Below, piece after piece: positions 1 through 64,000 of a stretch of DNA of 64,000 bases. The notes beneath the pieces are model-generated. The model did no database searches, was not told the DNA's origin, and was given only the letters and a program-made list of their open reading frames with translations. The stretch spans positions 930,001 through 994,000 of the forward strand of contig JAKGBX010000001.1 in assembly GCA_021555075.1 (NCBI GenBank). Direction: 5' to 3'. Every line of letters starts with the position of its first letter. Position 1 is the first letter of the stretch. The translations under genes were made by a program, and so were the position numbers. This DNA comes from Rhodobacteraceae bacterium LMO-JJ12. GTDB taxonomy: Bacteria > Pseudomonadota > Alphaproteobacteria > Rhodobacterales > Rhodobacteraceae.

Positions 1-841
1 CCGTGGGCAGGTCGCGGTTGGAGATGGATTGAAAGATCAGCCGTCCGAGGCCGGGCAGGTAGAACACGTTTTCGATCACGATGGTGCCGGTGACGAGGGC
101 GGCGAACTGCATGCCGACGATGGTGATGATCGGCACCAGCGCGTTGGGCAGCACATGACGCCAGAGGATGCGGCGGTGTGACAGACCCGAGGCGCGCGCG
201 GTGCGCACGAAATCCTGACGCATGACTTCGAGGGCGGAGGAACGCGTGACGCGGGTGAGCACCGCCGATTGCACCAGCGCCAGCGCCACGGTGGGCAGAA
301 TGAGCGAGCGCATCGCAAGCACCGGATCGGACCAGCCGGGAAAGCCGCCGGGGGGCAGCCAGCGCAGTTTGACCGCGAAGAGCATCACCAGAAGGATCGA
401 GAGCCAGAAGGCGGGGATGGCGATGCCAAGTTGACTGAGAAACATGACGCCCCAGTCGCCAAAGGTGCGGTGACGAGCGGCGGCGCCGATACCAAGCGTG
501 AGGGCGACGATCAGGGTCAGCACCATGCCGGAAACGGCGAGAGAAATGGTCATGGGAAGGCGTTCGCCGATTAGCGTCGCCACCGGCACGCGGAACGAAT
601 GGCTTATCCCGAAATCGCCGTGCAGCGCGTTCCAGACCCAATGGACATAGCGCGTCAGCAGCGGCTCATTCAGGCCGAGTTGTTCGCGCAGGGCCGCAAG
701 GGCGTCATCGGTGGCATCAAGCCCGAGGATGGTGAGTGCCGGATCGCCCGGCAGCACGTTCATCACGGCAAAGACCACGACCGACACGGCCAGCAGGGTC
801 AGTGCGAAGCCGAGCGTGCGGCGAAAGAGGAAATAACCCAT
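1..841 (-). CDS. ABC transporter permease, DppB/OppB type (partial)
   Basis: Inner-membrane permease of a peptide/nickel-type ABC importer. The frame opens with ATG at 841, reads MGYFLFRRTLGF and runs off the window edge after 280 codons. An N-terminal membrane anchor is followed by the family signature LPGDPAL near residue 30, several hydrophobic segments, and a cytoplasmic EAA-like loop (ALEVMRQDFVRTARASGLS) that contacts the ATPase. The binding-protein gene ends 50 bases upstream on the same strand, so the two form one operon; the second permease and ATPases should lie beyond the window. No clear Shine-Dalgarno is visible before the ATG. Substrate cannot be deduced; the tryptophan-catabolic neighbour is only a hint. 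Confidence 0.88.
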   Translation of the reverse strand, partial: MGYFLFRRTLGFALTLLAVSVVVFAVMNVLPGDPALTILGLDATDDALAALREQLGLNEPLLTRYVHWVWNALHGDFGISHSFRVPVATLIGERLPMTISLAVSGMVLTLIVALTLGIGAAARHRTFGDWGVMFLSQLGIAIPAFWLSILLVMLFAVKLRWLPPGGFPGWSDPVLAMRSLILPTVALALVQSAVLTRVTRSSALEVMRQDFVRTARASGLSHRRILWRHVLPNALVPIITIVGMQFAALVTGTIVIENVFYLPGLGRLIFQSISNRDLPT

Positions 842-854
842 GGGAATCTAACAG

Positions 855-880
855 GCTGCGGGCAGAGATCCGCCCGCAGC
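855..880 (-). promoter_or_regulatory. Intercistronic stem-loop between binding protein and permease
   Basis: A perfect 9-bp inverted repeat (GCTGCGGGC / GCCCGCAGC, 8-base loop) lies between the stop of the binding-protein gene and the start of the permease. No T-run follows on the minus strand, so it is not a classical terminator. Such hairpins commonly protect the abundant binding-protein mRNA from 3' decay; that role is inferred. Confidence 0.55.
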
Positions 881-891
881 ACGCCTTTGCT

Positions 892-2376
892 TCAGCCTTT
901 GCTCACGCCTTTGAGGGGCATGTAGAGCACCGGGGCGGAGGACCAATAGCCTTTCACGTCGTTGCGAAAGACCCCCAGAAGCGGCAGTTGAAAGAGGAAG
1001 CCATGCACAGATTGGTCGGAGAGGTATTGCTGCCCTTCCTTGAGCAATTCATCGCGTTTGGCGGGATCAGACTCGGTCTGGATGGCGTCCCAGAGGGCGG
1101 TGAATTCGGCGTCATCATAGCCATAGAAATAATCCGGGCCGCGGGCGAAATTTCCCATGTCGTTGGGGCCGGTGTGGGCGATGATGGTCATGTCATAGTT
1201 TTTCTTCTTGTAGACCTCATCAATCCAGAAACCCCATTCGACGTTCTCGACCTTGGCATCAAGCCCGGCCTCGGCCAGTTGTGCCTGAATAATTTCGCCC
1301 GAGCGCATGGCATAGGGGAAGGGCGGCACACGCAGGGTCACGGTGGTGCCTGCGATACCGGCGGCGTCAAATGCCGCCTTGGCCTTGGCGGTGTCATGCG
1401 GATAGGCGCCAGTGAGATCGACGTAAGCGGTGCCATGTGGCGGATAAAAGCTGCCGATGGGGGTGGCTTGGCCATACATTGCGCCGTCGATGATTTCGTC
1501 GCGGTCAATCGCCGTGGCGATGGCGCGGCGGACTTCGATATTGTCGAAAGGTGGCTTGGAGTTGTTCATCGCCAGGATGACTTCGCCTTCGGTCGAGCCG
1601 ATGTTCACGCGAAAGCGCGGGTCGGCTTCGAACTGGGGCAGAAGCTCAGGCGCGGGGAAGCCGGGGAAGGCGTCAAGCTCTTCGGCCATCATCGCGGCGG
1701 TGGCGGCTGCCGGATCAGAGATGAAGCGATATGTCACCTTGTCGAGCGCAACATTGGCCGCATCGCGGTAGTCGGCGTTCTTGACCAGCGTCAGGCGGTC
1801 GCCCCGCGTCCAGCTGTCATATTTGAACGGGCCGGTGCCGATGGGGGTGACATTGTTGGTGGCGGCGGATTCCTCGGCGACGATGGCGCTGTCGCCCTGA
1901 CCCATGTTGAAGAGGAAGAAGGCGTCTTTTTTGTTGAGCGTAAATACAACCGTGCTTGCATCAGGTGCACTTATGCTTTCGATCGGTTTGAAGATGCTCT
2001 TGGAGGGGTTCACGCTGTCTTCGGCCATGGCGCGGTTGAACGAGAACAGCACGTCATCGGCGTTGAAATCGGTGCCGTCGTGGAATTTGACACCTTCGTT
2101 GAGATGGAAAGTGTAGGTCAGCCCGTCTTCGGAGATGTCCCAGCTTTTGGCGAGATTGGGCAGTACCTCGCCGTTTTCCGCAACGATCGTGAGCGCCTCG
2201 AAGACGTTCATTGTCATCATGCCGTCGATCGAGGCAGTGGCATCCGCCGTGGGATCGAGCGATGTCGGTTCCTGTTGCAGGCCAAGCACCAGATCGGCGG
2301 CGGTGGCGGGCAGCGCGGTCAGCCCGAGCACAAGCGCGAGCGCGGTGGTGGAGAGAGGTTTGAGGAAATGGTTCAT
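892..2376 (-). CDS. ABC transporter substrate-binding protein, family 5
   Basis: Periplasmic solute-binding protein of 494 residues, the usual length for the peptide/opine/nickel family (SBP_bac_5). Residues 1-26 are a Sec signal peptide ending ALPATA-A. The mature protein starts DLVLGLQQEPTSLDP and has the family hallmark YTFHLNEGVKFHDG near residue 90. It lies 50 bases upstream of the DppB-type permease and 167 bases downstream of kynA on the same strand. The ligand is unknown; dipeptides or other small amides are usual for the family. An overlapping 654-codon open frame on the other strand is a high-GC shadow. Confidence 0.93.
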   Translation of the reverse strand: MNHFLKPLSTTALALVLGLTALPATAADLVLGLQQEPTSLDPTADATASIDGMMTMNVFEALTIVAENGEVLPNLAKSWDISEDGLTYTFHLNEGVKFHDGTDFNADDVLFSFNRAMAEDSVNPSKSIFKPIESISAPDASTVVFTLNKKDAFFLFNMGQGDSAIVAEESAATNNVTPIGTGPFKYDSWTRGDRLTLVKNADYRDAANVALDKVTYRFISDPAAATAAMMAEELDAFPGFPAPELLPQFEADPRFRVNIGSTEGEVILAMNNSKPPFDNIEVRRAIATAIDRDEIIDGAMYGQATPIGSFYPPHGTAYVDLTGAYPHDTAKAKAAFDAAGIAGTTVTLRVPPFPYAMRSGEIIQAQLAEAGLDAKVENVEWGFWIDEVYKKKNYDMTIIAHTGPNDMGNFARGPDYFYGYDDAEFTALWDAIQTESDPAKRDELLKEGQQYLSDQSVHGFLFQLPLLGVFRNDVKGYWSSAPVLYMPLKGVSKG

Positions 2377-2543
2377 GGCAGCCTTCCTGATTTCGTGAAG
2401 AGATTCATGCGAAGGCTTGTCGCCTGCATGCCCCTTAACGTGAGATTGCGTCAGAGGAAGCGGAGCGTCAATGGCGGGCAGGGGCGCAGGCGAAGTATGA
2501 CAAAAATTTCACAATTCCACGAAAGGCCGGGGGTGCGGCCGGA

Positions 2544-3377
2544 TCAAAGCCCGCCGCGCAGGTTCCACAATTCGGGGAAAAGCTCAACTTCCAGCATTTT
2601 GCGCAGGTATTTCACGCCGCTGGTGCCGCCGGTGCCGCGTTTGAAGCCGATAATGCGTTCTACCGTGGTGACATGGTTAAAGCGCCAGCGGCGGAAGTAA
2701 TCCTCAAGATCGACCAGTTTTTCGGCCAATTCGTAGAGATTCCAGTAGGTTTCGGGCTGTTGATAGACCTTGGTCCAGGCCGCTTCGACATCTGCATTGG
2801 CCTCATGCGGGGCGTCTTTGCGAAAGACGGAAGGATCAAAGGTTACGCCGGTCTCGGATGCCAGCGCATTGAGCGCGACATGATAGAGCGAGGGTTGAGC
2901 CAGCTCATCGACCAGCTTTTGGTGCAGGTCGGGGCGGTGTTCATGCACCTTCATCAGGTTGGTGTTGCGGTTGCCCAGGGCATATTCGATCAGACGGTAT
3001 TGATGCGATTGAAAGCCCGAGGAACTGCCCAGTGTTTCGCGAAATGTGGTGTAGTCGCTGGGTGTCATGGTGCGCAGCACGTCCCAGGCGGAATTGAGCT
3101 GATCGAAGATTCGCGCAACGCGGGCGCACATCTTGAAGGCGGGTTGATATCTGCCCTGTTGCAGAAGGTGGCGGGCGGCGCTGATCTCGTGCAGGGCAAG
3201 GCGCATCCAGAGTTCGCTGGTCTGGTGCTGGATGATGAACAGAAGCTCGTCATGGGCGTCAGACAAGGGGTTTTGCGCCGTCAGGATCTGATCGATCTTG
3301 AGATAGTCGCCATAGCTCATGTCCTCTTTGAAGGACATTTTCGCACCGTCCTGACCGGGGTCATACGTCTTGGGCAT
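2544..3377 (-). CDS. kynA: Tryptophan 2,3-dioxygenase
   Basis: Haem-dependent cytosolic dioxygenase that opens the indole ring of L-tryptophan to N-formylkynurenine, the first step of the kynurenine route. Length 277 residues is typical of bacterial TDO. Recognisable features are the distal His in [12 protein letters not shown] (H51), the substrate-carboxylate Arg in YTTFRETLG (R113), the proximal haem ligand His in [15 protein letters not shown] (H235) and the GTGGTSGV loop (T252). It is transcribed divergently from the anthranilate-CoA operon across 162 bases. Kynurenine formamidase and kynureninase, needed to reach anthranilate, are not in the window. Confidence 0.97.
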
Positions 3378-3438
3378 CAGATTGGCCTTTGCTTGGATGG
3401 GTCGCGCGTCTGGGGGGATGATAGGCGAATGGCGGTAA

Positions 3439-3468
3439 ATTTCAAGCTTAAAGCTTTAGGCTTGAAAT
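3439..3468. promoter_or_regulatory. 30-bp dyad operator between kynA and abmA
   Basis: The arms ATTTCAAGC (3439-3447) and GCTTGAAAT (3460-3468) are perfect complements, and the inner TAAAGCTTTA (3449-3458) is a palindrome with the same centre. In total 14 of 15 base pairs are symmetric, with only 3448/3459 mismatched. Such long AT-rich dyads are typical MarR-family targets. The MarR gene at 5831 lies in the operon started here, so autoregulation is the simplest inference. The site could also affect kynA. Confidence 0.7.
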
Positions 3469-3539
3469 AAAATTGATTCTGCGCAATCCTTGGGGCGTGA
3501 CCCGGGCAATGACCTGAGGCCGTGAACAGGGAGAAGATC

Positions 3540-5834
3540 ATGCGCGTTGCTTGTTTGGGAGGCGGTCCTGCGGGGCTCTATTTTGCCATATCCATGAAGC
3601 TGCGCGATCCCTCGCATGAGGTGGTCGTGTTCGAGCGCAACAAGGCGGATGACACGTTCGGCTGGGGCGTGGTTCTGTCGGATGATGCGCTGGGGAACAT
3701 GACCGAGAATGACCCCGTTTCAGCGAAAGAGATTCGTGAAAATTTCGCCTATTGGGACGATATTGCGGTGATTCATGGGGGGCAACGCACGGTTTCGGGC
3801 GGGCATGGCTTTGCCGGGATCGGACGCAAGAAGATGCTGCTTTTGTTGCAGGAGCGCGCGCGTGATCTGGGGGTTGATCTGCGCTTTGAAACCGTGGTCG
3901 GGCCGGTCGAGGACTACACCGGTGACTATGATCTGGTGGTGGCTTGTGACGGGATCAATTCGGCGGTGCGCACCGCATGGGCCGAACATTTCAAGCCGGA
4001 CGTGGACGTGCGCGAATGCAAGTTCATCTGGCTAGGCACACATCAGAAATTCGACGATGCCTTTACCTTTATTTTCGAGCGCACCGAGCATGGCTGGGTC
4101 TGGGTGCATGCCTATCAGTTTGATGACGACACCGCGACGGTGATCGTGGAATGCCAGCAGGACACCTGGGACAAGTTCGGGTTTCAGGACATGACCAAAG
4201 AAGAGATCATCGCCAAATGCGAGGAGATTTTTGCCGATCATCTGGACGGTCACAAGCTGATCTCGAACGCCAATCATTTGCGCGGTGCGGCGGTGTTCAT
4301 GAATTTCCCGCGGGTGCTCTGCGAGAAATGGCACCATGAGAATGTCGTGCTTTTGGGTGATGCCTCGGCGACGGCGCATTTTTCGATTGGGTCCGGCTCT
4401 AGGTTGGCGTTTGATTCCGCGATTGCGCTGGCCGAGTTGGTCAATACCGAAGCCAGTATGGAGCGCGCGTTTGAGCGGTATCAGGATGAGCGGCGGCTGG
4501 AAGTGTTGCGTCTGCAATCCGCGGCGCGCAACAGTTTGGAATGGTTCGAGCAGGTGGAACGCTATCTCGATATGGACCCGGTGCAGTTCAACTATTCGCT
4601 GCTGACGCGCTCGCAGAGGATTTCCCACGAAAACCTGCGGCTTCGTGACCCGGAATGGCTTGAAAGTGCCGAGCGGTGGTTCATGGATCAGGCCGGGGTG
4701 GCGGGGGATGCGCCGGTGCGCGCGCCCATGTTCACGCCTTACAAACTGCGCGATATGGCGTTGAAAAACCGCGTCGTTGTCTCGCCCATGGCGCAATACA
4801 AGGCGGTTGATGGCTGTCCGACCGATTGGCATTTGATCCACTATGGCGAGCGCGCCAAGGGCGGCGCGGGGCTGGTCTATACCGAGATGACCTGTGTATC
4901 GCCGGAAGGGCGGATCACGCCGGGCTGTCCGGGGCTTTATGCGCCCGAACATGAGGCGGCGTGGGCGCGGCTGGTTGATTTTGTGCATGGCGAGACAGAA
5001 GCGAAGATCTGTTGTCAGATCGGCCATTCCGGGCGCAAGGGGTCGACCCAGTTGGGTTGGGAGGTGATGGATGCGCCGCTCAAGGAGGGCAATTGGGAGT
5101 GCGTGTCGGCCTCGGCAATTGCGTGGTCAAAGGGCAATGCCACCCCGCGAGAGATTACACGGGCCGAGATGGACGCGGTGAAGGGTCAATTTGTCGCCGC
5201 AGCCGAAATGGCGGGGCGCGCGGGCTTTGACATGATCGAGCTGCACGCTGCGCATGGTTATCTGATCTCGTCGTTCATCTCGCCGCTGTCGAACCGCCGT
5301 ACGGATGCGTATGGAGGGAGCCTGGAAAACCGCATGCGCTATCCTCTGGAGGTGTTCGCGGCGATGCGCGCGGTCTGGCCTGAAGGCAAGCCGATGTCGG
5401 TGCGCATTTCAGCCAATGACTGGGTTGGTGAGGCCGGGGTAACGCCGGATGAGGCGGTGGAAATTGCGGCCATGTTCCGCGTTGCGGGGGCCGATATTAT
5501 CGACGTGTCTGCCGGGCAGACTTCGGTTGAGGCGCGGCCCGTTTATGGCCGGATGTTCCAGACGCCATTTTCTGACCGCATCCGCAACGAGGCAGGAATT
5601 TCGACCATGGCGGTGGGCAATATCTATGAGGCCGATCATGCCAACTCGATCTTGATGGCGGGGCGGGCCGATCTGGTGGCGGTGGGGCGGCCGCATCTGG
5701 CCGACCCGTATTGGACGCTGCATGAGGCTGCGCGCATCGGAGACCGGCAGGGTGTATGGCCGCGCCCTTATGAGGCCGGGCGCGATCAGGCCTGGCGGCT
5801 GGCAGATCGGGAAGCGGAGATGGAACGGGCATGA
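3540..5834 (+). CDS. abmA: 2-aminobenzoyl-CoA monooxygenase/reductase (salicylyl-CoA 5-hydroxylase-like fusion)
   Basis: A 764-residue two-domain flavoprotein. Residues 1 to about 390 are a class A FAD monooxygenase with the dinucleotide motif [10 protein letters not shown] at 7-16 and the FAD motif [18 protein letters not shown]. Residues from about 400 to 760 are an Old Yellow Enzyme-type FMN reductase ([21 protein letters not shown]). This fusion hydroxylates and then hydride-reduces 2-aminobenzoyl-CoA without ring cleavage in Azoarcus evansii; salicylyl-CoA 5-hydroxylases share the fold. The ligase downstream and kynA upstream favour anthraniloyl-CoA. The start is ATG 3540 because AGGGAG lies 7 bases before it; an in-frame GTG at 3522 has no such site. 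Confidence 0.88.
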
Positions 5835-6313
5835 GCCATGCTGTGAAAAACATATCCGAGTCCGAGGGTGTTGAGAGTAAGTCACGGCTGCGTTTGTGGT
5901 TGCGGATATTGAAAGCGTCGCGCCTGATCGAGACGGAATTGCGCGAGAATTTGCGCGTCGAGTTTGCCTCGACCTTGCCGCGGTTTGACGTGATGGCGGC
6001 GCTGTCGCGTGATCCGGACGGCCTGAAGATGAGTGCGTTGTCTGGGGTTTTGAGGGTTTCCAACGGCAATGTGACCGGGATTATCGACCGGTTGGAGAGT
6101 GACGGTCTGGTGGTGCGTGAGAAGGTGGCGGGCGACCGTCGGGCCCTGCGCGCGCGGCTGACGGATAAGGGGCGCTGCGAGTTTGCGCGTCAGGCCGAGG
6201 CGCATGAAGCCTGGATTGATGCCATGTTGCGGGATGTGGAAGGTGAGCGGGCAGAACGGCTTTCGGGTTTGCTCAACGAAGTGATCAAGTCAATTGAAGA
6301 GAAGGAAAGCTGA
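5831..6313 (+). CDS. MarR-family transcriptional regulator
   Basis: A 160-residue winged-helix repressor, cytosolic dimer by family. The HTH spans roughly residues 60-125: [20 protein letters not shown] is the recognition region and [20 protein letters not shown] is the wing. It overlaps the abmA stop by four bases (ATGA), so it is translationally coupled within the anthranilate operon. By analogy with other aromatic-CoA operons it probably responds to an aryl-CoA or anthranilate and binds the dyad at 3439-3468; ligand and target are inferred. Confidence 0.92.
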
Positions 6314-7113
6314 TGCGCAGCGACGTAAAACATTTCTTGTGTCGGATCGAGGATGGCATTGCGACCATCGCATTGAACCGGCCGGATCGAAAGAATCCGC
6401 TAACGTTTGAAAGCTATGCCGAACTGCGCGACTGGTTTCGTGATCTGGTCTATGATGATGAGGTCAAGGCCGTGGTCTTTGCGTCGAACGGTGGCAATTT
6501 TTCGTCCGGTGGCGATGTGCATGACATCATCGGGCCGCTGACAAAGATGAACATGAAAGAGCTGCTGAATTTCACCCGCATGACCGGCGATCTGGTCAAG
6601 GCGATGGTGAATTGCGGGGTGCCTGTGATCGCCGCGATTGATGGGATTTGCGCGGGTGCGGGGGCGATCATCGCCATGGCGTCGGATCTCAGGATCGCCA
6701 CGCCAGAGGCCAAGGTGGGCTTCTTGTTCACCCGCGTTGGTTTGGCCGGTTGTGACATGGGCGCCTGTGCGATCCTGCCGCGGATCATCGGGCAGGGGCG
6801 CGCGGCAGAGCTGCTCTATACCGGGCGCTTCATGAGTGCCGACGAGGGCGCGAATTGGGGCTTTCATAACAAGTTGGTGGCCGGAGATGCCCTTGAAGGG
6901 GAGGCGCAGGATTGGGCCAGGCGGCTCGTGGCGGGGCCGAATTTCGGGCATATGATGACCAAGACCATGCTGGCGCAGGAATGGTCGATGTCGATCGAAC
7001 AGGCGATCGAAGCGGAAGCGCAGGCGCAGGCGATCTGTATGCAGACCGGTGATTTCGAGCGGGCCTATGAGGCGTTTGTCGCCAAGGAGCGTCCGGTTTT
7101 CGAGGGGGATTGA
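6313..7113 (+). CDS. Enoyl-CoA hydratase/isomerase family protein
   Basis: Crotonase-fold protein of 266 residues, the normal length. The CoA-binding and oxyanion-hole segments are visible: [14 protein letters not shown] near residue 58 and [20 protein letters not shown] near 105. The GC-rich loop [19 protein letters not shown] carries the catalytic region. Its start overlaps the marR stop by one base (TGATG), so it belongs to the operon. The likely role is hydration or hydrolytic ring opening in the beta-oxidation-like steps after the monooxygenase/reductase; the exact substrate is inferred from the pathway. Confidence 0.9.
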
Positions 7114-7130
7114 GCGTGATGTCCGAGGGA

Positions 7131-7163
7131 GCCTCCGGCGGGGATATTTTTGGCAAAATGAAG
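7131..7163 (-). repeat. Dispersed intergenic element, copy 1
   Basis: The gap between the hydratase and dehydrogenase genes contains GCCTCCGGCGGGGATAT followed by TTTTGGCAAAATGAAG. Related copies occur at 18887-18914, 44424-44470 and, more diverged, 30503-30533. All are non-coding. This copy reads CTTCATTTTGCC...GGAGGC on the minus strand. Function unknown. Confidence 0.6.
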
Positions 7164-7179
7164 CAGGGGGAGCGCGCTT

Positions 7180-8340
7180 ATGGCTGATCGGAGTTTTCTG
7201 GACTGGCCGTTTTTTGAGGATCGGCACAAGGCGTTGGCCGAGCGGTTGGAGGATTGGGCGGCGGGCGCGCTGGACGCGATTGACCATTCCGACACCGATG
7301 CGGCCTGTCGCGCGCTGGTCACGACGCTGGGGCGCGATGGTTGGTTGCAGCCGACCGGGGCAGAGGGCGATGAGGTGCTGGATGTGCGCACGCTCTGCCT
7401 GATCCGCGAGACCTTGGCGCGCCATGATGGGTTGGCGGATTTCGCCTTTGCCATGCAGGGGTTGGGGACCGGGGCGATTTCGCTTTTTGGCAACGCGGAG
7501 CAGAAAGCGGAGTGGTTGCCCCAGACGCGTTCGGGGCGCGCGATTTCGGCCTTTGCGTTGACCGAGCCGCAATCGGGGTCGGATGTGGCCAATTCGACCA
7601 TGACGGCGACGCCCGATGGTGATGATTATGTGCTGAGCGGCGAAAAGACATGGATTTCCAACGGTGGAATTGCGGATGTCTATACCCTGTTTGCGCGCAC
7701 GGGTGAGGGGCCGGGGGCCAAGGGGCTTAGCGCCTTTGTCGTGTCGGCCGGTTTGCCGGGGTTTGAGGTGGTTGAGCGGCTGGAGACCATTGCGCCGCAT
7801 CCGCTGGCGACGTTGCGCTTTAGCAATTGCCGTATTCCTAAAACGGCAATGTTGGGCGCGCCGGGGCAGGGGTTTCGCATCGCGATGTCGGTGCTTGATG
7901 TGTTCCGATCGACCGTGGCGGCGGCGGCGTTGGGGTTTGCGCGCCGCGCGCTGGACGAGGCATTGGGGCGGGTCGCCACACGCGAAGTTCAGGGTGCGCC
8001 GCTCTTTGAGTTGCAGATGGTGCAGGGGCATATAGCCGATATGGCGCTGGATGTGGATGCCGCCGCACTGTTGGTTTATCGCGCGGCCTGGGCCAAGGAT
8101 TCGGGGGCGGCGCGGGTGACGCGCGAGGCGGCGATGGCCAAACTTTTCTCGACCGATCAGGCGCAGTTGGTGATTGATCGCGCGGTGCAGTTGCATGGCG
8201 GTGACGGGGTGAAATCCGGTCAGAAGGTTGAGGAACTTTACCGCGATATCAGGGCGTTGCGGATTTATGAAGGCGCGTCGGACGTGCAGCGTGTGGTCAT
8301 TGCACGCCAGACGATGGGCGCATTTCAGGGAGCAAGATGA
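7180..8340 (+). CDS. Acyl-CoA dehydrogenase
   Basis: FAD-dependent acyl-CoA dehydrogenase of 386 residues, full length. Signatures are [17 protein letters not shown] near residue 125 and [17 protein letters not shown] near 160, with the C-terminal helical bundle carrying [20 protein letters not shown], the region of the catalytic base and nucleotide contacts. It introduces a double bond into a CoA thioester and passes electrons to ETF. It sits inside the anthranilate operon, 66 bases after the hydratase and overlapping the ligase by four bases, so its substrate is probably a reduced ring or ring-opened CoA ester. Confidence 0.92.
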
Positions 8341-9956
8341 TGTTGGGACCGAGCGCACATATCGACACGTTTGCACGTGATAACCTGCCACCCCGCGACC
8401 AGTGGCCCGATTTTCTGCTGGATGGGTTTCAATATCCTGACCTGCTGAACGCGGGGTATGAGTTGACCGATGCGATGGTGGCCAAGGGGTTTGGCGATCA
8501 CACGGCCTTGATCGGCAACGGGCGGCAGCGGACCTATAAGGAGTTGACCGACTGGACCAACCGGTTGGCGCATGTGTTGGTTGAGGATCTGGGGGTGCGC
8601 CCCGGCAACCGGGTGCTGATCCGTTCGGCCAACAATCCGGCGATGGTGGCGTGTTGGCTGGCGGCGACCAAGGCGGGGGCGGTGGTGGTCAACACCATGC
8701 CGATGCTGCGTGCGGGCGAGTTGGCGGCGATTGTCGACAAGGCCGAGATCAGCCATGCGCTGTGCGATACGCGGCTGATGGAGGACATGGACGCCTGCGC
8801 CAAGAAGAGCCGGTTTCTGAACCATGTGGTCGGGTTTGACGGCACGTCGAACCATGACGCCGAGTTGGACCGGATGGCGCTGGAAAAATCCGTGCGGTTC
8901 GAGGCGGTGCAGACCGGGCGCGATGATGTGGCGCTTTTGGGCTTTACCTCGGGGACCACGGGCGAGCCGAAGGCGGCGATGCATTTTCACCGCGACCTTC
9001 TGATCATCGCGGATGGCTATGCGCGCGAGGTGCTGAATGTGCAGCCCGAAGATGTGTTCATTGGCTCGCCGCCGCTGGCGTTTACTTTTGGCCTTGGCGG
9101 GCTGGCGATCTTTCCGTTGCGGTTTGGTGCGACGGCGACCCTTTTGGAACAGGCGACGCCGGCGAACCTGATCGAGATTATCGAAAAATACAAAGCGACG
9201 GTGTGTTTTACCGCGCCGACCGCCTATCGCGCGATGATGCGGGCGATGGAGGAGGGGGCAGACCTGAGCAGTCTGCGCGCGGCCGTTTCGGCGGGCGAGA
9301 CGCTGCCCGCGCCAGTTTATGACGAATGGATGAAGAAGACCGGCAAGCCGATGCTTGACGGGATCGGTGCAACCGAGATGCTGCATATCTTCATTACCAA
9401 TCGGTTTGATGATCACCGCCCGGCCTGCACCGGCAAGCCAGTGACGGGCTATGAGGTGAAGATCATCGACGAGAGCGGCGAAGAGTTGCCGCGCGGCGAG
9501 GTTGGGCGGCTGGCGGTGCGGGGGCCGACGGGGTGTCGCTATCTCGCGGATGCGCGTCAGACGGCCTATGTGCAGGACGGCTGGAACATCACGGGCGACA
9601 GTTTCGCGCAGGATGAAGACGGCTATCTGCATTTTGCCGCCCGCAATGACGATATGATCGTCTCGTCAGGCTACAACATCGCCGGGCCAGAGGTGGAGGC
9701 GGCCCTGTTGTCGCATCCGGCGGTTGTGGAATGCGGCGTGATCGGCGCGCCGGACAGTGCGCGGGGCCGTATCGTGGAAGCCTATGTGGTGTTGGCCGAG
9801 GGGTGGGCGGCGGACGCGCGCACGGTGAAAAAGCTTCAGGACCATGTGAAGGATACCATCGCGCCCTATAAATATCCGCGCAGCGTGAGGTTTATCGACG
9901 CATTGCCAAAAACCCAGACCGGCAAGATACAACGGTTCAGGTTGCGACAGGAATGA
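8337..9956 (+). CDS. abmG: 2-aminobenzoate-CoA ligase (AMP-forming)
   Basis: ANL-superfamily ligase of 539 residues. The adenylate loop is [18 protein letters not shown] (about 202-219), followed by the substrate segment ISAGETLP-like [15 protein letters not shown], the [10 protein letters not shown] motif, and the C-terminal lysine region [12 protein letters not shown]. The sequence pattern is that of benzoate/2-aminobenzoate ligases rather than fatty-acyl ligases. It activates anthranilate to anthraniloyl-CoA, the substrate of the upstream fusion enzyme. Start ATG overlaps the preceding stop (ATGA). Benzoate or hydroxybenzoate activation cannot be excluded from sequence alone. Confidence 0.88.
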
Positions 9957-9966
9957 GGAGTGGCGC

Positions 9967-10380
9967 ATGAGTTTCGTTTTCACGCAGAAGGTGAAGTTTC
10001 GCCATTGCGACGCGGCGGGGATCGTTTTTTATCCGCGCTTCTTCGAGATGATCAACGACACCATCGAAGAGTTCTTCGAGGTTGACTTGGCCTATCCGTT
10101 TGCAGCGATGCATCCGGCGCATGGCATACCGACTGCGCAGATTGAGACGAAGTTCAAGGCGCCCTGTCGGTTGGGGGATGTCTTGCAGATCCATCTTGAG
10201 TGCACCCGGCTTGGCACGACCAGCATGGGGTTGGCGCTTCGCGCAGAATGCGACGGAGAGTTGCGGTTTTCGGCGCAATCGACGCTGGTTCATATCAATG
10301 CAAAGACTGGCCCGGAGCCGTGGCCGAACAACGTGCGCGACAACATTCGCGTGGTCGTGACAGAGGCCGCAGCATCGTAA
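9967..10380 (+). CDS. 4-hydroxybenzoyl-CoA thioesterase-family protein
   Basis: Hot-dog-fold thioesterase of 137 residues. The N-terminal motif RHCDAAGIVFYPRFFEMIND carries the conserved Asp (residue 15) used as nucleophile or base in the 4HBT family. Ten bases separate it from the ligase, so it is in the same operon. It probably releases CoA from dead-end aryl-CoA esters and protects the CoA pool, as proposed for thioesterases in the Azoarcus 2-aminobenzoate clusters. Confidence 0.9.
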   Translation: MSFVFTQKVKFRHCDAAGIVFYPRFFEMINDTIEEFFEVDLAYPFAAMHPAHGIPTAQIETKFKAPCRLGDVLQIHLECTRLGTTSMGLALRAECDGELRFSAQSTLVHINAKTGPEPWPNNVRDNIRVVVTEAAAS

Positions 10381-10452
10381 CAACGGTCGCCTGACAGCGC
10401 CAAAATAACCGTAAGTGCCAATACTTACGCAGAACAGTCCAAGGAGAGAGAC

Positions 10453-10851
10453 ATGCCAAACGAGATCATTCACCCCGAGGGCTGGGCCCCGGCCAAAGGG
10501 TATTCCAACGGTGTTCTGGCCGAGAACGGAACCTTGTATATCGGCGGGCAAGTCGGCTGGAACGCCGAGGAAGTGTTTGAGCATGACGATTTCATCGGCC
10601 AGATGGAACAGGTGCTCAGGAACATCATGGCCATCGTCGAGGCGGCGGGCGGCACGGCGGCGGATATCGTGCGCATGACGTGGTTTGTGACCGACAAGCA
10701 GGAATATCTGGCCAAGCAGCGCGAGATTGGCGAGACCTATCGCAAGGTGATCGGGCGCAATTTCCCGGCCATGAGCCTTGTTGTGGTGGCGGCATTGGTC
10801 GAAGAGGGCGCACTTCTTGAGATCGAGGCAACGGCGGTTTTGTCGCAATAA
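10453..10851 (+). CDS. RidA-family protein (imine/enamine deaminase)
   Basis: A 132-residue YjgF/RidA protein with the family segments ENGTLYIGGQVGWN near residue 22 and GGTAADIVRMTWFVTDK near 60, and the conserved Arg in that strand. A strong ribosome site AAGGAGAG precedes the ATG. RidA proteins hydrolyse reactive enamines and imines. The product of the monooxygenase/reductase retains the amino group on a partly reduced ring, so a role in its deamination is plausible; this is inferred. It may be transcribed with the abm genes (72-base gap). Confidence 0.92.
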   Translation: MPNEIIHPEGWAPAKGYSNGVLAENGTLYIGGQVGWNAEEVFEHDDFIGQMEQVLRNIMAIVEAAGGTAADIVRMTWFVTDKQEYLAKQREIGETYRKVIGRNFPAMSLVVVAALVEEGALLEIEATAVLSQ

Positions 10852-10900
10852 GTCGCCTCTGACGGGGCTTGACGAGGGCCGTTGCGGGTGTAACAAAAAA

Positions 10901-11015
10901 GGGGCAACTTCAAGGGCGCTGAGCGCGGTCCGGGCATCGGACAACCGCGGCGCTGGCCCCTGTCGTGTAAAAGAGTTGCCACGACGTCAGAGGGGCTGTC
11001 CCACAGGAGCCCCTG
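10901..11015 (+). promoter_or_regulatory. Structured leader of tnaA (candidate attenuator/RNA switch)
   Basis: Three stems can form before tnaA. GGCAACT (10903-10909) pairs with AGTTGCC (10974-10980). Within it AGCGCGGTCCG (about 10920-10930) pairs with the CGG...ACCGCgGCGCT segment ending at 10954. AGGGGCT (10991-10997) pairs with AGCCCCT (11008-11014), trapping the Shine-Dalgarno AGGAG (11005-11009). The GCCCC at 10956-10960 could instead pair with GGGGC at 10901 or 10992, so alternative folds exist. There is no ATG in the leader and no Trp-containing leader peptide. Confidence 0.5.
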
Positions 11016-12386
11016 ATGACGACCATTTTCGAACCCTTCCGTATCAAATCTGTTGAGCCCATTCGCATGACCACGCTGGATGAGCGCAAAGCATTGATGC
11101 GCAAGGCAAATTACAACCTGTTCACCCTGCATTCCGATGATGTGATGATCGACCTGTTGACCGATAGCGGCACAGGCGCGATGAGTTCTGAGCAATGGGC
11201 GGCGATCATGCGTGGCGATGAAAGCTATGCCGGGTCGCCCTCGTTCTATCGCTTTGAGGCGGCGGTAAAAAACCTGATGCCGTTCAAGCATGTGATCCCG
11301 GTGCATCAGGGCCGTGCGGCGGAAGCGATACTTTTCTCAATTCTGGGCGGCGCGGGGCGAAATGTGCCGAGCAACACCCATTTTGACACCACGCGCGGCA
11401 ATATCGAAGCTTCGGGGGCCATGGCCACCGATCTGGTGATTGACGAGGGCAGAGATCCGCAATCGCTGCACCCGTTCAAGGGCAACATGGATCTCGACAA
11501 GCTGCGCAGCTTTTTGCAGACCCAAGGGGATGCGGTGCCTTGTGTGATGCTGACCATCACCAATAATGCGGGCGGCGGGCAACCCGTGAGCCTTGAAAAC
11601 ATCCGCGAAGTGGCGGCGATGGCGCGTGAGTTTGGCAAGCCCTTCATCATCGACGGTTGTCGGTTTGCCGAAAACGCATGGTTCATCAAGCAGCGCGAGG
11701 CGGGGCAGCAAGACCGCTCGATCACCGAGATCGTGCGCGATTGCTTTGCCGATGCCGATGCAATGACGATGAGCGCCAAGAAGGATGCCTTTGGCAATAT
11801 CGGCGGTTGGCTTGCGCTGAACGATGATGAGATGGCCGAAGCGGCGCGCGCGCATCTGATCCGCACCGAAGGTTTCCCGACCTATGGCGGGATGGCGGGG
11901 CGCGATCTTGAGGCGGTGGCGCAGGGGTTGGCCGAAATCGTTGACGAGGATTACCTGCGGTATCGCATCCGCACCAATGCTTATATTATCGAGCGGTTGG
12001 ATGCGCTGGGCGTGCCGGTGGTCAAACCCGCGGGGGGGCATGCGGTGTTCATTGATGCGCGCGCGTGGCTTTCGCATATTGATCCGCTCTCGTATCCCGG
12101 TCAGGCGGTCGCGGTGGCGCTCTATGAACTGGGTGGCATTCGGGGCTGTGAAATTGGCACGGTGATGTTTGGCCGTCATCCAGATGGCAGCGAAACACCT
12201 GCGGCGATGGACCTTGTGCGGCTGGCCTTTCCGCGTCGGACATATACCCAGAGCCATGCAGATTATCTGGTCGAGGTATTTGCTGAATTGGCCGCGATGA
12301 AAGACAGCCTGAGGGGGTATCGCATCACTTGGGAGCAAAAGCTGATGCGGCATTTCACCTGTAAGTTTGAGCCTCTGGAGGCATAA
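11016..12386 (+). CDS. tnaA: Tryptophanase
   Basis: PLP-dependent beta-eliminating lyase of 456 residues that converts L-tryptophan to indole, pyruvate and ammonia. The PLP lysine lies in MSAKKDAFGN, and the fold signatures DLLTDSGTGAMS and HQGRAAEAILFS are present. Tyrosine phenol-lyase is close, but two specificity positions are of the tryptophanase type: Ile in CEIGTVMFGR, where the phenol-lyase has Arg381, and His in RHFTCKF, where the phenol-lyase has Phe448. The related cysteine desulfhydrase side activity of TnaA may matter for the ArsR neighbour. It follows the RidA gene with a 164-base structured leader. Confidence 0.9.
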   Translation: MTTIFEPFRIKSVEPIRMTTLDERKALMRKANYNLFTLHSDDVMIDLLTDSGTGAMSSEQWAAIMRGDESYAGSPSFYRFEAAVKNLMPFKHVIPVHQGRAAEAILFSILGGAGRNVPSNTHFDTTRGNIEASGAMATDLVIDEGRDPQSLHPFKGNMDLDKLRSFLQTQGDAVPCVMLTITNNAGGGQPVSLENIREVAAMAREFGKPFIIDGCRFAENAWFIKQREAGQQDRSITEIVRDCFADADAMTMSAKKDAFGNIGGWLALNDDEMAEAARAHLIRTEGFPTYGGMAGRDLEAVAQGLAEIVDEDYLRYRIRTNAYIIERLDALGVPVVKPAGGHAVFIDARAWLSHIDPLSYPGQAVAVALYELGGIRGCEIGTVMFGRHPDGSETPAAMDLVRLAFPRRTYTQSHADYLVEVFAELAAMKDSLRGYRITWEQKLMRHFTCKFEPLEA

Positions 12387-12440
12387 AACGCAGCTGCGTG
12401 TCCCGCCTGCGCCCGATTTCAGGTGCGGCGGGGCGCGTGT

Positions 12441-12824
12441 TCAGGAACACTCGACAGGATCATCGGGGCGGGCGCCGTCGGGGCTGCAAAACAGCCGATA
12501 GAGCAGTGAGATCACCTCGTAGGTGCTCTCGTCCGCGAGGCTGTAAAAGACCGTCTTGCCGTCGCGGCGGGTCGACACCAGCCCTTCTTCGCGCAGGCGC
12601 GCCAGCATCTGGCTGACGGCGGCCTGACGGATTTCCAGCAGGGTTTCCAACTCGCCCACCGATTTTTCGCCCGAGCCAAGATGGCACAGGATCATCAGCC
12701 GACCCTCATGGGCCAGCGTCTTGAGATAGGCGGCGGCGCTGGCCGCACTACGGGCCATTTCCGTCGGTGGGGCAGGAGGGGTTTTGAGGTCCAACGCAGG
12801 TGTCCTTCGTCTTGATGTATTCAT
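12441..12824 (-). CDS. ArsR-family regulator, SqrR/BigR-like
   Basis: Winged-helix dimer of 127 residues. The HTH is GEKSVGELETLLEIRQAAVS with wing STRRDGKTVFYSL. The sequence MILCHLGSGEKSVGELE and two cysteines at C47 and C113 (66 apart) match the arrangement of SqrR (C41/C107) and BigR, which sense persulfides through a polysulfide bridge. A third Cys is at 126. It is convergent with tnaA. No sulfide-oxidation gene is in the window, so its regulon is unknown; TnaA-type release of sulfide from cysteine is one speculative link. Ordinary metal-sensing ArsR motifs (CxC) are absent. Confidence 0.85.
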   Translation of the reverse strand: MNTSRRRTPALDLKTPPAPPTEMARSAASAAAYLKTLAHEGRLMILCHLGSGEKSVGELETLLEIRQAAVSQMLARLREEGLVSTRRDGKTVFYSLADESTYEVISLLYRLFCSPDGARPDDPVECS

Positions 12825-12897
12825 CGTTTAGCATGTGGGGCGTCGTTTGGCGAGTTCAAGCGCAGAATGGCGTGCGAAGGCGGATTGTAGAGGCAGG

Positions 12898-14130
12898 TCA
12901 GTCGGATTTGGCCGGTGCGCCGCCCTGGAAATTATTGCCATTTTGATAGTCGCAGGGCGCTTCCTGCATTTGCAGATGCAGATGGTTGCCACTGTAGGGA
13001 TGGGCGCGGGCCAGTGCTTCGTCGACTTCGATGCCGAGGCCGGGGGCGTCGGGCGGGGTGACAAAGCCGTTTTCCACCGTGATCGTGCCCTTGATCAGAT
13101 CGTGATGGAACGGGGTTTCGATGCTTTCAACCATCAGGATGTTGGGGATTGAAGCGGCAAGTTGCACGTTGGCGGCCCATTCGATCGGTCCGGCATAGAG
13201 ATGCGGGGCGATCTGCGCGTTGAAGACTTCGGCAATGGCGGCGACCTTCTTCATCTCCCAGATGCCACCGGCACGGCCAAGGGCGGGTTGCAGGATTTCG
13301 GCGGCCCCGGCACGCAACACGGCGGCGAACTCGGCCTTGGTGGTCATCCGTTCGCCGGTCGCTACGGGGATACGCACATTGCGCGCCACGCGGGCCATGT
13401 CCTCGATATTGTCGGGCGGTGTGGGTTCTTCGAACCAAAGCGGGGAATAAGGCTCAAGCGCTTGTCCAAGACGGATGGCGCCTGCGGTGTTGAATTGTCC
13501 GTGGGTGCCAAAAAGCAGATCGGCGCGGTTTCCGACAGCCTCGCGGATCAACTTGCAGAATTCTACCGAGGTGGTGATGTCAGACATTGCGGGCATATGG
13601 CCGCCGCGCATTGTGTAGGGGCCGGCAGGGTCGAATTTGACTGCGGTGTAGCCTTTCTCGACCATGGCGAGGGCTGAAACGGCGGCGGCTTGCGGGTCGG
13701 TCCAGAAGGTCGCCATATCCTGATCGGGCTGAGGATAGAGATAGGTATAGGCGCGGATGCGCTCATTCATCCGCCCACCGAGTAAGGCATGCACCGGACG
13801 CTCGCGAGCCTTGCCGATGATGTCCCAGCAGGCGATTTCCAGACCGGAAAAGGCACCCATCACCGTTAGATCGGGGCGCTGGGTAAAGCCGCTGGAATAG
13901 GCACGGCGAAACATCAGCTCGATATTCTCGGGGTTTTCACCGGCCATATGACGGACAAAAACATCTTCGATCACGGCTTTCATGGCGGTGGGGCCGACAG
14001 ACGAGGCATAGCATTCGCCCCAACCGACGATGCCTGTGTCGGTGGTCAGCTTGACCAGAATCCAATAGCGCCCACCCCAGCCGGGTGCGGGCGGCGCGGT
14101 GACAATCACATCGAGATCGGCGAGTTTCAT
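12898..14130 (-). CDS. Enolase-superfamily dehydratase (mandelate racemase/galactonate dehydratase-like)
   Basis: TIM-barrel enzyme of 410 residues with an N-terminal capping domain (WGGRYWILVKLTTDTGIVGW). Barrel motifs are TAVKFDPAG (K165), WFEEPTPPD (E234/E235), VATGERM (E260) and APHLYAGP (H310). These fit acid-sugar dehydratases or racemases that abstract the alpha proton of a carboxylate. Where galactonate dehydratase has Asp-Phe-His-Gly as first metal ligand and acid, this protein reads GTHG (208-211), so the ligand Asp appears to be replaced. The gene is divergent from a GNAT gene 27 bases away. Substrate not deducible. Confidence 0.83.
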   Translation of the reverse strand: MKLADLDVIVTAPPAPGWGGRYWILVKLTTDTGIVGWGECYASSVGPTAMKAVIEDVFVRHMAGENPENIELMFRRAYSSGFTQRPDLTVMGAFSGLEIACWDIIGKARERPVHALLGGRMNERIRAYTYLYPQPDQDMATFWTDPQAAAVSALAMVEKGYTAVKFDPAGPYTMRGGHMPAMSDITTSVEFCKLIREAVGNRADLLFGTHGQFNTAGAIRLGQALEPYSPLWFEEPTPPDNIEDMARVARNVRIPVATGERMTTKAEFAAVLRAGAAEILQPALGRAGGIWEMKKVAAIAEVFNAQIAPHLYAGPIEWAANVQLAASIPNILMVESIETPFHHDLIKGTITVENGFVTPPDAPGLGIEVDEALARAHPYSGNHLHLQMQEAPCDYQNGNNFQGGAPAKSD

Positions 14131-14157
14131 GGGGTATACCTTTCAAGCGAGGCGGAT

Positions 14158-14586
14158 ATGGAAACGAAATTGCTTGGGCCGCAGGATATCGGGCTTTTGC
14201 TGACTGTCGAGGAGGGAGTATTCGATTTCCCCATTGACCCAGAGCAGGCGCGGGATTTCCTGGAGAACCCACTGAACGAAATAGTTGTTGTGATCGTGGA
14301 CGACAGGATCGTGGCCTTTGCCTCGGGCACGATCCTATTGCACCCCGATAAACCTCCCAGCCTGTTTGTAAATGAAGTCAGCACACATGATGAGTATAGG
14401 CGGCGTGGCTATGGCTCGGCCGTCAGTAGGGGGTTGTTTGCACGGGCGCGGGCGCGCGGTTGCGAGGGTATCTGGCTGGGAACTGAGCCGGAAAATACGC
14501 CCGCCCTTGCGCTCTATCGCCGGTTGGGTGGCGAAGAGCGTGCATTTGTCGGGTTCGCCTGGGACGGTGCGTTCGACCTTGACTGA
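14158..14586 (+). CDS. GNAT-family N-acetyltransferase
   Basis: A 142-residue acetyltransferase. Motif A, the acetyl-CoA pyrophosphate loop, is EYRRRGYGSAVSRGLF, preceded by the strand FVNEVSTHDE; the C-terminal part is TEPENTPALALYRRLGG. The start is ATG 14158 with GAGGCGG just upstream; the frame is open further upstream but would run through the promoter of the divergent gene. The overall pattern resembles AAC(3)-I-type GNATs, but the acceptor substrate cannot be named. Confidence 0.87.
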   Translation: METKLLGPQDIGLLLTVEEGVFDFPIDPEQARDFLENPLNEIVVVIVDDRIVAFASGTILLHPDKPPSLFVNEVSTHDEYRRRGYGSAVSRGLFARARARGCEGIWLGTEPENTPALALYRRLGGEERAFVGFAWDGAFDLD

Positions 14587-14593
14587 CAAGTTG

Positions 14594-15676
14594 TCAAAAA
14601 AGGATCACGTTGCGCCGCGCTGCGCCTGACTTCGTGTCGGTGATCGCTTCGTTGATCTGATCGAGCCGCCAGCGGTTCGAGATCAATTCGTCAAGCTTCA
14701 GCCGCCCCTGTTGGTAGAGGTCGATCATCCAGGGAATGTCGCGGCGGATCACCGTGTCACCCATCTTGGTGCCAACCATGCCTTGGCCGACCGCAGCCAT
14801 CATCACCGGTGAGTAGGTTGAGACCGCGTCGGAATGCGGCATACCGACCATCAGAACCTTGCCACCCCGCGCAAGATAGCGCGGCGCCGTGTCATAGGCC
14901 TGAACCGCGCCGACGGTGACGAATACCGCGTCGGCGCCGCGCCCCATTGCCTTAATCGCGTGGCGCCAGGGGCTTTTCTGCGTTGCCAAGATGCCATCCG
15001 TTGCACCAAATTCCATCGCGACATCGAGTTTGTCTTCGCTCATATCTACCGCAACGATCCGGCGTGCACCGGCAATCCGTGCGCCTTGAATGGCGTTGAG
15101 GCCGACGCCGCCTGCGCCGATCACAACCACGTCCTGACCGGCGCGCAAGCCTGCGGAATTGACCACGGCGCCAACGCCGGTAATGACCCCGCAAGACAAG
15201 AGCGACGCGACATCCTTGTCCATCGTGGCGGGCAGATGGACCAGTTGCGACTGATCCACCACCACGGCTTCGGCGAAGGCACCGCAGGCCATGGCCTGAT
15301 GCAGCTTGCTGCCATCGGGCATCGCAAGCGGCCCGGTGTCGCCATCATAGGGCGTTTCGCAGATCGTCGGTTTGCCGCTGGCGCAGGACGGGCAGGTGCC
15401 GCAGGCGCGGATCAGCGTGACCAGCACATCATCGCCGACCGCGAAGTCGCGCACGCCTTCGCCCACCGACGCGACTTTACCTGCCGCCTCGTGGCCATAG
15501 ACCGCCGGAAGCGAGCCGCCCCAGGCGCCTTCGGCATAAGAAATGTCGGAATGGCAGATTGCGACCGCTTCGAGCGTGACCTCGACTTCGCCCAGCCCGG
15601 GCGCGCGCAGATTAACGGTTTCGATACGAAGCGGTTCGCCGAAGGTATGGCAGACGGCGGCTTTGATGGCTCTCAT
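14594..15676 (-). CDS. Zinc-dependent alcohol dehydrogenase, class III-like
   Basis: Medium-chain dehydrogenase of 360 residues. The catalytic zinc site is C41 with H62-E63 (VYGHEAAGKVASVGEGV). The structural zinc has the four cysteines C92, C95, C98 and C106 (CGTCPSCASGKPTIC). The Rossmann motif is VVVIGAGGVGLNAIQGA. This is the pattern of S-(hydroxymethyl)glutathione/NAD-dependent alcohol dehydrogenases. ATG 15676 is chosen because AGGGAG lies upstream and homologues start MRAIKAAV; a longer frame to 15751 has no support. The gene ends only 8 bases from the GNAT stop (convergent). Confidence 0.9.
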   Translation of the reverse strand: MRAIKAAVCHTFGEPLRIETVNLRAPGLGEVEVTLEAVAICHSDISYAEGAWGGSLPAVYGHEAAGKVASVGEGVRDFAVGDDVLVTLIRACGTCPSCASGKPTICETPYDGDTGPLAMPDGSKLHQAMACGAFAEAVVVDQSQLVHLPATMDKDVASLLSCGVITGVGAVVNSAGLRAGQDVVVIGAGGVGLNAIQGARIAGARRIVAVDMSEDKLDVAMEFGATDGILATQKSPWRHAIKAMGRGADAVFVTVGAVQAYDTAPRYLARGGKVLMVGMPHSDAVSTYSPVMMAAVGQGMVGTKMGDTVIRRDIPWMIDLYQQGRLKLDELISNRWRLDQINEAITDTKSGAARRNVILF

Positions 15677-15757
15677 GGCGGGCTCTCCCTTTCCCGGTCG
15701 TGACGCGCCCAATCTGCGCAGCGACGCGCGGTCGGCGCAAGGGGGAAACACGTTGAA

Positions 15758-16966
15758 TCAGGCGGGTGACGGGGCGGAATTTCGAGCAAAGACCCACAGA
15801 CAGGCCAACATGAGCACCGCCGATAACAGGAACGGCGCACCGGGCAGGTAGATCGGTGCATCGGCCTTGGTGAAGACGGCGAAAGTCTGGGTCATCGCCA
15901 GCGGTGCGAGGATCATCGCCAGCGAGGTGACAGAAGAAAGCACGCCTTGCAATTCGCCTTGGGAATCATCGCTGACAGCACGCGACATCGCCGCCTGCAA
16001 GGCGGGCAAAGACAGCGAGCCAAGTGCCGCGACCGGAATGAAGCTGATCAACAGGATTGGGTTGCCGACAAAGGCAAGAAACACCAGCGAGCCGATTTCA
16101 AGCCAAAATCCGGCAATTACTGTGCCGCGTTCGCCCAGTCGCGCAATGGCCGGGCGCAGGCCAAAGGCCATGAACAGCGCGTAAAAAGCGCCGTATACCC
16201 CGAGAGAATAGCCGATCATCGCTTCGCTCCAGGCGAATTTCTCGGTCAGGAAATAGGCCCAGATTGCGGGGTAAACCATGGTGGCGACCTGAAACAGGAA
16301 GAACACCAGGATCAGCCCGCGCAGCCCGGCCAGTCTTGTGACCGCGCGCAGGGCTCCGAAAGGGTTGGAGCGGCGCCATTCGAATTTGCGCCGGATTCTG
16401 TCTGTCACGGTTTCGCGCAGCACGAAAAAGCCAAAGATCGCATTGGTCAGCGCCAGGGCGCCTGCCGCCCAGAATGGCGCGCGGGTGCCATATTCGGCAA
16501 GAATGCCGCCCAGAACGGGGCCGAGGACAAAGCCGACGCCGAAACCCGCCGCCACCAGCCCGAAACGCGCCGCTTTTTCATGCGGGGCAGAGATATCGGC
16601 CATATAGGCGTTGGCGGTGGAATGGGTCGCGGCCGTTATGCCACCGATCATGCGCACAACCAGCAAGAGCCACATCGTATGCGCCACCGCCATGACAGCA
16701 TAATCGACCGCCATAGCCAGCAGAGAAATCAGCAGTATCGGGCGACGCCCGAAGCGATCGGAAAGCGCGCCGAGGAAGGGGCTGAAGAGAAACTGCATGA
16801 CGGCAAAGGCGGTCGAGAGTATCCCACCCCAGATTGCCGCATGTGCCACGCTGCCGCCTTCGATATCGGAAATCAGTGCGGGCATGACCGGCATGATCAG
16901 CCCGATGCCCATGGCATCAATCATCACCGTGATAATGATGAACAGGACAGGCAAACGAGCGGTCAT
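15758..16966 (-). CDS. MFS transporter, TetA/TCR family
   Basis: Inner-membrane drug/H+ antiporter-type MFS protein of 402 residues with twelve predicted membrane segments. The start ATG 16966 gives MTARLPVLFIIITVMIDAMG. Motif A is GALSDRFGRRP between TM2 and TM3, and the antiporter motif C region is AGFGVGFVLGPVLGG in TM5. This is the TCR/tetracycline-efflux type layout, though the true substrate is unknown. It precedes the ADH gene by 81 bases on the same strand. A perfect palindrome at 17034-17045 lies upstream. Confidence 0.9.
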   Translation of the reverse strand: MTARLPVLFIIITVMIDAMGIGLIMPVMPALISDIEGGSVAHAAIWGGILSTAFAVMQFLFSPFLGALSDRFGRRPILLISLLAMAVDYAVMAVAHTMWLLLVVRMIGGITAATHSTANAYMADISAPHEKAARFGLVAAGFGVGFVLGPVLGGILAEYGTRAPFWAAGALALTNAIFGFFVLRETVTDRIRRKFEWRRSNPFGALRAVTRLAGLRGLILVFFLFQVATMVYPAIWAYFLTEKFAWSEAMIGYSLGVYGAFYALFMAFGLRPAIARLGERGTVIAGFWLEIGSLVFLAFVGNPILLISFIPVAALGSLSLPALQAAMSRAVSDDSQGELQGVLSSVTSLAMILAPLAMTQTFAVFTKADAPIYLPGAPFLLSAVLMLACLWVFARNSAPSPA

Positions 16967-17033
16967 GCGGATTCCGTGAGCGGTTGCGAAGATGCTTAGA
17001 GATAGCCATGTGAGACAGCCGCCAGAAGTGCAA

Positions 17034-17045
17034 GTCACATGTGAC
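17034..17045. promoter_or_regulatory. Perfect 12-bp palindrome upstream of the MFS gene
   Basis: GTCACATGTGAC lies 68 bases before the MFS start, in the 110-base gap between the hydrolase stop and the transporter start. Position and perfect symmetry make it a candidate operator. No matching regulator gene is adjacent. Confidence 0.4.
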
Positions 17046-17076
17046 CTTGGGGAAGTCAGGTTTTCCCTACCTTGGG

Positions 17077-17784
17077 CTATCCGGTGATACGGCTCAACAA
17101 CGCAGCAAGGCGCGGGGGATCGGCAAAGAACGGCGAATGGCTGGTGGGGAGCGCAAATACGTCCTCTTGGGGCCAACCCGCGGTCATTGTTACCTGATAT
17201 TCGGGTGGGATCGTTCGATCATCGGTGCAGCGGATATAGCTGCGCCGGACCGAGGCGTAACGTTCGCTCAGCACACAGGCGGTTTCCTGGGGGGCAATTG
17301 CCTGGGCGCACAGCCTGGTGTTGGCATAGGCCGCGGTGCCTTCTGGGCAGTCATGATAAAACACCTCCCGGACCTGCGCCGGGTCAAAGCGAAAGCTCTT
17401 AGCGTCATCCGAGCGCAACAGGGCCTTCATCAACGGCTGACGCGGTGCCTTTCGGCGCATATCGGCCAGCGACAGGCCGGGTTCGGGCACATAGGCACAG
17501 AGATAGATCAGGCGGGAGATTTTTTCTGGCGCAATCTCGGCGGCAAGCGAGATGGGATAACCGGCCATGGAATGACCGACAAGAACGACCGGCGTGTCGA
17601 TCGCGGCGAGAATCGCATCTGCATAGGATTGCAGGGTAATTTCGTTGATGGGCGTGAGATCGCCGCCATGGCCGGGCAGATCGATGGCCCGCGCCGTGTG
17701 GCCGAGTGCGCTCAGTTCCGGTATCAGGTCGCGCCAGCACCAGGCGCCGTGGCATGCACCATGAATCAGAAGAAAATCGGCCAT
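17077..17784 (-). CDS. Alpha/beta hydrolase (plant esterase/HNL-like)
   Basis: A 235-residue hydrolase. The start is MADFLLIHGACHGAWCW, where HGACHGAWCW is the oxyanion region typical of the salicylate-methylesterase/hydroxynitrile-lyase branch. The nucleophile elbow is VGHSMAG (S72) and the catalytic His is probably in LPTSHSPFFADP near the C-terminus. Bacterial members are esterases of unclear substrate. It is one of several same-strand hydrolase genes here. Confidence 0.85.
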   Translation of the reverse strand: MADFLLIHGACHGAWCWRDLIPELSALGHTARAIDLPGHGGDLTPINEITLQSYADAILAAIDTPVVLVGHSMAGYPISLAAEIAPEKISRLIYLCAYVPEPGLSLADMRRKAPRQPLMKALLRSDDAKSFRFDPAQVREVFYHDCPEGTAAYANTRLCAQAIAPQETACVLSERYASVRRSYIRCTDDRTIPPEYQVTMTAGWPQEDVFALPTSHSPFFADPPRLAALLSRITG

Positions 17785-17896
17785 GGAAAAACGCTCGTCG
17801 ACAGGAGTGAGCGCAGATCATGACGTATGGGAAATCAATTGGCAATATGACCTGATGTACCACCTGGCGAAATTGTGCAGTCCGGTCGGTTTGACC

Positions 17897-18685
17897 TCAG
17901 ACATGGCCGATTGCGTCAAGGAAACCGGTGAGGGCGGCGGCGTATTCGCCCGGTTTTTCAACACAAGGCAGGTGGCCGGCGCGGCGGATCAGATGAAATT
18001 TCGAACCGGGGATCAGATCGACGGTTTCACGCACCAGATCGGGCGGAGTTGATCCGTCTTCGCTGCCGGCGATGCCCAGGGTGGGCAGGCGCAGGCCCGA
18101 GGTGGGCGTATAGAAATCGGTGCCCGAAATTGCGGCCATACAGCCAATATAGCCCTCGGACGGTTGGCGGGTGAGCATGTTGCGCCACGCGGCGCATTCT
18201 GGCGTGGCGCGAAAGTCGCGCGAGAACCAGCGCTGCATCGTGGCATCGGCCAGCGCCTCGATGCCATCGGCGCGGGCTGTTCTGATGCGATCCTGCCACA
18301 TTGCGGGCTGACCGATTTTCGCGCCGGTATTGGACAGCACCAGGGCGCGCACGAGATCGAGCCGCTTGATGGCCAGCCCCTGTGCGATCATGCCACCGAT
18401 CGAGAGGCCGACAAAGACGCATTCGCGGATCTGGAGAAGATCGAGCAGACCTTCGGCGTCGCGCACCAGCGTGCCCATGGAATAGGGACCGGGCGGGCAG
18501 GAGGAAAGACCGTGACCGCGCAGGTCATAGCGCAGCAGGCGCAGGCCTTGGGGAAGATGCGGGATCAGCGCGTCCCAGAGCCGCAAGTCGGTGCCGAGCG
18601 AATTGGCAAAGACCACCACGGGGCCGTCTTGGGGCCCATCGAGCCTGTAGTGAAGCGAAACATCGCCGAGTTCGGCCATTTGCAT
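17897..18685 (-). CDS. pcaD: 3-oxoadipate enol-lactonase
   Basis: Alpha/beta hydrolase of 262 residues that hydrolyses beta-ketoadipate enol-lactone to beta-ketoadipate in the protocatechuate branch. It has the family pattern VVFANSLGTDLRLWD (oxyanion region), LLRYDLRGHGLSS, nucleophile FVGLSIGGMIAQG (S95) and a C-terminal RRAGHLPCVEKP with the catalytic His. The length fits. No other pca genes are nearby, so it is either an orphan copy or a paralogue with another lactone substrate. Confidence 0.85.
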   Translation of the reverse strand: MQMAELGDVSLHYRLDGPQDGPVVVFANSLGTDLRLWDALIPHLPQGLRLLRYDLRGHGLSSCPPGPYSMGTLVRDAEGLLDLLQIRECVFVGLSIGGMIAQGLAIKRLDLVRALVLSNTGAKIGQPAMWQDRIRTARADGIEALADATMQRWFSRDFRATPECAAWRNMLTRQPSEGYIGCMAAISGTDFYTPTSGLRLPTLGIAGSEDGSTPPDLVRETVDLIPGSKFHLIRRAGHLPCVEKPGEYAAALTGFLDAIGHV

Positions 18686-18780
18686 GCGGGCGGTTCCTTT
18701 GCGCGAGGGAAGGTGCGTGCAGAGATAGCGCGCTGCAAGCCGATGTCAAACCCGATGGGGGGGTGGTTCGGCTCAAGGCT

Positions 18781-18861
18781 TCAATGCGAAATGACCGCCA
18801 ACCCTGTCAGCACAATCAGCCCGCCCTCCGCATCACGCGGCCCCAAACCCTCGCCGATGAG
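18781..18861 (-). pseudogene. Possible remnant of a DMT/EamA transporter C-terminus
   Basis: In the 242-base gap between pcaD and the dehydratase gene, the minus strand reads IGEGLGPRDAEGGLIVLTG then LAVISH and a stop. This resembles the last helix of EamA/DMT permeases (pattern GEPLSP..LGGALILAG). A TGA lies two codons before it, and no upstream part is present. It may be a decayed gene end or chance. Confidence 0.35.
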
Positions 18862-18886
18862 TCAAGCATTCCTTACGCAGGGCAGC

Positions 18887-18914
18887 GTTCTTTGCAGATA
18901 TCCCCAGCGGAGGC
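18887..18914 (+). repeat. Dispersed intergenic element, copy 2
   Basis: The sequence TTCTTTGCAGATATCCCC followed by AGCGGAGGC matches the minus-strand reading of copy 1 at 7131-7163. The core ATATCCCC-GC-GGAGGC is shared with 15 of 17 positions identical. It lies just 13 bases beyond the stop of the dehydratase gene. Confidence 0.5.
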
Positions 18915-18927
18915 ATTGAATCTTTTC

Positions 18928-19905
18928 TTATGTGCCCTCGAATGTCGTCAGCGCACGCATGAAGACTTCAGGATCGACATTTCCGCCGGTCGCAACTGCG
19001 ATCACGGCGTCGCCTTTGATCTCCTTGGGGTGGAACAAAGCCGCCGCCAGAGAGACCGCGCCGCCGGGTTCGAGCACGATCTTGAGGCGCAGGAAGGCAA
19101 GCGCCATGGCACGCAGGACTTCGTCTTCGCTGACCACGATGCCGGGGCCGCAGAGCCGGGCCATGATCGGAAAGGTGAGTTGCCCGGGTTCCGGCGTTAT
19201 GATCGCATCGCAGAGCGAACCGGAGAGCCGGGTGTTGCGCTCGATTTGCCCGGATACGAGCGAGCGGGTGGTGTCGTCGAACTCTTCCGGCTCGCAGGGG
19301 CGCGCGCGCAGGCCGGGGGCGTCGGCCTCAAGTGCGAGTGCGATCCCCGAGGTCAGCCCGCCGCCGCCGCAATTGACCAGCACATCGGCGCACTCAATGC
19401 CTTCCTTGGCGGCTTGCGCGGCAATTTCCAGGCCGCAGGTGCCTTGCCCGGCGATGACCTGAGGCTCATCGAAGGGTTTGACCAGGGTGAGGCCGCGTTC
19501 ACGTGCCAACCGTGCGCCGATGGCATCGCGATCTTCGGTTGCACGCTCGTAAAGCACCACCTGGGCACCGAGCGCGCGGGTGTTGTCGATTTTCAGTTTC
19601 GGCGCGTCGGAAGGCATGATGATGACAGAGGGCACGCCATGAAGGCTGGCGGCGCGGGCTACGCCCTGGGCGTGGTTGCCCGAGGAAAACGCGATGACGC
19701 CGCGTGCGCGGGTTTCGCTGTCGAGCGCGGAGAGCGCCGACCAGCCGCCGCGAAACTTGAAGCTGCCGGTATGTTGCAGGCATTCGGATTTCACGAAAAG
19801 CCGCCGTCCTGCGATCTCGTCAAGAAACGGCGATGAAAGGAGCGGCGTGCAGCGGCTGTGGCCTTCAAGCCGCTGGGCGGCGGCGCGGATCATTTCGATA
19901 TTCAC
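18928..19905 (-). CDS. Threonine/serine dehydratase-family PLP enzyme
   Basis: Fold type II PLP enzyme of 325 residues. The Schiff-base lysine is in LQHTGSFKFRGG (K50), the phosphate-binding glycine loop is NCGGGGLTSG, and SSGNHAQGVA binds the substrate. Members are threonine ammonia-lyases, serine racemases or hydroxyaspartate dehydratases. There is no C-terminal ACT domain, so it is a catabolic rather than biosynthetic form. I place the start at GTG 19905: it overlaps the upstream stop (GTGA) and has GGAG 5 bases before it. The in-frame ATG at 19920 is the alternative. Confidence 0.88.
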   Translation of the reverse strand: MNIEMIRAAAQRLEGHSRCTPLLSSPFLDEIAGRRLFVKSECLQHTGSFKFRGGWSALSALDSETRARGVIAFSSGNHAQGVARAASLHGVPSVIIMPSDAPKLKIDNTRALGAQVVLYERATEDRDAIGARLARERGLTLVKPFDEPQVIAGQGTCGLEIAAQAAKEGIECADVLVNCGGGGLTSGIALALEADAPGLRARPCEPEEFDDTTRSLVSGQIERNTRLSGSLCDAIITPEPGQLTFPIMARLCGPGIVVSEDEVLRAMALAFLRLKIVLEPGGAVSLAAALFHPKEIKGDAVIAVATGGNVDPEVFMRALTTFEGT

Positions 19906-20720
19906 AACAGCTCCAACCATTTGTGCAGGGCGGCGAGGCTTGCGGGCTCGTCGAGATAGGGGATATGGCCGCGATCCGGGATGATTGCGGCGATCATGTC
20001 GGGGCGGCGGCGCTGCATCTCGTCAAAGCTGCTTTGCATAAGGATGTTCGAGCCTGCACCGCGCAACGCGCAGAGCGGCAGGCCCTGCAAGGTATCAAAC
20101 AGCGGCCAGAGATCGGGCAGCGGCGTGTCCTTGCCCGCCAGCACCGCCTCGCGCAGGGCGGGGTCGTAGGTGATTTTCAGCCCTTCCGGGGTTTCATCGT
20201 AAAGGCGTGTGATCTCTTCGTGAAACCGGCTGGTTGGTACCTTGTCAAAGCCGTGGATCGCTTCGGGCCAGACCGCCAGCAGCGCGGCGTGGGTCTTGTA
20301 CGACGGATTACGGCCGATATAGGTATAGATGTTTTCCAGCCCGCGGGGGTCAAGTTCGGGGCCGACATCGTTAAGGGCTACGCCAAGCAGCCGGTCGTGG
20401 GACGTTGCGGCCAGTGTCATGGCAATCATGCCGCCGCGCGAGGTGCCGAGGATGGCGGCTTTTTCCAGGCCGAGATGATCGAGCAATTCGAGCGCATCGC
20501 GTGCCTCGACGGGAATCGTATAGCTGGCGGGGTCGGCCCATTGCGATTGCCCGCGACCGCGATAATCGAGCCGGATCAGGCGGGTATCGCGCAGATGCGG
20601 CGCGACAAAATCAAAATCGCGCCCGTCGCGGGTGAGGCCGGCAAGGCAGAGAAGCGGCGTGCCGGAGCCTTCATCGGTATAATGCAATCTGATGCCGTCG
20701 GAGCTTTGAAAATCGGGCAT
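19902..20720 (-). CDS. Alpha/beta hydrolase
   Basis: A 272-residue hydrolase with oxyanion motif LCLAGLTRDGRDFD, the segment RLIRLDYRGRGQS, nucleophile elbow LGTSRGGMIAMTLA and a C-terminal PDRGHIPYLDEP holding the catalytic His. ATG 20720 is favoured over GTG 20729 because AGGTGG lies about 7 bases upstream. It overlaps the dehydratase start by four bases and nearly abuts the dehalogenase stop, so the three genes form one transcript. Substrate unknown. Confidence 0.87.
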   Translation of the reverse strand: MPDFQSSDGIRLHYTDEGSGTPLLCLAGLTRDGRDFDFVAPHLRDTRLIRLDYRGRGQSQWADPASYTIPVEARDALELLDHLGLEKAAILGTSRGGMIAMTLAATSHDRLLGVALNDVGPELDPRGLENIYTYIGRNPSYKTHAALLAVWPEAIHGFDKVPTSRFHEEITRLYDETPEGLKITYDPALREAVLAGKDTPLPDLWPLFDTLQGLPLCALRGAGSNILMQSSFDEMQRRRPDMIAAIIPDRGHIPYLDEPASLAALHKWLELL

Positions 20721-20721
20721 G

Positions 20722-21408
20722 TCAGCCACCTGTCAGGTCGGGGATGGTTGTGAGATCGGACAGGATGTGATGCGGTTTGCCGGGCAGACGGTCGACCGGT
20801 TCACCCGCACGGTTGACCCAGGCGGTGATGAAGCCGAACGCCGAGGCAGAGGCAACATCCCAGCCGTTGGATGATACGAACAACACTTCGTCGCGGCGGC
20901 AGTCAAAGCGGTTTTCCACAAGCTCGTAGACCGCGGCGGCGGGTTTGAAGACACCGACCGACTGCACCGAGAGCACATCGTCGAGAAGCCCGTCGAGGCC
21001 GGCGGATTGCACCGCGCCATCCAGCATCTCGGGCGAGCCATTGGACAGGATTGCGGTGTTGAACCCCTTGTCTTTGAGTGTGGCCAGCATGGCGGGCACC
21101 TCGGGAAATGCCGAAAGCTCCCAGTAGAGCTGCAACAGCCGGGCGCGCAGGGTGGCGTCGCCGCCCAGACCGCAGGCTTCCATCGCCCAGTCGAGCCCGT
21201 CTTGGGTGACGGTCCAGAAATCGGTGTGATGGCCTGTGACGGCGCGCAGCCAGGAATATTGCAGCTGTTTGGCGCGCCAATGCGCGGCCAGTTCGGGCCA
21301 GCGCTCTGCGAGCGCCTCGGCTCCGGGTTCGCCCGCGGCCTCGCGCGCGGCGGCGGCAACATCGAACAGTGTTCCGTAGGCGTCGAAGACGGCGGTGGTG
21401 ATGGCCAT
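20722..21408 (-). CDS. (S)-2-haloacid dehalogenase, type II
   Basis: HAD-superfamily hydrolase of 228 residues. All catalytic positions of L-2-haloacid dehalogenases can be aligned: nucleophile D9 in FDAYGTLFD, Arg in WRAKQLQYSWLR (R45), SNGSPEML, Lys and Tyr in GVFKPAAAVYE, and SSNGWDVASA. It should displace halide from short 2-haloalkanoates to give hydroxy acids. The start ATG 21408 has GGAAA upstream; a longer frame to 21444 lacks support. It is first of a three-gene minus-strand set with a hydrolase and a dehydratase. Confidence 0.9.
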   Translation of the reverse strand: MAITTAVFDAYGTLFDVAAAAREAAGEPGAEALAERWPELAAHWRAKQLQYSWLRAVTGHHTDFWTVTQDGLDWAMEACGLGGDATLRARLLQLYWELSAFPEVPAMLATLKDKGFNTAILSNGSPEMLDGAVQSAGLDGLLDDVLSVQSVGVFKPAAAVYELVENRFDCRRDEVLFVSSNGWDVASASAFGFITAWVNRAGEPVDRLPGKPHHILSDLTTIPDLTGG

Positions 21409-21596
21409 TGGTTTTTCCTTCCTTGCCAGAGTGCAAGGTGCCACGCGGCCGCGCAGGAGGGAAGGGCAAGCGCGCGGAAATGTCGCGTGCGCCAGAGAGT
21501 TGTTTGCAAGGCGTGGGCGAGGCCGTTAGGTTGCGGGCTTTATTTCATGTGCGGAAGACCCGCACGCAACACAAGATGAGAAGGAGGGTCGCGAGA

Positions 21597-22025
21597 ATGA
21601 CCGAGATCAAACAAGGCGATACCGTGCGTATTCACTACACCGGCACCTTGACCGACGGCAGCGTATTTGATTCGAGCGAAGGGCGCGATCCGCTGGAATT
21701 CACCTTTGGCGAAGGTCAGATTATTCCGGGCCTCGAGACGGGTCTTGAGGGCATGAGTGTCGGCGACAAGCGGGTGGTGGAAGTTCCCACCGAGCAGGCT
21801 TATGGCCCTGTCGTGCCGGAAGCGCGCCAACCGGTGCCACGTGGGGATATCCCCGCCGAGATTCCGATGGAGTTGGGCACGCAGGTGCAGGCCCAGAACG
21901 AAGAAGGCCAGGTGATGACCCTGACCATTTTCGAAGTGACCGAGACGCATGTTGTGCTTGATGCCAACCATCCGCTGGCAGGCCAGGATCTGACATTTGA
22001 TGTCGAGTTGGTTGAAATCGCCTGA
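21597..22025 (+). CDS. FKBP-type peptidyl-prolyl isomerase, SlyD-like
   Basis: A 142-residue proline isomerase. The FKBP domain reads VRIHYTGTLTDGSVFDSSEG, then FTFGEGQIIPGLETGLEGM, and it has the inserted-flap part (about 70-125) of SlyD proteins, ending HPLAGQDLTFDVELVEI. The His/Cys-rich metal tail of E. coli SlyD is absent. The start ATG 21597 has AAGGAGGG upstream. It is a cytosolic folding factor. Confidence 0.93.
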   Translation: MTEIKQGDTVRIHYTGTLTDGSVFDSSEGRDPLEFTFGEGQIIPGLETGLEGMSVGDKRVVEVPTEQAYGPVVPEARQPVPRGDIPAEIPMELGTQVQAQNEEGQVMTLTIFEVTETHVVLDANHPLAGQDLTFDVELVEIA

Positions 22026-22096
22026 GGCTGTCATCTGCGATCTGACGTGGTAGACTTGCGGGCGTAAGCCCTGTCAATGCTTCAGAGGATCGCGTC

Positions 22097-22681
22097 ATGT
22101 CAGTTATCGAGACCATCATCGCCCGGATCCGCGAGTTGCAAAACGAGTTGGAGGCGGAGCTGGCCAAGCGCGGCGAGGCCCTCCGCTATCGGTTGGAAAA
22201 CGGCCGGGTGGTGTTTGAACGCGATACGCTGCAGCGTCATCGACGATTGCGTGTGGGGCTTGCGGATTTCCTCAAGCGTACGCGGCCACTTGTGGTTTTG
22301 ACGGCACCGGTGATCTATGCCTTGATCGTGCCTTTCGTGTTGCTTGATCTCAGCGTCTGGATTTACCAGACGATTTGTTTTCCGGTTTATGGAATTCCGA
22401 AAGTGCCGCGGCGCGAGCATATCCGCATAGATCGCCACAAGCTGGCTTATCTGAACGGGTTGCAGAAGCTGAATTGCGTTTATTGCGGCTATGGCAACGG
22501 GGTGATTGCCTATGCGCGCGAGGTGGCCGGGCGCACCGAGGCGTATTGGTGTCCGATCAAACATGCCGGTGGGGTGAGCGATCCGCACCCGCATTATGCG
22601 GAATTCATCGATTTTGGCGATGCCGAGGGGTTTGTCGAAAACAGCGAGCACCTTCGTGAGAAGATGAAACGCGACGCGTAA
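22097..22681 (+). CDS. Conserved hypothetical membrane protein with CxxC motif
   Basis: Unrecognised 194-residue protein. Residues 1-60 are a charged, partly coiled segment (IRELQNELEAELAKRGEAL). Residues 64-100 form one hydrophobic hairpin or two short membrane segments. The C-terminal domain carries CVYCGYGNG (C127, C130) and YWCPIKH (C152, H156), a possible metal or Fe-S site. It follows the FKBP gene by 71 bases. I cannot assign a function. Confidence 0.8.
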   Translation: MSVIETIIARIRELQNELEAELAKRGEALRYRLENGRVVFERDTLQRHRRLRVGLADFLKRTRPLVVLTAPVIYALIVPFVLLDLSVWIYQTICFPVYGIPKVPRREHIRIDRHKLAYLNGLQKLNCVYCGYGNGVIAYAREVAGRTEAYWCPIKHAGGVSDPHPHYAEFIDFGDAEGFVENSEHLREKMKRDA

Positions 22682-22862
22682 TACCGCCAGATCGAGACGC
22701 CTGCGGCGTCGCAGGTTGCGCTTGCCCCTGCCTTTGGCCGGGACACGCGGTTGGGCGCGGGCGGTTGCGGCGCGTGATCGTCTGTTGAAGGTGCGACAGG
22801 AGGGGGCGGAGTGGGAAGCTGCCCCACGTCCCGGGATGTTTCAGGTCAGAGGAGGCCGGGAC

Positions 22863-23855
22863 TCAGGCGCAGTCGAGCAGGATCGCGCCGTGGCGGCCGG
22901 CACGTTCGACGGCCTGATGGGCCTTGGTGCATTGTGCCAGCGGGTAGGTGGCATGGATGCGTGACGTGAGGGCGCCGCCGGTGAGGGCGTCATGGAGTTG
23001 CGCAATGCGCTGGGCGCGCTCCTCGGGTGGCAGGATGTAGATCAGCGTTATGTCGATCTTGAGCGCCTTGAAGAGCAGCGGGCCGAAATCGAGCTTTGGG
23101 GCCATTTGCGCGGCGGAGCCGTAGGCTGCGATGGTGGAGAGCGGCGCCATGACCTGGGCCAGCGTGTCGATGTTGCGCCCGAATTCGCACTCGACGGCGC
23201 GCTCCAGAGGGCGGCCATCGTTGGCGTCGAGGATGTCTTCGGCCAGTGTCGGCGAGCGGTAGTCGATCACCGCCGCGGCTCCGGCCTCGTGGCTGTGCTT
23301 GGTCGAGGTGCCGGGCGATGCGGTGGCGATGACCTTGGCGCCGCCCCATTTTGCGAGCTGGATGGCGAGGTGGCCGACCGAGCCGCCACCACCAGAGACC
23401 AGCACGGTCTGGCCCTGGACCGAGCCGCCGCCGAATACGGTCTGCGCCGCTGTTAGCCCCGGAATGCCGAGCGTGGCGCCGGTATCAAAGCTGACGTCTT
23501 CGGGCAGCGCCACGGTCTGATCGGCGGGCAGGGCGATATGGCTGGCGGCGGTGCCATGGGCGCGTTGCCACTGTCCGTTCCAGATCCAGACACGTTCTCC
23601 CAGGCGCGATTGGGACACGCCTTCGCCCACGGCCTCGATCACGCCGGCGCCATCGGAATGGGGAATGATGAGCGGGAAGGCCGGCTCGGTCACGCCGGGG
23701 CGCGACCCGGCGCGGGCCTTGACGTCGGAGGGGTTCACGCCGGAACGGTGTAGCCGCACCAGTACTTCGCCGTTTGCCGGGTGGGGTGTGGGCACGTCGC
23801 GCAGGGTGAGCACATCTGCGGCGGGGCCGAATTTGGTATAGGCAATGGCGTGCAT
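22863..23855 (-). CDS. Zinc-type NADPH:quinone oxidoreductase
   Basis: Medium-chain reductase of 330 residues without the zinc ligands of true alcohol dehydrogenases. It has the quinone-reductase start AIAYTKFGPAADVL, the segment LHRSGVNPSDVKARAG and the nucleotide-binding motif VSGGGGSVGHLAIQLAKWGG. It reduces quinones or other electrophilic carbonyls with NADPH in the cytosol. It is monocistronic, with 180 bases free upstream of the convergent neighbour. Confidence 0.9.
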   Translation of the reverse strand: MHAIAYTKFGPAADVLTLRDVPTPHPANGEVLVRLHRSGVNPSDVKARAGSRPGVTEPAFPLIIPHSDGAGVIEAVGEGVSQSRLGERVWIWNGQWQRAHGTAASHIALPADQTVALPEDVSFDTGATLGIPGLTAAQTVFGGGSVQGQTVLVSGGGGSVGHLAIQLAKWGGAKVIATASPGTSTKHSHEAGAAAVIDYRSPTLAEDILDANDGRPLERAVECEFGRNIDTLAQVMAPLSTIAAYGSAAQMAPKLDFGPLLFKALKIDITLIYILPPEERAQRIAQLHDALTGGALTSRIHATYPLAQCTKAHQAVERAGRHGAILLDCA

Positions 23856-24004
23856 GGGGATCTCCGGCTGTGGTTGTGCGCAACCAGACCTAGAACCGGC
23901 GCAAGACGCAAGGGGGGTGTTGAGAGTATGCCTTGGGTACAGCCGCCGTCAGACGCGCGACGTTGCGTTTTCAAGTTGAAGCAGAGCCGGGGATCGCGGC
24001 GCCT

Positions 24005-24448
24005 TTACGTGCGGCGCAGGCGGATCACAACATCGACAGAAGCGATTTCGGCGCCTTCGGGCGCGGCTGGCATATTGGTGATATGCATGCGCTCGGTTGC
24101 GGCATCGGTCAGCGTGCCGGTGTCTTCCCAGAAGAAGTGCGGATGTTCGGTGGTATTGGTGTCGAAATAGCTTTTGGTGCCATCGACCGTGATTTCGCTC
24201 ATCAGGCCGGCCGCGCAGAAGGCGCGTAATGTATTGTAGACCGTTGCGAGCGAGACCTTGTCACCGCCATTGCACGCCGCCTCGAACAGGCTTTCGGCGG
24301 TGACATGGCGATGCTGGCCATCGCCGACCAGAAGTGTTGCCAATGTCATGCGTTGACGGGTCGGACGCAGGCCCGCGCCGCGAAGCCAGTCACCGCCCCG
24401 CTTTTCGGCAAGCTGCGTTTCAACATTCACCGGCGTTTCCAAATTCAT
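24005..24448 (-). CDS. irr: Iron response regulator Irr (Fur family)
   Basis: A 147-residue Fur-superfamily regulator. The start of the DNA-binding domain is WLRGAGLRPTRQRMTLATLL and the recognition helix is VSLATVYNTLRAF, both typical of Irr. The dimerisation domain reads VDGTKSYFDTNTTEHPHFF (H102, H104), a reduced form of the HHH haem-sensitive motif of rhizobial Irr. In alphaproteobacteria Irr controls haem synthesis and iron use. It is divergent from fabA with 196 bases between, the usual neighbour in Rhodobacterales. Confidence 0.92.
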   Translation of the reverse strand: MNLETPVNVETQLAEKRGGDWLRGAGLRPTRQRMTLATLLVGDGQHRHVTAESLFEAACNGGDKVSLATVYNTLRAFCAAGLMSEITVDGTKSYFDTNTTEHPHFFWEDTGTLTDAATERMHITNMPAAPEGAEIASVDVVIRLRRT

Positions 24449-24644
24449 TCCTCATTCTCCCCTGGCCCCTTGGTCGCTGGGGCCGCTTGGAAGGTAATAT
24501 AGGGGTTGAAGCGGGGTGTATTCAATTAGTTTCAGCCCGAAGATGTCGCAGAGGGCTGTACGAAGGCGGTCTTGCAGAGCCACTCGGGCGAATGCTAGAG
24601 GGGGTAGACCGATAAAATGGCGAAGGCAAAGGACCGCAAAACTG

Positions 24645-25154
24645 ATGGCCCAATATCCGAGCAGCTTCACCCGTGACGACCTGTTGAAATGCGCCCGTGG
24701 AGAGCTTTTTGGCCCTGGCAATGCGCAGCTTCCTGAGCCGCCGATGCTTATGATGGACCGGATCACGGATATTTCCGGCGATGGCGGAGCGCATGGCAAG
24801 GGTCATGTCGTGGCCGAGTTCGATATCAAGCCTGACCTGTGGTTCTTTGAGTGTCACTTCCCGGGCAATCCGATCATGCCCGGCTGTCTGGGGCTTGATG
24901 GGCTGTGGCAGTTGACCGGGTTCAACCTTGGCTGGCGTGGCTGGCCCGGGCGCGGCTATGCGCTGGGTGTTGGCGAAGTGAAGCTGAAGGGGATGGTGCG
25001 CCCTGACCGCAAGATGCTGACCTACAAGATTGATTTCACCAAGGCGATTCAGACGCGTCGCCTGACCATGGGCGTGGCCGACGGGATCGTCGAAGCCGAT
25101 GGCGAGGTGATCTATGAGGTCAAGGATATGAAGGTCGCCCTGAGCGAAAGCTAA
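24645..25154 (+). CDS. fabA: 3-hydroxydecanoyl-ACP dehydratase/isomerase
   Basis: Hot-dog-fold enzyme of 169 residues that dehydrates 3-hydroxydecanoyl-ACP and isomerises the trans-2 to the cis-3 double bond, starting unsaturated fatty acid synthesis. Catalytic His71 is in [13 protein letters not shown] and Asp85 in [10 protein letters not shown], as in E. coli. The start ATG 24645 gives [14 protein letters not shown]. Its partner fabB is separated from it by a minus-strand NOR-like gene. Confidence 0.96.
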
Positions 25155-25365
25155 AGGCGCAGGAAGGGTCGAGTATTCCCCTGACTTCGCGGCCGAATTG
25201 CGCCCGTTAATACCTGCTCTCCTGGTAATCCCGCGAAAACGCGCCCGGATAATGAAGGGCTGACTCCACAAACATTTCAGGCAAGTAATGGCGGCGCTTT
25301 CGCCCGACCTGGGGGGCGCTTGTCTGCGCGAGTCCCTTTGGCCGGGCGAAAGTTTTGTTTCTGGT

Positions 25366-27738
25366 CTATTCGGCGGAAACCGTGGGGGCGTCGGATGTGT
25401 TGGCCCAGCCATCGTTATTCGGCGACCATTCCCCGTCACCTTCTTTGGTGGTTTTGCGAATACGTGTGGCGCGGCTGAGGATGAACCATACCAATGGGAT
25501 CACGCCTCCGAGGGTGAAGACGAGGCCACCCCAGCTGCGCATCATTGTCAACGTGCGGAACACTTCGCCCTGAATGACTTCCTGGCTTCTGGCATACCAG
25601 AACCCTTCTTCAAGTACGACCCAGAATTGATAGAGCCCGGCAGGCAGCAGATCGAGGAACATCATCATCGCGAGACCAATGTTCATTGACCAGAACGAGA
25701 TACGGATCAGCTTGCGGTTCCATGCCTTGTCTTTGAACAGGTGCTGACAGCAAAACAGCATGCCACCGAGCGCGATATTGCCTTTGACGCCAAACATCGC
25801 GGCATGGGCGTGATTGCCGGTGAGATAGGTGGAATGTTCGAAATAGTTGATGATCGGTAGGTTGATCATCGACCCGAACACCCCGGCGCCAAACACGTTC
25901 CAGAAGTTCACCGCCAGCACGAACAGCCAGACTTCGTTCATTACAAAGCTCTGTTGGCCGTCCTTGTGGAACTGGGCGGCGCGCCCCTTCTCCTGGCGCA
26001 TCCGCCAGGCATCGAGCGTGAGCAGCAAGAGCGGCAACACCTGTAGCGTGGAAAAGACGCTGCCAAAGGCGATGACGCCGGTTGGCTTGGCGATCCAGTA
26101 GAAGTTATGCGCGATGCCAACGGTGGCGGTGAGCAAAAACAGCATGACCGCGAGGAAGATCACGCGTTCGGCCATGATCCGGGTGATCAGACCCATCTGC
26201 ACCAGCATGTAGGCGACGATCACAGTGGTGAAGACCTCAAAGGTTACTTCGACCCACATATGCACCACCATCCAGCGCCAGAAATCAGAGATGGCAAAGT
26301 TGGATTCGGGCGTGACCATCAGGCCGAAGAACAGGAAGAAAACCATCACGCTGCTGCCATAGAGAAGCCAGGCGGGCACCGACCAAAGGTTTTCAAGCGT
26401 GAGCCATGGCTTGATGCCGCGATAGATGATCACGATCCACAACGAGAAGGCTGCCAGCAGCAGTATTTGGAAGGCCCGGCCCATTTCCAGGAATTCCCAG
26501 CCTTGGCTGCCGAACCAATAGGCGGCTTTGCCTGTCAGAATTCCGGTCTGCCCGGCATAGATGCCGATGACGGACCCGGCGCCGACGATGAAGCAGCAGG
26601 CAAACAGCAGCTCGATCAGGACGCCCTGACCGCGCGGCACGGGGCCAAGACGCGGCAAAAAGAAGATCGTATAACCGACCCAGCACATGAAGAACCAATA
26701 GATCTGCAACAGCGTATGATAGCTGCGCAAGACGGTGAACGGGATGATATCCCCCAGAAATATCCCGCCGGGGCGCACGAAATCCGATGCCGCCAAAATG
26801 CCAACCGTAACCTGCAGCCCAAATGCCAGCATTGCGAGGGCAAAGAATTTATAGGTGGCGCGCTGGGTCTTGCGGACATTGCCATTTTCGAGATCGTAGG
26901 TGGTCAGCGACCTATCCTGACTGCCGGTAAACGGGTCGTATTGCAGTGATTTCATCTGGCCATAAATATAGAGCACGAGACCGATGCCGAGGAACAGTGC
27001 CAAGACTGACAGGATGCTCCAGAAGACAACGGCAGGTGTCGGCGAGTTGCCAACTTCGGGGTCGTAGGGCCAGTTGTGGGTATAGCTATAGGTTTCGCCT
27101 GGCCGATGGGCCGCGGCAACCCAGCCGCCCCAGAAGAAATAGGCCGACAGATCGCGCAGCTGTGTCGGGTCGGTCAGGTATCCGGTCTGAAACAGTTCAG
27201 GATAGTCAGGATCGGTGAACATCCGGCTGAAATGCGTGGCGACGGTCTCAAACCCGGCGACTTGGCCCTCGGTCAGTGTTACGGTGCCTGCCGCTTCGTC
27301 CCAGGTGTTGGTCTTGAGTTCGCGCCGTGTGCGGGCGGCGGCGGCGTCATGCGCTATCGGATCAGGGGCAGTTCCGTCCTCTGTCGCGCCGACGTAATGT
27401 GCCACCATGCCGGTGTACGTATAGTGCAGGGCATCGGCGGTGAAATCGGGTCCGCGCTCGGCCCCGTCACCCCAGAAGGAACCATAGCTCATCAGGCCGC
27501 GCAGGTGGAAAACTTCCTGACCCGCCATGATCTGTTCGCGTGAGAATACGGTGGTTCCATCCTCAGTCACAAAATCACCAAGCGGTGGGGCGCTGTCATA
27601 GGTCGCGTCGCCCATGTAAACCAAACCACTAAGGCAGATAATAACGACGGCTGCGAAATGGACGCCCCAGTATTTCTTGTTCAGCAGAATGGTCGCAAGA
27701 TTGCCGAACCGCTTTTTGTCGCGCGCAACGTCAGTCAT
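25366..27738 (-). CDS. Quinol-type nitric oxide reductase homologue with altered active site (Nod-like)
   Basis: Haem-copper-superfamily membrane protein of 790 residues with the qNOR layout: N-terminal helix, periplasmic cytochrome-c-like domain (about 45-235) and about 13 further helices. Haem ligands remain (H341; H643 and H645 in GNHAHAAMFG), as do FeB ligands H493 and E497 (VVHMWVEV) and H544. The next FeB ligand is Asn545 (AHNFYW instead of HHYYW). The Glu 21 residues later is Gln566 (FSTLQVLP). The quinol-site positions H/E/F/D of Geobacillus qNOR read S318, R322, I326 and G738. These changes recall those reported for NO dismutases. The gene sits between fabA and fabB. Confidence 0.85.
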   Translation of the reverse strand: MTDVARDKKRFGNLATILLNKKYWGVHFAAVVIICLSGLVYMGDATYDSAPPLGDFVTEDGTTVFSREQIMAGQEVFHLRGLMSYGSFWGDGAERGPDFTADALHYTYTGMVAHYVGATEDGTAPDPIAHDAAAARTRRELKTNTWDEAAGTVTLTEGQVAGFETVATHFSRMFTDPDYPELFQTGYLTDPTQLRDLSAYFFWGGWVAAAHRPGETYSYTHNWPYDPEVGNSPTPAVVFWSILSVLALFLGIGLVLYIYGQMKSLQYDPFTGSQDRSLTTYDLENGNVRKTQRATYKFFALAMLAFGLQVTVGILAASDFVRPGGIFLGDIIPFTVLRSYHTLLQIYWFFMCWVGYTIFFLPRLGPVPRGQGVLIELLFACCFIVGAGSVIGIYAGQTGILTGKAAYWFGSQGWEFLEMGRAFQILLLAAFSLWIVIIYRGIKPWLTLENLWSVPAWLLYGSSVMVFFLFFGLMVTPESNFAISDFWRWMVVHMWVEVTFEVFTTVIVAYMLVQMGLITRIMAERVIFLAVMLFLLTATVGIAHNFYWIAKPTGVIAFGSVFSTLQVLPLLLLTLDAWRMRQEKGRAAQFHKDGQQSFVMNEVWLFVLAVNFWNVFGAGVFGSMINLPIINYFEHSTYLTGNHAHAAMFGVKGNIALGGMLFCCQHLFKDKAWNRKLIRISFWSMNIGLAMMMFLDLLPAGLYQFWVVLEEGFWYARSQEVIQGEVFRTLTMMRSWGGLVFTLGGVIPLVWFILSRATRIRKTTKEGDGEWSPNNDGWANTSDAPTVSAE

Positions 27739-27780
27739 CAGATACCCTCAATTAATGCGTGCCGCACAGCATCCGATTGC

Positions 27781-27800
27781 GGTGACCAGATATGATCACC
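27781..27800. promoter_or_regulatory. Imperfect palindrome upstream of the NOR-like gene
   Basis: GGTGACCAGATATGATCACC lies 43 bases before the NOR-like start. The arms GGTGA and TCACC plus the central ATAT are symmetric; two pairs mismatch. It is a candidate operator at the position of the core promoter. The regulator is unknown. Confidence 0.45.
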
Positions 27801-27863
27801 GCGCAAGGGGGCACCTGCGACAAATTTCTTGGGGACCCTAAGGATGGTGCCTCTGGTGGGAAA

Positions 27864-27875
27864 TGACGGCCGTCA
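27864..27875. promoter_or_regulatory. Perfect palindrome TGACGGCCGTCA in the NOR-like/fabB gap
   Basis: The perfect 12-bp dyad lies in AATGACGGCCGTCAAT, 126 bases before the NOR-like start and about 250 before fabB. It has the look of a Crp/Fnr-type site (NnrR/Dnr targets are TTG...CAA dyads), but the family cannot be fixed by eye. The rest of the 388-base gap shows no gene. Confidence 0.45.
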
Positions 27876-28126
27876 ATATTCGCCATTCTGATTGCGTGCT
27901 AAGCCTCAGAATTGGGGTGACTCGCCGGTATCGGGGACTGATTTCGTTGCAAAATGTTCAGTCCATGACGCGCGTGCCGTGTCAAAGGCGACGGATGAGC
28001 GGCGTCGTGAATTGCGCTTGTCCGGGCATGGACGACTTCGGGCGGCAGGATCGCTGATTGCAATCTGGTTGCGCCAAACTGCGTGGCTCTCTATCACGGG
28101 AATTGAAATAAGAAGGGAGTATGCCC

Positions 28127-29356
28127 ATGCGCCGCGTTGTCGTTACCGGTTTGGGAATCGTGTCGTCCATCGGGACAAATGCCGAAGAAGTCGCGGCGTC
28201 GCTGAAGGCGGGTCGTTCCGGGGTCTCGGCCAACGAGGCGATGGTCGAGCATGGCTTTCGTTCGCAGATTGCAGGGACCATCGACATTGACATTGCGGCT
28301 CATGTGGACAAACGCAGCCTGCGCTTCATGGGGCCTGGGGCGGCCTATGCCCATATTGCCATGGGTCAGGCGATTGCCGATGCTGGTCTGGAAGAAAGCG
28401 ATATCTCTGATCCGCGCACCGGGCTTGTGGCAGGTTCGGGCGGTCCCTCGACCAGCGCGCTGCTGGTCGCACATCAAACGGTTCTGAAAACCGGCGCGAC
28501 CAAGCGGATTGGGCCTTTTGCAGTGCCCAAGTGCATGTCGTCTACGATCTCGGCCAATCTGGCGACGGCCTATAAGATCAAGGGCATCAACTATTCGATC
28601 ACCTCGGCCTGTTCGACATCTCTGCATTGCATCGGCAATGCGGCTGAGCAGATCATGATGGGCAAGCAAGACGTGATGTTTGCCGGGGGCGGAGAAGAGC
28701 TTGACTGGACGCTGTCGTGCCTGTTTGACGCGATGGGTGCGATGTCTTCGAAATTCAACGACACGCCCGAGAAGGCCTCGCGCGCCTTTGATGCCGATCG
28801 CGACGGGTTCGTGATTTCGGGGGGCGGCGGTATTGTCGTGCTGGAAGAGCTGGAACATGCGCGCGCACGCGGTGCGAAAATCTATGCCGAGGTGACAGGT
28901 TTTGCCGCCACGTCGGATGGTCACGATATGGTCGCCCCGTCGGGCGAAGGCGGTGAGCGGGCCATGCGGCTGGCGCTTCAGACCCTGCCGGAAGGGCGCG
29001 CCGTGAGCTATATCAACGCGCACGGCACTTCGACCCCGGTCGGCGATGTTGGCGAGGTCGAGGCGGTGCGCCGGGTGTTCGGGGAAGGCCATGTGCCGCC
29101 GATCAGTTCGACCAAGTCGATGACCGGCCACGCGCAGGGCGCGGCGGGCGCGCTTGAGACGATCTTCTGCTTGCTGGCACTGGAGGGCGATTTCATCATT
29201 CCGTCGATTAATGTCGAAACGCTCGATCCCGCGATCAAGCCGGGAGAGGTGGCAACCAAGCTTGTCGAAGGTGCTGGGCTCGATTCAGTAATGACCAATT
29301 CCTTTGGCTTTGGCGGCACAAACGGGTCTATGATCCTTTCCAAGTATAACGAGTAG
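28127..29356 (+). CDS. fabB: 3-oxoacyl-ACP synthase I
   Basis: Condensing enzyme of 409 residues that elongates saturated and cis-3-decenoyl acyl-ACPs. The nucleophile is C162 in ITSACSTSLHC, and the two catalytic histidines lie in INAHGTSTPVGD and SSTKSMTGHAQG. ATG 28127 is chosen over ATG 28121 because AAGGGAG ends 7-8 bases before it, while the earlier ATG lies almost on the Shine-Dalgarno. fabI follows after 7 bases. Confidence 0.96.
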   Translation: MRRVVVTGLGIVSSIGTNAEEVAASLKAGRSGVSANEAMVEHGFRSQIAGTIDIDIAAHVDKRSLRFMGPGAAYAHIAMGQAIADAGLEESDISDPRTGLVAGSGGPSTSALLVAHQTVLKTGATKRIGPFAVPKCMSSTISANLATAYKIKGINYSITSACSTSLHCIGNAAEQIMMGKQDVMFAGGGEELDWTLSCLFDAMGAMSSKFNDTPEKASRAFDADRDGFVISGGGGIVVLEELEHARARGAKIYAEVTGFAATSDGHDMVAPSGEGGERAMRLALQTLPEGRAVSYINAHGTSTPVGDVGEVEAVRRVFGEGHVPPISSTKSMTGHAQGAAGALETIFCLLALEGDFIIPSINVETLDPAIKPGEVATKLVEGAGLDSVMTNSFGFGGTNGSMILSKYNE

Positions 29357-29363
29357 GGCTGAT

Positions 29364-30152
29364 ATGGGCGACCAAATGAAGGGCAAACGCGGGCTGATCA
29401 TGGGGGTCGCCAATGAACGCTCAATCGCTTGGGGGATCGCCAAGGCGATGGCCGAGGCGGGGGCCGTGTTGGCATTCACCTATCAGGGAGAAGCCTTTGG
29501 CAAACGGTTGTTGCCGCTGGCGCAATCGGTTGGTTCGGATTTCATGGTCGATGTGGATGTGACCGATGACGCCTCGCTTGATCGCGCGTTCAGTGAATTG
29601 GGCGCGCGTTGGGACCGGCTCGATTTTCTGGTCCATGCTATTGCGTTTTCCAACAAGGATGAACTCACCGGGCGCTTTCTCAACACCAGCCGTGAGAATT
29701 TCAAGAATTCGCTCGATATCTCGTGCTATTCGCTGATCGAAGTGGCGCGCCGCGCCGAACCGATGATGCATGAGGGCGGTACGGTTCTGACTTTGACCTA
29801 TCAGGGATCGAACCGGGTTGTGCCGAATTACAACGTGATGGGCGTCGCCAAGGCGGCGCTTGAGTCCACAGTGCGCTATCTCGCCAACGATCTGGGGCCA
29901 CAGGGCATCCGGGTGAACGCGATTTCGCCCGGCCCGATGAAAACGCTGGCAGGGGCCGCGATTGGCGGCGCGCGCAAGACGTTCAAGCACACCGACCAGA
30001 ACGCGCCGTTGCGCGCCAATGCGACGCTGGAAGCGGTGGGTGGCACAGCGGTTTACCTCGCCTCGGAGGCCGGTGCCTGCACCACGGGCGAGATCGTGCG
30101 GGTCGATGGCGGTTATCACGTTCTGGGCATGCCGCAGCCGGAGTGTATGTGA
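29364..30152 (+). CDS. fabI: Enoyl-ACP reductase (NADH)
   Basis: Short-chain reductase of 262 residues that completes each fatty-acid elongation cycle. The NADH-binding start is GLIMGVANERSIAWGIAKAM. Catalytic Y146, Y156 and K163 (LTYQGSN, PNYNVMGVAKAA) keep E. coli numbering. This is the triclosan-target type of enoyl reductase. It is in an operon with fabB. Confidence 0.96.
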   Translation: MGDQMKGKRGLIMGVANERSIAWGIAKAMAEAGAVLAFTYQGEAFGKRLLPLAQSVGSDFMVDVDVTDDASLDRAFSELGARWDRLDFLVHAIAFSNKDELTGRFLNTSRENFKNSLDISCYSLIEVARRAEPMMHEGGTVLTLTYQGSNRVVPNYNVMGVAKAALESTVRYLANDLGPQGIRVNAISPGPMKTLAGAAIGGARKTFKHTDQNAPLRANATLEAVGGTAVYLASEAGACTTGEIVRVDGGYHVLGMPQPECM

Positions 30153-30262
30153 GGCAAGCGGTGTGATTTGCGAAAACACTGAATAATCGTTATCAATGGG
30201 TCGGCAGCGCAATATTTTTTGCTGTTATTGGCTTTTTTTGATCCAGAAAACGAGGTTTCATT

Positions 30263-30466
30263 ATGAATTTTCGTACGTTCAAGAGCATTGCAATTGTCGC
30301 CGGTTTGGCTCTCTCATTGTCCGTTAGCGCGGCCGTTGCTGAGTCCAAGTCGACCAAAAAGTCGACCAAGACAACAAGTTCGCCAACCAAGCCTGTCAAG
30401 GATGGTTTCGCTTCTGCCGGGGGCTTGGGCAGCACGCGGGTGACGGACAAGAAGAAGGGCGACTAG
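30263..30466 (+). CDS. Small secreted basic protein
   Basis: A 67-residue protein. Residues 1-26 are a clear Sec signal (FKSIAIVAGLALSLSVSAAVA-E). The mature 41 residues are a low-complexity Lys/Ser/Thr stretch (KSTKKSTKTTSSPTKPVKDG) ending in KKKGD. A ribosome site GAGG precedes the ATG. No family recognised; probably periplasmic and disordered. Confidence 0.7.
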   Translation: MNFRTFKSIAIVAGLALSLSVSAAVAESKSTKKSTKTTSSPTKPVKDGFASAGGLGSTRVTDKKKGD

Positions 30467-30502
30467 GCAGGCAACGCGCGCTCAGGGCAGCTTTGCTGTT
30501 TT

Positions 30503-30533
30503 GGAGTTTGAGTATTCTTAGAAAGATGAAAGC
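30503..30533 (-). repeat. Dispersed intergenic element, diverged copy 4
   Basis: On the minus strand this 94-base gap reads TTTCATCTTTCTAAGAATAC, which resembles the 5' part of the other copies (CTTCAT-TTGCC----TA). The GC-rich half is missing. It is only loosely related. Confidence 0.3.
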
Positions 30534-30560
30534 GCGGGGTCACGACCAGCGCTTGATGTC

Positions 30561-31274
30561 TCAGGTCTTGCGGAAGGTCAGGTAGTGCGGTGTGCGATCT
30601 TCGCGCAGAGCCTTTTGTTCGTAGCGCGTCGAGAGCCAATCATCCCAAGGCGCGCGCCAATCCGCGGGGCGTTCAGCCAGCCATTCAAAGCCGTGGCGCG
30701 GCACCTGCTCAAGCGTCTGGCGCACGTAATCAGGTATGTCTGTGGCGACGCGAAAGATAGCGCCGGGCTTGAGCACACGCGCCAGAGGGGCGAGATGGTT
30801 GGGGGTGACAAAACGGCGGCGGTGGTGACGTTTCTTGGGCCAGGGATCAGGATAGAGCAGGAAGGCACGCGCGATCGACGCCTCGGGCAGCACGTCGAAC
30901 ATATCGCGCGCATCACCGGGGTGGATGCGGATATTGTCACACTTTGAGTTGCGGATCTTGCCCAGCAGCATGGCGACGCCGTTGATATAGGGTTCGCAAC
31001 CGATGAAGCCGATATCCGGGTTGTGCGCCGCCTGATGCACCATATGCTCGCCGCCGCCAAAGCCGATTTCGAGCCAGACATCACGGTCGCCAAACAGCGT
31101 GGCAAGATCAAGCGGTTGGCGCGCCGGGTTGTCCTCCCAGCTTACCGGGCCGGGAGACAGCGTGTCGAGATCTTCATCAAGCCAGGTTTTCTGCGTGTCG
31201 CGCAGGGTCTTGCCCTTGAAACGGCCATAAAAGTTGCGCCACGGGGCGCCCGAGGGGTGTTTTCGATCTGTCAT
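30561..31274 (-). CDS. trmB: tRNA (guanine-N7-)-methyltransferase
   Basis: SAM-dependent methyltransferase of 237 residues that makes m7G46 in tRNA. Motif I is WLEIGFGGGEHMVHQA, the family signature LLYPDPWPKKRHHRRRF is complete, and FRVATDIPDYVRQ follows. The start ATG 31274 gives MTDRKHPSGAPWRNFYGR; a longer frame upstream is unsupported. The gene ends 14 codons past the last core strand, a normal length. Confidence 0.95.
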   Translation of the reverse strand: MTDRKHPSGAPWRNFYGRFKGKTLRDTQKTWLDEDLDTLSPGPVSWEDNPARQPLDLATLFGDRDVWLEIGFGGGEHMVHQAAHNPDIGFIGCEPYINGVAMLLGKIRNSKCDNIRIHPGDARDMFDVLPEASIARAFLLYPDPWPKKRHHRRRFVTPNHLAPLARVLKPGAIFRVATDIPDYVRQTLEQVPRHGFEWLAERPADWRAPWDDWLSTRYEQKALREDRTPHYLTFRKT

Positions 31275-31317
31275 GGCGCCGAGGTTTAGCGCGGTGGCGT
31301 GACGCGCGCAACTCGCC

Positions 31318-31947
31318 TCATAGGGCCGCGCTGGGGCGTGCGCGGATGCTGTCATACCAGGCTTTTGTGGCGGTGTTGCCTTCGGGGATGCGGGCTTTGA
31401 TCACGCGGGCGAAATCGACGAAAACAAATGCCGTGATATCGGCCAGCGAGAAGGTTTCGCCAGCCAGCCAGGGGCTTTGTGACAGGCGGTCTTCCAGCAG
31501 CGCAAAGAAGGCATCGACGCGTTGTTGTCCGCGCGCGACCAATTTCGGGATCTGGTCGAGGTTGAGCGGCCCGGGCAGGGCGCGGCCCTTCATTGCCGGG
31601 TGCGAATTGCGCAAGACTTCGGCCACGGGCATGCCGCCCTGTGCCTCGGCAATCGCGTTCCACATCATCACTTCGGCCTTCTCGACGGGGGTCTGCCCCA
31701 TCAGCGCGGGCTCGGGGTGTGTCGCTTCGAGGTAGGTGGCGATGGCGATATTCTCGGTCAGGGTGGCGCCTTCATCAGTGATCAATACCGGCACGGTGGC
31801 GCGCGGATTAACTTTGAGGAAGTCGGCCGAGAGCTGTTCGCTCTTGGCGATACTGACTTCGCGGGTTTCGACCTCAAGCCCCTTTTCGGCGATGAACATG
31901 CGCGCGCGGCGTGGGCTTGGGGCGGTGGAACAGTCGTAAAACAGCAT
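31318..31947 (-). CDS. Glutathione S-transferase family protein
   Basis: Cytosolic GST of 209 residues. The thioredoxin-like N-terminal domain (about 1-80) contains the cis-Pro motif ATVPVLI and the glutathione-contact pair LTENIAIATYLE. The helical C-terminal domain has the N-capping FSLADITAFVFVDFA. The catalytic Ser/Cys is probably in YDCSTAPSPRR near the N-terminus. Substrate unknown. Confidence 0.92.
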   Translation of the reverse strand: MLFYDCSTAPSPRRARMFIAEKGLEVETREVSIAKSEQLSADFLKVNPRATVPVLITDEGATLTENIAIATYLEATHPEPALMGQTPVEKAEVMMWNAIAEAQGGMPVAEVLRNSHPAMKGRALPGPLNLDQIPKLVARGQQRVDAFFALLEDRLSQSPWLAGETFSLADITAFVFVDFARVIKARIPEGNTATKAWYDSIRARPSAAL

Positions 31948-31961
31948 GTGAAACCTTCGGG

Positions 31962-32822
31962 TTAGGCAGTGGCGAAAATCCGGCGCATCAGCCAGATTGC
32001 GGGCAGGGTGACGATATACATGGTGATACCATAGAGCGCCGCGGGTACGGCAAATTCCGAGATGCCGGTGCTATGCGCAATCAGTCCGGCCACCGTGATG
32101 CCGAGCGCCGCGTTCTGCACCCCCATTTCGACCGAAATGCAGAGCGCATCGCCGCCCGACAGGTTCAACAGCCGCGCCACCAGAACCCCCAGCGCCAGCA
32201 GCAGTGCATTGAGCGCCATCAAGAGCGGCCCCAATGTCGTGACGTTTTCAAGGAAAAGACCCCAGTTGCTCAGCAACGCGCTGAGAACGACCAGAATGAA
32301 CAACACCGTGGCCAGGCCGAACACCTTGTCTTCGATACGGTCCGAAATATCGGGCATGACAAAGCGAAACAGGAGGCCGATCATCACCGGGACTGCCGTG
32401 ATTGCAAACATCACCATGGCAATGCCTGTGACATTGATCGCGGGCGCCTCTGTGCCTAAAAATCGCGCCGCCGCAAGCGCCGTGAGTAGCGGCACAGTGA
32501 GCGCCGAAAGCAGGCTCACCACACCTGTGAGCGTGACCGAAAGCGCCACGTTACCGCCCCCCAGCCTGGTCAGGATGCTTGACGAAATACCCCCCGGGCA
32601 GAATGAAAGCAGCATGACGCCAAAGGCTATGGCCGGGGGTCGTTCGAAGAGTGTCAGCAAAATAAAGGCAACCAGTGGCACCGCGGCCATTTGCATCACC
32701 ATTCCGGTCAGCACCGCGCGCGGCATGGCCAGCACACGGGCGAAATCCGCGAAGGTCAGACCGAGGCCAAGAGAAAACATGATGATGGCAAGCGAAAGTG
32801 GTAATCCGACGTCGATCAGCAT
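31962..32822 (-). CDS. Bile acid:sodium symporter (BASS) family transporter
   Basis: Inner-membrane protein of 286 residues with about nine membrane segments. It has the BASS hallmarks LLSFCPGGISSSILTRL (sodium-site region) and EMGVQNAALGITV. Bacterial members import organic anions with Na+. It lies 14 bases upstream of the GST start on the same strand, so the two are probably cotranscribed. Substrate unknown. Confidence 0.9.
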   Translation of the reverse strand: MLIDVGLPLSLAIIMFSLGLGLTFADFARVLAMPRAVLTGMVMQMAAVPLVAFILLTLFERPPAIAFGVMLLSFCPGGISSSILTRLGGGNVALSVTLTGVVSLLSALTVPLLTALAAARFLGTEAPAINVTGIAMVMFAITAVPVMIGLLFRFVMPDISDRIEDKVFGLATVLFILVVLSALLSNWGLFLENVTTLGPLLMALNALLLALGVLVARLLNLSGGDALCISVEMGVQNAALGITVAGLIAHSTGISEFAVPAALYGITMYIVTLPAIWLMRRIFATA

Positions 32823-32912
32823 GAGTTTTTCCCTTTCTTTTCCTCATGCCAAGAGTGCAGGGATTGGCGCGGCGGGCAAGGGGTATTGTTACGTCGGCTC
32901 CGGGACTGCGGC

Positions 32913-33527
32913 TCAGATGTCAGCCCCGGCCTTGTGTTTTGCGGCAAGGAAGGCGGGACGGGATGCCATCTTGGCAACAAAACCCGCAAGAGCGGGAAAT
33001 TCGTCGCCCCGCCCAAGGCGCAGGGCGATCTGGGCCGGGAAGCTGAGCATGATGTCTGCGGCGCTGAGCGTGTCGAGCACGAAATGGCCCGAGGGGCGCA
33101 GTTGGCTTTCCATATAGGCGAAATGTCTGGTCAACTCGGATTGAATGCGCGGGTGTAGAGGGGCGCCCGCCGCCCCCAGTTGCGCGACGTAGAGATTGAG
33201 CAGGATCGGTGTCATGGCCGAGCCTTCGGCAAAATGCATCGCCTCAACATGGGCGGTATGCGCGTTGGTTCCGGTCTCGGGGATCATCTCGGGCGCGAAG
33301 CGGGTGCAGAGCAGTTCGACAATCGCGCCGGATTCAGTAATCAGCCGCCCGTCGAGTTCGAGCATCGGTGACTTGCCCAGCGGATGCAGTGCGCGCAGTT
33401 CGGGCGGGGCGAGGTTGGTCTTTTCGTCGCGCCGATAGCGGCAGAGGTCATAGTCGAGCCCGAGTTCCTCCAAGAGCCAAAGGATGCGGAATGAACGTGA
33501 GCGGTTGAGGTGGTGTAAAACGATCAT
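32913..33527 (-). CDS. Glutathione S-transferase family protein
   Basis: A second GST of 204 residues. The N-terminal domain begins MIVLHHLNRSRSFRILWLLE, with GKSPMLELDGRLITESGAIVE as cis-Pro and glutathione contacts. The C-terminal helical domain has LSAADIMLSFPAQIA. The serine-containing LNRSRS loop is typical of beta/Ure2-like GSTs. It is not a close copy of the GST at 31318. It lies downstream of the metK terminator. Confidence 0.9.
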   Translation of the reverse strand: MIVLHHLNRSRSFRILWLLEELGLDYDLCRYRRDEKTNLAPPELRALHPLGKSPMLELDGRLITESGAIVELLCTRFAPEMIPETGTNAHTAHVEAMHFAEGSAMTPILLNLYVAQLGAAGAPLHPRIQSELTRHFAYMESQLRPSGHFVLDTLSAADIMLSFPAQIALRLGRGDEFPALAGFVAKMASRPAFLAAKHKAGADI

Positions 33528-33567
33528 TCGCAGAGGCTTTCGTGATAGAGGATCGGCGCGTCAGACG

Positions 33568-33621
33568 AAAAAGCCCGCCGGGCACCGCCTCTGCGAGGTT
33601 GCAGGGTGGTGCCTGGCGGGC
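33568..33621 (-). terminator. Rho-independent terminator of metK
   Basis: The 14-bp arms GCCCGCCGGGCACC (33573-33586) and GGTGCCTGGCGGGC (33608-33621) pair with one mismatch. On the minus strand the stem is followed by TTTTT (33568-33572). A CTTTTT also lies on the plus side, so it could act in both directions. It lies 36 bases past the metK stop. Confidence 0.85.
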
Positions 33622-33656
33622 AAGTCTTTTTCTCTCTCGAAGGCGATAACGGCGCA

Positions 33657-34823
33657 TCAAACCGCCTTTTTCAATGCCTCGACCAGATCGGTTTTCTCCC
33701 AGCTGAAGCCGCCTTGCTCGTCGGGCTGGCGGCCGAAATGGCCATAGGCGGCGGTGCGCTGATAAATCGGTTTGTTCAGGCCGAGATGCGTGCGGATGCC
33801 GCGCGGAGTAAGATCCATCACGTCGCGCAGGGCGGTTTCGATCTCGGCATCGCTCGCCTGACCGGTGCCGTGGGTGTCAACAAAGACAGACTGCGGCTCG
33901 GCAACGCCGATGGCATAGGAAAGTTGAAGCGTGCAGCGCGTCGCCATGCCTGCGGCGACGATATTCTTGGCCAGATAGCGCGCGGCATAGGCGGCGGAAC
34001 GGTCGACCTTGGTCGGATCCTTGCCGGAAAAAGCGCCGCCGCCATGTGGGGCCGCGCCGCCATAGGTGTCGACGATGATCTTGCGACCGGTCAGGCCGGC
34101 ATCACCATCGGGGCCACCGATGACGAATTTGCCGGTGGGGTTCACGTGCCATTCGGTGGCCTTGGTGATCCATTCCTCGGGCAGGATTTCGCGAATGTAG
34201 GGTTCGACGATGGCACGCACGTCGGCCGAACTCAGGTCAGGATCAGTGTGCTGGGTCGAGAGCACGATCGAGCTTACGGCGACCGGCTTGCCGTCAACAT
34301 AGCGCAATGAAAGCTGGCTTTTGGCGTCCGGTCCCAACTTGGGTTCGGCGCCGGATTTGCGCACTTCGGCCAGACGACGCAGGATTGCGTGGGCGTGTTG
34401 AATCGGTGCAGGCATAAGCGCGTCGGTTTCGGAACAGGCATAGCCGAACATTATGCCCTGATCGCCCGCGCCTTCATCCTTGTCGCCCGCGGCGTCGACA
34501 CCCTGGGCGATATCGGCGGATTGGGCGTGCAGGTAGTTATCGACTTTCATGTTGGCCCAATGAAAGCCCTGCTGTTCGTATCCGATATCTTTCACGCATT
34601 CGCGCGCGATGTCTTCGACACGGGCAATCACATCGGCGGGGCCGCGCACTTCGCCGGCGATTACCACCCGGTCAGTGGTGGCCATGGTTTCACAGGCGAC
34701 GCGGGCGTGGGGGTCTTCGGCGAGGAAGGCATCGAGAACGGCGTCCGAAATCCGGTCGCAGACCTTATCCGGGTGACCTTCGGAAACGGATTCCGAGGTG
34801 AAAACATAGTTATTGCGGGTCAT
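33657..34823 (-). CDS. metK: S-adenosylmethionine synthetase
   Basis: Cytosolic enzyme of 388 residues that makes SAM from methionine and ATP. Signatures are [17 protein letters not shown] at the N-terminus, [10 protein letters not shown]-like [15 protein letters not shown], and the glycine-rich [16 protein letters not shown]. The start ATG 34823 has GGAG 7 bases upstream, and that GGAG lies inside a SAM/SAH-type riboswitch. The gene ends in a strong terminator. Confidence 0.98.
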
Positions 34824-34828
34824 GAAAG

Positions 34829-34877
34829 TGCTCCATTGGGTATGTCCCTCGCCACGTCAGGAAGCCGTTGTGGTGGG
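34829..34877 (-). promoter_or_regulatory. SAM/SAH riboswitch upstream of metK
   Basis: The minus strand reads CCACAACGGCTTCCTGACG then TGGC, a 12-base linker, and CAATGGAGCA. This matches the compact SAM/SAH class described upstream of metK in Rhodobacterales, including the conserved AACGGCTTCCTGRCG loop and the AUUGGAGCA-like 3' part. Stem P1 is CCAC/GTGG. The 3' part contains the metK Shine-Dalgarno GGAG at 34831-34834, so ligand binding should block translation start. Recognised from memory of the consensus; no covariance search was run. Confidence 0.88.
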
Positions 34878-34946
34878 AATTCGGACTTGGTTACGCAACG
34901 CATCGCTTGGGGTCAATGGCAAAGCGGTGCGGCATTTGCGATTGGG

Positions 34947-36494
34947 TTACAGGCGCAACAGGCGGCGCAGGCAGCCGGGGATCAGTATGATCAGCAAGAG
35001 CGCCAGCATCGGCCAGTCGCCAGTGCGTGCATAGGGTGTTGCTGCGCGCGCGGCGGGCAGCGGGGCATCGGCGAACCCTGCCTCGCCCAGAGGAATGCGG
35101 CGCAGGATTTCGCCTTTCGGGCCGATCATCGCCGACACGCCGGTGTTGGCGACGCGCAGCATCGGCAGGCCCTGTTCGATGGCGCGCATTCTGGCCTGTT
35201 GCAGATGCTGGAACGGTCCCGAGAATCTGCCAAACCAGGCGTCATTGGTGATTTGCAACAACAGGCGCGGGCGCGCGGGGGCGGCGCGCACATCCTGCGG
35301 GAAGATCGCCTCGTAACAGATCAGGGGGAGGGCGGGGCCGATGCCGGGCAGATCAATCAGTCGCGCACCGGGGCCTGCGGAATAACCATCGCCTTCGCCC
35401 GCCGCCAGCCCGTGAATGCCAAAGCGCGCCGCCAGATCGCCCAGCGGGATGTATTCGCCAAACGGCACCAGGTGATGCTTGTCATAGCGTGCGCTCACTG
35501 TGCCGGTCTGGTCGAGGAGCACCAGAGAGTTGTAAAGCCGCCCGTCATCGACGCTTCTGAGGCCGAGCGCCACCGGCGTGCCGCCCGCCGCCGCTGTGAT
35601 CATGCTGAGCGGCTCGTCGGCATTGCCCAACAGCCAGGGGATTGCCGTCTCGGGCCAGACCACCAGATCGGGCGCGCGGGTGCTTTCGGGCGGTTCGGCG
35701 GTAAAGGCCAGCTGACGCTCGAAGAAGGCCAGCACATGATCGGGATCCCATTTCTCGTGCTGCGGTGCGTTGGGTTGAATCATGCGGATCACCGGCGCAT
35801 CCGGCGGTGGCGCCACCGGCTTGCCGAGCATGATGCCAAGGCCGATCAATACCACGCCCCCGAGGATCGTGGGCAGCGCAACGAACCAATGGGCGGCGAT
35901 CTGCCAAAGCGACACAGCCGCAATCAGCGCCATCATCGTCAATCCGTGCGGGCCGATGAAAGCGGCATGTTGTGCGGCCGGGCTGGGCGCCCAGACATAG
36001 CCGATCAATGCCCAGGGAAAGCCGGTCAGCAGATAGCTGCGCAGCATCTCGGTGCCAGTAAAGGCCGCGATCCAGATCAGCGGGCGACGCCCGCCCGACC
36101 AGTGCGCCAGCGTTGAGGCCCCGCCCCAGAACAGCGCAAGGCCCGCCGACAGAAAGATCAGCGCAAAGGGCGCCATCCAGCCATGACGCGCGATGTCGAC
36201 CATGAACGGTTCGACAATCCAGAACAGAGCCATCGCGAAATAGCCCGCCCCCCCGGCCCAGCCGAGCAAGAAGGCGCGTCTTCCCGAGCCACTGATCTGG
36301 AAGAGGGCGAACAGCCCGGCCAGCCCCAGCGGCCCCAACGGCCAGAGATAGAAGGGGGCGTGGGCCAATGCCGCGATGGCGCCACAGAGCGCGGCCATCA
36401 GCATGAGGGTGCGCAGAAAGCTGCGTCTTGCCCGTCTCTCAAAGCGCGAAACCAGAGTGTCGCGCTCGGTGCCAGGGCGACCGAGGTCAGCCAT
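34947..36494 (-). CDS. lnt: Apolipoprotein N-acyltransferase
   Basis: Inner-membrane enzyme of 515 residues that N-acylates the lipid-bearing cysteine of lipoproteins. About eight membrane segments flank a nitrilase domain. The catalytic Glu-Lys-Cys set is visible in VVWPETAIPWLL, RYDKHHLVPFGEYIP and LPLICYEAIFP. The start ATG 36494 overlaps the end of the CorC gene by 8 bases, so the two are coupled. The usual order ybeY-corC-lnt is kept. Confidence 0.95.
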   Translation of the reverse strand: MADLGRPGTERDTLVSRFERRARRSFLRTLMLMAALCGAIAALAHAPFYLWPLGPLGLAGLFALFQISGSGRRAFLLGWAGGAGYFAMALFWIVEPFMVDIARHGWMAPFALIFLSAGLALFWGGASTLAHWSGGRRPLIWIAAFTGTEMLRSYLLTGFPWALIGYVWAPSPAAQHAAFIGPHGLTMMALIAAVSLWQIAAHWFVALPTILGGVVLIGLGIMLGKPVAPPPDAPVIRMIQPNAPQHEKWDPDHVLAFFERQLAFTAEPPESTRAPDLVVWPETAIPWLLGNADEPLSMITAAAGGTPVALGLRSVDDGRLYNSLVLLDQTGTVSARYDKHHLVPFGEYIPLGDLAARFGIHGLAAGEGDGYSAGPGARLIDLPGIGPALPLICYEAIFPQDVRAAPARPRLLLQITNDAWFGRFSGPFQHLQQARMRAIEQGLPMLRVANTGVSAMIGPKGEILRRIPLGEAGFADAPLPAARAATPYARTGDWPMLALLLIILIPGCLRRLLRL

Positions 36495-37413
36495 CAGTAT
36501 GTTCGGGCAGACGCACGCGAAGCCGCTTGATCCGGCGCGGGTCGGCATCGATGACTTCGAATTCGGTGCCGTCGGGATGCTTGATCACCTCGCCGCGCAC
36601 CGGCACACGACCGGACAACATGAAGACCAATCCGCCCAACGTGTCGATTTCCTCTTCGTCGACATCGTCGTGATGGGTGAGCGAGCGGCCGATTTCGGCT
36701 TCGAATTCGTCGAGCGGCGTTTTCGCCTGCGCCAGCCATGCCCCGTCTTTGGTGCGCGAATAGAGGCTGTCTTCTTCCTGGTCGTGCTCGTCCTCGATTT
36801 CGCCGATCACCTGTTCGATCAGATCCTCGATCGAGACCAGGCCATCGGTGCCACCATATTCATCAACCACTAGCGCAAGGTGGCGCCGTTCGCTCTGCAT
36901 CTTGGCCAAGAGCACGCCGATCGGCATCGATGGCGGCACGAACAACAGCGGGCGCAGCATTACCTTGAGATCAAACCGGTTTTTGGTGGCGCCGTTGAAG
37001 CCATGTTTGAGCGCCAGATCCTTGAGGTGCACCATGCCAATAGGAGTGTCGAGCGTGTCTTGATAGACAGGCAAGCGCGACAGGCCGCTGTCACGAAACA
37101 CCTGCACCAACTCGTCCTTGGTGATGGTTGCGGGAACCGAGACGATATCGGCCTTGGGCACCATCACATCTTCGACCGCGAGACGGCGTAGATTGAGCAT
37201 TCCCGGTTTGAACATGTTCTGGCTGCTAGAGTTTCGGGTTTCGGAGTCCGTAAACTCGGAATCTCCTTCTGCGTCAGAAGGACTCAACGCTCCGATGATG
37301 CGGCGAAAGAAGCCGCCACGCGGCGAGTTGTCCTCAATACTGTCGTCTTGGCTCTGGAGGGTGTCCTGCGCGCTTTGCGCTGCGTCAGATGACCCGTCGA
37401 TAGTGTCGCCCAT
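36487..37413 (-). CDS. CorC/HlyC-family CBS-domain protein
   Basis: A 308-residue cytosolic protein. After a variable, acidic N-terminus (about 1-75), two CBS domains cover about 80-205 (VEDVMVPKADIVSVPATITK ... LALVVDEYGGTDGLVSIEDL). A C-terminal CorC_HlyC FAD-like domain reads LDEFEAEIGRSL ... LGGLVFMLSGRVPVRGEV. It lacks the transmembrane CNNM domain, as in CorC. It is linked to Mg/Co efflux or envelope integrity by family. It is in an operon with ybeY and lnt. Confidence 0.9.
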   Translation of the reverse strand: MGDTIDGSSDAAQSAQDTLQSQDDSIEDNSPRGGFFRRIIGALSPSDAEGDSEFTDSETRNSSSQNMFKPGMLNLRRLAVEDVMVPKADIVSVPATITKDELVQVFRDSGLSRLPVYQDTLDTPIGMVHLKDLALKHGFNGATKNRFDLKVMLRPLLFVPPSMPIGVLLAKMQSERRHLALVVDEYGGTDGLVSIEDLIEQVIGEIEDEHDQEEDSLYSRTKDGAWLAQAKTPLDEFEAEIGRSLTHHDDVDEEEIDTLGGLVFMLSGRVPVRGEVIKHPDGTEFEVIDADPRRIKRLRVRLPEHTDG

Positions 37414-37431
37414 TAGTCCTTTCCTGCGGAA

Positions 37432-37929
37432 TCATCCCGCTTCGTCATCCCTATATGGGTCAGCAATACCCAGTTTGCCAAGTATAGCTGTCTCCAGCCC
37501 TTCCATCAGAGTGGCATCAAGGTCACTAATGTGATCATAGCCCAGAAGGTGCAGAATGCCGTGAATGGTCAGATGGGTGATGTGATCGCTGAAGACAAGT
37601 CCCATTTCATGCGCCTCGCGCGCACAGGTGTCATAGCTGATGGCGATATCGCCCAATTCCATGTCGCGCGGCGGCGTGGGGTGCGCGCCGGGCTTTGCGG
37701 CGCTGCGCTCCTCGGAGGGCCAGCTGAGCACGTTGGTCGGTTGCGGCTTGGCGCGAAAATCGGTGTTGAGCACGGCGATGCGGGCGTCGTCACAGGCCAG
37801 CAGGCTGATCTCGGCCGCTTCGATGTCGATCCCGAGGTGGTCTAGCGTGGCCTTTGCCGCCCTCTCTGCCAGCGGCTCCAGACCAGCCGCGCGCCAGCGG
37901 GGATCTTCGATGAGAATATCTATGCCCAT
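37432..37929 (-). CDS. ybeY: Endoribonuclease YbeY
   Basis: Single-strand-specific, zinc-dependent RNase of 165 residues for 16S rRNA 3' maturation and ribosome quality control. The metal motif HGILHLLGYDH gives H123, H127 and H133. The segment NTDFRAKPQPTNVLSWP is the other conserved block. The start ATG 37929 gives MGIDILIED. In most relatives phoH is directly upstream; here two plus-strand genes separate them. Confidence 0.95.
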   Translation of the reverse strand: MGIDILIEDPRWRAAGLEPLAERAAKATLDHLGIDIEAAEISLLACDDARIAVLNTDFRAKPQPTNVLSWPSEERSAAKPGAHPTPPRDMELGDIAISYDTCAREAHEMGLVFSDHITHLTIHGILHLLGYDHISDLDATLMEGLETAILGKLGIADPYRDDEAG

Positions 37930-38115
37930 GCGTCCTTTTATCTCGTTCGCGCCCGTGAGCAAGGCTTGCCGCGGCCGTCCAAAGGGTTTCTACTTGAACC
38001 TGAGAAGGGGTTAAGCGGAAACGCGGCGCAATACCTCCATGGCGTGGGCGTCTCAAAATAAACCCGTGTTTCAGGCCCGTGAGGCAGGTTTGTCTCGAAA
38101 CGCATTAGCGACCCG

Positions 38116-38144
38116 TTGACACAAAGAGGGGTTCAGATTATCGA
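38116..38144 (+). promoter_or_regulatory. Sigma-70-type promoter before the secreted protein gene
   Basis: A perfect -35 hexamer TTGACA (38116-38121) is followed after 17 bases by TATCGA (38139-38144). It points toward the start at 38191. The gap from 37930 to 38190 otherwise holds nothing I recognise. Confidence 0.55.
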
Positions 38145-38190
38145 CAGGCAAGCTAACCTGATAGAAATAGTAAGAAACAGGAATCCGCCG

Positions 38191-38994
38191 ATGTCCGACA
38201 CTCCCAAAGCCCCGATCCGCCGCGTCAGCCCGCGCAAATGGGCCGTGCTTGCCGCCACCGGTTTGGCGACTGTTGCGGCGCCTGCCGTTTTGCCGGTTCT
38301 GAGTGCCGCGCCAGCCTTTGCCTCGTCAAGCGAGGCCGGAGAAGCCGGAGAAGCCGGTGTGGTTCTGAGCGAAGGACCGTCGGCGTTTCTAACCAAGCTG
38401 GGCTATTTCGAGGGTACCTATCGCATCGTTGCCACTCTCTATCTGTCGGGCGCGCGCGATCTGGCGCGCGAACATCAGGAAGAATCGCACCATGCCTTTT
38501 ATGAGGATATCGAACCGTTCCTCGCGGAATACGGCGCGGCGGGATTTGAGGCCGAAGCCGAGGCTTTCGCCAAAGCTGTTGCTGCCAATGCCTCCGACGA
38601 AGACGTGCAAGCCGCACTCAACACCCTGCTTGCGGCGGTGAGCCGCGCCGCCTCTGCCGCCAAGGCCCCCACCTATGAGCAAATCAAGTCGGTGCAGGAT
38701 CTCGTGACTTTGGCGGCGGCCGAATATGACGGCGGAGTTGACGAGGGCGCTGTTGAGCTGGCGATTGAATATCGCGACAGCTGGGGATTTTTCGAAGTCG
38801 CACGCCAGCGCGTCGAAGCCATGGCCACAAGCGATGATGCCGTGCTGGCCAAAGCCGGGAAAGATGTGCTGGAACAGATCGATGGCGCCGAAGCGCTCTA
38901 TCCTTCGCTCACCGCTGAAACGGCCTCGTCCGATCCGTCGCAGTTGAGTGTGGCAGCAGGCTGGATCGAGATCATCGCGCTGCGCAACAAGTAA
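38191..38994 (+). CDS. Secreted alpha-helical protein of unknown function
   Basis: A 267-residue exported protein. Residues 1-43 form a long signal peptide with an RRVSPRKW n-region and an Ala-rich core ending AAPAFA-S; a Tat-like motif is incomplete. The mature part is mostly helical, acidic and Ala/Glu-rich, with HQEESHHAFYEDIEPFLAEY near residue 95, a His/Glu cluster. No family recognised; it loosely recalls periplasmic iron-related helical proteins. A PiuC-type hydroxylase gene follows 17 bases downstream in the same operon. Confidence 0.8.
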   Translation: MSDTPKAPIRRVSPRKWAVLAATGLATVAAPAVLPVLSAAPAFASSSEAGEAGEAGVVLSEGPSAFLTKLGYFEGTYRIVATLYLSGARDLAREHQEESHHAFYEDIEPFLAEYGAAGFEAEAEAFAKAVAANASDEDVQAALNTLLAAVSRAASAAKAPTYEQIKSVQDLVTLAAAEYDGGVDEGAVELAIEYRDSWGFFEVARQRVEAMATSDDAVLAKAGKDVLEQIDGAEALYPSLTAETASSDPSQLSVAAGWIEIIALRNK

Positions 38995-39011
38995 ATGGAT
39001 GGGCACAGGTA

Positions 39012-39665
39012 ATGCCGATTGTTCTGAGCGATGTTCTCACCGGGGTCGAGGCAAAGGTTCTTCATGAGGCCGCCTGCGCCTTGCGCTTTGAGGATGGCCG
39101 CAAGACCGCCGGGCATACGGCGCGACAGGTAAAGGAAAATTTGCAGGCCGCTGCGGGGGGCGAGACTGATGCAATTCTGGAAAAGCTACGCCAAAGCCTG
39201 TTGGCGCACCCGGTTTTTGCTGCCGTTGCCTATCCCAAGGCCTTTGCCCGCATGATCGTCTCGCGCACCGAAGGCGGCGGGCATTACGGCGATCATGTTG
39301 ATAATGCGCTCATGGGCGGCGCGCGCACCGATCTCTCCTTCACCATGTTTCTAAGCCCGCCCGAGGGATATGACGGCGGCGAGTTGACCATCTCTGACCG
39401 GTTGGAAGAACGGCAGGTCAAGCTGGAGCAGGGCGAAGTGGTGGTTTATCCTTCAACGACGCTGCACCGGGTCGAACCTGTGACGCGAGGTGCGCGTGTG
39501 GTTGTTGTGGGCTGGATCACCAGCCTGGTGCGCGACGCCGGTCAGCGTGAGATCCTGTTCGATCTGTGGCAGGCCATCGCACGCGCCGACGCTGCGGGTG
39601 ACGCCGCGCAGGTACAGCTCTTGTCAAAATCGCGCAGCAATCTTCTCAGGATGTGGGCGGGGTGA
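39012..39665 (+). CDS. PKHD-type Fe(II)/2-oxoglutarate hydroxylase, PiuC/YbiX-like
   Basis: A 217-residue dioxygenase. The metal triad is H95-x-D97 (GGHYGDHVD) and H152 (STTLHRVEP), with R162 as the oxoglutarate-binding residue. The full-length pattern IVLSDVLT ... SRTEGGGHYGDHVDNALM is that of PiuC/YbiX. Relatives are encoded beside TonB-dependent iron receptors and respond to iron limitation. Its substrate is unknown. It is cotranscribed with the secreted helical protein and convergent with phoH. Confidence 0.92.
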   Translation: MPIVLSDVLTGVEAKVLHEAACALRFEDGRKTAGHTARQVKENLQAAAGGETDAILEKLRQSLLAHPVFAAVAYPKAFARMIVSRTEGGGHYGDHVDNALMGGARTDLSFTMFLSPPEGYDGGELTISDRLEERQVKLEQGEVVVYPSTTLHRVEPVTRGARVVVVGWITSLVRDAGQREILFDLWQAIARADAAGDAAQVQLLSKSRSNLLRMWAG

Positions 39666-39714
39666 ATGCGCGAAAGGCGGATGGGGTGAAACCCCACCCT
39701 GCCTTGTCATTCGC

Positions 39715-40725
39715 CTATTTCGCCGGATCGGCGGCTTCATAGGCCTCGATGATGGCGGCCACCAGTGGGTGACGCACGACATCTTTCGAGGTAAAATAGT
39801 TGAAGCTGATGTTCGGGATTGTCTTGAGCAACCGCTCGGCATCGGCCAGCCCCGACGGCACGCCGCGCGGCAGGTCGATCTGGGTGCGGTCGCCGGTGAT
39901 CACCATGCGCGAGCCTTCGCCAAGCCGTGTTAGAAACATTTTCATCTGCATGGTGGTGGCGTTCTGCGCTTCATCCAGCACGACAAACGCATTGCTCAAC
40001 GTGCGACCGCGCATGAAGGCCAGCGGCGCGATCTCGATGCGCTTGTCCTCGATCAGCTTGGCAAGCTGCTTGCCCGGAAGGAAATCATTCAGCGCGTCGT
40101 AAAGCGGCTGCATGTAAGGGTCTACCTTGTCCTTCATGTCACCCGGCAGATAGCCCAGCTTTTCGCCCGCCTCGACGGCGGGGCGCGACAGGATGATCTT
40201 GTCGACATGGCCTTCGATGAACATATTCACGCCCACCGCGACGGCAAGATAGGTCTTGCCGGTGCCCGCCGGGCCAATGCCGAAGCCCAATTCGTTGGTA
40301 AACAGCGACCGAACATAGGTTTTCTGTGCTTCGGTGCGTGGCTCGACCGTCTTCTTGCGGGTGCGAATCTCGACACGCCCACCGCGAAACATTTCCATTT
40401 GGTCGGCGTCATCAGCCTCGATAGCGGTGTCCATGCGCAACTCGCGATCAACATCCGCCGGGACGACATGGCGCCCGGATTCCAATCGTTCATAAAGAGC
40501 GTGCAACACCGCGACAGCCTCGCCCGCCGTGTCCGCGTCGCCAATCACGACAAGCTGATTGCCACGTCGCAAGATTTGCACCGCCAGTTTCTGTTCGATA
40601 TCGGCCAGATTGCGATCATATTCGCCGCACAGCTCGATCAACAGCCGGTTGTCGGGAAATTCGACCAGATGTTCGCTCAACATATCAGAGCTGGACGGCG
40701 GCGGGGGCATCACGTTGGTGTCCAA
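39715..40725 (-). CDS. PhoH-family ATPase
   Basis: A 336-residue P-loop protein. Walker A is GPAGTGKT (151-158), Walker B is AFVVLDEAQNATTMQMKMFL, and an N-terminal KH-like part precedes it. PhoH-like proteins work with YbeY in RNA metabolism and are usually adjacent to it. Here the order miaB-phoH-ybeY is kept on one strand but with inserted gene pairs. Exact biochemical role is not established. Confidence 0.95.
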   Translation of the reverse strand: MDTNVMPPPPSSSDMLSEHLVEFPDNRLLIELCGEYDRNLADIEQKLAVQILRRGNQLVVIGDADTAGEAVAVLHALYERLESGRHVVPADVDRELRMDTAIEADDADQMEMFRGGRVEIRTRKKTVEPRTEAQKTYVRSLFTNELGFGIGPAGTGKTYLAVAVGVNMFIEGHVDKIILSRPAVEAGEKLGYLPGDMKDKVDPYMQPLYDALNDFLPGKQLAKLIEDKRIEIAPLAFMRGRTLSNAFVVLDEAQNATTMQMKMFLTRLGEGSRMVITGDRTQIDLPRGVPSGLADAERLLKTIPNISFNYFTSKDVVRHPLVAAIIEAYEAADPAK

Positions 40726-40828
40726 TCATTTCTCCTTCTGGCTGGATAACCCAAGATGTTCTCTGGATGCTGACAAGATGCAGACCGCAGCGCAAGGCGA
40801 GTGCTGCGACCGTCGTGAATTTCGGCAC

Positions 40829-40858
40829 AAAAAAGCCGCGGGGCGTAAACCCCGCGGC
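40829..40858 (-). terminator. Rho-independent terminator after the lipoprotein gene
   Basis: A 9-bp perfect stem GCCGCGGGG/CCCCGCGGC (40835-40858, 6-base loop) is followed on the minus strand by TTTTTT (40829-40834). It ends the OmpA-lipoprotein transcript 26 bases after the lipoprotein stop and isolates it from phoH. Confidence 0.9.
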
Positions 40859-40883
40859 GATATTTCAGGCATGTTTCCAAGGA

Positions 40884-41210
40884 TCAGAGTGGATCCTGGA
40901 TGTTCGAGCCGCTCTTGAACGGGCCAGTCGCAATGGTCGGCGGGGCGACGCCCGAACAGACCGGTTTGCCATATTTGTCGAGCCGGGCCGAAAGATAGCC
41001 CTCGACGCCGTCGTCGATGATCCAGTGGTCACAACCGTTGGGATCGACCCAGATTCCGGCCTTCAACTGGCTGAGGTGCTTGGCGTCCGTGCCCCGGTCG
41101 CGGGTTTTATCGGGCCCGACAGGCCCATGGAACGCCGCGATGGCGGCTTCGCCACAGCCCGACACCGTAAAGACAAACGCTGCGGCCGTGAGTGCGCTAA
41201 GAATTTTCAT
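40884..41210 (-). CDS. Small lipoprotein with WVDPxGC domain
   Basis: A 108-residue lipoprotein. The signal ends in the lipobox TVSGC with Cys19 as the acylated residue. Residues 53-85 (IWVDPNGCDHWIIDDGVEGY ... GKPVC) closely match residues 47-79 of the OmpA-family protein encoded 18 bases upstream. The conserved W, D, C, H and C residues suggest a small disulfide-bonded or metal-binding module. No named family recognised. Confidence 0.8.
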   Translation of the reverse strand: MKILSALTAAAFVFTVSGCGEAAIAAFHGPVGPDKTRDRGTDAKHLSQLKAGIWVDPNGCDHWIIDDGVEGYLSARLDKYGKPVCSGVAPPTIATGPFKSGSNIQDPL

Positions 41211-41228
41211 GTTGCTTGCTCCTTCGGC

Positions 41229-41804
41229 TCAGCGAATGCAGATGATTTCGACACGGCGGTTCTTTGCCATGCCTGCGCCGGTATTGTTGGGCGCCGCTGG
41301 CACACGCTCGCCGTAACCGCGCACATCTACAATCCGGGCACCGGTACTTTGCGCGACACGGGCCACAGAATTGGCGCGTCGCAGCGAAAGCCGCATGTTG
41401 TATTCATCAGACGCCCGACTGTCGGTGTGACCTGCGATCACATACGCTTGCGCACCGGTCTGCGCAAAGAATTCACGAAGCCGGGCTTGGCCCGGGCCGG
41501 AAATCCGCGCGCTGTCGGTTGCAAAATACTGATCCGAGTTCAACACGCCGCAGACGTTACCCCGTCGGCAGACCGGAATGCCCTGCCGGTTGGTATGGGG
41601 CGACATATAGCCTTCGGCCCCGTCATCCATGACCCAGTGTTCGCATCCATCGGGGTCGACCCAGATGGTGGGAATGTACTCTTCACCAGTAATCACACGT
41701 TGCTGCTGGGCCTGAACGGCGCCCGCAGACACAACGACACCCAGAGCGACGGCAGCAATGCCACTCATAAGCGCGTTCACTGTTTTCGAAATTGATTTCG
41801 CCAC
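41229..41804 (-). CDS. OmpA-family peptidoglycan-binding protein with WVDPxGC domain
   Basis: An exported protein of 191 residues. The signal peptide covers residues 1-33 (ending AGAVQA-Q). The WVDPDGCEHWVMDDGAEGY module at 47-79 is shared with the next gene. A C-terminal OmpA/Pal domain (about 88-190) has GHTDSRASDEYNMRLSLRRA, including the diaminopimelate-binding Asp and Arg. The start is GTG 41804 because AAGGGA lies 8 bases before it; the in-frame ATG 41837 has none. It probably links the envelope to the murein. Confidence 0.85.
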   Translation of the reverse strand: MAKSISKTVNALMSGIAAVALGVVVSAGAVQAQQQRVITGEEYIPTIWVDPDGCEHWVMDDGAEGYMSPHTNRQGIPVCRRGNVCGVLNSDQYFATDSARISGPGQARLREFFAQTGAQAYVIAGHTDSRASDEYNMRLSLRRANSVARVAQSTGARIVDVRGYGERVPAAPNNTGAGMAKNRRVEIICIR

Positions 41805-42044
41805 AGCTTCTGTCCCTTGATAATGTTTCCCCCACAAGGCTATGCGCGGGATTTTCCCCCATCACATGCCCCAGACGTTAGATAACAACAGTTTAACAAG
41901 TTTGCTTCAGTTGTGAAGGCGTTTTGACCAGATATTGTGGCGCGCAGTGAATCAATGTCATTTTCTGGCATTTTCTGACCGGGGTTGCGCGGCTGAGGGG
42001 TTGGAATGCCTGCAAGATTCGCGAAAATTTCCGGTTTAGGAAGT

Positions 42045-43364
42045 CTAGACCAGCCTGCCTGACAGTGAATTCGCGCCGCTGGCAATGATTCTCACCTGTC
42101 GCAGATCCCCCGCAACGGCCGGGCAATCATCAACATGAACGGCGTGCAGGTGGTCGGATTTGCCCATCATCTGCCCTGGAAGGCGCCCCGGCTTCTCAAA
42201 CAATACGCCAACCGTTTGTCCCACCATGGCATCCTGACGGGCGCGTTGTTGTTCTGCGATCAGGGCTTGCAACGCGCGAAGGCGTTCATCCGCCACTTCG
42301 GTGGGAACCAGCGCGCGTTCGGCCGCCGGCGTGCCGGGCCGGGGGGAATATTTGAACGAAAACGCCTGCCCATAGCCGACCTCGCGGATCAGCTCCATGG
42401 TGTCGTTGAAATCGGCGTCGCTCTCTTCGGGGAAGCCGACGATGAAGTCGCCCGAAATCAGGATATCTGGCCGCGCCGCGCGGATGCGCTCGATCAGCCG
42501 CAGATAGCTGTCGCGATCATGGCTGCGGTTCATCCGCTTCAAGATCCGGTCACTGCCCGATTGCACCGGCAGATGCAGATAGGGCATCAGCTTGGCACAG
42601 GTGCCGTGGGCCTCGATCAGATCATCGCTCATGTCATTGGGGTGCGAGGTGGTGAAGCGGATACGCTCCAGCCCGTCGATATCGTTCAACTCCCAGATCA
42701 AACCGGCCAGCGTTTTCTCACCGTCGCTGCCCTGTCCATGATAGGCGTTCACATTCTGCCCCAGAAGGGTGATCTCGCGCACGCCGCGTGTCACCAGATC
42801 GCGCGCCTCGGTCAGGATGCGATCAACCGGGCGGCTTGCCTCGGCGCCACGCGTATAGGGCACGACGCAGAAGGCGCAGAACTTGTCGCACCCCTCCTGA
42901 ACGGTCAAGAAAGCGGTTGGGCCGCGTTTGGCCTTGGGGCGTGATTTCAACAGCTCGAACTTGTCTTCTTGCGGGAAATCGGTGTCGAGCACCTTCTCGC
43001 CACTCTGCGTTCTGGCCGCCATTTCAGGCAGGCGATGATAGGCCTGCGGCCCCACCACCAGATCGACAAGCGGTTGGCGGCGCATGATCTCTTCGCCCTC
43101 GGCCTGCGCGACACAGCCCGCCACGCCGATCTTGAGATCGGGTTTTTCGTCTTTCAGCCCTCTGAACCGACCCAGTTCGGAATAGACCTTTTCGGCGGCC
43201 TTTTCGCGGATGTGGCAGGTGTTGAGCAGGATCATGTCGGCTTCTTCGGGGCTGCTCACCTCGGTATAGCCCGCGCCGCCCATGGCCTCGGCCATGCGTT
43301 CGCTGTCATAGACATTCATCTGACAGCCATAGGTCTTGATAAAGAGCTTCTTGGGGTCGGTCAT
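42045..43364 (-). CDS. miaB: tRNA-2-methylthio-N6-dimethylallyladenosine synthase
   Basis: Radical-SAM methylthiotransferase of 439 residues that modifies i6A37 of tRNAs. The auxiliary cluster cysteines are C14, C50 and C84 ([22 protein letters not shown]). The SAM cluster is C159xxxC163xxC166 (CDKFCAFC). A C-terminal TRAM domain is present. The start ATG 43364 gives [16 protein letters not shown]; the open frame before it is not conserved in type. Upstream of phoH by order, with 1.3 kb inserted. Confidence 0.96.
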
Positions 43365-43522
43365 GGTTCTTTTACCTGTCGCGGAGTAGGGCGGCTGAAT
43401 ACTCGGTCGCGGGGTGGCTTGCAATGCGCTCCAAATTAACCGATTCTGCGGCAAAATCGTTTTACCAGAATTTCCGTTTCGCGAATGAGGCAAAACGCTT
43501 TGATGACCAGAACGAGGCATTG

Positions 43523-44392
43523 ATGCAGTATTCCGGGCTCCACGATTTTCTGGCCAAGGGCAAAGCGGTCCTTGGCAAAGGGCCGGTGGCGCTGATCTTT
43601 GCCGAGGATGACGTCGAACTGGACACGACGCTGCGCCATCATCAGCAGTTGGGCTTTCGCGCGGTGGTGGCGTTCATGCCTGACACGATGGGATTGGCGG
43701 GCGATCTGAACAAGAGCGTGCATCGGGTGCACTATGACACGCTGCGCGAAGGCGCGGTGCAGCATGCGGTCGATGCGGTGAACGATGCGGCCGTGGGGCA
43801 GTGGCTCTATTACTGTTATAACGCCGAATACCTGTTCTATCCGTTTTGCGAGACCCGGCTGGTGGGCGAAATGCTGGCTTTTCACACCGAAGAGCGGCGT
43901 GATGCGATGCTGACCTATGTCGTTGATCTCTATGCCGACGATCTTGACCAGTATCCCGATGCGGTCTCGCTTGATCGCGCATTCATGGACAAATCGGGCT
44001 ATTACGCGCTCGCCCGCGCTGATGAGACAAGAGACGGTCACCCGAGGGAGCGGCAACTCGATTTCTTTGGCGGATTGCGCTGGCGCTATGAGGAGCATGT
44101 GCCCGCACCACGGCGCAAGATCGACCGGATTGCGCTGTTTCGGGCAGCGCCGGGGCTGAAGCTGCGCGACGATCACAGGTTCTCGGACGAGGAATACAAC
44201 ACCTACGCCTGCCCGTGGCACAATAACCTCACGGCGGCGATTGTCTCATTCCGCACCGCCAAGGCGCTCAAGCGCAACCCCGGCTCAACCTTCGACATCG
44301 ACACGTTTCACTGGCACAACTCCGTGCCGTTTGAATGGCATTCGCGTCAGTTGCTCGATCTCGGCCTGATGGAACCCGGGCAATGGTTCTGA
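43523..44392 (+). CDS. Hypothetical protein, possible glycosyltransferase-like
   Basis: A cytosolic protein of 289 residues with no signal or membrane segment. The N-terminal part [20 protein letters not shown] ... [12 protein letters not shown] recalls the start of GT-A glycosyltransferases with a shifted DxD-like acidic patch (EDDVE). The centre is rich in Tyr/Asp ([17 protein letters not shown]) and the end reads [20 protein letters not shown]. Family not certain. I place the start at ATG 43523 with GAGG 5 bases before; ATG 43424 in the same frame is possible. Confidence 0.75.
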
Positions 44393-44423
44393 TTCGCGCC
44401 TGATCAGATTGTCCGCGTGCTGG

Positions 44424-44470
44424 CTTCATCTTGCCGGAAGTATCCCGGGGGTTTGGGGGCTGGCCCCCAA
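44424..44470 (+). repeat. Dispersed intergenic element, copy 3 with hairpin
   Basis: CTTCATCTTGCCGGAAGTAT and CCCGGGGG match the 5' half of copies 1 and 2. A perfect stem TTGGGGGC-TG-GCCCCCAA follows at 44453-44470. It lies in the 176-base gap before aroA. Similar hairpin-bearing elements are common in roseobacter genomes, by recollection. Confidence 0.55.
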
Positions 44471-44568
44471 TTTGGGCGCTGGCCGCCGAAAGATCAGCAC
44501 TTTGCCTGATGGACGGTTGCCGGGGCCTGCGGTATCAGGCGGGAAGCAAAACCAGGAAAGACGCCGAT

Positions 44569-45915
44569 ATGTCCGCACATGAAATCCCGATCCCGATGGC
44601 CTCCCATCCCTGCGCCGCGCTGAGCGGTGTGGCCGAGGTGCCGGGCGACAAATCGATCTCGCATCGGGCCCTTATTCTGGGCGCGCTTTGTGTTGGTGAG
44701 ACGGTAATCACCGGGTTGCTTGAGGGCGAGGATGTGCTGGCCACGGCCCAAGCGATGCGCGCCTTCGGGGCCGAGGTGGTGCGCGACGCCGACGGCACGT
44801 GGCGTGTGCAGGGTGTCGGTGTGGGCGGATTTGCCGAGCCGGACAACGTGGTGGATTGCGGCAATTCCGGCACCGGCGTGCGGCTCATAATCGGTGCGAT
44901 GGCGACCTCGCCCATCACGGCGACTTTTACCGGCGATGCCAGCCTGAATTCCCGGCCCATGGCGCGGGTGACCGATCCGCTGGCGCTCTTTGGGGCGCGG
45001 GCTGTCGGACGCAGCAACGGTCGCTTGCCGATGACCATCGTTGGCGCACGCGCGCCCGTGCCAACACGCTACATTGTGCCGATGCCGTCGGCGCAGGTGA
45101 AATCGGCGGTGCTTCTGGCGGGTCTCAATGCGCCCGGCCAGACCGTGGTGATCGAGAAAGAAGCAACCCGCGATCATACCGAGCGGATGCTGATCGGGTT
45201 TGGCGCCGAGATATCGCTCGACAAGACCGATGAGGGCCATGTCATCACCCTGACAGGGCAGCCGGAACTCAAACCGCAGGTCATCGCCGTGCCGCGCGAT
45301 CCCTCTTCGGCGGCTTTTCCTGTCTGCGCCGCTCTGATCGTGCCCGGCTCTGATGTATTGGTGCCCGGAATCGGGCTGAACCCGACACGCGCTGGCCTGT
45401 TTGATACGCTGCGCGAGATGGGCGCGGATCTGAGCTATGAGAACCCGCGCGAGGAGGGGGGCGAGCCGGTGGCCGACCTGCATGCACGGTTCTCGCCCGA
45501 CATGAAAGGTATCGAAGTGCCACCCGAACGCGCCGCGTCGATGATTGATGAATACCCTATTCTCTCGGTGGTTGCGGCCAATGCGTCGGGTGAAACGGTG
45601 ATGCGCGGCGTCAAGGAACTGCGCGTGAAAGAGAGTGACCGGATCGATGCGATGGCCAAGGGCCTGCGCGCCAATGGGGTAGAGGTAGATGAGGGCGAAG
45701 ATTGGTGGGTCGTCAAGGGTTGCGGTGCCGGGCAGGTGTCAGGTGGTGCCACGGTCGAGACCTTCCTCGATCATCGTATCGCGATGTCTTTCCTGTGTCT
45801 CGGCATGGCGGCGCAAGCGCCGGTTGCGCTTGACGATGGGGGGCCAGTGGCCACCTCTTTCCCGATTTTCGAGCCGTTGATGGCCGGGTTGGGCGCCGAT
45901 ATCAGGCGTGGCTGA
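44569..45915 (+). CDS. aroA: 3-phosphoshikimate 1-carboxyvinyltransferase (EPSP synthase)
   Basis: Shikimate-pathway enzyme of 448 residues that transfers enolpyruvate from PEP to shikimate-3-phosphate. It has the class II-like pattern [38 protein letters not shown] and LRVKESDRI, and it closely follows the Agrobacterium CP4 enzyme along its length. At the position of CP4 Ala100, which confers glyphosate tolerance, this protein has Gly101 (GNSGTG), the sensitive-type residue. The start ATG 44569 gives [10 protein letters not shown]. It precedes cmk in the classical order. Confidence 0.96.
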
Positions 45916-46009
45916 GCACCGCTTGCCGACCAAAGCGGCATTCGACCGCATAACGGGGTTTGACAGATCGCACTCGTTCGCTGAATGCTGACAGCAGAGG
46001 AGACGAGGT

Positions 46010-46504
46010 ATGCGTTTGATTTTTATCGCCCTTCTGGTCGTAACCGCCGCGCTCTATCTGACGATAGTGCTGTGGTCGCTGCCACATATCACGCTTGAGG
46101 CGGATGGATTGAAACCGTTTGATATGCGCCCCTTCGGCTATTCCGTCGAAGCCGCAGAAGAGTTCAACAACGCGCTCTCCGAGGAAGGTCGGGTGTTCTA
46201 TCTCGACACCCAGCATTGGCTCGATACGTTCTTTCCCGCACTTCTGGCCGCGTCGCTGATCTGGTCCGCGCTGATCTTGTGGGAGGGGGTGTTGCGTTGG
46301 GCGATGGTGGCGCTGGCGCTTGTCTCAGCAGTGGCGGATTATCTGGAAAACGCCACTGTCGCGCGCTTTCTGGTGGGGTTCGATCCCGCGCTTGCAGTCG
46401 AGGCCAATCGCTGGACATTGATTAAATCGGCCTCGGTTAGCGTGGTGTCGGTGGCGATTTTGCTGGCGCTCGCTCAAAGGCTCTGGCGGCGATACCGCCG
46501 CTAG
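46010..46504 (+). CDS. Conserved membrane protein of unknown function
   Basis: A 164-residue integral membrane protein with four predicted helices: about 4-23, 74-91, 94-112 and 138-155. A loop of about 45 residues (EADGLKPFDMRPFGYSVEAA) follows helix 1. The basic tail RLWRRYRR suggests a cytoplasmic C-terminus. GAGGAGACGAGGT precedes the ATG. It lies between aroA and cmk; role unknown. Confidence 0.82.
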   Translation: MRLIFIALLVVTAALYLTIVLWSLPHITLEADGLKPFDMRPFGYSVEAAEEFNNALSEEGRVFYLDTQHWLDTFFPALLAASLIWSALILWEGVLRWAMVALALVSAVADYLENATVARFLVGFDPALAVEANRWTLIKSASVSVVSVAILLALAQRLWRRYRR

Positions 46505-46623
46505 CCCAAAGCTTTTCTTCCTGTGCGCGGCTTGTTAAAGCGTTTCGACGTATTGTTGAGCCACGAGAACAGGTTGAGCACGCTTAGGGGCTGAGGTCCG
46601 CAATCAAGGCAGGAAGCGCAGGG

Positions 46624-47241
46624 ATGGGTTTTACAGTTGCAATCGATGGGCCGGCGGCATCGGGCAAAGGCACCCTGTCCAAGGCGGTGGCGGCGCATTT
46701 TGGGTTCGGCCATCTTGATACCGGGCTCTTGTATCGTGCCGTTGCAGCCAAGGTTCTGACAGGGGTTGAGCCGGTAACGGCGGCCGAAGGCTTGCGCGCC
46801 GAAGATATTGCGGGCGATGACCTGCGCACTGCGGCTGTGGCGCAAGAGGCCAGCCGGGTGGCTGTGATCCCCGAGGTGCGCGCGGCGCTGGTTGATTTTC
46901 AACGCGCCTTCGCGACGCGGGCCGGGGGGGCGGTGCTTGACGGGCGCGATATCGGCACGGTGATCTGCCCCGAGGCGCAGGTGAAGCTTTTTGTCACCGC
47001 CAACGCCGAGGTGCGCGCCCGGCGACGCTTTCTCGAAATGCAGGCCAAGGGCGCAGACCTGACGCTGGCGCAGGTTCTGGCCGATGTGAAGGAGCGCGAT
47101 GCGCGCGACAGCGAGCGCAGCACAGCGCCCCTGAAGCCTGCCGAGGATGCGGTTGTGATCGACACCTCCGAGATGAGCGTGGAGCAAGCAGTGGCAAGCG
47201 CCATTGCGTTGATCAAAGCCAGACTGCAAGACGCCGGATGA
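46624..47241 (+). CDS. cmk: Cytidylate kinase
   Basis: Nucleoside-monophosphate kinase of 205 residues that phosphorylates CMP and dCMP. The P-loop is [10 protein letters not shown] near residue 8, followed by YRAVAAKVL and the CMP-specific [19 protein letters not shown]. The lid region is [19 protein letters not shown]. Gene order aroA-cmk-rpsA is ancestral; here two ligase genes on the other strand lie before rpsA. Confidence 0.96.
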
Positions 47242-47269
47242 AAAACTGCCGGTTGGACGGGTGCAGAGG

Positions 47270-48832
47270 TTAACTTGCCGCCACCATTTCGCGCAGCACC
47301 CGACGCAGGATCTTGCCCGAGGCCGCCTTGGGGATTTCATCGACCACCCGGATCGCGCGCACCTGTTTATAGTGTGACAACTCGCCCTCGATATGGGCTT
47401 GCAGCATTTCGAGTGTTGGCATGTCCGCCCCCGGCGCGGGGACAACAAATGCCAGAGGGATTTCGCCCGCCTCGTCGTCGGGCACGCCGATCACACCGAT
47501 ATCGGTGATCCCAGGATGGGTGATCAACGCGGCTTCCAATTCGGCCGGTGCCACCTGGAAGCCCTTGTATTTGATCAGCTCTTTCAAGCGGTCCGTGACA
47601 TACATGTGGCCATCCGCATCAAACCGCACGATATCGCCGGTGTGCAGCCAGCCCTCAGCGTCGAGCGTCTCGGCGGTCGCCTCTGGGTTCTTCCAATAGC
47701 CTTTCATCACCTGGGGGCCGCGCACCCAAAGCTCACCCTCGCCACCCGGCGCCGCGTCTTGTCCGCTCACCGGGTCGACCACGCGGCATTGCGTATTGGC
47801 CACCGTCTTGCCCGAGGATCCGGCGCGCGCCTCGCTCTTGGGCGAGGAATGGCTGACCGGGGAAAGCTCGGTCATGCCATAACCCTGCGTGGTGACGCAG
47901 TTCAGCCGCGCCGCCACCTGATCGGTCACATCGCCACCCAAAGGAGCCGCCCCGGAATTGATCTGCTCCAGCGCGCTCAGATCGTATTGATCGACCAACG
48001 GATGCTTGGCCAGCGCGATCATCACCGGCGGCACAACATACATCCGCCGCGCCTTGTGGCGTGATGACAAATCGAGAAACATTTCCAGATCAAAGCGCGG
48101 CATGGTGACAAGCGCGCCCCCCGCCGCGAGTGCAATATTCATCAGGCATTCCAGCCCATAGATGTGAAAGAACGGCAGAAAGGCGACGGTGGTTTCGCCC
48201 GGATGAAACTCGGCCGAGGCCAGCGTTTGGTCGACGTTGGAGCTGAGATTCCAATGGGTCAGCATCACACCTTTGGGCAGTCCGGTGGTGCCCGAGGAAT
48301 AGGGCAGCGCGACAACGTGGTTGCGGATATCCACCGGCGTTTGTTCTTCCTGCGGTGTTCCCATCAGATCGGCCAGCGGGGTTGCGCTCTCGGCCTCGCC
48401 GATAACCACGATCTCGCTCACATCGGTGCCTTCGGCGGCGGCGCGCGCCGTGTCGAGGAACTGTGGGATAGTGACCAGCATTGTTGCGCCCGAATCCTCC
48501 AACTGGTGCTGTACTTCATGGGCGGTATAGGTCGGATTGATCAGGGTCATGCTACCACCGGCCCAGGCCACACCATGAAACACCACGCAATATTCCGGCA
48601 GGTTCGGTGCCATCAAGGCGACCATGGCGCCCTTGCCCGTGCCGCGCGCATTAAGCCCCCCGGCCAGCGACTTGATCGCCAGCTTGAAGCTTTCAGCCGT
48701 CATTTCGCGCCCGGTTGGGCCATCCGTCAGGATCACCCGCGCCGGATCGTCGCCCAGCCCTTCGAAAATGCGGTTGGTGATTGATATCTCGCGGAGCGCC
48801 ACGTCCGGATAGGCGCTTGTGATCAGGTTCAT
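47270..48832 (-). CDS. 4-coumarate-CoA ligase-like acyl-CoA synthetase (copy A)
   Basis: AMP-forming CoA ligase of 520 residues. Motifs are LPYSSGTTGLPKGVMLTHWN (adenylate loop), QGYGMTELSP, GWLHTGDIVRFDADGHMYV and the catalytic lysine in IPKAASGKILRR. The sequence is of the 4CL/aromatic or medium-chain acid type. It is strongly similar along its whole length to copy B directly upstream, so they arose by tandem duplication. Substrate uncertain. Confidence 0.9.
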   Translation of the reverse strand: MNLITSAYPDVALREISITNRIFEGLGDDPARVILTDGPTGREMTAESFKLAIKSLAGGLNARGTGKGAMVALMAPNLPEYCVVFHGVAWAGGSMTLINPTYTAHEVQHQLEDSGATMLVTIPQFLDTARAAAEGTDVSEIVVIGEAESATPLADLMGTPQEEQTPVDIRNHVVALPYSSGTTGLPKGVMLTHWNLSSNVDQTLASAEFHPGETTVAFLPFFHIYGLECLMNIALAAGGALVTMPRFDLEMFLDLSSRHKARRMYVVPPVMIALAKHPLVDQYDLSALEQINSGAAPLGGDVTDQVAARLNCVTTQGYGMTELSPVSHSSPKSEARAGSSGKTVANTQCRVVDPVSGQDAAPGGEGELWVRGPQVMKGYWKNPEATAETLDAEGWLHTGDIVRFDADGHMYVTDRLKELIKYKGFQVAPAELEAALITHPGITDIGVIGVPDDEAGEIPLAFVVPAPGADMPTLEMLQAHIEGELSHYKQVRAIRVVDEIPKAASGKILRRVLREMVAAS

Positions 48833-48950
48833 TACAGAAGTCCTCCCTCGCTCTTGACGCTAGGGGAGGCGGGCGCGTCTTGCCAAGAAGAACGCACCGT
48901 CATTTCGCCCGTTCGCGCACTGCTGAACGCACCTGCGTGCTACGCGAATT

Positions 48951-48978
48951 GGGGAAGGCGTCTTCAAACGCCTTCCCC
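48951..48978 (-). terminator. Hairpin terminator between the two ligase genes
   Basis: A perfect 11-bp stem GGGGAAGGCGT/ACGCCTTCCCC with loop CTTCAA lies 27 bases past the stop of copy B. The tail on the minus strand is only AATT, so it may be a partial terminator or a stabilising hairpin. Confidence 0.55.
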
Positions 48979-49004
48979 CCGGCCGTTTTCTGCGCGATCT
49001 TCGC

Positions 49005-50561
49005 TCAGGTGTTGGCGCGATCCCGCAGGAACCGGCGCAGAATTTTGCCGCTGGCCGATTTCGGGATCTCGTCGATCACCTCCAGCACGCGCACCTGTTT
49101 GTAATGCGCCAGCCGCGTTTCAAGATAGGCTTGCACGCTTTCCAGCGTCGGTGTTTCTGCACCCGGCGCGGCAACCACGAAAGCCTTGGGCAATTCGCCC
49201 GCCGTGCTGTCGGGAATTCCGATCACGGCGGCATCTGCAATCGCTGGATGGGTCAAAAGCTCTGCCTCAAGCTCGGCGGGTGCCACCTGGAAGCCCTTGT
49301 ATTTGATCAATTCTTTCAGCCGGTCGGTAATGTAGAGATAGCCATCAGCATCGAAATGTCCGATATCGCCGGTGCGCAGCCAGCCGCCCTCGGCTATGGT
49401 CTCGGCGGTGGCCTTGTCATTGTTGAGATAGCCTTTCATCACCTGCGGCCCGCGCACCCAAAGCTCGCCATCCTCGCCCAGCGGCAAATCTTTCAGCGTC
49501 TCGGCGTCAACGATCCGGCTTTCGGTGTTGGATATGTTGACACCCGAGGCGCCGGGTTTGCCCTTGCCAAACGGCGAGACATGGCTAACCGGCGAAAGCT
49601 CGGTCATGCCATACCCTTGGGTCGCCAGACAATTCAGCCGTTTGCCCATCGCCTCGGCCACATCCGCGCCCAGCGGTGCGGCGGCGGAATTGATCAACTC
49701 GACGCAGGAGAGGTCATACTGATCGACCAACGGATGCTTGGCCAGCGCCAGTGCAACAGGTGGCACGATCCAGAGTCGCGGTGTTTTGTATTCGCTGATC
49801 AGCTTGAGATACATCTCGAGATCAAAGCGCGGCATGGTGACAAGCCCACCCCCCGCTGCCAGGTAGATGTTCATCAAGACTTCCAGCCCGTAGATATGGA
49901 AGAACGGCAGGAAGGCGACGGTCAGTTCCTTGTCGCCCACATCTGCCGGCACCAGAGACTGATCGACATTCACCACCAGGTTCTGATGGGTCAGCATCAC
50001 CCCTTTGGGCAAGCCGGTTGTGCCCGAGGAATAGGGCAGAACGACTACGTGCTCTTTGATATCCACCGGCACCTGGTTTTCGATCGGTGCCCCCATGCAG
50101 GCCGAAAGCGGCACCATCCCTTCGGGGGCATCGCCAATGATGATGATTTCCTTGACGCCGGTGCCCTTGATCGCCTCGCGTGCGACGTCGGCAAACATCG
50201 CGATGGTGACCAGAACATCGGCCCCAGCGTCTTTGAGCTGATGGTTGACCTCATGCGCGGTATAGGTCGGATTGATCGTTGTAACCGTGCCCCCGGCCCA
50301 GGCAGAGGCATGAAACACGATGCAATACTCCGGTATGTTGGGCGCCATCAGGCCTAGAACCTTGCCTGCACCATAGCCCCGCGCGGTTAGCCCTCCGGCC
50401 AAGGCTTTGACCCCGCCGATGAACTGCGCCCCGGTCACTTCGCGCCCGGTTGGCCCGTCAATCAGGATAACCATCTCGGGGTCGACGCCTTCGAACACCC
50501 GTTCGGTGATTGATTTATCGCTTAGCGCCACATCCGGAAAAGTGGATTTGTATATCGTCAT
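49005..50561 (-). CDS. 4-coumarate-CoA ligase-like acyl-CoA synthetase (copy B)
   Basis: AMP-forming CoA ligase of 518 residues, paralogue of copy A. Motifs are LPYSSGTTGLPKGVMLTHQN, QGYGMTELSPVSH, GWLRTGDIGHFDADGYLYI and PKSASGKILRRFL. The start ATG 50561 has a strong GGGAGGA upstream; a longer frame to 50609 would bury it. A hairpin separates it from copy A, which has its own ribosome site. These ligases activate hydroxycinnamates or related acids in the family; the actual substrates are unknown. Confidence 0.9.
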   Translation of the reverse strand: MTIYKSTFPDVALSDKSITERVFEGVDPEMVILIDGPTGREVTGAQFIGGVKALAGGLTARGYGAGKVLGLMAPNIPEYCIVFHASAWAGGTVTTINPTYTAHEVNHQLKDAGADVLVTIAMFADVAREAIKGTGVKEIIIIGDAPEGMVPLSACMGAPIENQVPVDIKEHVVVLPYSSGTTGLPKGVMLTHQNLVVNVDQSLVPADVGDKELTVAFLPFFHIYGLEVLMNIYLAAGGGLVTMPRFDLEMYLKLISEYKTPRLWIVPPVALALAKHPLVDQYDLSCVELINSAAAPLGADVAEAMGKRLNCLATQGYGMTELSPVSHVSPFGKGKPGASGVNISNTESRIVDAETLKDLPLGEDGELWVRGPQVMKGYLNNDKATAETIAEGGWLRTGDIGHFDADGYLYITDRLKELIKYKGFQVAPAELEAELLTHPAIADAAVIGIPDSTAGELPKAFVVAAPGAETPTLESVQAYLETRLAHYKQVRVLEVIDEIPKSASGKILRRFLRDRANT

Positions 50562-50638
50562 ATGAAGTCCTCCCGGACCCGACAATATCCTGCACTTGTC
50601 GGATTCCAAGCCATTTGCGCATCAACATTGGATATCCA

Positions 50639-50654
50639 TTGCGGATCGCCGCAA
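50639..50654. promoter_or_regulatory. Inverted repeat upstream of ligase copy B
   Basis: TTGCGGATCGCCGCAA is a hairpin-like dyad (TTGCGG/CCGCAA) 78 bases before the copy B start. A second pair, GTTGC and GCAAC, follows at once. It is a candidate operator. The 535-base gap from 50562 to 51096 holds this and the rpsA promoter; I see no gene in it. Confidence 0.4.
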
Positions 50655-50891
50655 TTGTTGCAGTTGATCGCAACGCATAAGGTCGCTAACCGGCTGTGCC
50701 GGGCGCCTGTTTTTCCGGGGAAAATGGGCATTTTCGACGCAAGGTTTCGGGCGAGGAAAGACGTTCTTTCGCATTCTGCCTGATGGTGCGTGCAGACGAC
50801 TTTGAAAACCTGTCAAATACGATCTTCCGACACATCAGGCAATCCTTGACGCGGTTCATCGCTTAGAGGCCTGAGATTCTCATGTCAGCCC

Positions 50892-50920
50892 TTGCGTGCA
50901 AAGTGCTAACCGCCTATAGA
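50892..50920 (+). promoter_or_regulatory. Promoter of rpsA
   Basis: TTGCGT (50892-50897), a 17-base spacer and TATAGA (50915-50920) form a good sigma-70 promoter. The transcript would have an untranslated leader of about 170 bases before rpsA. Confidence 0.6.
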
Positions 50921-51096
50921 ACGCGCGTCGACAAAGGCGAAAACGCCAGATGAGCAGCATTACGGGGCAGGGTCGGGACCATCCGGCCCTCTTTGTTTTG
51001 CGGCGCATTTTGTGTTCGTTTGACCAATGAAACCCCAAGACCGGCGGAGACAACCGCACGGCCCGATAAAATGTTTGAAAAGGAACTGAACGCCAC

Positions 51097-52773
51097 ATGG
51101 CAAATACGATGGAAGAGTTTGAAGCACTCCTTAATGAAAGCTTCGAGATGGACACGCCCGAAGAGGGCTCTGTTGTCAAAGGCAAGGTGATCGCGATTGA
51201 AGCGGGCCAAGCCATTATCGACGTCGGCTACAAGATGGAAGGCCGCGTCGAGCTTAAAGAATTCGCAAATCCCGGAGAACCTGCTGAAATCGCCGTTGGC
51301 GATGAAGTTGAAGTGTTCCTGCGTTCGGCAGAAAACTCGCGTGGCGAAGCTGTTATCTCGCGTGAGATGGCACGCCGCGAAGAAGCCTGGGACCGTCTGG
51401 AAAAAGCATACGCTGGCGATGCTCGCGTCGAAGGCGCGATCTTTGGCCGCGTCAAAGGTGGCTTCACTGTCGATCTCGGCGGTGCGGTAGCGTTCCTGCC
51501 CGGCTCGCAAGTTGACGTGCGCCCCGTGCGTGACGCTGGCCCGCTGATGGGTCTGAAACAGCCGTTCCAGATTTTGAAAATGGACCGTCGCCGGGGCAAC
51601 ATCGTTGTGTCGCGTCGCGCAATCCTCGAAGAAAGCCGCGCCGAACAGCGCGCCGAAGTCATTGGCAACCTGCACGAAGGTCAGGCTGTGGATGGTGTGG
51701 TCAAGAACATCACCGAATACGGTGCGTTTGTTGATCTGGGCGGTGTTGATGGTCTTCTGCACGTCACCGATATGGCATGGCGCCGGGTCAACCACCCGTC
51801 CGAGATCCTGTCGATTGGCGAAACCGTCAAGGTGCAGGTCATCAAGATCAACAAGGAAACCCACCGCATCAGCCTGGGCATGAAACAGCTTCAGGAAGAT
51901 CCGTGGGATCTGGTTGGTGCCAAGTATCAGCTTAGCTCGGTCCACACTGGTCGTGTCACCAACATCACCGATTACGGCGCATTTGTTGAGCTGGAGCCCG
52001 GTGTCGAAGGTCTTGTTCACGTCTCTGAAATGTCGTGGACCAAGAAAAACGTGCATCCCGGCAAGATCGTATCGACCAGTCAGGAAGTCGAAGTCATGGT
52101 GCTGGAAATCGACAGCGCCAAGCGTCGCGTTTCCCTTGGTCTGAAACAGACCATGCGCAACCCGTGGGAAGTCTTTGCCGAGACCCATCCCGAGGGAACC
52201 GAGGTCGAAGGCGAAGTCAAGAACATCACCGAATTCGGTCTGTTCATTGGCCTCGAAGGCGATATCGACGGCATGGTGCACCTCTCCGACCTCAGCTGGG
52301 ACGAGCGTGGCGAAGATGCAATTCAGAACTACCACAAGAACGATGTGGTTCAGGCGGTCGTGTCGGAAGTCGACGTTGAGAAAGAGCGTATCTCGCTCTC
52401 GATCAAGGCGCTGGGCGGCGACAAGTTTGCCGAAGCCGTGGGCGGCGTGAAACGTGGCTCGATCATCACCGTGACTGTGACCGCGATCGAAGATGGTGGC
52501 ATCGAGTGCGAATATGAAGGCATGAAATCCTTCATCCGTCGCTCGGATCTCAGCCGTGACCGTGCCGAACAGCGCCCCGAGCGCTTCTCGGTCGGTGACA
52601 AGGTTGATGTGCGCGTCACCAACGTGGACAGCAAAACGCGCCGTCTTGGTCTGTCGATCAAGGCCCGCGAAATTGCCGAAGAAAAAGAAGCCGTGCAGCA
52701 GTATGGCAGCTCGGATTCGGGTGCATCGCTGGGCGACATCCTTGGCGCCGCTCTGAAGTCCGACGACGACTGA
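51097..52773 (+). CDS. rpsA: 30S ribosomal protein S1
   Basis: RNA-binding ribosomal protein of 558 residues with six S1 (OB-fold) repeats; clear repeats include NITEYGAFVDLGGVDGLLHV, NITDYGAFVELEPGVEGLVH and NITEFGLFIGLEGDIDGMVH. S1 recruits mRNAs to the 30S subunit. The ATG is preceded by AAGGA. Codon use is more biased (for example GTC, CGT, AAG) than in the flanking ligases, as expected for high expression. A perfect terminator follows. Confidence 0.98.
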   Translation: MANTMEEFEALLNESFEMDTPEEGSVVKGKVIAIEAGQAIIDVGYKMEGRVELKEFANPGEPAEIAVGDEVEVFLRSAENSRGEAVISREMARREEAWDRLEKAYAGDARVEGAIFGRVKGGFTVDLGGAVAFLPGSQVDVRPVRDAGPLMGLKQPFQILKMDRRRGNIVVSRRAILEESRAEQRAEVIGNLHEGQAVDGVVKNITEYGAFVDLGGVDGLLHVTDMAWRRVNHPSEILSIGETVKVQVIKINKETHRISLGMKQLQEDPWDLVGAKYQLSSVHTGRVTNITDYGAFVELEPGVEGLVHVSEMSWTKKNVHPGKIVSTSQEVEVMVLEIDSAKRRVSLGLKQTMRNPWEVFAETHPEGTEVEGEVKNITEFGLFIGLEGDIDGMVHLSDLSWDERGEDAIQNYHKNDVVQAVVSEVDVEKERISLSIKALGGDKFAEAVGGVKRGSIITVTVTAIEDGGIECEYEGMKSFIRRSDLSRDRAEQRPERFSVGDKVDVRVTNVDSKTRRLGLSIKAREIAEEKEAVQQYGSSDSGASLGDILGAALKSDDD

Positions 52774-52797
52774 GCACGCCTCTGGTGAATCAGCTCA

Positions 52798-52828
52798 GGC
52801 CCCGCCGCAGGAATGCGGCGGGGCCTTT
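52798..52828 (+). terminator. Rho-independent terminator of rpsA
   Basis: A perfect 12-bp stem GGCCCCGCCGCA/TGCGGCGGGGCC with loop GGAA is followed by TTTGCGTTTT. It begins 25 bases past the rpsA stop. Confidence 0.92.
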
Positions 52829-53224
52829 GCGTTTTCGGGTGCTATGTCGGCAAAGCCCCGCCCCGCAGATGGTGCGGTCCCGCTCATGCCTCGGCCAAGA
52901 GATGCGCGCACAAGCTGCATGAACCACGGGTATCAGGAGCGGCAAGCGTGATGCTCAAACGGGCCTGCCAATGGGCTGCGCGCGGGTGCGGGTGCGATTC
53001 CTTTTGACGAATCAATGTTTTCGCTGCGATGCAGTAAAATTTCCGAAAGCGACATTTCTACTGCCGATTGTAACGTCACCCGATGAAAAACCTATCAAAT
53101 CGGAGGGCGGCGACGCAATTCGGCGTCTCTCACGTCGTCTTTGATGTTTCTCGCTCGGTGAATTTTTCCTATAGTCGAAACAGAAAAATAATGCGGAAAC
53201 CGAAACATGGGGGAGAATGATTCG
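52829..53224. other. Intergenic region upstream of ihfB
   Basis: About 400 bases without a supported gene; a 64-codon frame at 52813-53007 overlaps the terminator and is not convincing. AATCAATGTTTTC at 53010-53022 fits 12 of 13 positions of the IHF consensus, which would allow autoregulation of ihfB. A TATAGT -10 element lies near 53172-53177 without a good -35. No tRNA-like cloverleaf was found. Confidence 0.4.
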
Positions 53225-53509
53225 ATGATCCGATCGGAATTGATCCAGAAGATTGCAGATGAAAACCCGCATCTTTACCAGCGTGACGTCGAGAGGATCG
53301 TGAATACTATCTTCGAAGAGATTACCGGCGCCATGGCTCAGGGGGACCGGGTTGAACTGCGCGGTTTCGGGGCGTTCTCTGTCAAGAAGCGCGACGCGCG
53401 CGTGGGGCGTAATCCGCGCACCGGGCAATCGGTGCAGGTCGAAGAAAAGCATGTTCCGTTCTTCAAGACCGGAAAACTGCTTCGCGATCGGCTGAACGGG
53501 AAAGACTGA
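53225..53509 (+). CDS. ihfB: Integration host factor subunit beta
   Basis: DNA-bending nucleoid protein of 94 residues, HU/IHF fold. The start [19 protein letters not shown] and the DNA-binding arm [20 protein letters not shown] are typical, with the intercalating Pro in RNPRTG. The ATG at 53225 has GGGGGAG 8 bases upstream; an in-frame ATG 18 bases earlier is less likely. It partners with IhfA, encoded elsewhere. lapA follows after one base. Confidence 0.96.
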
Positions 53510-53510
53510 A

Positions 53511-53864
53511 ATGCACTATATTCGCTATGGCTTCCTCGGCGCGCTCGCCGTGGTTCTGATTTCCGTTGCGACGGCCAATCGGCAGCCGGTGGAATTGCGG
53601 CTTCTGCCCGATGATCTGGCTGCCCCTCTGGGGTTGGCCTGGTCGATCGAATTGCCGCTCTTCCTGGTGATTTTTGCGGCAATCATTGCCGGGTTGTTCA
53701 TCGGATTTGTCTGGGAATGGCTGCGCGAGCACAAGCACCGCGCCGAAGTTTCGCGCAAGCAGGGCGAAGTGCAACAGTTGAAGCGTGAAGTCAGCCGCCT
53801 GAAAGGGTCGGGCAAATCCGCGGCCGAAGATGAGGTTCTCGCACTTCTCGACAAAGCCAGCTGA
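53511..53864 (+). CDS. LapA-domain membrane protein (YciS-like)
   Basis: A 117-residue protein with two membrane segments (about 5-22 and 46-67) and a cytoplasmic coiled coil (KQGEVQQLKREVSRLKGSG). LapA/YciS proteins work in assembly of lipopolysaccharide at the inner membrane. The start lies one base after the ihfB stop, so the genes form an operon. Confidence 0.9.
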   Translation: MHYIRYGFLGALAVVLISVATANRQPVELRLLPDDLAAPLGLAWSIELPLFLVIFAAIIAGLFIGFVWEWLREHKHRAEVSRKQGEVQQLKREVSRLKGSGKSAAEDEVLALLDKAS

Positions 53865-53930
53865 ACCAGTCTGACGGGCGCGCCTGTGACACGCGCAGCG
53901 TTAATCGCGTATTTGAGCCTTGAATTAACA

Positions 53931-53954
53931 GGCGGCGGTTTCAAATCCGCCGCC
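53931..53954 (+). promoter_or_regulatory. Hairpin just upstream of trpF
   Basis: GGCGGCGG/CCGCCGCC, an 8-bp perfect stem with an 8-base loop, ends 19 bases before the trpF ATG. It has no T-run. It may end the lapA message or affect trpF translation. Confidence 0.45.
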
Positions 53955-53973
53955 GTTCACGTATCTGGACACC

Positions 53974-54615
53974 ATGAACAACCGGGTAAAAATCTGCGGG
54001 CTGAGCGAACCTGCGCATGTCGAGGCCGCAGCCAGGGCAGGCGCGGCCTATTGCGGATTTGTGTTCTTTGCCAAATCGCCCCGCAACGTCAGCCTGGAAC
54101 AGGCGTATGAACTGGCGTTGGTGGTGCCGGATGGCGTGGCCAAGGTGGCGCTGACGGTTAATGCCGACAACGCCGCGCTGGACGAGATTGTCGCCCATGT
54201 GCCGCTCGACATGCTGCAACTCCACGGAAGCGAAAGTGCGGCGCGCGTGGTCGAGGTCCGATCACGTTATGGACTGCCGGTGATGAAGGCGGTGGGCGTT
54301 GCGGACACAGATGATCTGGCCGCGCTCGACACCTATGGCCAGGTGGCGGATCAACTGTTGGTCGATGCCAAGCCGCCGAAAGGCGCGGCGTTGCCCGGTG
54401 GCAACGGGCTTAGCTTTGATTGGCGCCTGATCGCCGGGCGGCGCTGGTCGTGCCCGTGGATGTTGGCCGGGGGGCTGACGCCTGCGAATGTCGCCGAGGC
54501 GATACGCCTTACCGGGGCGCGGCAGGTGGATGTGTCCTCTGGTGTCGAAAGCGCGCCAGGGCGCAAGGATTCGGCACTTATCGAAGCCTTTATTGCCGCG
54601 GCCACATGCGCCTGA
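53974..54615 (+). CDS. trpF: Phosphoribosylanthranilate isomerase
   Basis: TIM-barrel enzyme of 213 residues in tryptophan synthesis. The start [20 protein letters not shown] holds the catalytic Cys in the KICG motif. Others are [27 protein letters not shown] and the C-terminal [15 protein letters not shown] that binds phosphate; the general acid Asp is in the VDAK strand. It overlaps the GNAT gene by 10 bases, and trpB follows. Biosynthesis and the tryptophan-degrading genes at 2.5-12 kb are thus on one chromosome segment. Confidence 0.96.
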
Positions 54616-55061
54616 CATTCCGCGAAGCCCGGCGCGAGGAAGTGCCCGCCGTTGTCGAATTGTTGGCCGATGACATGCTGGGCGCCGCGCGCGAACGCGA
54701 AACCCTTGCCACCTATTACGCCGCTTTTGACGCCATGCAGGCCGAGGCAGGCAACCGGGTGATCGTGGGCCTTGATGAGACGACCGGCGAAATCGTCGCG
54801 ACCTATCAGCTGACCTTTATCTCGGGTCTCAGCCTGGCTGCCGCGCGCCGCGCCCAGGTGGAATCGGTGCGTGTGGCGTCGGGTTTGCGTGGGCAGGGCG
54901 CCGGGCGGCAGATGTTTGACGATGTCGAGACGCGTGCGCGCGCCGCCGGGTGCCGGTTGATCCAACTGACCATGAACGCTACGCGCAAGGACAGCAAACG
55001 CTTCTATGAAAGCCTCGGCTTTACCGCCTCGCATATAGGCTTTAAACGCAATCTGGACTGA
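54606..55061 (+). CDS. GNAT-family N-acetyltransferase
   Basis: A 151-residue acetyltransferase inserted between trpF and trpB. The N-terminal part is [20 protein letters not shown], the acetyl-CoA motif is [20 protein letters not shown], and the C-terminal motif is [19 protein letters not shown]. The start ATG 54606 lies inside the trpF end (10-base overlap), suggesting translational coupling. Acceptor unknown. Confidence 0.9.
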
Positions 55062-55078
55062 CAGGCGGAGAACACCCA

Positions 55079-56332
55079 ATGGCCGACGATCTATTCAATT
55101 CCTTCATGAATGGCCCCGATGAAAAGGGCCGGTTCGGCAAGTTCGGCGGGCGGTTCGTATCCGAGACGCTGATGCCGCTGATCCTTGATCTGCAAGCGGA
55201 ATACGACAAGGCCAAGGATGACCCAACATTCTGGGCTGAGATGGATTATCTGTGGAAACACTATGTCGGTCGCCCCAGCCCGCTTTATCATGCCGAACGC
55301 CTCAGCGAACATCTCGGCGGTGCCAAGATCTATCTCAAGCGGGATGAGCTGAACCACACCGGCGCGCACAAGATCAACAATGTGTTGGGCCAGATCATTC
55401 TCGCGCGCCGCATGGGCAAGACCCGCATCATCGCCGAAACCGGCGCCGGACAGCATGGGGTCGCCACCGCGACGGTCTGTGCCAAGTTCGGACTGAAATG
55501 CGTGGTCTATATGGGCAAGCACGATGTCGAGCGTCAGGCGCCCAACGTGTTTCGCATGCGCCTTCTGGGCGCCGAGGTGATCCCGGTCACCTCGGGGCGT
55601 GGCACGCTGAAAGACGCGATGAACGACGCGCTGCGTGATTGGGTTACCAACGTGCGCGACACGTTCTATTGCATCGGCACAGTCGCAGGCCCGCATCCAT
55701 ACCCTGCCATGGTGCGCGATTTTCAGAGCATCATCGGCAAGGAAGTGCGCTGGCAACTGCCTGAGCAGGAGGGCGAGGGGCGTCTGCCCGACACGGTGAT
55801 TGCGGCCATCGGCGGCGGATCAAACGCAATGGGGCTGTTCTTTCCCTTCCTCGATGATCCGTCTGTGCGCATCATCGGGGTTGAGGCCGGCGGCAAGGGC
55901 GTGGACGATAACATGCAGCATTGCGCCTCGCTTACCGGCGGGCGCCCCGGCGTTCTGCATGGCAACCGCACCTATCTCTTGCAGGACGATGACGGTCAGA
56001 TTCTCGAAGGATTCTCGATCTCTGCCGGGCTCGATTATCCCGGAATCGGCCCCGAGCATTCCTGGCTGCACGAGACCGGGCGCGCCGAATATGTCAGCAT
56101 TACTGATAAGGAGGCGCTGGAGGCGTTTCAGCTTTCCTGCTCAACCGAGGGCATCATCCCGGCGCTTGAGCCGAGCCATGCATTGGCCCATGTGATGAAA
56201 ATCGCGCCCGATCTTCCGCGCGACCATATCATCGTGATGAACATGTGCGGGCGCGGCGACAAGGATGTTCAGACCGTCGCCAAGCATCTCGGCTTTGACA
56301 TGTCCGACACCGAGGGCCGCGCGGTCGACTGA
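55079..56332 (+). CDS. trpB: Tryptophan synthase beta subunit
   Basis: PLP enzyme of 417 residues that condenses indole with serine to tryptophan. The PLP lysine K98 is in [15 protein letters not shown], the phosphate loop is [16 protein letters not shown], and [19 protein letters not shown] forms the COMM region. It is the standard trpB1 type. trpA is not in the window directly after it, where a minus-strand regulator gene converges. Confidence 0.98.
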
Positions 56333-56357
56333 CCCGATCAGACGGGCCGTTCGACGC

Positions 56358-56924
56358 TCAGCAAAAGCCCGCGCGCGCGGATGGCGCGCTCGCCAGTTTT
56401 GCAGGCTGGACTTCGCGCAGCGTGTGCTTGGGCAGTTCGTCTTGAATGAGATCGTCGATGAACACGCTCAGAAGCTGTGGCCGTCCGCTCACCCCGGCCT
56501 TGCGATAGATCGCATTGGTTTGCGCCTTGATCGTGCCCGACGAGGTGCCGCGCAGCTCGGCGATTTCGTTGACGGTCAGCCCTTTGAGCGAGAAAAGCGC
56601 GACATCACGTTCCGCCGGGGTCAAACGCCACTGATCAAAATGTTCGGCCATCACTTCCATGAATGCATTCGAGGCGGCCTTGAGCTTGCGTTCAGTCTCG
56701 TGTGCCCTGATCATGCTGCTGCGCAACGCGCTCCACCCCAAGGTCGTACCCAGCACCAGCCCGATTGCGACGCCGACGCGGATCAGTATGCCGATACCAT
56801 CGTTTCGCCAATCGGGAACCCCACCGAAAATCTCGTAGATGCTCCCGACCACAAAAAGCGCAACACATGCGGCTTGGATGATGAAAACGATACGAAGATG
56901 GGTTGCGTTCAACTTGTTGATCAC
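56358..56924 (-). CDS. Membrane-anchored LuxR-type regulator
   Basis: A 188-residue protein from GTG 56924 (GGAG 7 bases upstream); ATG 56990 would add 22 residues. Two membrane segments lie at about 9-31 and 43-63. A linker (ERKLKAASNAFMEVMAEHF) is followed by a C-terminal LuxR/FixJ HTH at about 100-160: LTPAERDVALFSLKGLTVNE, with the recognition helix TSSGTIKAQTNAIYRKAGVS. There is no receiver domain. It probably acts on DNA while held at the membrane; signal and targets unknown. Confidence 0.82.
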   Translation of the reverse strand: MINKLNATHLRIVFIIQAACVALFVVGSIYEIFGGVPDWRNDGIGILIRVGVAIGLVLGTTLGWSALRSSMIRAHETERKLKAASNAFMEVMAEHFDQWRLTPAERDVALFSLKGLTVNEIAELRGTSSGTIKAQTNAIYRKAGVSGRPQLLSVFIDDLIQDELPKHTLREVQPAKLASAPSARAGFC

Positions 56925-57072
56925 ACCGCTGCTCCAGAATTGCAAAACTGGGGCAACAGGCCAACAAGCATGCGCCCTCAAGGGAGGCATACTTATGTCG
57001 TTGAGGGGCGTTTGGCTAGATCGGAAGTCTTTGACGGGGAGTCACAGTTTGGTTATCGTATTGAATTATTTG

Positions 57073-57099
57073 GCCCGCCCGGCAAAACGCAGGGCGGGC
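57073..57099 (-). terminator. Hairpin after the small secreted protein gene
   Basis: GCCCGCCC/GGGCGGGC pair perfectly (8 bp, 11-base loop) 43 bases past the stop. The minus-strand tail CAAATAATT is only weakly T-rich. A second stem, GCGCCGG/CCGGCGC, lies between it and the gene. Confidence 0.45.
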
Positions 57100-57141
57100 A
57101 AGGCGCCGGAGAAACTGACCCGGCGCAAGGGCGTGCAAAGC

Positions 57142-57408
57142 TTAGCGGCCTTGGTTTACGCTTCTTGCTTGTGCTTGGTCGGCCACGAAGAGCGTTACTG
57201 CAACGTCTTTTACCTGGCCACGCTCGGAGTATTGGATCGAGTCTTTTTGCGCGTTGACGTTTTCATGGTTCAAATCCGCGATGGCGGCTGAAACATCGGT
57301 TTGGGCATTGATGAAGCCAAGCTCATCGACATAGCCGCCTTCGGCGAATGCTGCGGAACCAGCGAAGAGAGCTGCGATAGTGGCGGTAGCTGTGAGAACG
57401 TTTTTCAT
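57142..57408 (-). CDS. Small exported protein of unknown function
   Basis: An 88-residue protein with a clear signal peptide (MKNVLTATATIAALFAGSAAFA-E). The mature 66 residues are acidic, with a VDELGFINAQTDVSAAIADL core and no cysteine. AAAGG lies 8 bases before ATG 57408; a frame running on to 57804 is unlikely. A pair of 17-base direct repeats lies 146-195 bases upstream. No family recognised. Confidence 0.78.
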   Translation of the reverse strand: MKNVLTATATIAALFAGSAAFAEGGYVDELGFINAQTDVSAAIADLNHENVNAQKDSIQYSERGQVKDVAVTLFVADQAQARSVNQGR

Positions 57409-57553
57409 TGTGTGTGCCTTTCTTGGCGTATCCAGTTTCGTGTGCCGCAATCTCTTTCGACCGCGGCTTGTGGAGTGGAAGAAAGGCATTTTTTCGAGGA
57501 TCTCTATAAGCAGATCGTTTAAATCCACCCGGACAAACGAATGGCGAAAACCG

Positions 57554-57603
57554 ATAAACCAAAGGTCTATTCCGCGCGTTTCGCGCATAAACCAAAAGCC
57601 TAT
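57554..57603 (-). repeat. Pair of 17-bp direct repeats, 33-bp period
   Basis: ATAAACCAAAGGTCTAT (57554-57570) and ATAAACCAAAAGCCTAT (57587-57603) share 15 of 17 bases and start 33 bases apart, about three helical turns. They lie upstream of the small exported protein gene in a 265-base gap and look like paired binding sites for one regulator. Confidence 0.5.
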
Positions 57604-57673
57604 GGCATTGTCTGTCGGGAAAACTACAGCGGCGTTTATACCTGACCCCGTCTCAGGTTTAAGTAGAACCGCT

Positions 57674-58057
57674 TTAGCGGCGCTGAAACCGATGCGCTTC
57701 CAGCACCGCCATCGGCACCACCTCAAGAGCGCGCCCGTGAGTCGCTTCGAGGTAGACCTTGGGCCCACAGCCCTCATCCGCCGCCTGCATGAAGCGCGCG
57801 GCACACAAGCACCAGCGGTCGCCCGGTTTCAGCCCGGCAAAGTCGAATTCGGGGCGCGGTGTGCTTAGATCATTGCCAACGTATTTTGAAAACGCAAGAA
57901 ATTCCGCCGTCATCACCGCGCAAACCGTGTGGCTGCCCATATCCGCATCACAAGTGTTGCAATGACCATCGCGGAAATATCCGGTCAACGGGTTGAGCGA
58001 GCAGGGCACCAGCGCCCCGCCCAACACGTTTATTGCCTTGTCCGGTTCCGCCTTCAT
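57674..58057 (-). CDS. DUF2237 family protein
   Basis: A 127-residue cytosolic protein of the DUF2237 family: NVLGGALVPCSLNPLTGYFR at the start, GHCNTCDADMGSHTVCAVMT in the middle, and GDRWCLCAARFMQAADEG with further conserved cysteines. The six conserved Cys may bind a metal. Its start overlaps the serine-hydrolase stop by four bases (ATGA), so the two are coupled. Function unknown. Confidence 0.9.
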   Translation of the reverse strand: MKAEPDKAINVLGGALVPCSLNPLTGYFRDGHCNTCDADMGSHTVCAVMTAEFLAFSKYVGNDLSTPRPEFDFAGLKPGDRWCLCAARFMQAADEGCGPKVYLEATHGRALEVVPMAVLEAHRFQRR

Positions 58058-59220
58058 TCCAACCCCTCCGCCAGAGCGCGAAACATCGCGATGTTGCTGT
58101 CATTGGCGCCGGGCTCGCGAAATCCCTTGTCGGCGCCATTCGCCGCGATCACCACGCCGCGCGTGCGATCAAAATAGATGTATTGCCCATAAATTCCACG
58201 CGCAAAAAACTCCCCGTCCGGCGCATCCGGCGCCATCCACCATTGATAGCCATATTGCTGTGCATCTGGTTCCGTCTTGGCCGAGGGCACGGTGGAATCG
58301 CGCAGCCATTGGGTGGGCACCACCTGCTGCCCTTGCCATTCCCCGTCTTGCATCACCATCTGGCCAAACCGTGCATAATCGCGCGTCCGCAGGTTCAGCC
58401 CGCCCAGCACGAACGCGGTCTCGTAGCCATCCGAGATATATTTGGAATCGGCTTCAAACCCCATCTTGTCGAAAATCTTTTCCTGCATCAGATCAGGGAT
58501 CGAGCGCCCGGTTGCGCCCCGTATCACCATGCCGATTACATGCGTGTCGATCGAGACATATTGCCATTTTTCGCCCGGTGCGGCGTAGGTCTCGCTCAGC
58601 CCCTCGGTAAACCCGTCCATGGATTGTCCAAGCGCAATCACCCGGCCCATCTTGTTGATGTCGCTCCAGAAATCGAGATAGTCCTCGTTGAAGGTCACGC
58701 CGCTCGACATTTGCAGCACATTCTTGATGCTGGCCCCGTCATAGGCACTGCCCTCCAGGCTGGGGGCATATTTTGTCACCGGATCGTCAACCGAGGCAAT
58801 CGCGCCTTCCTCCAGAACGATCCCGAAAAGCGCCGAAAGAAATGATTTCGCCACCGACCAGGAAATTCTCAGATCTTCGGGCGAGGTACCGAGATAATAG
58901 CTTTCGTGGCGGATCTCGCCATCCTTCAACACGACCAGAGCAGTGACCGAACGCTCTTGCACCCAATCGTCAAACCCGACAGGCAGCGTCATGTCTTCAC
59001 CCTTGGGCAGCGGGCTTTCGGGCCCCGGCCCCTTGCTCATCGGCAGGGTCAGAAACATTTCGTCCATATGGCTGAAATTGCGGGTGATCTTGTCTTTCGC
59101 AAAGAGCGAGTTCACCGCCATGACCCGCGTGATCTCTTCACGCTTCCAAACCCCAAGGGCAACGCCCACAACAATAAGAAGCAGCAAGAGCCGCCCCAGA
59201 AACTTGCCGAATTTACGCAT
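58054..59220 (-). CDS. Serine hydrolase, beta-lactamase class C/NylB-like
   Basis: A 388-residue protein with one N-terminal membrane anchor (about 8-24) and a periplasmic beta-lactamase-fold domain. The nucleophile motif is SVAK (S122-K125 in SWSVAKSF). The second motif region is YVSIDTHVIGMVI, where Tyr is the likely base. RGIYGQYIYFD replaces the usual KTG/HTG strand. These enzymes are esterases or amide hydrolases rather than antibiotic lactamases. The start ATG 59220 gives MRKFGKFLGRLLLLL. It is in an operon with DUF2237. Confidence 0.88.
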   Translation of the reverse strand: MRKFGKFLGRLLLLLIVVGVALGVWKREEITRVMAVNSLFAKDKITRNFSHMDEMFLTLPMSKGPGPESPLPKGEDMTLPVGFDDWVQERSVTALVVLKDGEIRHESYYLGTSPEDLRISWSVAKSFLSALFGIVLEEGAIASVDDPVTKYAPSLEGSAYDGASIKNVLQMSSGVTFNEDYLDFWSDINKMGRVIALGQSMDGFTEGLSETYAAPGEKWQYVSIDTHVIGMVIRGATGRSIPDLMQEKIFDKMGFEADSKYISDGYETAFVLGGLNLRTRDYARFGQMVMQDGEWQGQQVVPTQWLRDSTVPSAKTEPDAQQYGYQWWMAPDAPDGEFFARGIYGQYIYFDRTRGVVIAANGADKGFREPGANDSNIAMFRALAEGLE

Positions 59221-59313
59221 GGTTTTCCCCGTTTTGACCCAAGGACCAGTCAATCACGGGCAAGGCAGGGTTGGCAACTGCGGCTTTACGCCCGTCTGCG
59301 CGCGTCGGGTCGC

Positions 59314-60042
59314 CTAGCGGAACCGGTCGGCGAGCTTTTGCAGGGCCGAGCGATTGTCGGGCGCGGTCTGCTCGCCTGCGCCTTTCGCCTGATCGCCTTG
59401 CGATGACTTGTCGGGCAATGCTGCTTCCGGTGTTTTCGCCTCGGGTTTCGCTTTGGTCCCAGCGGACGGGCGCGGCGGGTTCACCTGCAAGGCCACGGCA
59501 TTCATGAACCGCCCGGAGTCACCCTTTGCCAGATCGGGCGCGCCCTTTGAGACGCCGCGCAACACATCGTCAAGCCAGCCTTGCTCGGCCTTGGCGAAAT
59601 CATGCAACACATAGGCCGAAACCCGATCCTTGTGGCCGGGATGGCCAATGCCCATCCGCACACGTGCATATTCCGGGCCGATATGGCCATGCAATGAGCG
59701 CAACCCGTTATGCCCGGCATGGCCGCCGCCCTGTTTCATGCGAACCTTGCCGGGGGCAAGGTCAAGCTCGTCATGAAACACCACGACATCGGCGGGGGTC
59801 AGTTTGTAAAACCGCAACGCTTCGCCGACCGATTGGCCAGACAGGTTCATGAAAGTTTCGGGCTTGAGCAGTATCACCTTTTCATGACCCAGCCGCCCCT
59901 CGGCGATCTGGCCCTGAAACTTCGACCGCCACGGGCCAAAGTCGTGATCCGCGGCAATCCGATCGACCGCCATGAAACCGATATTGTGACGGTTTGCAGC
60001 GTATTTCGCACCGGGATTACCAAGGCCGACAAAGAGTTGCAT
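59314..60042 (-). CDS. pth: Peptidyl-tRNA hydrolase
   Basis: Enzyme of 242 residues that frees tRNA from stalled peptidyl-tRNA. Catalytic His is in ANRHNIGFMA, with Asn in VGLGNPG and TFMNLSG and Asp in VFHDELDL. The core ends near residue 190. A C-terminal extension of about 50 residues is rich in Ala, Lys and Pro (PSAGTKAKPEAKTPEAALPD) and is not needed for the fold. The start ATG 60042 gives MQLFVGLGNPG. It lies downstream of rplY, past a terminator-like hairpin. Confidence 0.96.
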   Translation of the reverse strand: MQLFVGLGNPGAKYAANRHNIGFMAVDRIAADHDFGPWRSKFQGQIAEGRLGHEKVILLKPETFMNLSGQSVGEALRFYKLTPADVVVFHDELDLAPGKVRMKQGGGHAGHNGLRSLHGHIGPEYARVRMGIGHPGHKDRVSAYVLHDFAKAEQGWLDDVLRGVSKGAPDLAKGDSGRFMNAVALQVNPPRPSAGTKAKPEAKTPEAALPDKSSQGDQAKGAGEQTAPDNRSALQKLADRFR

Positions 60043-60123
60043 GAGAGCGCCCGCATTTGCAATTGTTGCGTCTGATCTAGCCCTTTGCACCGCTGAGTTC
60101 AATCAAACGGCACATCAGCAACG

Positions 60124-60155
60124 AAAAACGCAGCGCCGTTCCCGGAGCTGCGTTT
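60124..60155 (-). terminator. Terminator between rplY and pth
   Basis: AAACGCAGC/GCTGCGTTT form a 9-bp stem (60126-60155, 12-base loop). On the minus strand the stem ends in TTTTT. It lies 25 bases after the rplY stop and should separate or attenuate pth. Confidence 0.8.
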
Positions 60156-60179
60156 GTTCTTCCAGCGTATAGCGTGGAT

Positions 60180-60836
60180 TTAGCTTTCGGCTTCGGCTTC
60201 TTCGTCGCCTACGGTTGCCACTTCGTCTGCGGCGACCTCTTCTTCGTCGTCATCAGACGCTTTCAGCGCCGACGGAGCCGAGATATTGGCGATCACGATG
60301 TCGCGGTCGACAGTGGGGCGTGCGCCCTCTGGCAATTTGACATCCGAAAGGTGAACGATATCGCCGACATCCAGACCGTCCAGATCGACAACGATCTTTT
60401 CGGGGATATCGCCCGCGATAACACTCAGTTCGACTTCCGGACGCACGATCGTCAGAACGCCGCCCTTCTTGATGCCGGGCGCTTCTTCTTCGTTGATGAA
60501 TTCAACGTGGATGAAGATGTCCAGACGCGTGGTGCGTTTCAGACGCAGAAGGTCGATATGGGTTGGCAGATCCTTCACCACATCGCGCTGCACACTCCGG
60601 CAGATGACCCGCACATCGTCCTGACCGTCAACCTTCAGGTTGAACAGCGTCGACAGGAAGCGGCCTGCCTTCAGCTTTTTGATAAGAACGTTGAAGGGGA
60701 TATTGATAGGAAGCGGGTCCGCCTCACCACCGTAAACCACACCGGGAACCATGCCATTGCGACGTGCTTGACGAGCGGCGCCCTTGCCTGTCCCCGTCCG
60801 GGCCTCGGCATTCAGATCTGGGATCTGTCCAGCCAT
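60180..60836 (-). CDS. rplY: 50S ribosomal protein L25 (Ctc form)
   Basis: 5S-rRNA-binding ribosomal protein of 218 residues, the long TL5/Ctc type. The L25 domain is N-terminal ([20 protein letters not shown]), and a C-terminal beta domain follows (about 100-185). The end is a very acidic tail ([20 protein letters not shown]). The start ATG 60836 gives [13 protein letters not shown]. The rplY-pth order is conserved in bacteria. Confidence 0.96.
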
Positions 60837-60971
60837 TTGAAATACTCCTAGATTGGTGCGGGGCTCCTCCAAGGCTGTAGCCCCACGTGAAGCGTGGCGC
60901 ATAGCGGGAATCAAGCGGTTTGGCAAGAGGGTGGAGGGCGGTTTTACCCGCCTCTGGAGGTGCCTGCGCCG

Positions 60972-62138
60972 CTACGCCTGCCAGCGCCCCTCAAACCCTT
61001 CGGGAACCAGCAGGATATCGCGGTCCACCTCGTCGATGCTGCGCCGCCCGCAGAGCGCCATCGAGATGTCCATCTCACGATGAATCACCTCCAATGCCTT
61101 CATCACACCTTCTTCGCCCATCGCGCCCAATCCATAGATATAGGCGCGCCCGATATAGGTGCCCTTGGCGCCCATGGCGATGGCTTTCAAAACGTCCTGC
61201 CCCGAGCGGATACCGCTGTCGAGATGCACCTCGACCTGATCGCCCACGGCCTCCAGAATAGCAGGCAATGCGCGGATCGAGCTTAGCGCGCCATCCAACT
61301 GCCGCCCGCCGTGGTTTGAGACGATGATCGCATCCGCCCCCACCGCCAGCGCCATTTTGGCATCTTCCGCGTCAATGATCCCTTTCAGGATCACTTTGCC
61401 GCCCCACATTTCCTTGATCTTCGCGATCTTGCCCCAATCAAGCGTCAGATCGAATTGCTCGGCCGTCCAGGCCCCCAGATCGGCGGCATCCGAAATCCCC
61501 TGAACATGGCCAACGATATTGCCGAATTCGCGCCGCTGCGCGCCCAGCATTCCGATACCCCAGCTCCACTTGGTCGCAAGGTTGATGATATTGGCCAAGG
61601 TCGGCTTGGGTGGGGCGGACAGCCCGTTTTTCAGATCCTTGTGGCGTTGGCCCAGAATTTGCAGATCGAGGGTAATCACCAGCGCCGAACATTTCGCCGC
61701 TTTGGCGCGCTCGATCAGACGGCGCACGAAATCCTCGTCCTTCATGGTGTAAAGCTGAAACCAGAACGGCTTGGTCGTGGCGCCCGCCACATCCTCGATC
61801 GAATTGATCGACATGGTCGAAAGCGTATAGGGCACACCGAACCGCTCTGCCGCGCGCGCCGCCTTGATCTCGCCATCGGCGCATTGCATGCCGGTAAGAC
61901 CCACCGGCGCCAGCGCCACCGGCATGGCCACATCCTGCCCGATCATCTGGCTTGCGGTTGATCGCCCTGACATGTCCACCGCGATACGCTGGCGGAAATA
62001 AAGCTTGTCGAAATCCGACGAATTCTCGCGAAACGTCTGCTCGGTCCAGCTGCCGCTTTCGCAATAGTCGTAAAACATCTTCGGCGTGTGGCGGCGGTAG
62101 AGGCGCTTGAGGTCTTCGATTTCGGTGATGACGGGCAT
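60972..62138 (-). CDS. lldD: FMN-dependent L-lactate dehydrogenase
   Basis: Alpha-hydroxy-acid oxidase-family flavoprotein of 388 residues that oxidises L-lactate to pyruvate and feeds the quinone pool. The catalytic His/Arg are in IIVSNHGGRQLDG. The FMN phosphate site is SGIRSGQDVLKAIAMGAKG and the N-terminal part is YDYCESGSWTEQTFREN. The length fits LldD; glycolate or mandelate oxidase activity is the alternative. It is monocistronic and divergent from the MaoC gene. Confidence 0.9.
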   Translation of the reverse strand: MPVITEIEDLKRLYRRHTPKMFYDYCESGSWTEQTFRENSSDFDKLYFRQRIAVDMSGRSTASQMIGQDVAMPVALAPVGLTGMQCADGEIKAARAAERFGVPYTLSTMSINSIEDVAGATTKPFWFQLYTMKDEDFVRRLIERAKAAKCSALVITLDLQILGQRHKDLKNGLSAPPKPTLANIINLATKWSWGIGMLGAQRREFGNIVGHVQGISDAADLGAWTAEQFDLTLDWGKIAKIKEMWGGKVILKGIIDAEDAKMALAVGADAIIVSNHGGRQLDGALSSIRALPAILEAVGDQVEVHLDSGIRSGQDVLKAIAMGAKGTYIGRAYIYGLGAMGEEGVMKALEVIHREMDISMALCGRRSIDEVDRDILLVPEGFEGRWQA

Positions 62139-62284
62139 TATGCGGCCTCTCGTGCGATGGAGCGGTGGATCTGGTTAGGATTTCTAATCCGTCACGCAAA
62201 GGTGACGCAACGGCGAAATGGCTTTTGGGGTTGAGCATGATGACGCGCGGGCCATAGTGGGCACACCAAAAAGGGAGAGGCTGG

Positions 62285-62722
62285 ATGTATTTTGACGATT
62301 TGCCCGTGGGTTTCACCTTCGAGACCGACAGCCGCACGCTCACCGAGCAGGAGGTCGTTGAATTTGCCCGCGCTTATGATCCGCAACCGTTTCACATTGA
62401 TCCCGAGGCTGCCAAGGCATCGATCTATGGCGGCATCATCGCCAGCGGGTTCCAGACCCTGATCGTCGCCTTCGATTTGATCCTCAGCGCCAATATCTGG
62501 ACCGATGCTTCGATGGGTTCGCCGGGTCTGGATGAATTGCGCTGGAAACTGCCCGTGCGCCCCGGCGACACGCTGCGCGTGCGTGGCCGGGTGACCGCCT
62601 CCGAGCCGTCGAAATCGCGTGCCGACCGTGGCCGCACCACGATCAGCTATGAAATCCTCAACCAGAAAGACGAGGTGGTGTCGTCCTACTCGGCCATTCA
62701 ATTGCTCAAACGGCAGCCCTGA
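62285..62722 (+). CDS. MaoC-family hydratase
   Basis: Hot-dog-fold protein of 145 residues. The (R)-hydratase motif is RAYDPQPFHIDPEAAKASIYG, with Asp and His of the Asp-x(4)-His pair, and GGIIASGFQT follows. It hydrates 2-enoyl-CoAs or related thioesters. GGGAGAGG precedes the ATG. It is convergent with the PhyH-type gene, 4 bases away. Substrate unknown. Confidence 0.9.
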   Translation: MYFDDLPVGFTFETDSRTLTEQEVVEFARAYDPQPFHIDPEAAKASIYGGIIASGFQTLIVAFDLILSANIWTDASMGSPGLDELRWKLPVRPGDTLRVRGRVTASEPSKSRADRGRTTISYEILNQKDEVVSSYSAIQLLKRQP

Positions 62723-62726
62723 ACCG

Positions 62727-63521
62727 TCAGCGCTGCAAGATCACCGGGAACCAATCCTCGCGCAGCCGCTCTCCGCTTTGCATGCCATGGTCGGGGAAGG
62801 GTGGCGATGTCGGGCCGGGGCGCTCGACATAGCGCGCATCGTCCCCCACCAGCCTGAGCGAAAACGCCCGTCGCCGTGTGGTGCTGGTATTGCCGCGTGC
62901 ACCGTGCAGGATGTCATAGTTGAACGCCACCGCATCGCCCGGTTCCATCTCCCATTCCAAAACTTCCATGCCTTCGGCGTCCGGGTCGGGCACCGGCATG
63001 TAATCGTCGATGTTGGGGACATAGGCATCGTTGCTGACCCAGCGCATCGGCAGCACGGGCTTCTCCCATTTATGCGATCCCGCAACACAGCGCAGCGCGG
63101 CCTCTCTCACCGGATCAAGCGGCGACCAGAAGCTGACGGTCTGCTTGCCCTCGACAAAGTAATAGGGACCATCGGTATGCCATGGCGTGGCCATCGAGGT
63201 GCCCGGCTCCTTGACCAGCACATGATCATGAAACAGCTGCACTGATTGTGATTGCATCAGATCGGCCGCCACTTCCGCCGCCGGGCTTGTCCGAATGGCT
63301 TCGTCAAATTCCGCGATCCGCTGCCAGTTGCAATAGTCATCGAAAAAGCGGCCCGTTTCGCCCGCCTTCTTGTTTTCCGACGCATAAGGCCCCGGTGCTT
63401 GCATGTTGCGCGCCACACCATCGCGCAGCAATTCCACCTGGCCGGCAAAGAGCCCGCGCACAATGGTGACACCGTCGCGTTGGAACTGATCGATCTGATC
63501 CTGAGAGAGTAATGGATGCAT
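62727..63521 (-). CDS. Phytanoyl-CoA dioxygenase (PhyH) family protein
   Basis: Fe(II)/2-oxoglutarate oxygenase of 264 residues. The metal triad is H115-x-D117 (TPWHTDGPYY) and H206 (NYDILHGARG), with an Arg in TTRRRAFSLR for oxoglutarate. The family includes ectoine hydroxylase, phytanoyl-CoA hydroxylase and many catabolic hydroxylases; the motifs do not fix the substrate. The start ATG 63521 gives MHPLLSQDQIDQFQRDG. Confidence 0.9.
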   Translation of the reverse strand: MHPLLSQDQIDQFQRDGVTIVRGLFAGQVELLRDGVARNMQAPGPYASENKKAGETGRFFDDYCNWQRIAEFDEAIRTSPAAEVAADLMQSQSVQLFHDHVLVKEPGTSMATPWHTDGPYYFVEGKQTVSFWSPLDPVREAALRCVAGSHKWEKPVLPMRWVSNDAYVPNIDDYMPVPDPDAEGMEVLEWEMEPGDAVAFNYDILHGARGNTSTTRRRAFSLRLVGDDARYVERPGPTSPPFPDHGMQSGERLREDWFPVILQR

Positions 63522-64000
63522 GGACTTTCCCTTCTTCGCACCAAACCCGAGATTTCAGACTGCCAATTCGGGCCGCGAATGTCTATCGCGCTCAGCTTGG
63601 TAGATACAGATATTGGGAGTTTCAGGAAAAGGTAGATATCTCAAGTGGTTGTGCGCAAGAGTTGATGTTTTCTCTCAAGAGGCGTAGGCAATCGGCACCT
63701 TGCCGAGTTGATGTCTTTGCGCTTCTTGCTGCCATCGCATGGGGTGTATTTCGATGATGCGTGACATTTCGGAAGATACGACCGCGCGGGGTGCAGCCTG
63801 ATTGCGGAAAAAGCGTTCTCCCGCTTTCCTCCACAGATTTACCCACAGATGCATTGCGGCTTCCCGCGCTTCCACCCCCTACAAGTTCGTTCCTTTTTCG
63901 AATGCTCTGCCCCATGTTTTGCGCAAAACATTGGCTCTAGATGACAATATACAATCTGCTACCAAAGTTATCCCACCCTTGCGGCGCATTCAAAACTGCG
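63522..64000. other. Non-coding region at the window end
   Basis: About 480 bases with no convincing gene; frames here lack ribosome sites and homology. It contains a perfect 18-bp palindrome (63914-63931). Three DnaA-box-like words also occur: CCTCCACAG near 63828, TTACCCACA near 63839 and TTATCCCAC near 63968. Probably the promoter region of a gene beyond the edge. Confidence 0.5.
63914..63931. promoter_or_regulatory. Perfect 18-bp palindrome
   Basis: ATGTTTTGCGCAAAACAT is fully self-complementary, with a central GCGC flanked by T4/A4. LacI/GalR-family operators have this type of layout. The target gene is probably to the right of the window. Confidence 0.6.

Follow-up and report, generated by a model that had tools for sequence, protein, structure and literature searches.

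Described systems

Putative NO dismutases (Nod) have been described by Ettwig et al. in 2012 as proteins in which, relative to the quinol-fed NO reductases (qNOR), a His is replaced by Asn, a Glu is replaced by Gln and a proper quinol site is absent (PMC3413370). The formation of O2 by Nod and the use of that O2 have been debated since 2010, partly since the best-known hosts grow poorly. A Terasakiella-related bin with a nod gene was reported in 2016 (PMC4703780). A study of lake MAGs published in 2026 considers the function of NOD to be unproven for the family, and describes no clear oxygen-consuming system beside its nod genes (PMC13386854). While the family is known, Rhodobacteraceae are barely reported as hosts. 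A literature search for Roseobacter and NO dismutation found no report, subscription papers being outside its scope and an earlier mention in a table being possible; where papers mention both this family and nitric oxide dismutase, the passages concerned assign no nod to it.

In the current analysis we describe a nod gene in Rhodobacteraceae bacterium LMO-JJ12, an organism of marine type. It lies in a stretch of 64,000 nucleotides, which is referred to as the window. Methylomirabilis has tandem nod genes (L107), whereas the genome of the window encodes a single copy, which is situated inside a fatty-acid gene cluster.

Domain organisation and fold of the encoded protein

The features of the locus are collected in Table 1. 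The reading frame of nod is uninterrupted, and its product comprises two domains, PF22085 and PF00115, whose matches both exceed the curated cut-offs. No CXXCH haem-c motif is found on inspection of the sequence, the cytochrome-c-like domain included. The gene is under purifying selection, with dN/dS values of 0.08-0.09 against the homologue from Cypionkella and of 0.16-0.17 against two other homologues, for which dS is greater than 1.

An AlphaFold2 model of the protein, for which 27 Nods served as input, has a mean pLDDT of 81 and a pTM of 0.84. The top Foldseek match of this model in the PDB is the qNOR of Geobacillus (3AYF; TM 0.87/0.91, 32% identity), after which other qNORs and then cNOR and cbb3 oxidases are ranked. 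Since the best matches are 3AYF and other qNORs, the predicted fold is that of qNOR; the model holds no metals and says nothing decisive on chemistry.

Canonical qNORs (3AYF, AxqNOR and NmqNOR) resemble the window protein in fold (TM 0.78-0.87 by query length), in the cytochrome-c-like domain, and in the haem ligands and the Glu pair common to both. They differ from it in sequence (about 32% identity) and belong to a separate clade, and the window protein has Asn for the FeB His and Gln for Glu and has lost the quinol His, Glu and Asp. The cNOR of the same host (NorCB) is likewise an NO enzyme of the haem-copper superfamily, but it consists of two subunits, is fed by cytochrome c, has a three-His FeB site and is encoded separately from nod.

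Table 1. Features of the nod locus, with positions counted from the first letter of the window
Feature	Position	Strand	Basis or remark
nod, putative NO dismutase, qNOR fold	25366..27738	(-)	790 aa, ATG start
Cytochrome-c-like periplasmic domain, PF22085, residues 56-225	27064..27573	(-)	domain search and sequence
Haem-copper oxidase-type catalytic core, PF00115, residues 294-740	25519..26859	(-)	domain search, model, PDB match
S318 codon, quinol-site His328 replaced	26785..26787	(-)	alignments
R322 codon, quinol-site Glu332 replaced	26773..26775	(-)	alignments
N545 codon, FeB ligand His560 (Geobacillus qNOR) replaced	26104..26106	(-)	alignments
Q566 codon, active-site Glu581 replaced	26041..26043	(-)	alignments
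G738 codon, quinol-site Asp746 replaced	25525..25527	(-)	alignments
Inserted segment with nod, between fabA and fabB; absent from same-genus genome G352	25161..28060	(.)	genome comparison
fabA, left flank of insertion	24516..25154	(+)	
fabB, right flank of insertion	28121..29356	(+)	
fabI, after fabB	29364-30152		

Residues of the active site and of the quinol site

The residues were mapped position by position onto Geobacillus qNOR (3AYF) by a HMMER alignment. H493, E497, E501 and H544 correspond to H508, E512, E516 and H559 and are kept, whereas S318, R322, I326, N545, Q566 and G738 take the places of H328, E332, F336, H560, E581 and D746. An earlier note on this DNA, made from the letters alone, had proposed that the pair H544-N545 stands in place of the two-His FeB pair, and that Gln566 replaces the conserved Glu; both proposals agree with the mapping. 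The four quinol-site changes that it listed are all real and exactly numbered, but I326 is uninformative as a sign of Nod because the position of F336 varies freely among genuine qNORs (L, V, M, I, Y or F). The retention of the haem ligands and of E497/E501 is likewise borne out by alignment with qNORs and Nods; the residues retained are H341, H493, H544, H643, H645, E497 and E501.

The window protein thus shows the changes by which Nod is recognised, namely Asn for the FeB His (H560), Gln for the active-site Glu (E581), and S318, R322 and G738 in place of the quinol residues H328, E332 and D746, together with the remaining histidines, the qNOR fold and the absence of haem c. The three-His FeB site and catalytic Glu of a qNOR are missing from it (N545, Q566), as are the quinol-site His, Glu and Asp. 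All 38 of the qNORs compared, which come from Alphaproteobacteria and other Pseudomonadota and are 31-36% identical to the window protein, have H, E/D, H, E and D at positions 318, 322, 545, 566 and 738.

Relatives and phylogeny

Relatives were collected by scanning 84,980 species genomes once, with an alignment of alphaproteobacterial copies and the peptides QI[FY]WFFM and D[YF]WRWMV, which lie outside the diagnostic sites; this gave 80 loci. The approximately 80 relatives are 46-75% identical to the window protein. They include proteins of Roseovarius amoyensis GCL-8 (75%), an Antarcticimicrobium MAG (75%), Magnetovibrio blakemorei (69%), Terasakiella brassicae (65%) and Algoriphagus (48%). 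Full-length identity to the window protein is 60% for the Nod of HdN1 (FP929140, L110) and 58% for that of Candidatus Methylomirabilis; both share with it the H-N pair, the Gln, the lost quinol site, the remaining haem and metal ligands and the clade. The same signature is seen in the Nods of R. amoyensis GCL-8, the Antarcticimicrobium and Cypionkella MAGs, Magnetovibrio and Terasakiella (65-89% identical). A search of plasmid records revealed no Nod, the best match being 37%.

Every relative that covers these sites has the H-N pair and the Gln, and position 738 is nearly always Gly (Ala in L059, Ile in HdN1) and never Asp. The Nods of Bacteroidota (L115-L132) retain His at position 318, while their quinol-site Glu and Asp are both replaced by Gly; judged from these residues, they are a distinct sub-type.

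A tree of 44 Nods and 38 qNORs was obtained by a quick search with SH-aLRT support only and a midpoint root. The Nod side (SH-aLRT 100) holds the window protein and the Nods of HdN1 and Methylomirabilis, apart from the qNORs. On this side, the window protein clusters with those of R. amoyensis and Antarcticimicrobium (99), Terasakiella being next (96), so that its surroundings are first other Rhodobacteraceae and then Terasakiella and Magnetovibrio. Among the qNORs and at the stem of the Nods, long branches come together; the placement of the window protein, well inside the Nods, does not depend on them. The alignment and tree with qNORs and Nods, which are part of the check that the earlier note proposed, therefore place the protein inside the Nod clade and outside the qNORs. 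The suggestion of the earlier note that it is not a normal quinol-fed NO reductase and may be a Nod is strengthened both by the clade shared with HdN1 and Methylomirabilis and by the defining changes. By its sequence the window protein is almost certainly a Nod.

It was also considered that the protein could be an ordinary qNOR with errors of alignment or assembly, or a decaying copy. No evidence in its support was found. N545 and Q566 do not stem from misalignment, because the residues map exactly onto 3AYF, nor from chance or a sequencing slip, because every relative covering these positions shares N and Q, and 38/38 qNORs have H and E there. The intact frame, the dN/dS of 0.08-0.17 and the nesting within the Nod clade also speak against it. 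A misaligned member of the qNOR clade is excluded by the mapping and the tree, and the explanation as a whole is regarded as refuted, with virtually no probability left to it.

A protein that binds NO or O2 as a sensor, a scavenger or a transient store of NO, without dismutase turnover, would be compatible with the loss of electron input. The full haem and metal core is, however, kept across many phyla, which would hardly be needed for binding, and a signalling domain is absent; we regard such a role as improbable.

Insertion of nod between fabA and fabB

fabA, fabB and fabI follow one another with little space between them in 13 of the 15 relatives searched that hold fabB. In the window, fabA and fabB are separated by nod, which was inserted late and in reverse orientation. 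Homology to the genome G352 of the same genus ends at about 25160 and restarts at about 28060; the segment with which nod arrived therefore measures about 2.9 kb. G352, from which nod is absent, has at the same site an unrelated insert with a 445-aa ORF (L175:7325-9813), and the genome G002 has a third, shorter insert of about 1.26 kb of other sequence (L176:5057-6314). With different inserts in three genomes, the gap between fabA and fabB is a possible insertion hot spot.

Within the Rhodobacteraceae, nod is encoded in only 3 of 397 genomes (a set made up mostly of one genome per genus), and its carriers in this family have no common neighbours around the gene. The patchy distribution suggests that nod was acquired by horizontal transfer, though its base composition fits the host, GC and GC3 resembling those of the flanks. 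A search for the ends of a mobile element at the insert found no inverted repeats, and only chance-like direct repeats. The 382-bp gap before fabB, upstream of nod, has no FNR/NNR-type box, and the TTG-N8-CAA counts across the window are at chance level. In the host genome nod is not linked to nir, alkB or any oxygenase; this and the lack of an upstream box count against the dismutase reading.

Elsewhere in the window, a 770-aa fusion of FAD-monooxygenase-like and FMN oxidoreductase domains is encoded at 3522-5834 (+), with an acyl-CoA-ligase-like ORF nearby; its product is probably an O2-using aryl-CoA hydroxylase.

Nitrogen pathway of the host

The host genome encodes two cytochrome cd1 nitrite reductases (nirS), at C1:420.6 kb (L152:5626-7338(-)) and C2:731 kb (L155:5810-7564(+)), which are only about 43% identical to each other. 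The copy at C2:731 kb is accompanied by a nir biogenesis cluster and the copy at C1:420.6 kb stands apart. norC and norB with norQ/norD-like ORFs are situated at C2:683 kb, and a clade I nosZ at C2:839 kb. A search of the genome for NapA gave nothing above the curated cut-off; NarG gave no match with a beta-proteobacterial query, for which no positive control was run. With neither found, the pathway may start at nitrite, and from its gene content the host is probably a facultative nitrite denitrifier. The description "aerobic roseobacter" in the earlier note is incomplete, since an organism with nirS, norCB and nosZ is not a plain aerobe.

Two further observations concern the region of the C1 nirS. 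Its product is 67% identical to the NirS of a gammaproteobacterial MAG (L113:3304-4866), in which the gene is about 5 kb from nod. Encoded nearby (L151:13649-19373, C1 about 413-419 kb) is a molybdopterin oxidoreductase (913 aa), apparently together with an iron-sulfur subunit; it is neither NapA nor NarG.

The presence of nirS, norCB and nosZ implies that the host can supply NO and can remove it by the ordinary route, in contrast to Methylomirabilis, in which N2 is produced without an identifiable cNOR/NosZ route (PMC3413370). With cNOR and NosZ present, Nod is not needed for the removal of NO, which counts against a dismutase reading.

Neighbours of nod in other organisms

The alphaproteobacterial Nods each have their own neighbourhood. 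The nod gene of R. amoyensis comes after nir biogenesis genes, and that of Magnetovibrio is beside a gene for an FprA-type flavodiiron protein. A regulator of the Rrf2 type is encoded no more than 5 kb from nod in 14 loci of Bacteroidota (among L115-L132) and in L067, suggesting NsrR-like control by NO. In 17 gammaproteobacterial loci a MORN-type repeat protein is encoded near nod and in 7 a cytochrome b561 (e.g. L068, L110, L113).

The most interesting by-product of the analysis is an array in a sister lineage. On one contig of the Antarcticimicrobium MAG (L054), genes for a P450 (about 7323-8714), an alkB-type protein (8767-9918) and nod (10001-12373) follow each other on one strand, nod starting 82 bp past alkB, and a Crp/Fnr regulator (12417-13106 (-)) faces them. 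The only Pfam name for the AlkB-like protein is FA_desaturase; its identification as AlkB is suggested by the His boxes EHLLVHH, NYVEHYGL and LQRHADHH. An orthologous pair, 74% and 83% identical, is present in the host of the window at C1 about 322.1-324.7 kb (L178:17-2634), about 630 kb from nod. There the P450 gene (17-1498) and alkB (from 1498) overlap in their stop and start codons. R. amoyensis carries this pair as well.

The presence of AlkB alone is uninformative, as 338 of 397 Rhodobacteraceae genomes encode an AlkB-like protein. The group of alkB genes at least 70% identical occurs in 16 of the 397 genomes, among them 2 of the 3 that carry nod (one-sided Fisher p = 0.0045, with a cut-off chosen after the data had been seen). 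This co-occurrence is taken as a lead only, because of the post hoc cut-off, the tiny count and the window genome having been the starting point.

Taken together, the nir, flavodiiron, Rrf2 and P450-alkB neighbours fit a role of Nod in the metabolism of NO and O2. The NO-stress-type regulators and the flavodiiron protein would also suit an NO reductase with another donor, through a different quinone pocket or from a soluble protein, that makes N2O and perhaps detoxifies NO; the retained fold, haem ligands and E497/E501 pair are in line with this. Against it, the catalytic Glu is lost together with a ligand of FeB and all three strictly conserved quinol residues, and norCB is already present in the genome. 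We consider such a reductase unlikely, though less so than a role in binding only.

Possible role of Nod in the host

The reading that we favour, with moderate confidence, is that the window encodes a putative Nod that dismutates NO to N2 and O2 in the cell. Nod would be a membrane protein of the qNOR fold that contains haem b, haem b3 and a non-haem metal site and lacks a usable quinol site. At low oxygen NirS would provide NO, of which two molecules would be taken up at the haem b3/metal site and rearranged to N2 and O2 rather than reduced to N2O, because such a protein presumably cannot accept electrons from quinol. The O2 would be consumed intracellularly, the AlkB/P450 alkane-hydroxylase pair and the terminal oxidases being candidate users, and ordinary denitrification through norCB and nosZ would proceed in parallel.

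It is a tentative and rather doubtful extension of the dismutase reading that P450, alkB and nod form a module for intra-aerobic alkane oxidation in some Rhodobacteraceae, allowing hydroxylation without external O2. Nod would in this case pass O2 made from NirS-derived NO straight to AlkB/P450. The host genome holds the P450-alkB and nod parts at two places.

The occurrence of Nod in a genetically approachable denitrifying group, which includes the isolate R. amoyensis GCL-8, offers a test bed for the debated formation and use of O2. The P450-alkB-nod array is an oxygen-using neighbour of the kind that the 2026 survey lacked (PMC13386854), and provides a concrete and testable hypothesis.

Follow-up and report, generated by a model that had tools for sequence, protein, structure and literature searches.

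The organisms in which nitric oxide dismutase (Nod) is usually discussed are methanotrophs in slow-growing enrichments and a small number of hydrocarbon degraders. A search of the open-access literature brought up no account of a purified Nod and, when the enzyme was searched together with Roseobacter or Rhodobacteraceae, apparently no paper about nod in these organisms. The closest described proteins are those of Candidatus Methylomirabilis (DAMO_2434/DAMO_2437 type), unusual members of the quinol-dependent NO reductases (qNOR) for which Ettwig et al. 2012 described altered residues and proposed that NO is split to N2 and O2 (PMC3413370). An earlier sequence-only reading of the locus analysed here had pointed to this proposal, and the changes that it listed are those in that paper. 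Proteins of this type are highly expressed in Methylomirabilis, with no appreciable N2O (PMC3413370). The active-site changes have also been reported in viral NOD-like NorB and in qNorB-like proteins from the ODZ in the eastern tropical North Pacific, for which the authors left open reductase versus dismutase (PMC5723336, PMC8115048); their likeness to our protein lies in these reported changes. ODZ data have been interpreted as N2O formation by Nod-like genes (PMC5723336), and PMC6636425 credits Woehle 2018 with nod-like nor sequences in N2O-producing foraminifera.

Here we describe a nod-like gene in a marine roseobacter. It lies in the window, by which we mean the whole 64,000-nucleotide stretch of DNA analysed (Table 1). 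The reading frame opens with ATG and has zero internal stops; its strand was absent from the earlier reading. Pfam models COX1 (E 4e-52) and NorB_cytochrome_c-like (E 1e-45) match the protein, no NCBIfam model does so at its cut-off, a qNOR-type N-terminal domain is present, and the sequence contains no CXXCH haem c motif. A confident AlphaFold2 model (pLDDT 84) has the qNOR fold and resembles the crystal structure of Geobacillus stearothermophilus qNOR, 3AYF, with a TM score of 0.87 (range 0.85-0.87 over 3AYF and 8BGW). The fold is shared over the whole length at 30-32% identity to these two structures, whereas only in the qNORs are the HH pair, the Glu and the quinol site preserved.

Table 1. 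Features at the nod locus, in window coordinates.
Feature	Position	Strand	Remark
Irr/Fur-family regulator beside fabA	24005..24448	-	family named from sequence; conserved neighbour, not nod-specific
fabA homologue	24516..25154	+	left neighbour of nod; true start probably internal
nod-like gene	25366..27738	-	790 aa, qNOR fold with Nod signature
Q566 codon	26041..26043	-	replaces conserved active-site Glu of qNOR
N545 codon	26104..26106	-	replaces second FeB His, His560 in G. stearothermophilus
FNR/Crp-type box TTGACGGCCGTCAT	27863..27876	-	124 bp upstream of nod start
fabB homologue	28121..29356	+	right neighbour of nod
fabI homologue	29364..30152	+	
Nod signature of the protein			S318 R322 I326 H493 E497 E501 H544 N545 Q566 H643 H645 G738

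Residue-by-residue alignment to 3AYF places the substitutions precisely. At the quinol site, H328, E332, F336 and D746 of the reference correspond to S318, R322, I326 and G738; the second His of the qNOR HH pair is Asn, so that the pair reads H544-N545, and the conserved Glu 21 residues past the second FeB His is Q566. Haem ligands H341, H493, H643 and H645 are retained, as are glutamates E497 and E501. The alignment agrees with the sequence-only reading on every one of the changed letters, and equally on the haem ligands and glutamates that it had described as kept. These sites were compared across a single alignment of about 165 homologues, in which all canonical qNORs covering them combine H-E/D at the quinol positions with HH, E and D, and all cNorBs have HH and E. 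The N/Q pair never occurs in either group; HN, Q and G unite the window protein with its orthologues in roseobacters and with the Methylomirabilis Nod. The protein therefore differs at all six positions from a qNOR with intact quinol and HH/E sites, and it is not a cNOR in the sense of a short NorB with NorC, no norC adjoining nod. It has the residues of a Nod, with FeB His replaced by Asn, active-site Glu by Gln and the quinol residues unconserved, together with the haem b/b3 ligands, the qNOR fold and no haem c. The signature is not a chance one, because in shuffled windows 0 matches to the motif pattern are expected and the orthologues of two other roseobacter genomes (G029 and G069), found by protein similarity alone, retain every change.

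For the phylogenetic placement, a maximum-likelihood tree was built after removing the six signature columns, since the motif used to find many of the rows contains N and Q; for the many Nod rows found in this way, intermediates may be under-sampled, and the tree was built without bNOR, nNOR or other non-canonical NOR reference sequences. The window protein and Methylomirabilis Nod fall in one 17-row clade (bootstrap/SH-aLRT 100/100), inside which the window protein, Roseovarius amoyensis and G069 form a subclade (100/100). The qNORs stand apart from this clade, as they do in a larger quick tree, and Bacteroidota-type Nod-like sequences form another, separate group. Forcing the window protein together with qNOR lowered lnL by 110 and was rejected by the AU test (p-AU 4.6e-5). 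By these comparisons the window gene truly belongs to the putative Nod family. The sequence-only reading had preferred a Nod-like protein over a quinol-fed NO reductase, a preference that the clade, the AU test and the residue alignment all support; the outcome that it had set against itself, a position inside the canonical qNOR clade with the odd residues as alignment errors, did not materialise.

The comparison with Methylomirabilis Nod is close in protein and distant in setting. The two share about 58-61% identity, the HN pair, Gln for Glu, the lost quinol site, the kept haem ligands and the lack of haem c. At the quinol site the window protein reads S/R/I, whereas Methylomirabilis Nod has other non-qNOR letters. 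The window gene is a single copy, and its host is a roseobacter that combines AlkB/P450 with genes leading from nitrite to N2, as opposed to the methanotroph, in one genome of which (L161, 1-4528) two nod copies stand in tandem. R. amoyensis GCL-8, G069 and Magnetovibrio blakemorei belong to the same clade. The Bacteroidota Nod-like proteins ('Nod_b': Muricauda/Allomuricauda, Algoriphagus) carry the same HN and Q changes but are only 45-47% identical to the window protein; many of them still have His at the first of the quinol positions, and the HN pair is followed by FYWNAKP instead of FYWIAKP.

Among 397 Roseobacteraceae genomes sampled, nod occurs in three: the window's genome, G029 (orthologue 85-89% identical) and G069 (76%). 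With R. amoyensis GCL-8 added, whose protein and that of G069 are 74-76% identical to ours, the nearest relatives of the window gene by sequence are R. amoyensis and the two other roseobacters. A 398-genome sample of other Pseudomonadota contained only ordinary qNORs at 30-37% identity. Scanning about 85,000 species genomes for the motif returned at least 115 stretches, nearly all in NOR-family genes; among the matches listed are Candidatus Methylomirabilis and R. amoyensis GCL-8, and the phyla represented there are Methylomirabilota, Acidobacteriota, Myxococcota, Bacteroidota, Planctomycetota, Bdellovibrionota and Pseudomonadota. No relative was found on IMG/VR viral contigs in one alignment-based and one motif scan, and plasmids carried just NOR-type proteins below 60% identity.

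The genomic site of nod differs from genome to genome. In the window's genome, nod with its flanks (about 3 kb) sits between fabA and fabB on the opposite strand. It interrupts a probably ancestral fabA-fabB-fabI run, because in four relatives (R. amoyensis, G069, G006 and G029) fabA stands directly next to fabB. The junction itself (window 25155-28120) is variable: apart from these four empty cases, the same-genus genome G001 carries two unrelated genes there (ClpP-like and membrane protein) and G003 an insert of about 1.2 kb. An inositol-monophosphatase-like gene neighbours nod in G029; in G069 the genes run P450-AlkB-nod-Crp with short spacers, and in R. amoyensis 2.7 kb separate nod from a nirN-nirJ-...-nirF-nirS cluster. 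In the window, nod is unlinked to alkB. The roseobacter nod has probably spread horizontally and inserted at different sites. If acquired, the window gene is not foreign in composition, because its composition is like the host's (GC3 0.735 versus a host mean of 0.71, SD 0.05). A dN/dS of about 0.08-0.17 (Nei-Gojobori, against three relatives) indicates that it is under purifying selection.

The host carries a nirS-nirT-nir cluster, a second cd1-type nirS (several names were read from sequence), norCBQD with Dnr-type regulators (cNOR at C2:683877) and nosZ; NapA had no match above the curated cut-off in this genome. The earlier description of the host as an aerobic roseobacter is incomplete: with two cd1-type nirS, norCB(QD) and nosZ it has genes for the route from nitrite to N2 and is not only aerobic. 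Cd1 haem domains (NirS family) occur in five of the six nod genomes examined. The host also has a Crp-P450-AlkB module (C1:323602), with an AlkB 83% identical to that of G069; R. amoyensis likewise has the module, at 76%. Across the family, 16 of 397 genomes have the P450-AlkB module (AlkB identity at least 71%), most of them with a TTGA-N6-TCAA box, and close AlkB is found in 2/3 nod genomes versus 14/394 others (Fisher p 0.004, from a small sample of related genomes). As a nod-exclusive marker AlkB was rejected, with 14 nod-less genomes having the P450-AlkB operon.

The box upstream of nod suggests FNR/Crp-type control. It is a near-palindrome with one mismatch to TTGA-N6-TCAA and lies inside a 22-bp island, of which 19 bases are the same upstream of the G029 orthologue while the flanking DNA has diverged; in the window's genome, perfect boxes stand ahead of nirS and of the P450-AlkB operon. 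A promoter box conserved across all Nods was not found, as similar sites occurred only at G029 and certain other loci. The alkB-upstream box belongs to the P450-AlkB module in general, because most of the 14 nod-less P450-AlkB genomes have it. In the host (C1:321248-324736) and 15 other roseobacters a conserved TTGAC-N4-GTCAA box stands upstream of the P450, and in most a Crp/Fnr regulator is a neighbour, which gives this alkane hydroxylase operon apparent FNR-family control.

We consider it somewhat probable that the gene encodes a membrane NO dismutase converting NO from NirS to N2 and to O2 for oxygenases. At low oxygen with nitrite, NirS would make NO, two molecules of which would bind at the haem b3/FeB site and be disproportionated to N2 and O2 without quinol electrons; the O2 would be consumed on the spot, with oxygenases such as AlkB/P450 as its most plausible users, and NO would be removed. 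Against this reading, the host has cNOR and NosZ, so that reaching N2 needs no Nod; nod and alkB are apart in the window; AlkB occurs in many roseobacters without nod, and its association with nod comes from very few, related genomes. The N2O connected with Nod-like sequences in the ODZ (PMC5723336) and in foraminifera (PMC6636425) also counts against it. The protein could instead be a divergent 'qNorB-like' reductase that still turns NO into N2O through another electron donor and detoxifies NO alongside cNOR, an explanation that we hold possible but rather doubtful. The NOR fold and haem ligands, a denitrifying host whose NosZ would use N2O, and the ODZ work reading the clade as N2O formers (PMC5723336) all fit it. 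It has to account, however, for the loss of four quinol-site positions and of the active-site Glu, strongly conserved in the canonical qNORs examined, for a host that already has a complete cNOR operon, and for a protein type expressed in Methylomirabilis without appreciable N2O (PMC3413370).

The other explanations are weaker. Without its electron-entry site the protein could be one that only binds NO, as a sensor, sink or NO-dependent electron gate, with no turnover to N2 or N2O; we judge this unlikely, given that strong purifying selection keeps every metal-ligand position apart from the Nod change, as in expressed Methylomirabilis Nods, and that no signalling domain is fused. The sensing role offered by the sequence-only reading likewise found nothing pointing to it. 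A recently acquired, unexpressed passenger gene would suit the patchy occurrence in 3/397 genomes, at a different site in each, but the low dN/dS, the host-like GC3 and the promoter box common to G029 and the window gene make this very improbable. A canonical quinol-dependent NO reductase with misaligned residues has in its favour the 31-37% whole-length identity to qNORs; the unambiguous alignment and the rejected qNOR grouping refute it at the sequence level, and we give it practically no credence.

What makes nod in a roseobacter of interest is the alkB and nir neighbourhoods of its relatives, in a family that is biochemically unproven. Returning to the dismutase reading, we tentatively propose that the Roseobacteraceae Nod may have been recruited to an FNR/Crp-controlled P450-AlkB regulon, so that the cell would make its own O2 from nitrite-derived NO for anoxic alkane oxidation. 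The alkB-nod adjacency in G069 hints at what the O2 would serve, and the P450-alkB-nod arrangement predicts nitrite-dependent anoxic alkane hydroxylation. If true, these marine denitrifiers would form a separate line of intra-aerobic hydrocarbon degraders, some of them in culture, and nod in roseobacters that also carry nirS-type genes, nosZ and alkB, including the named R. amoyensis GCL-8, would open Nod to genetic and isotope tests.

A general linkage of the neighbours of this Nod clade (Nod_a) to oxygenases was weak, with two TauD-family matches among 138 neighbour ORFs. In a Saanich Inlet Rhodospirillaceae MAG (L112, 849-4058), nod has a PhyH-family dioxygenase gene 82 bp downstream on its own strand, and this partial genome has no cNorB match beyond nod itself. 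Elsewhere in the window's genome, beyond the window (C1:411000-430900), the class I benzoyl-CoA genes had, oah, dch, bcrC and bcrB score above NCBIfam cut-offs and adjoin PadB/C-like genes, a 2-oxoacid oxidoreductase and the second cd1-type nirS; by its gene content this is an anaerobic aromatic-catabolism island in a roseobacter.
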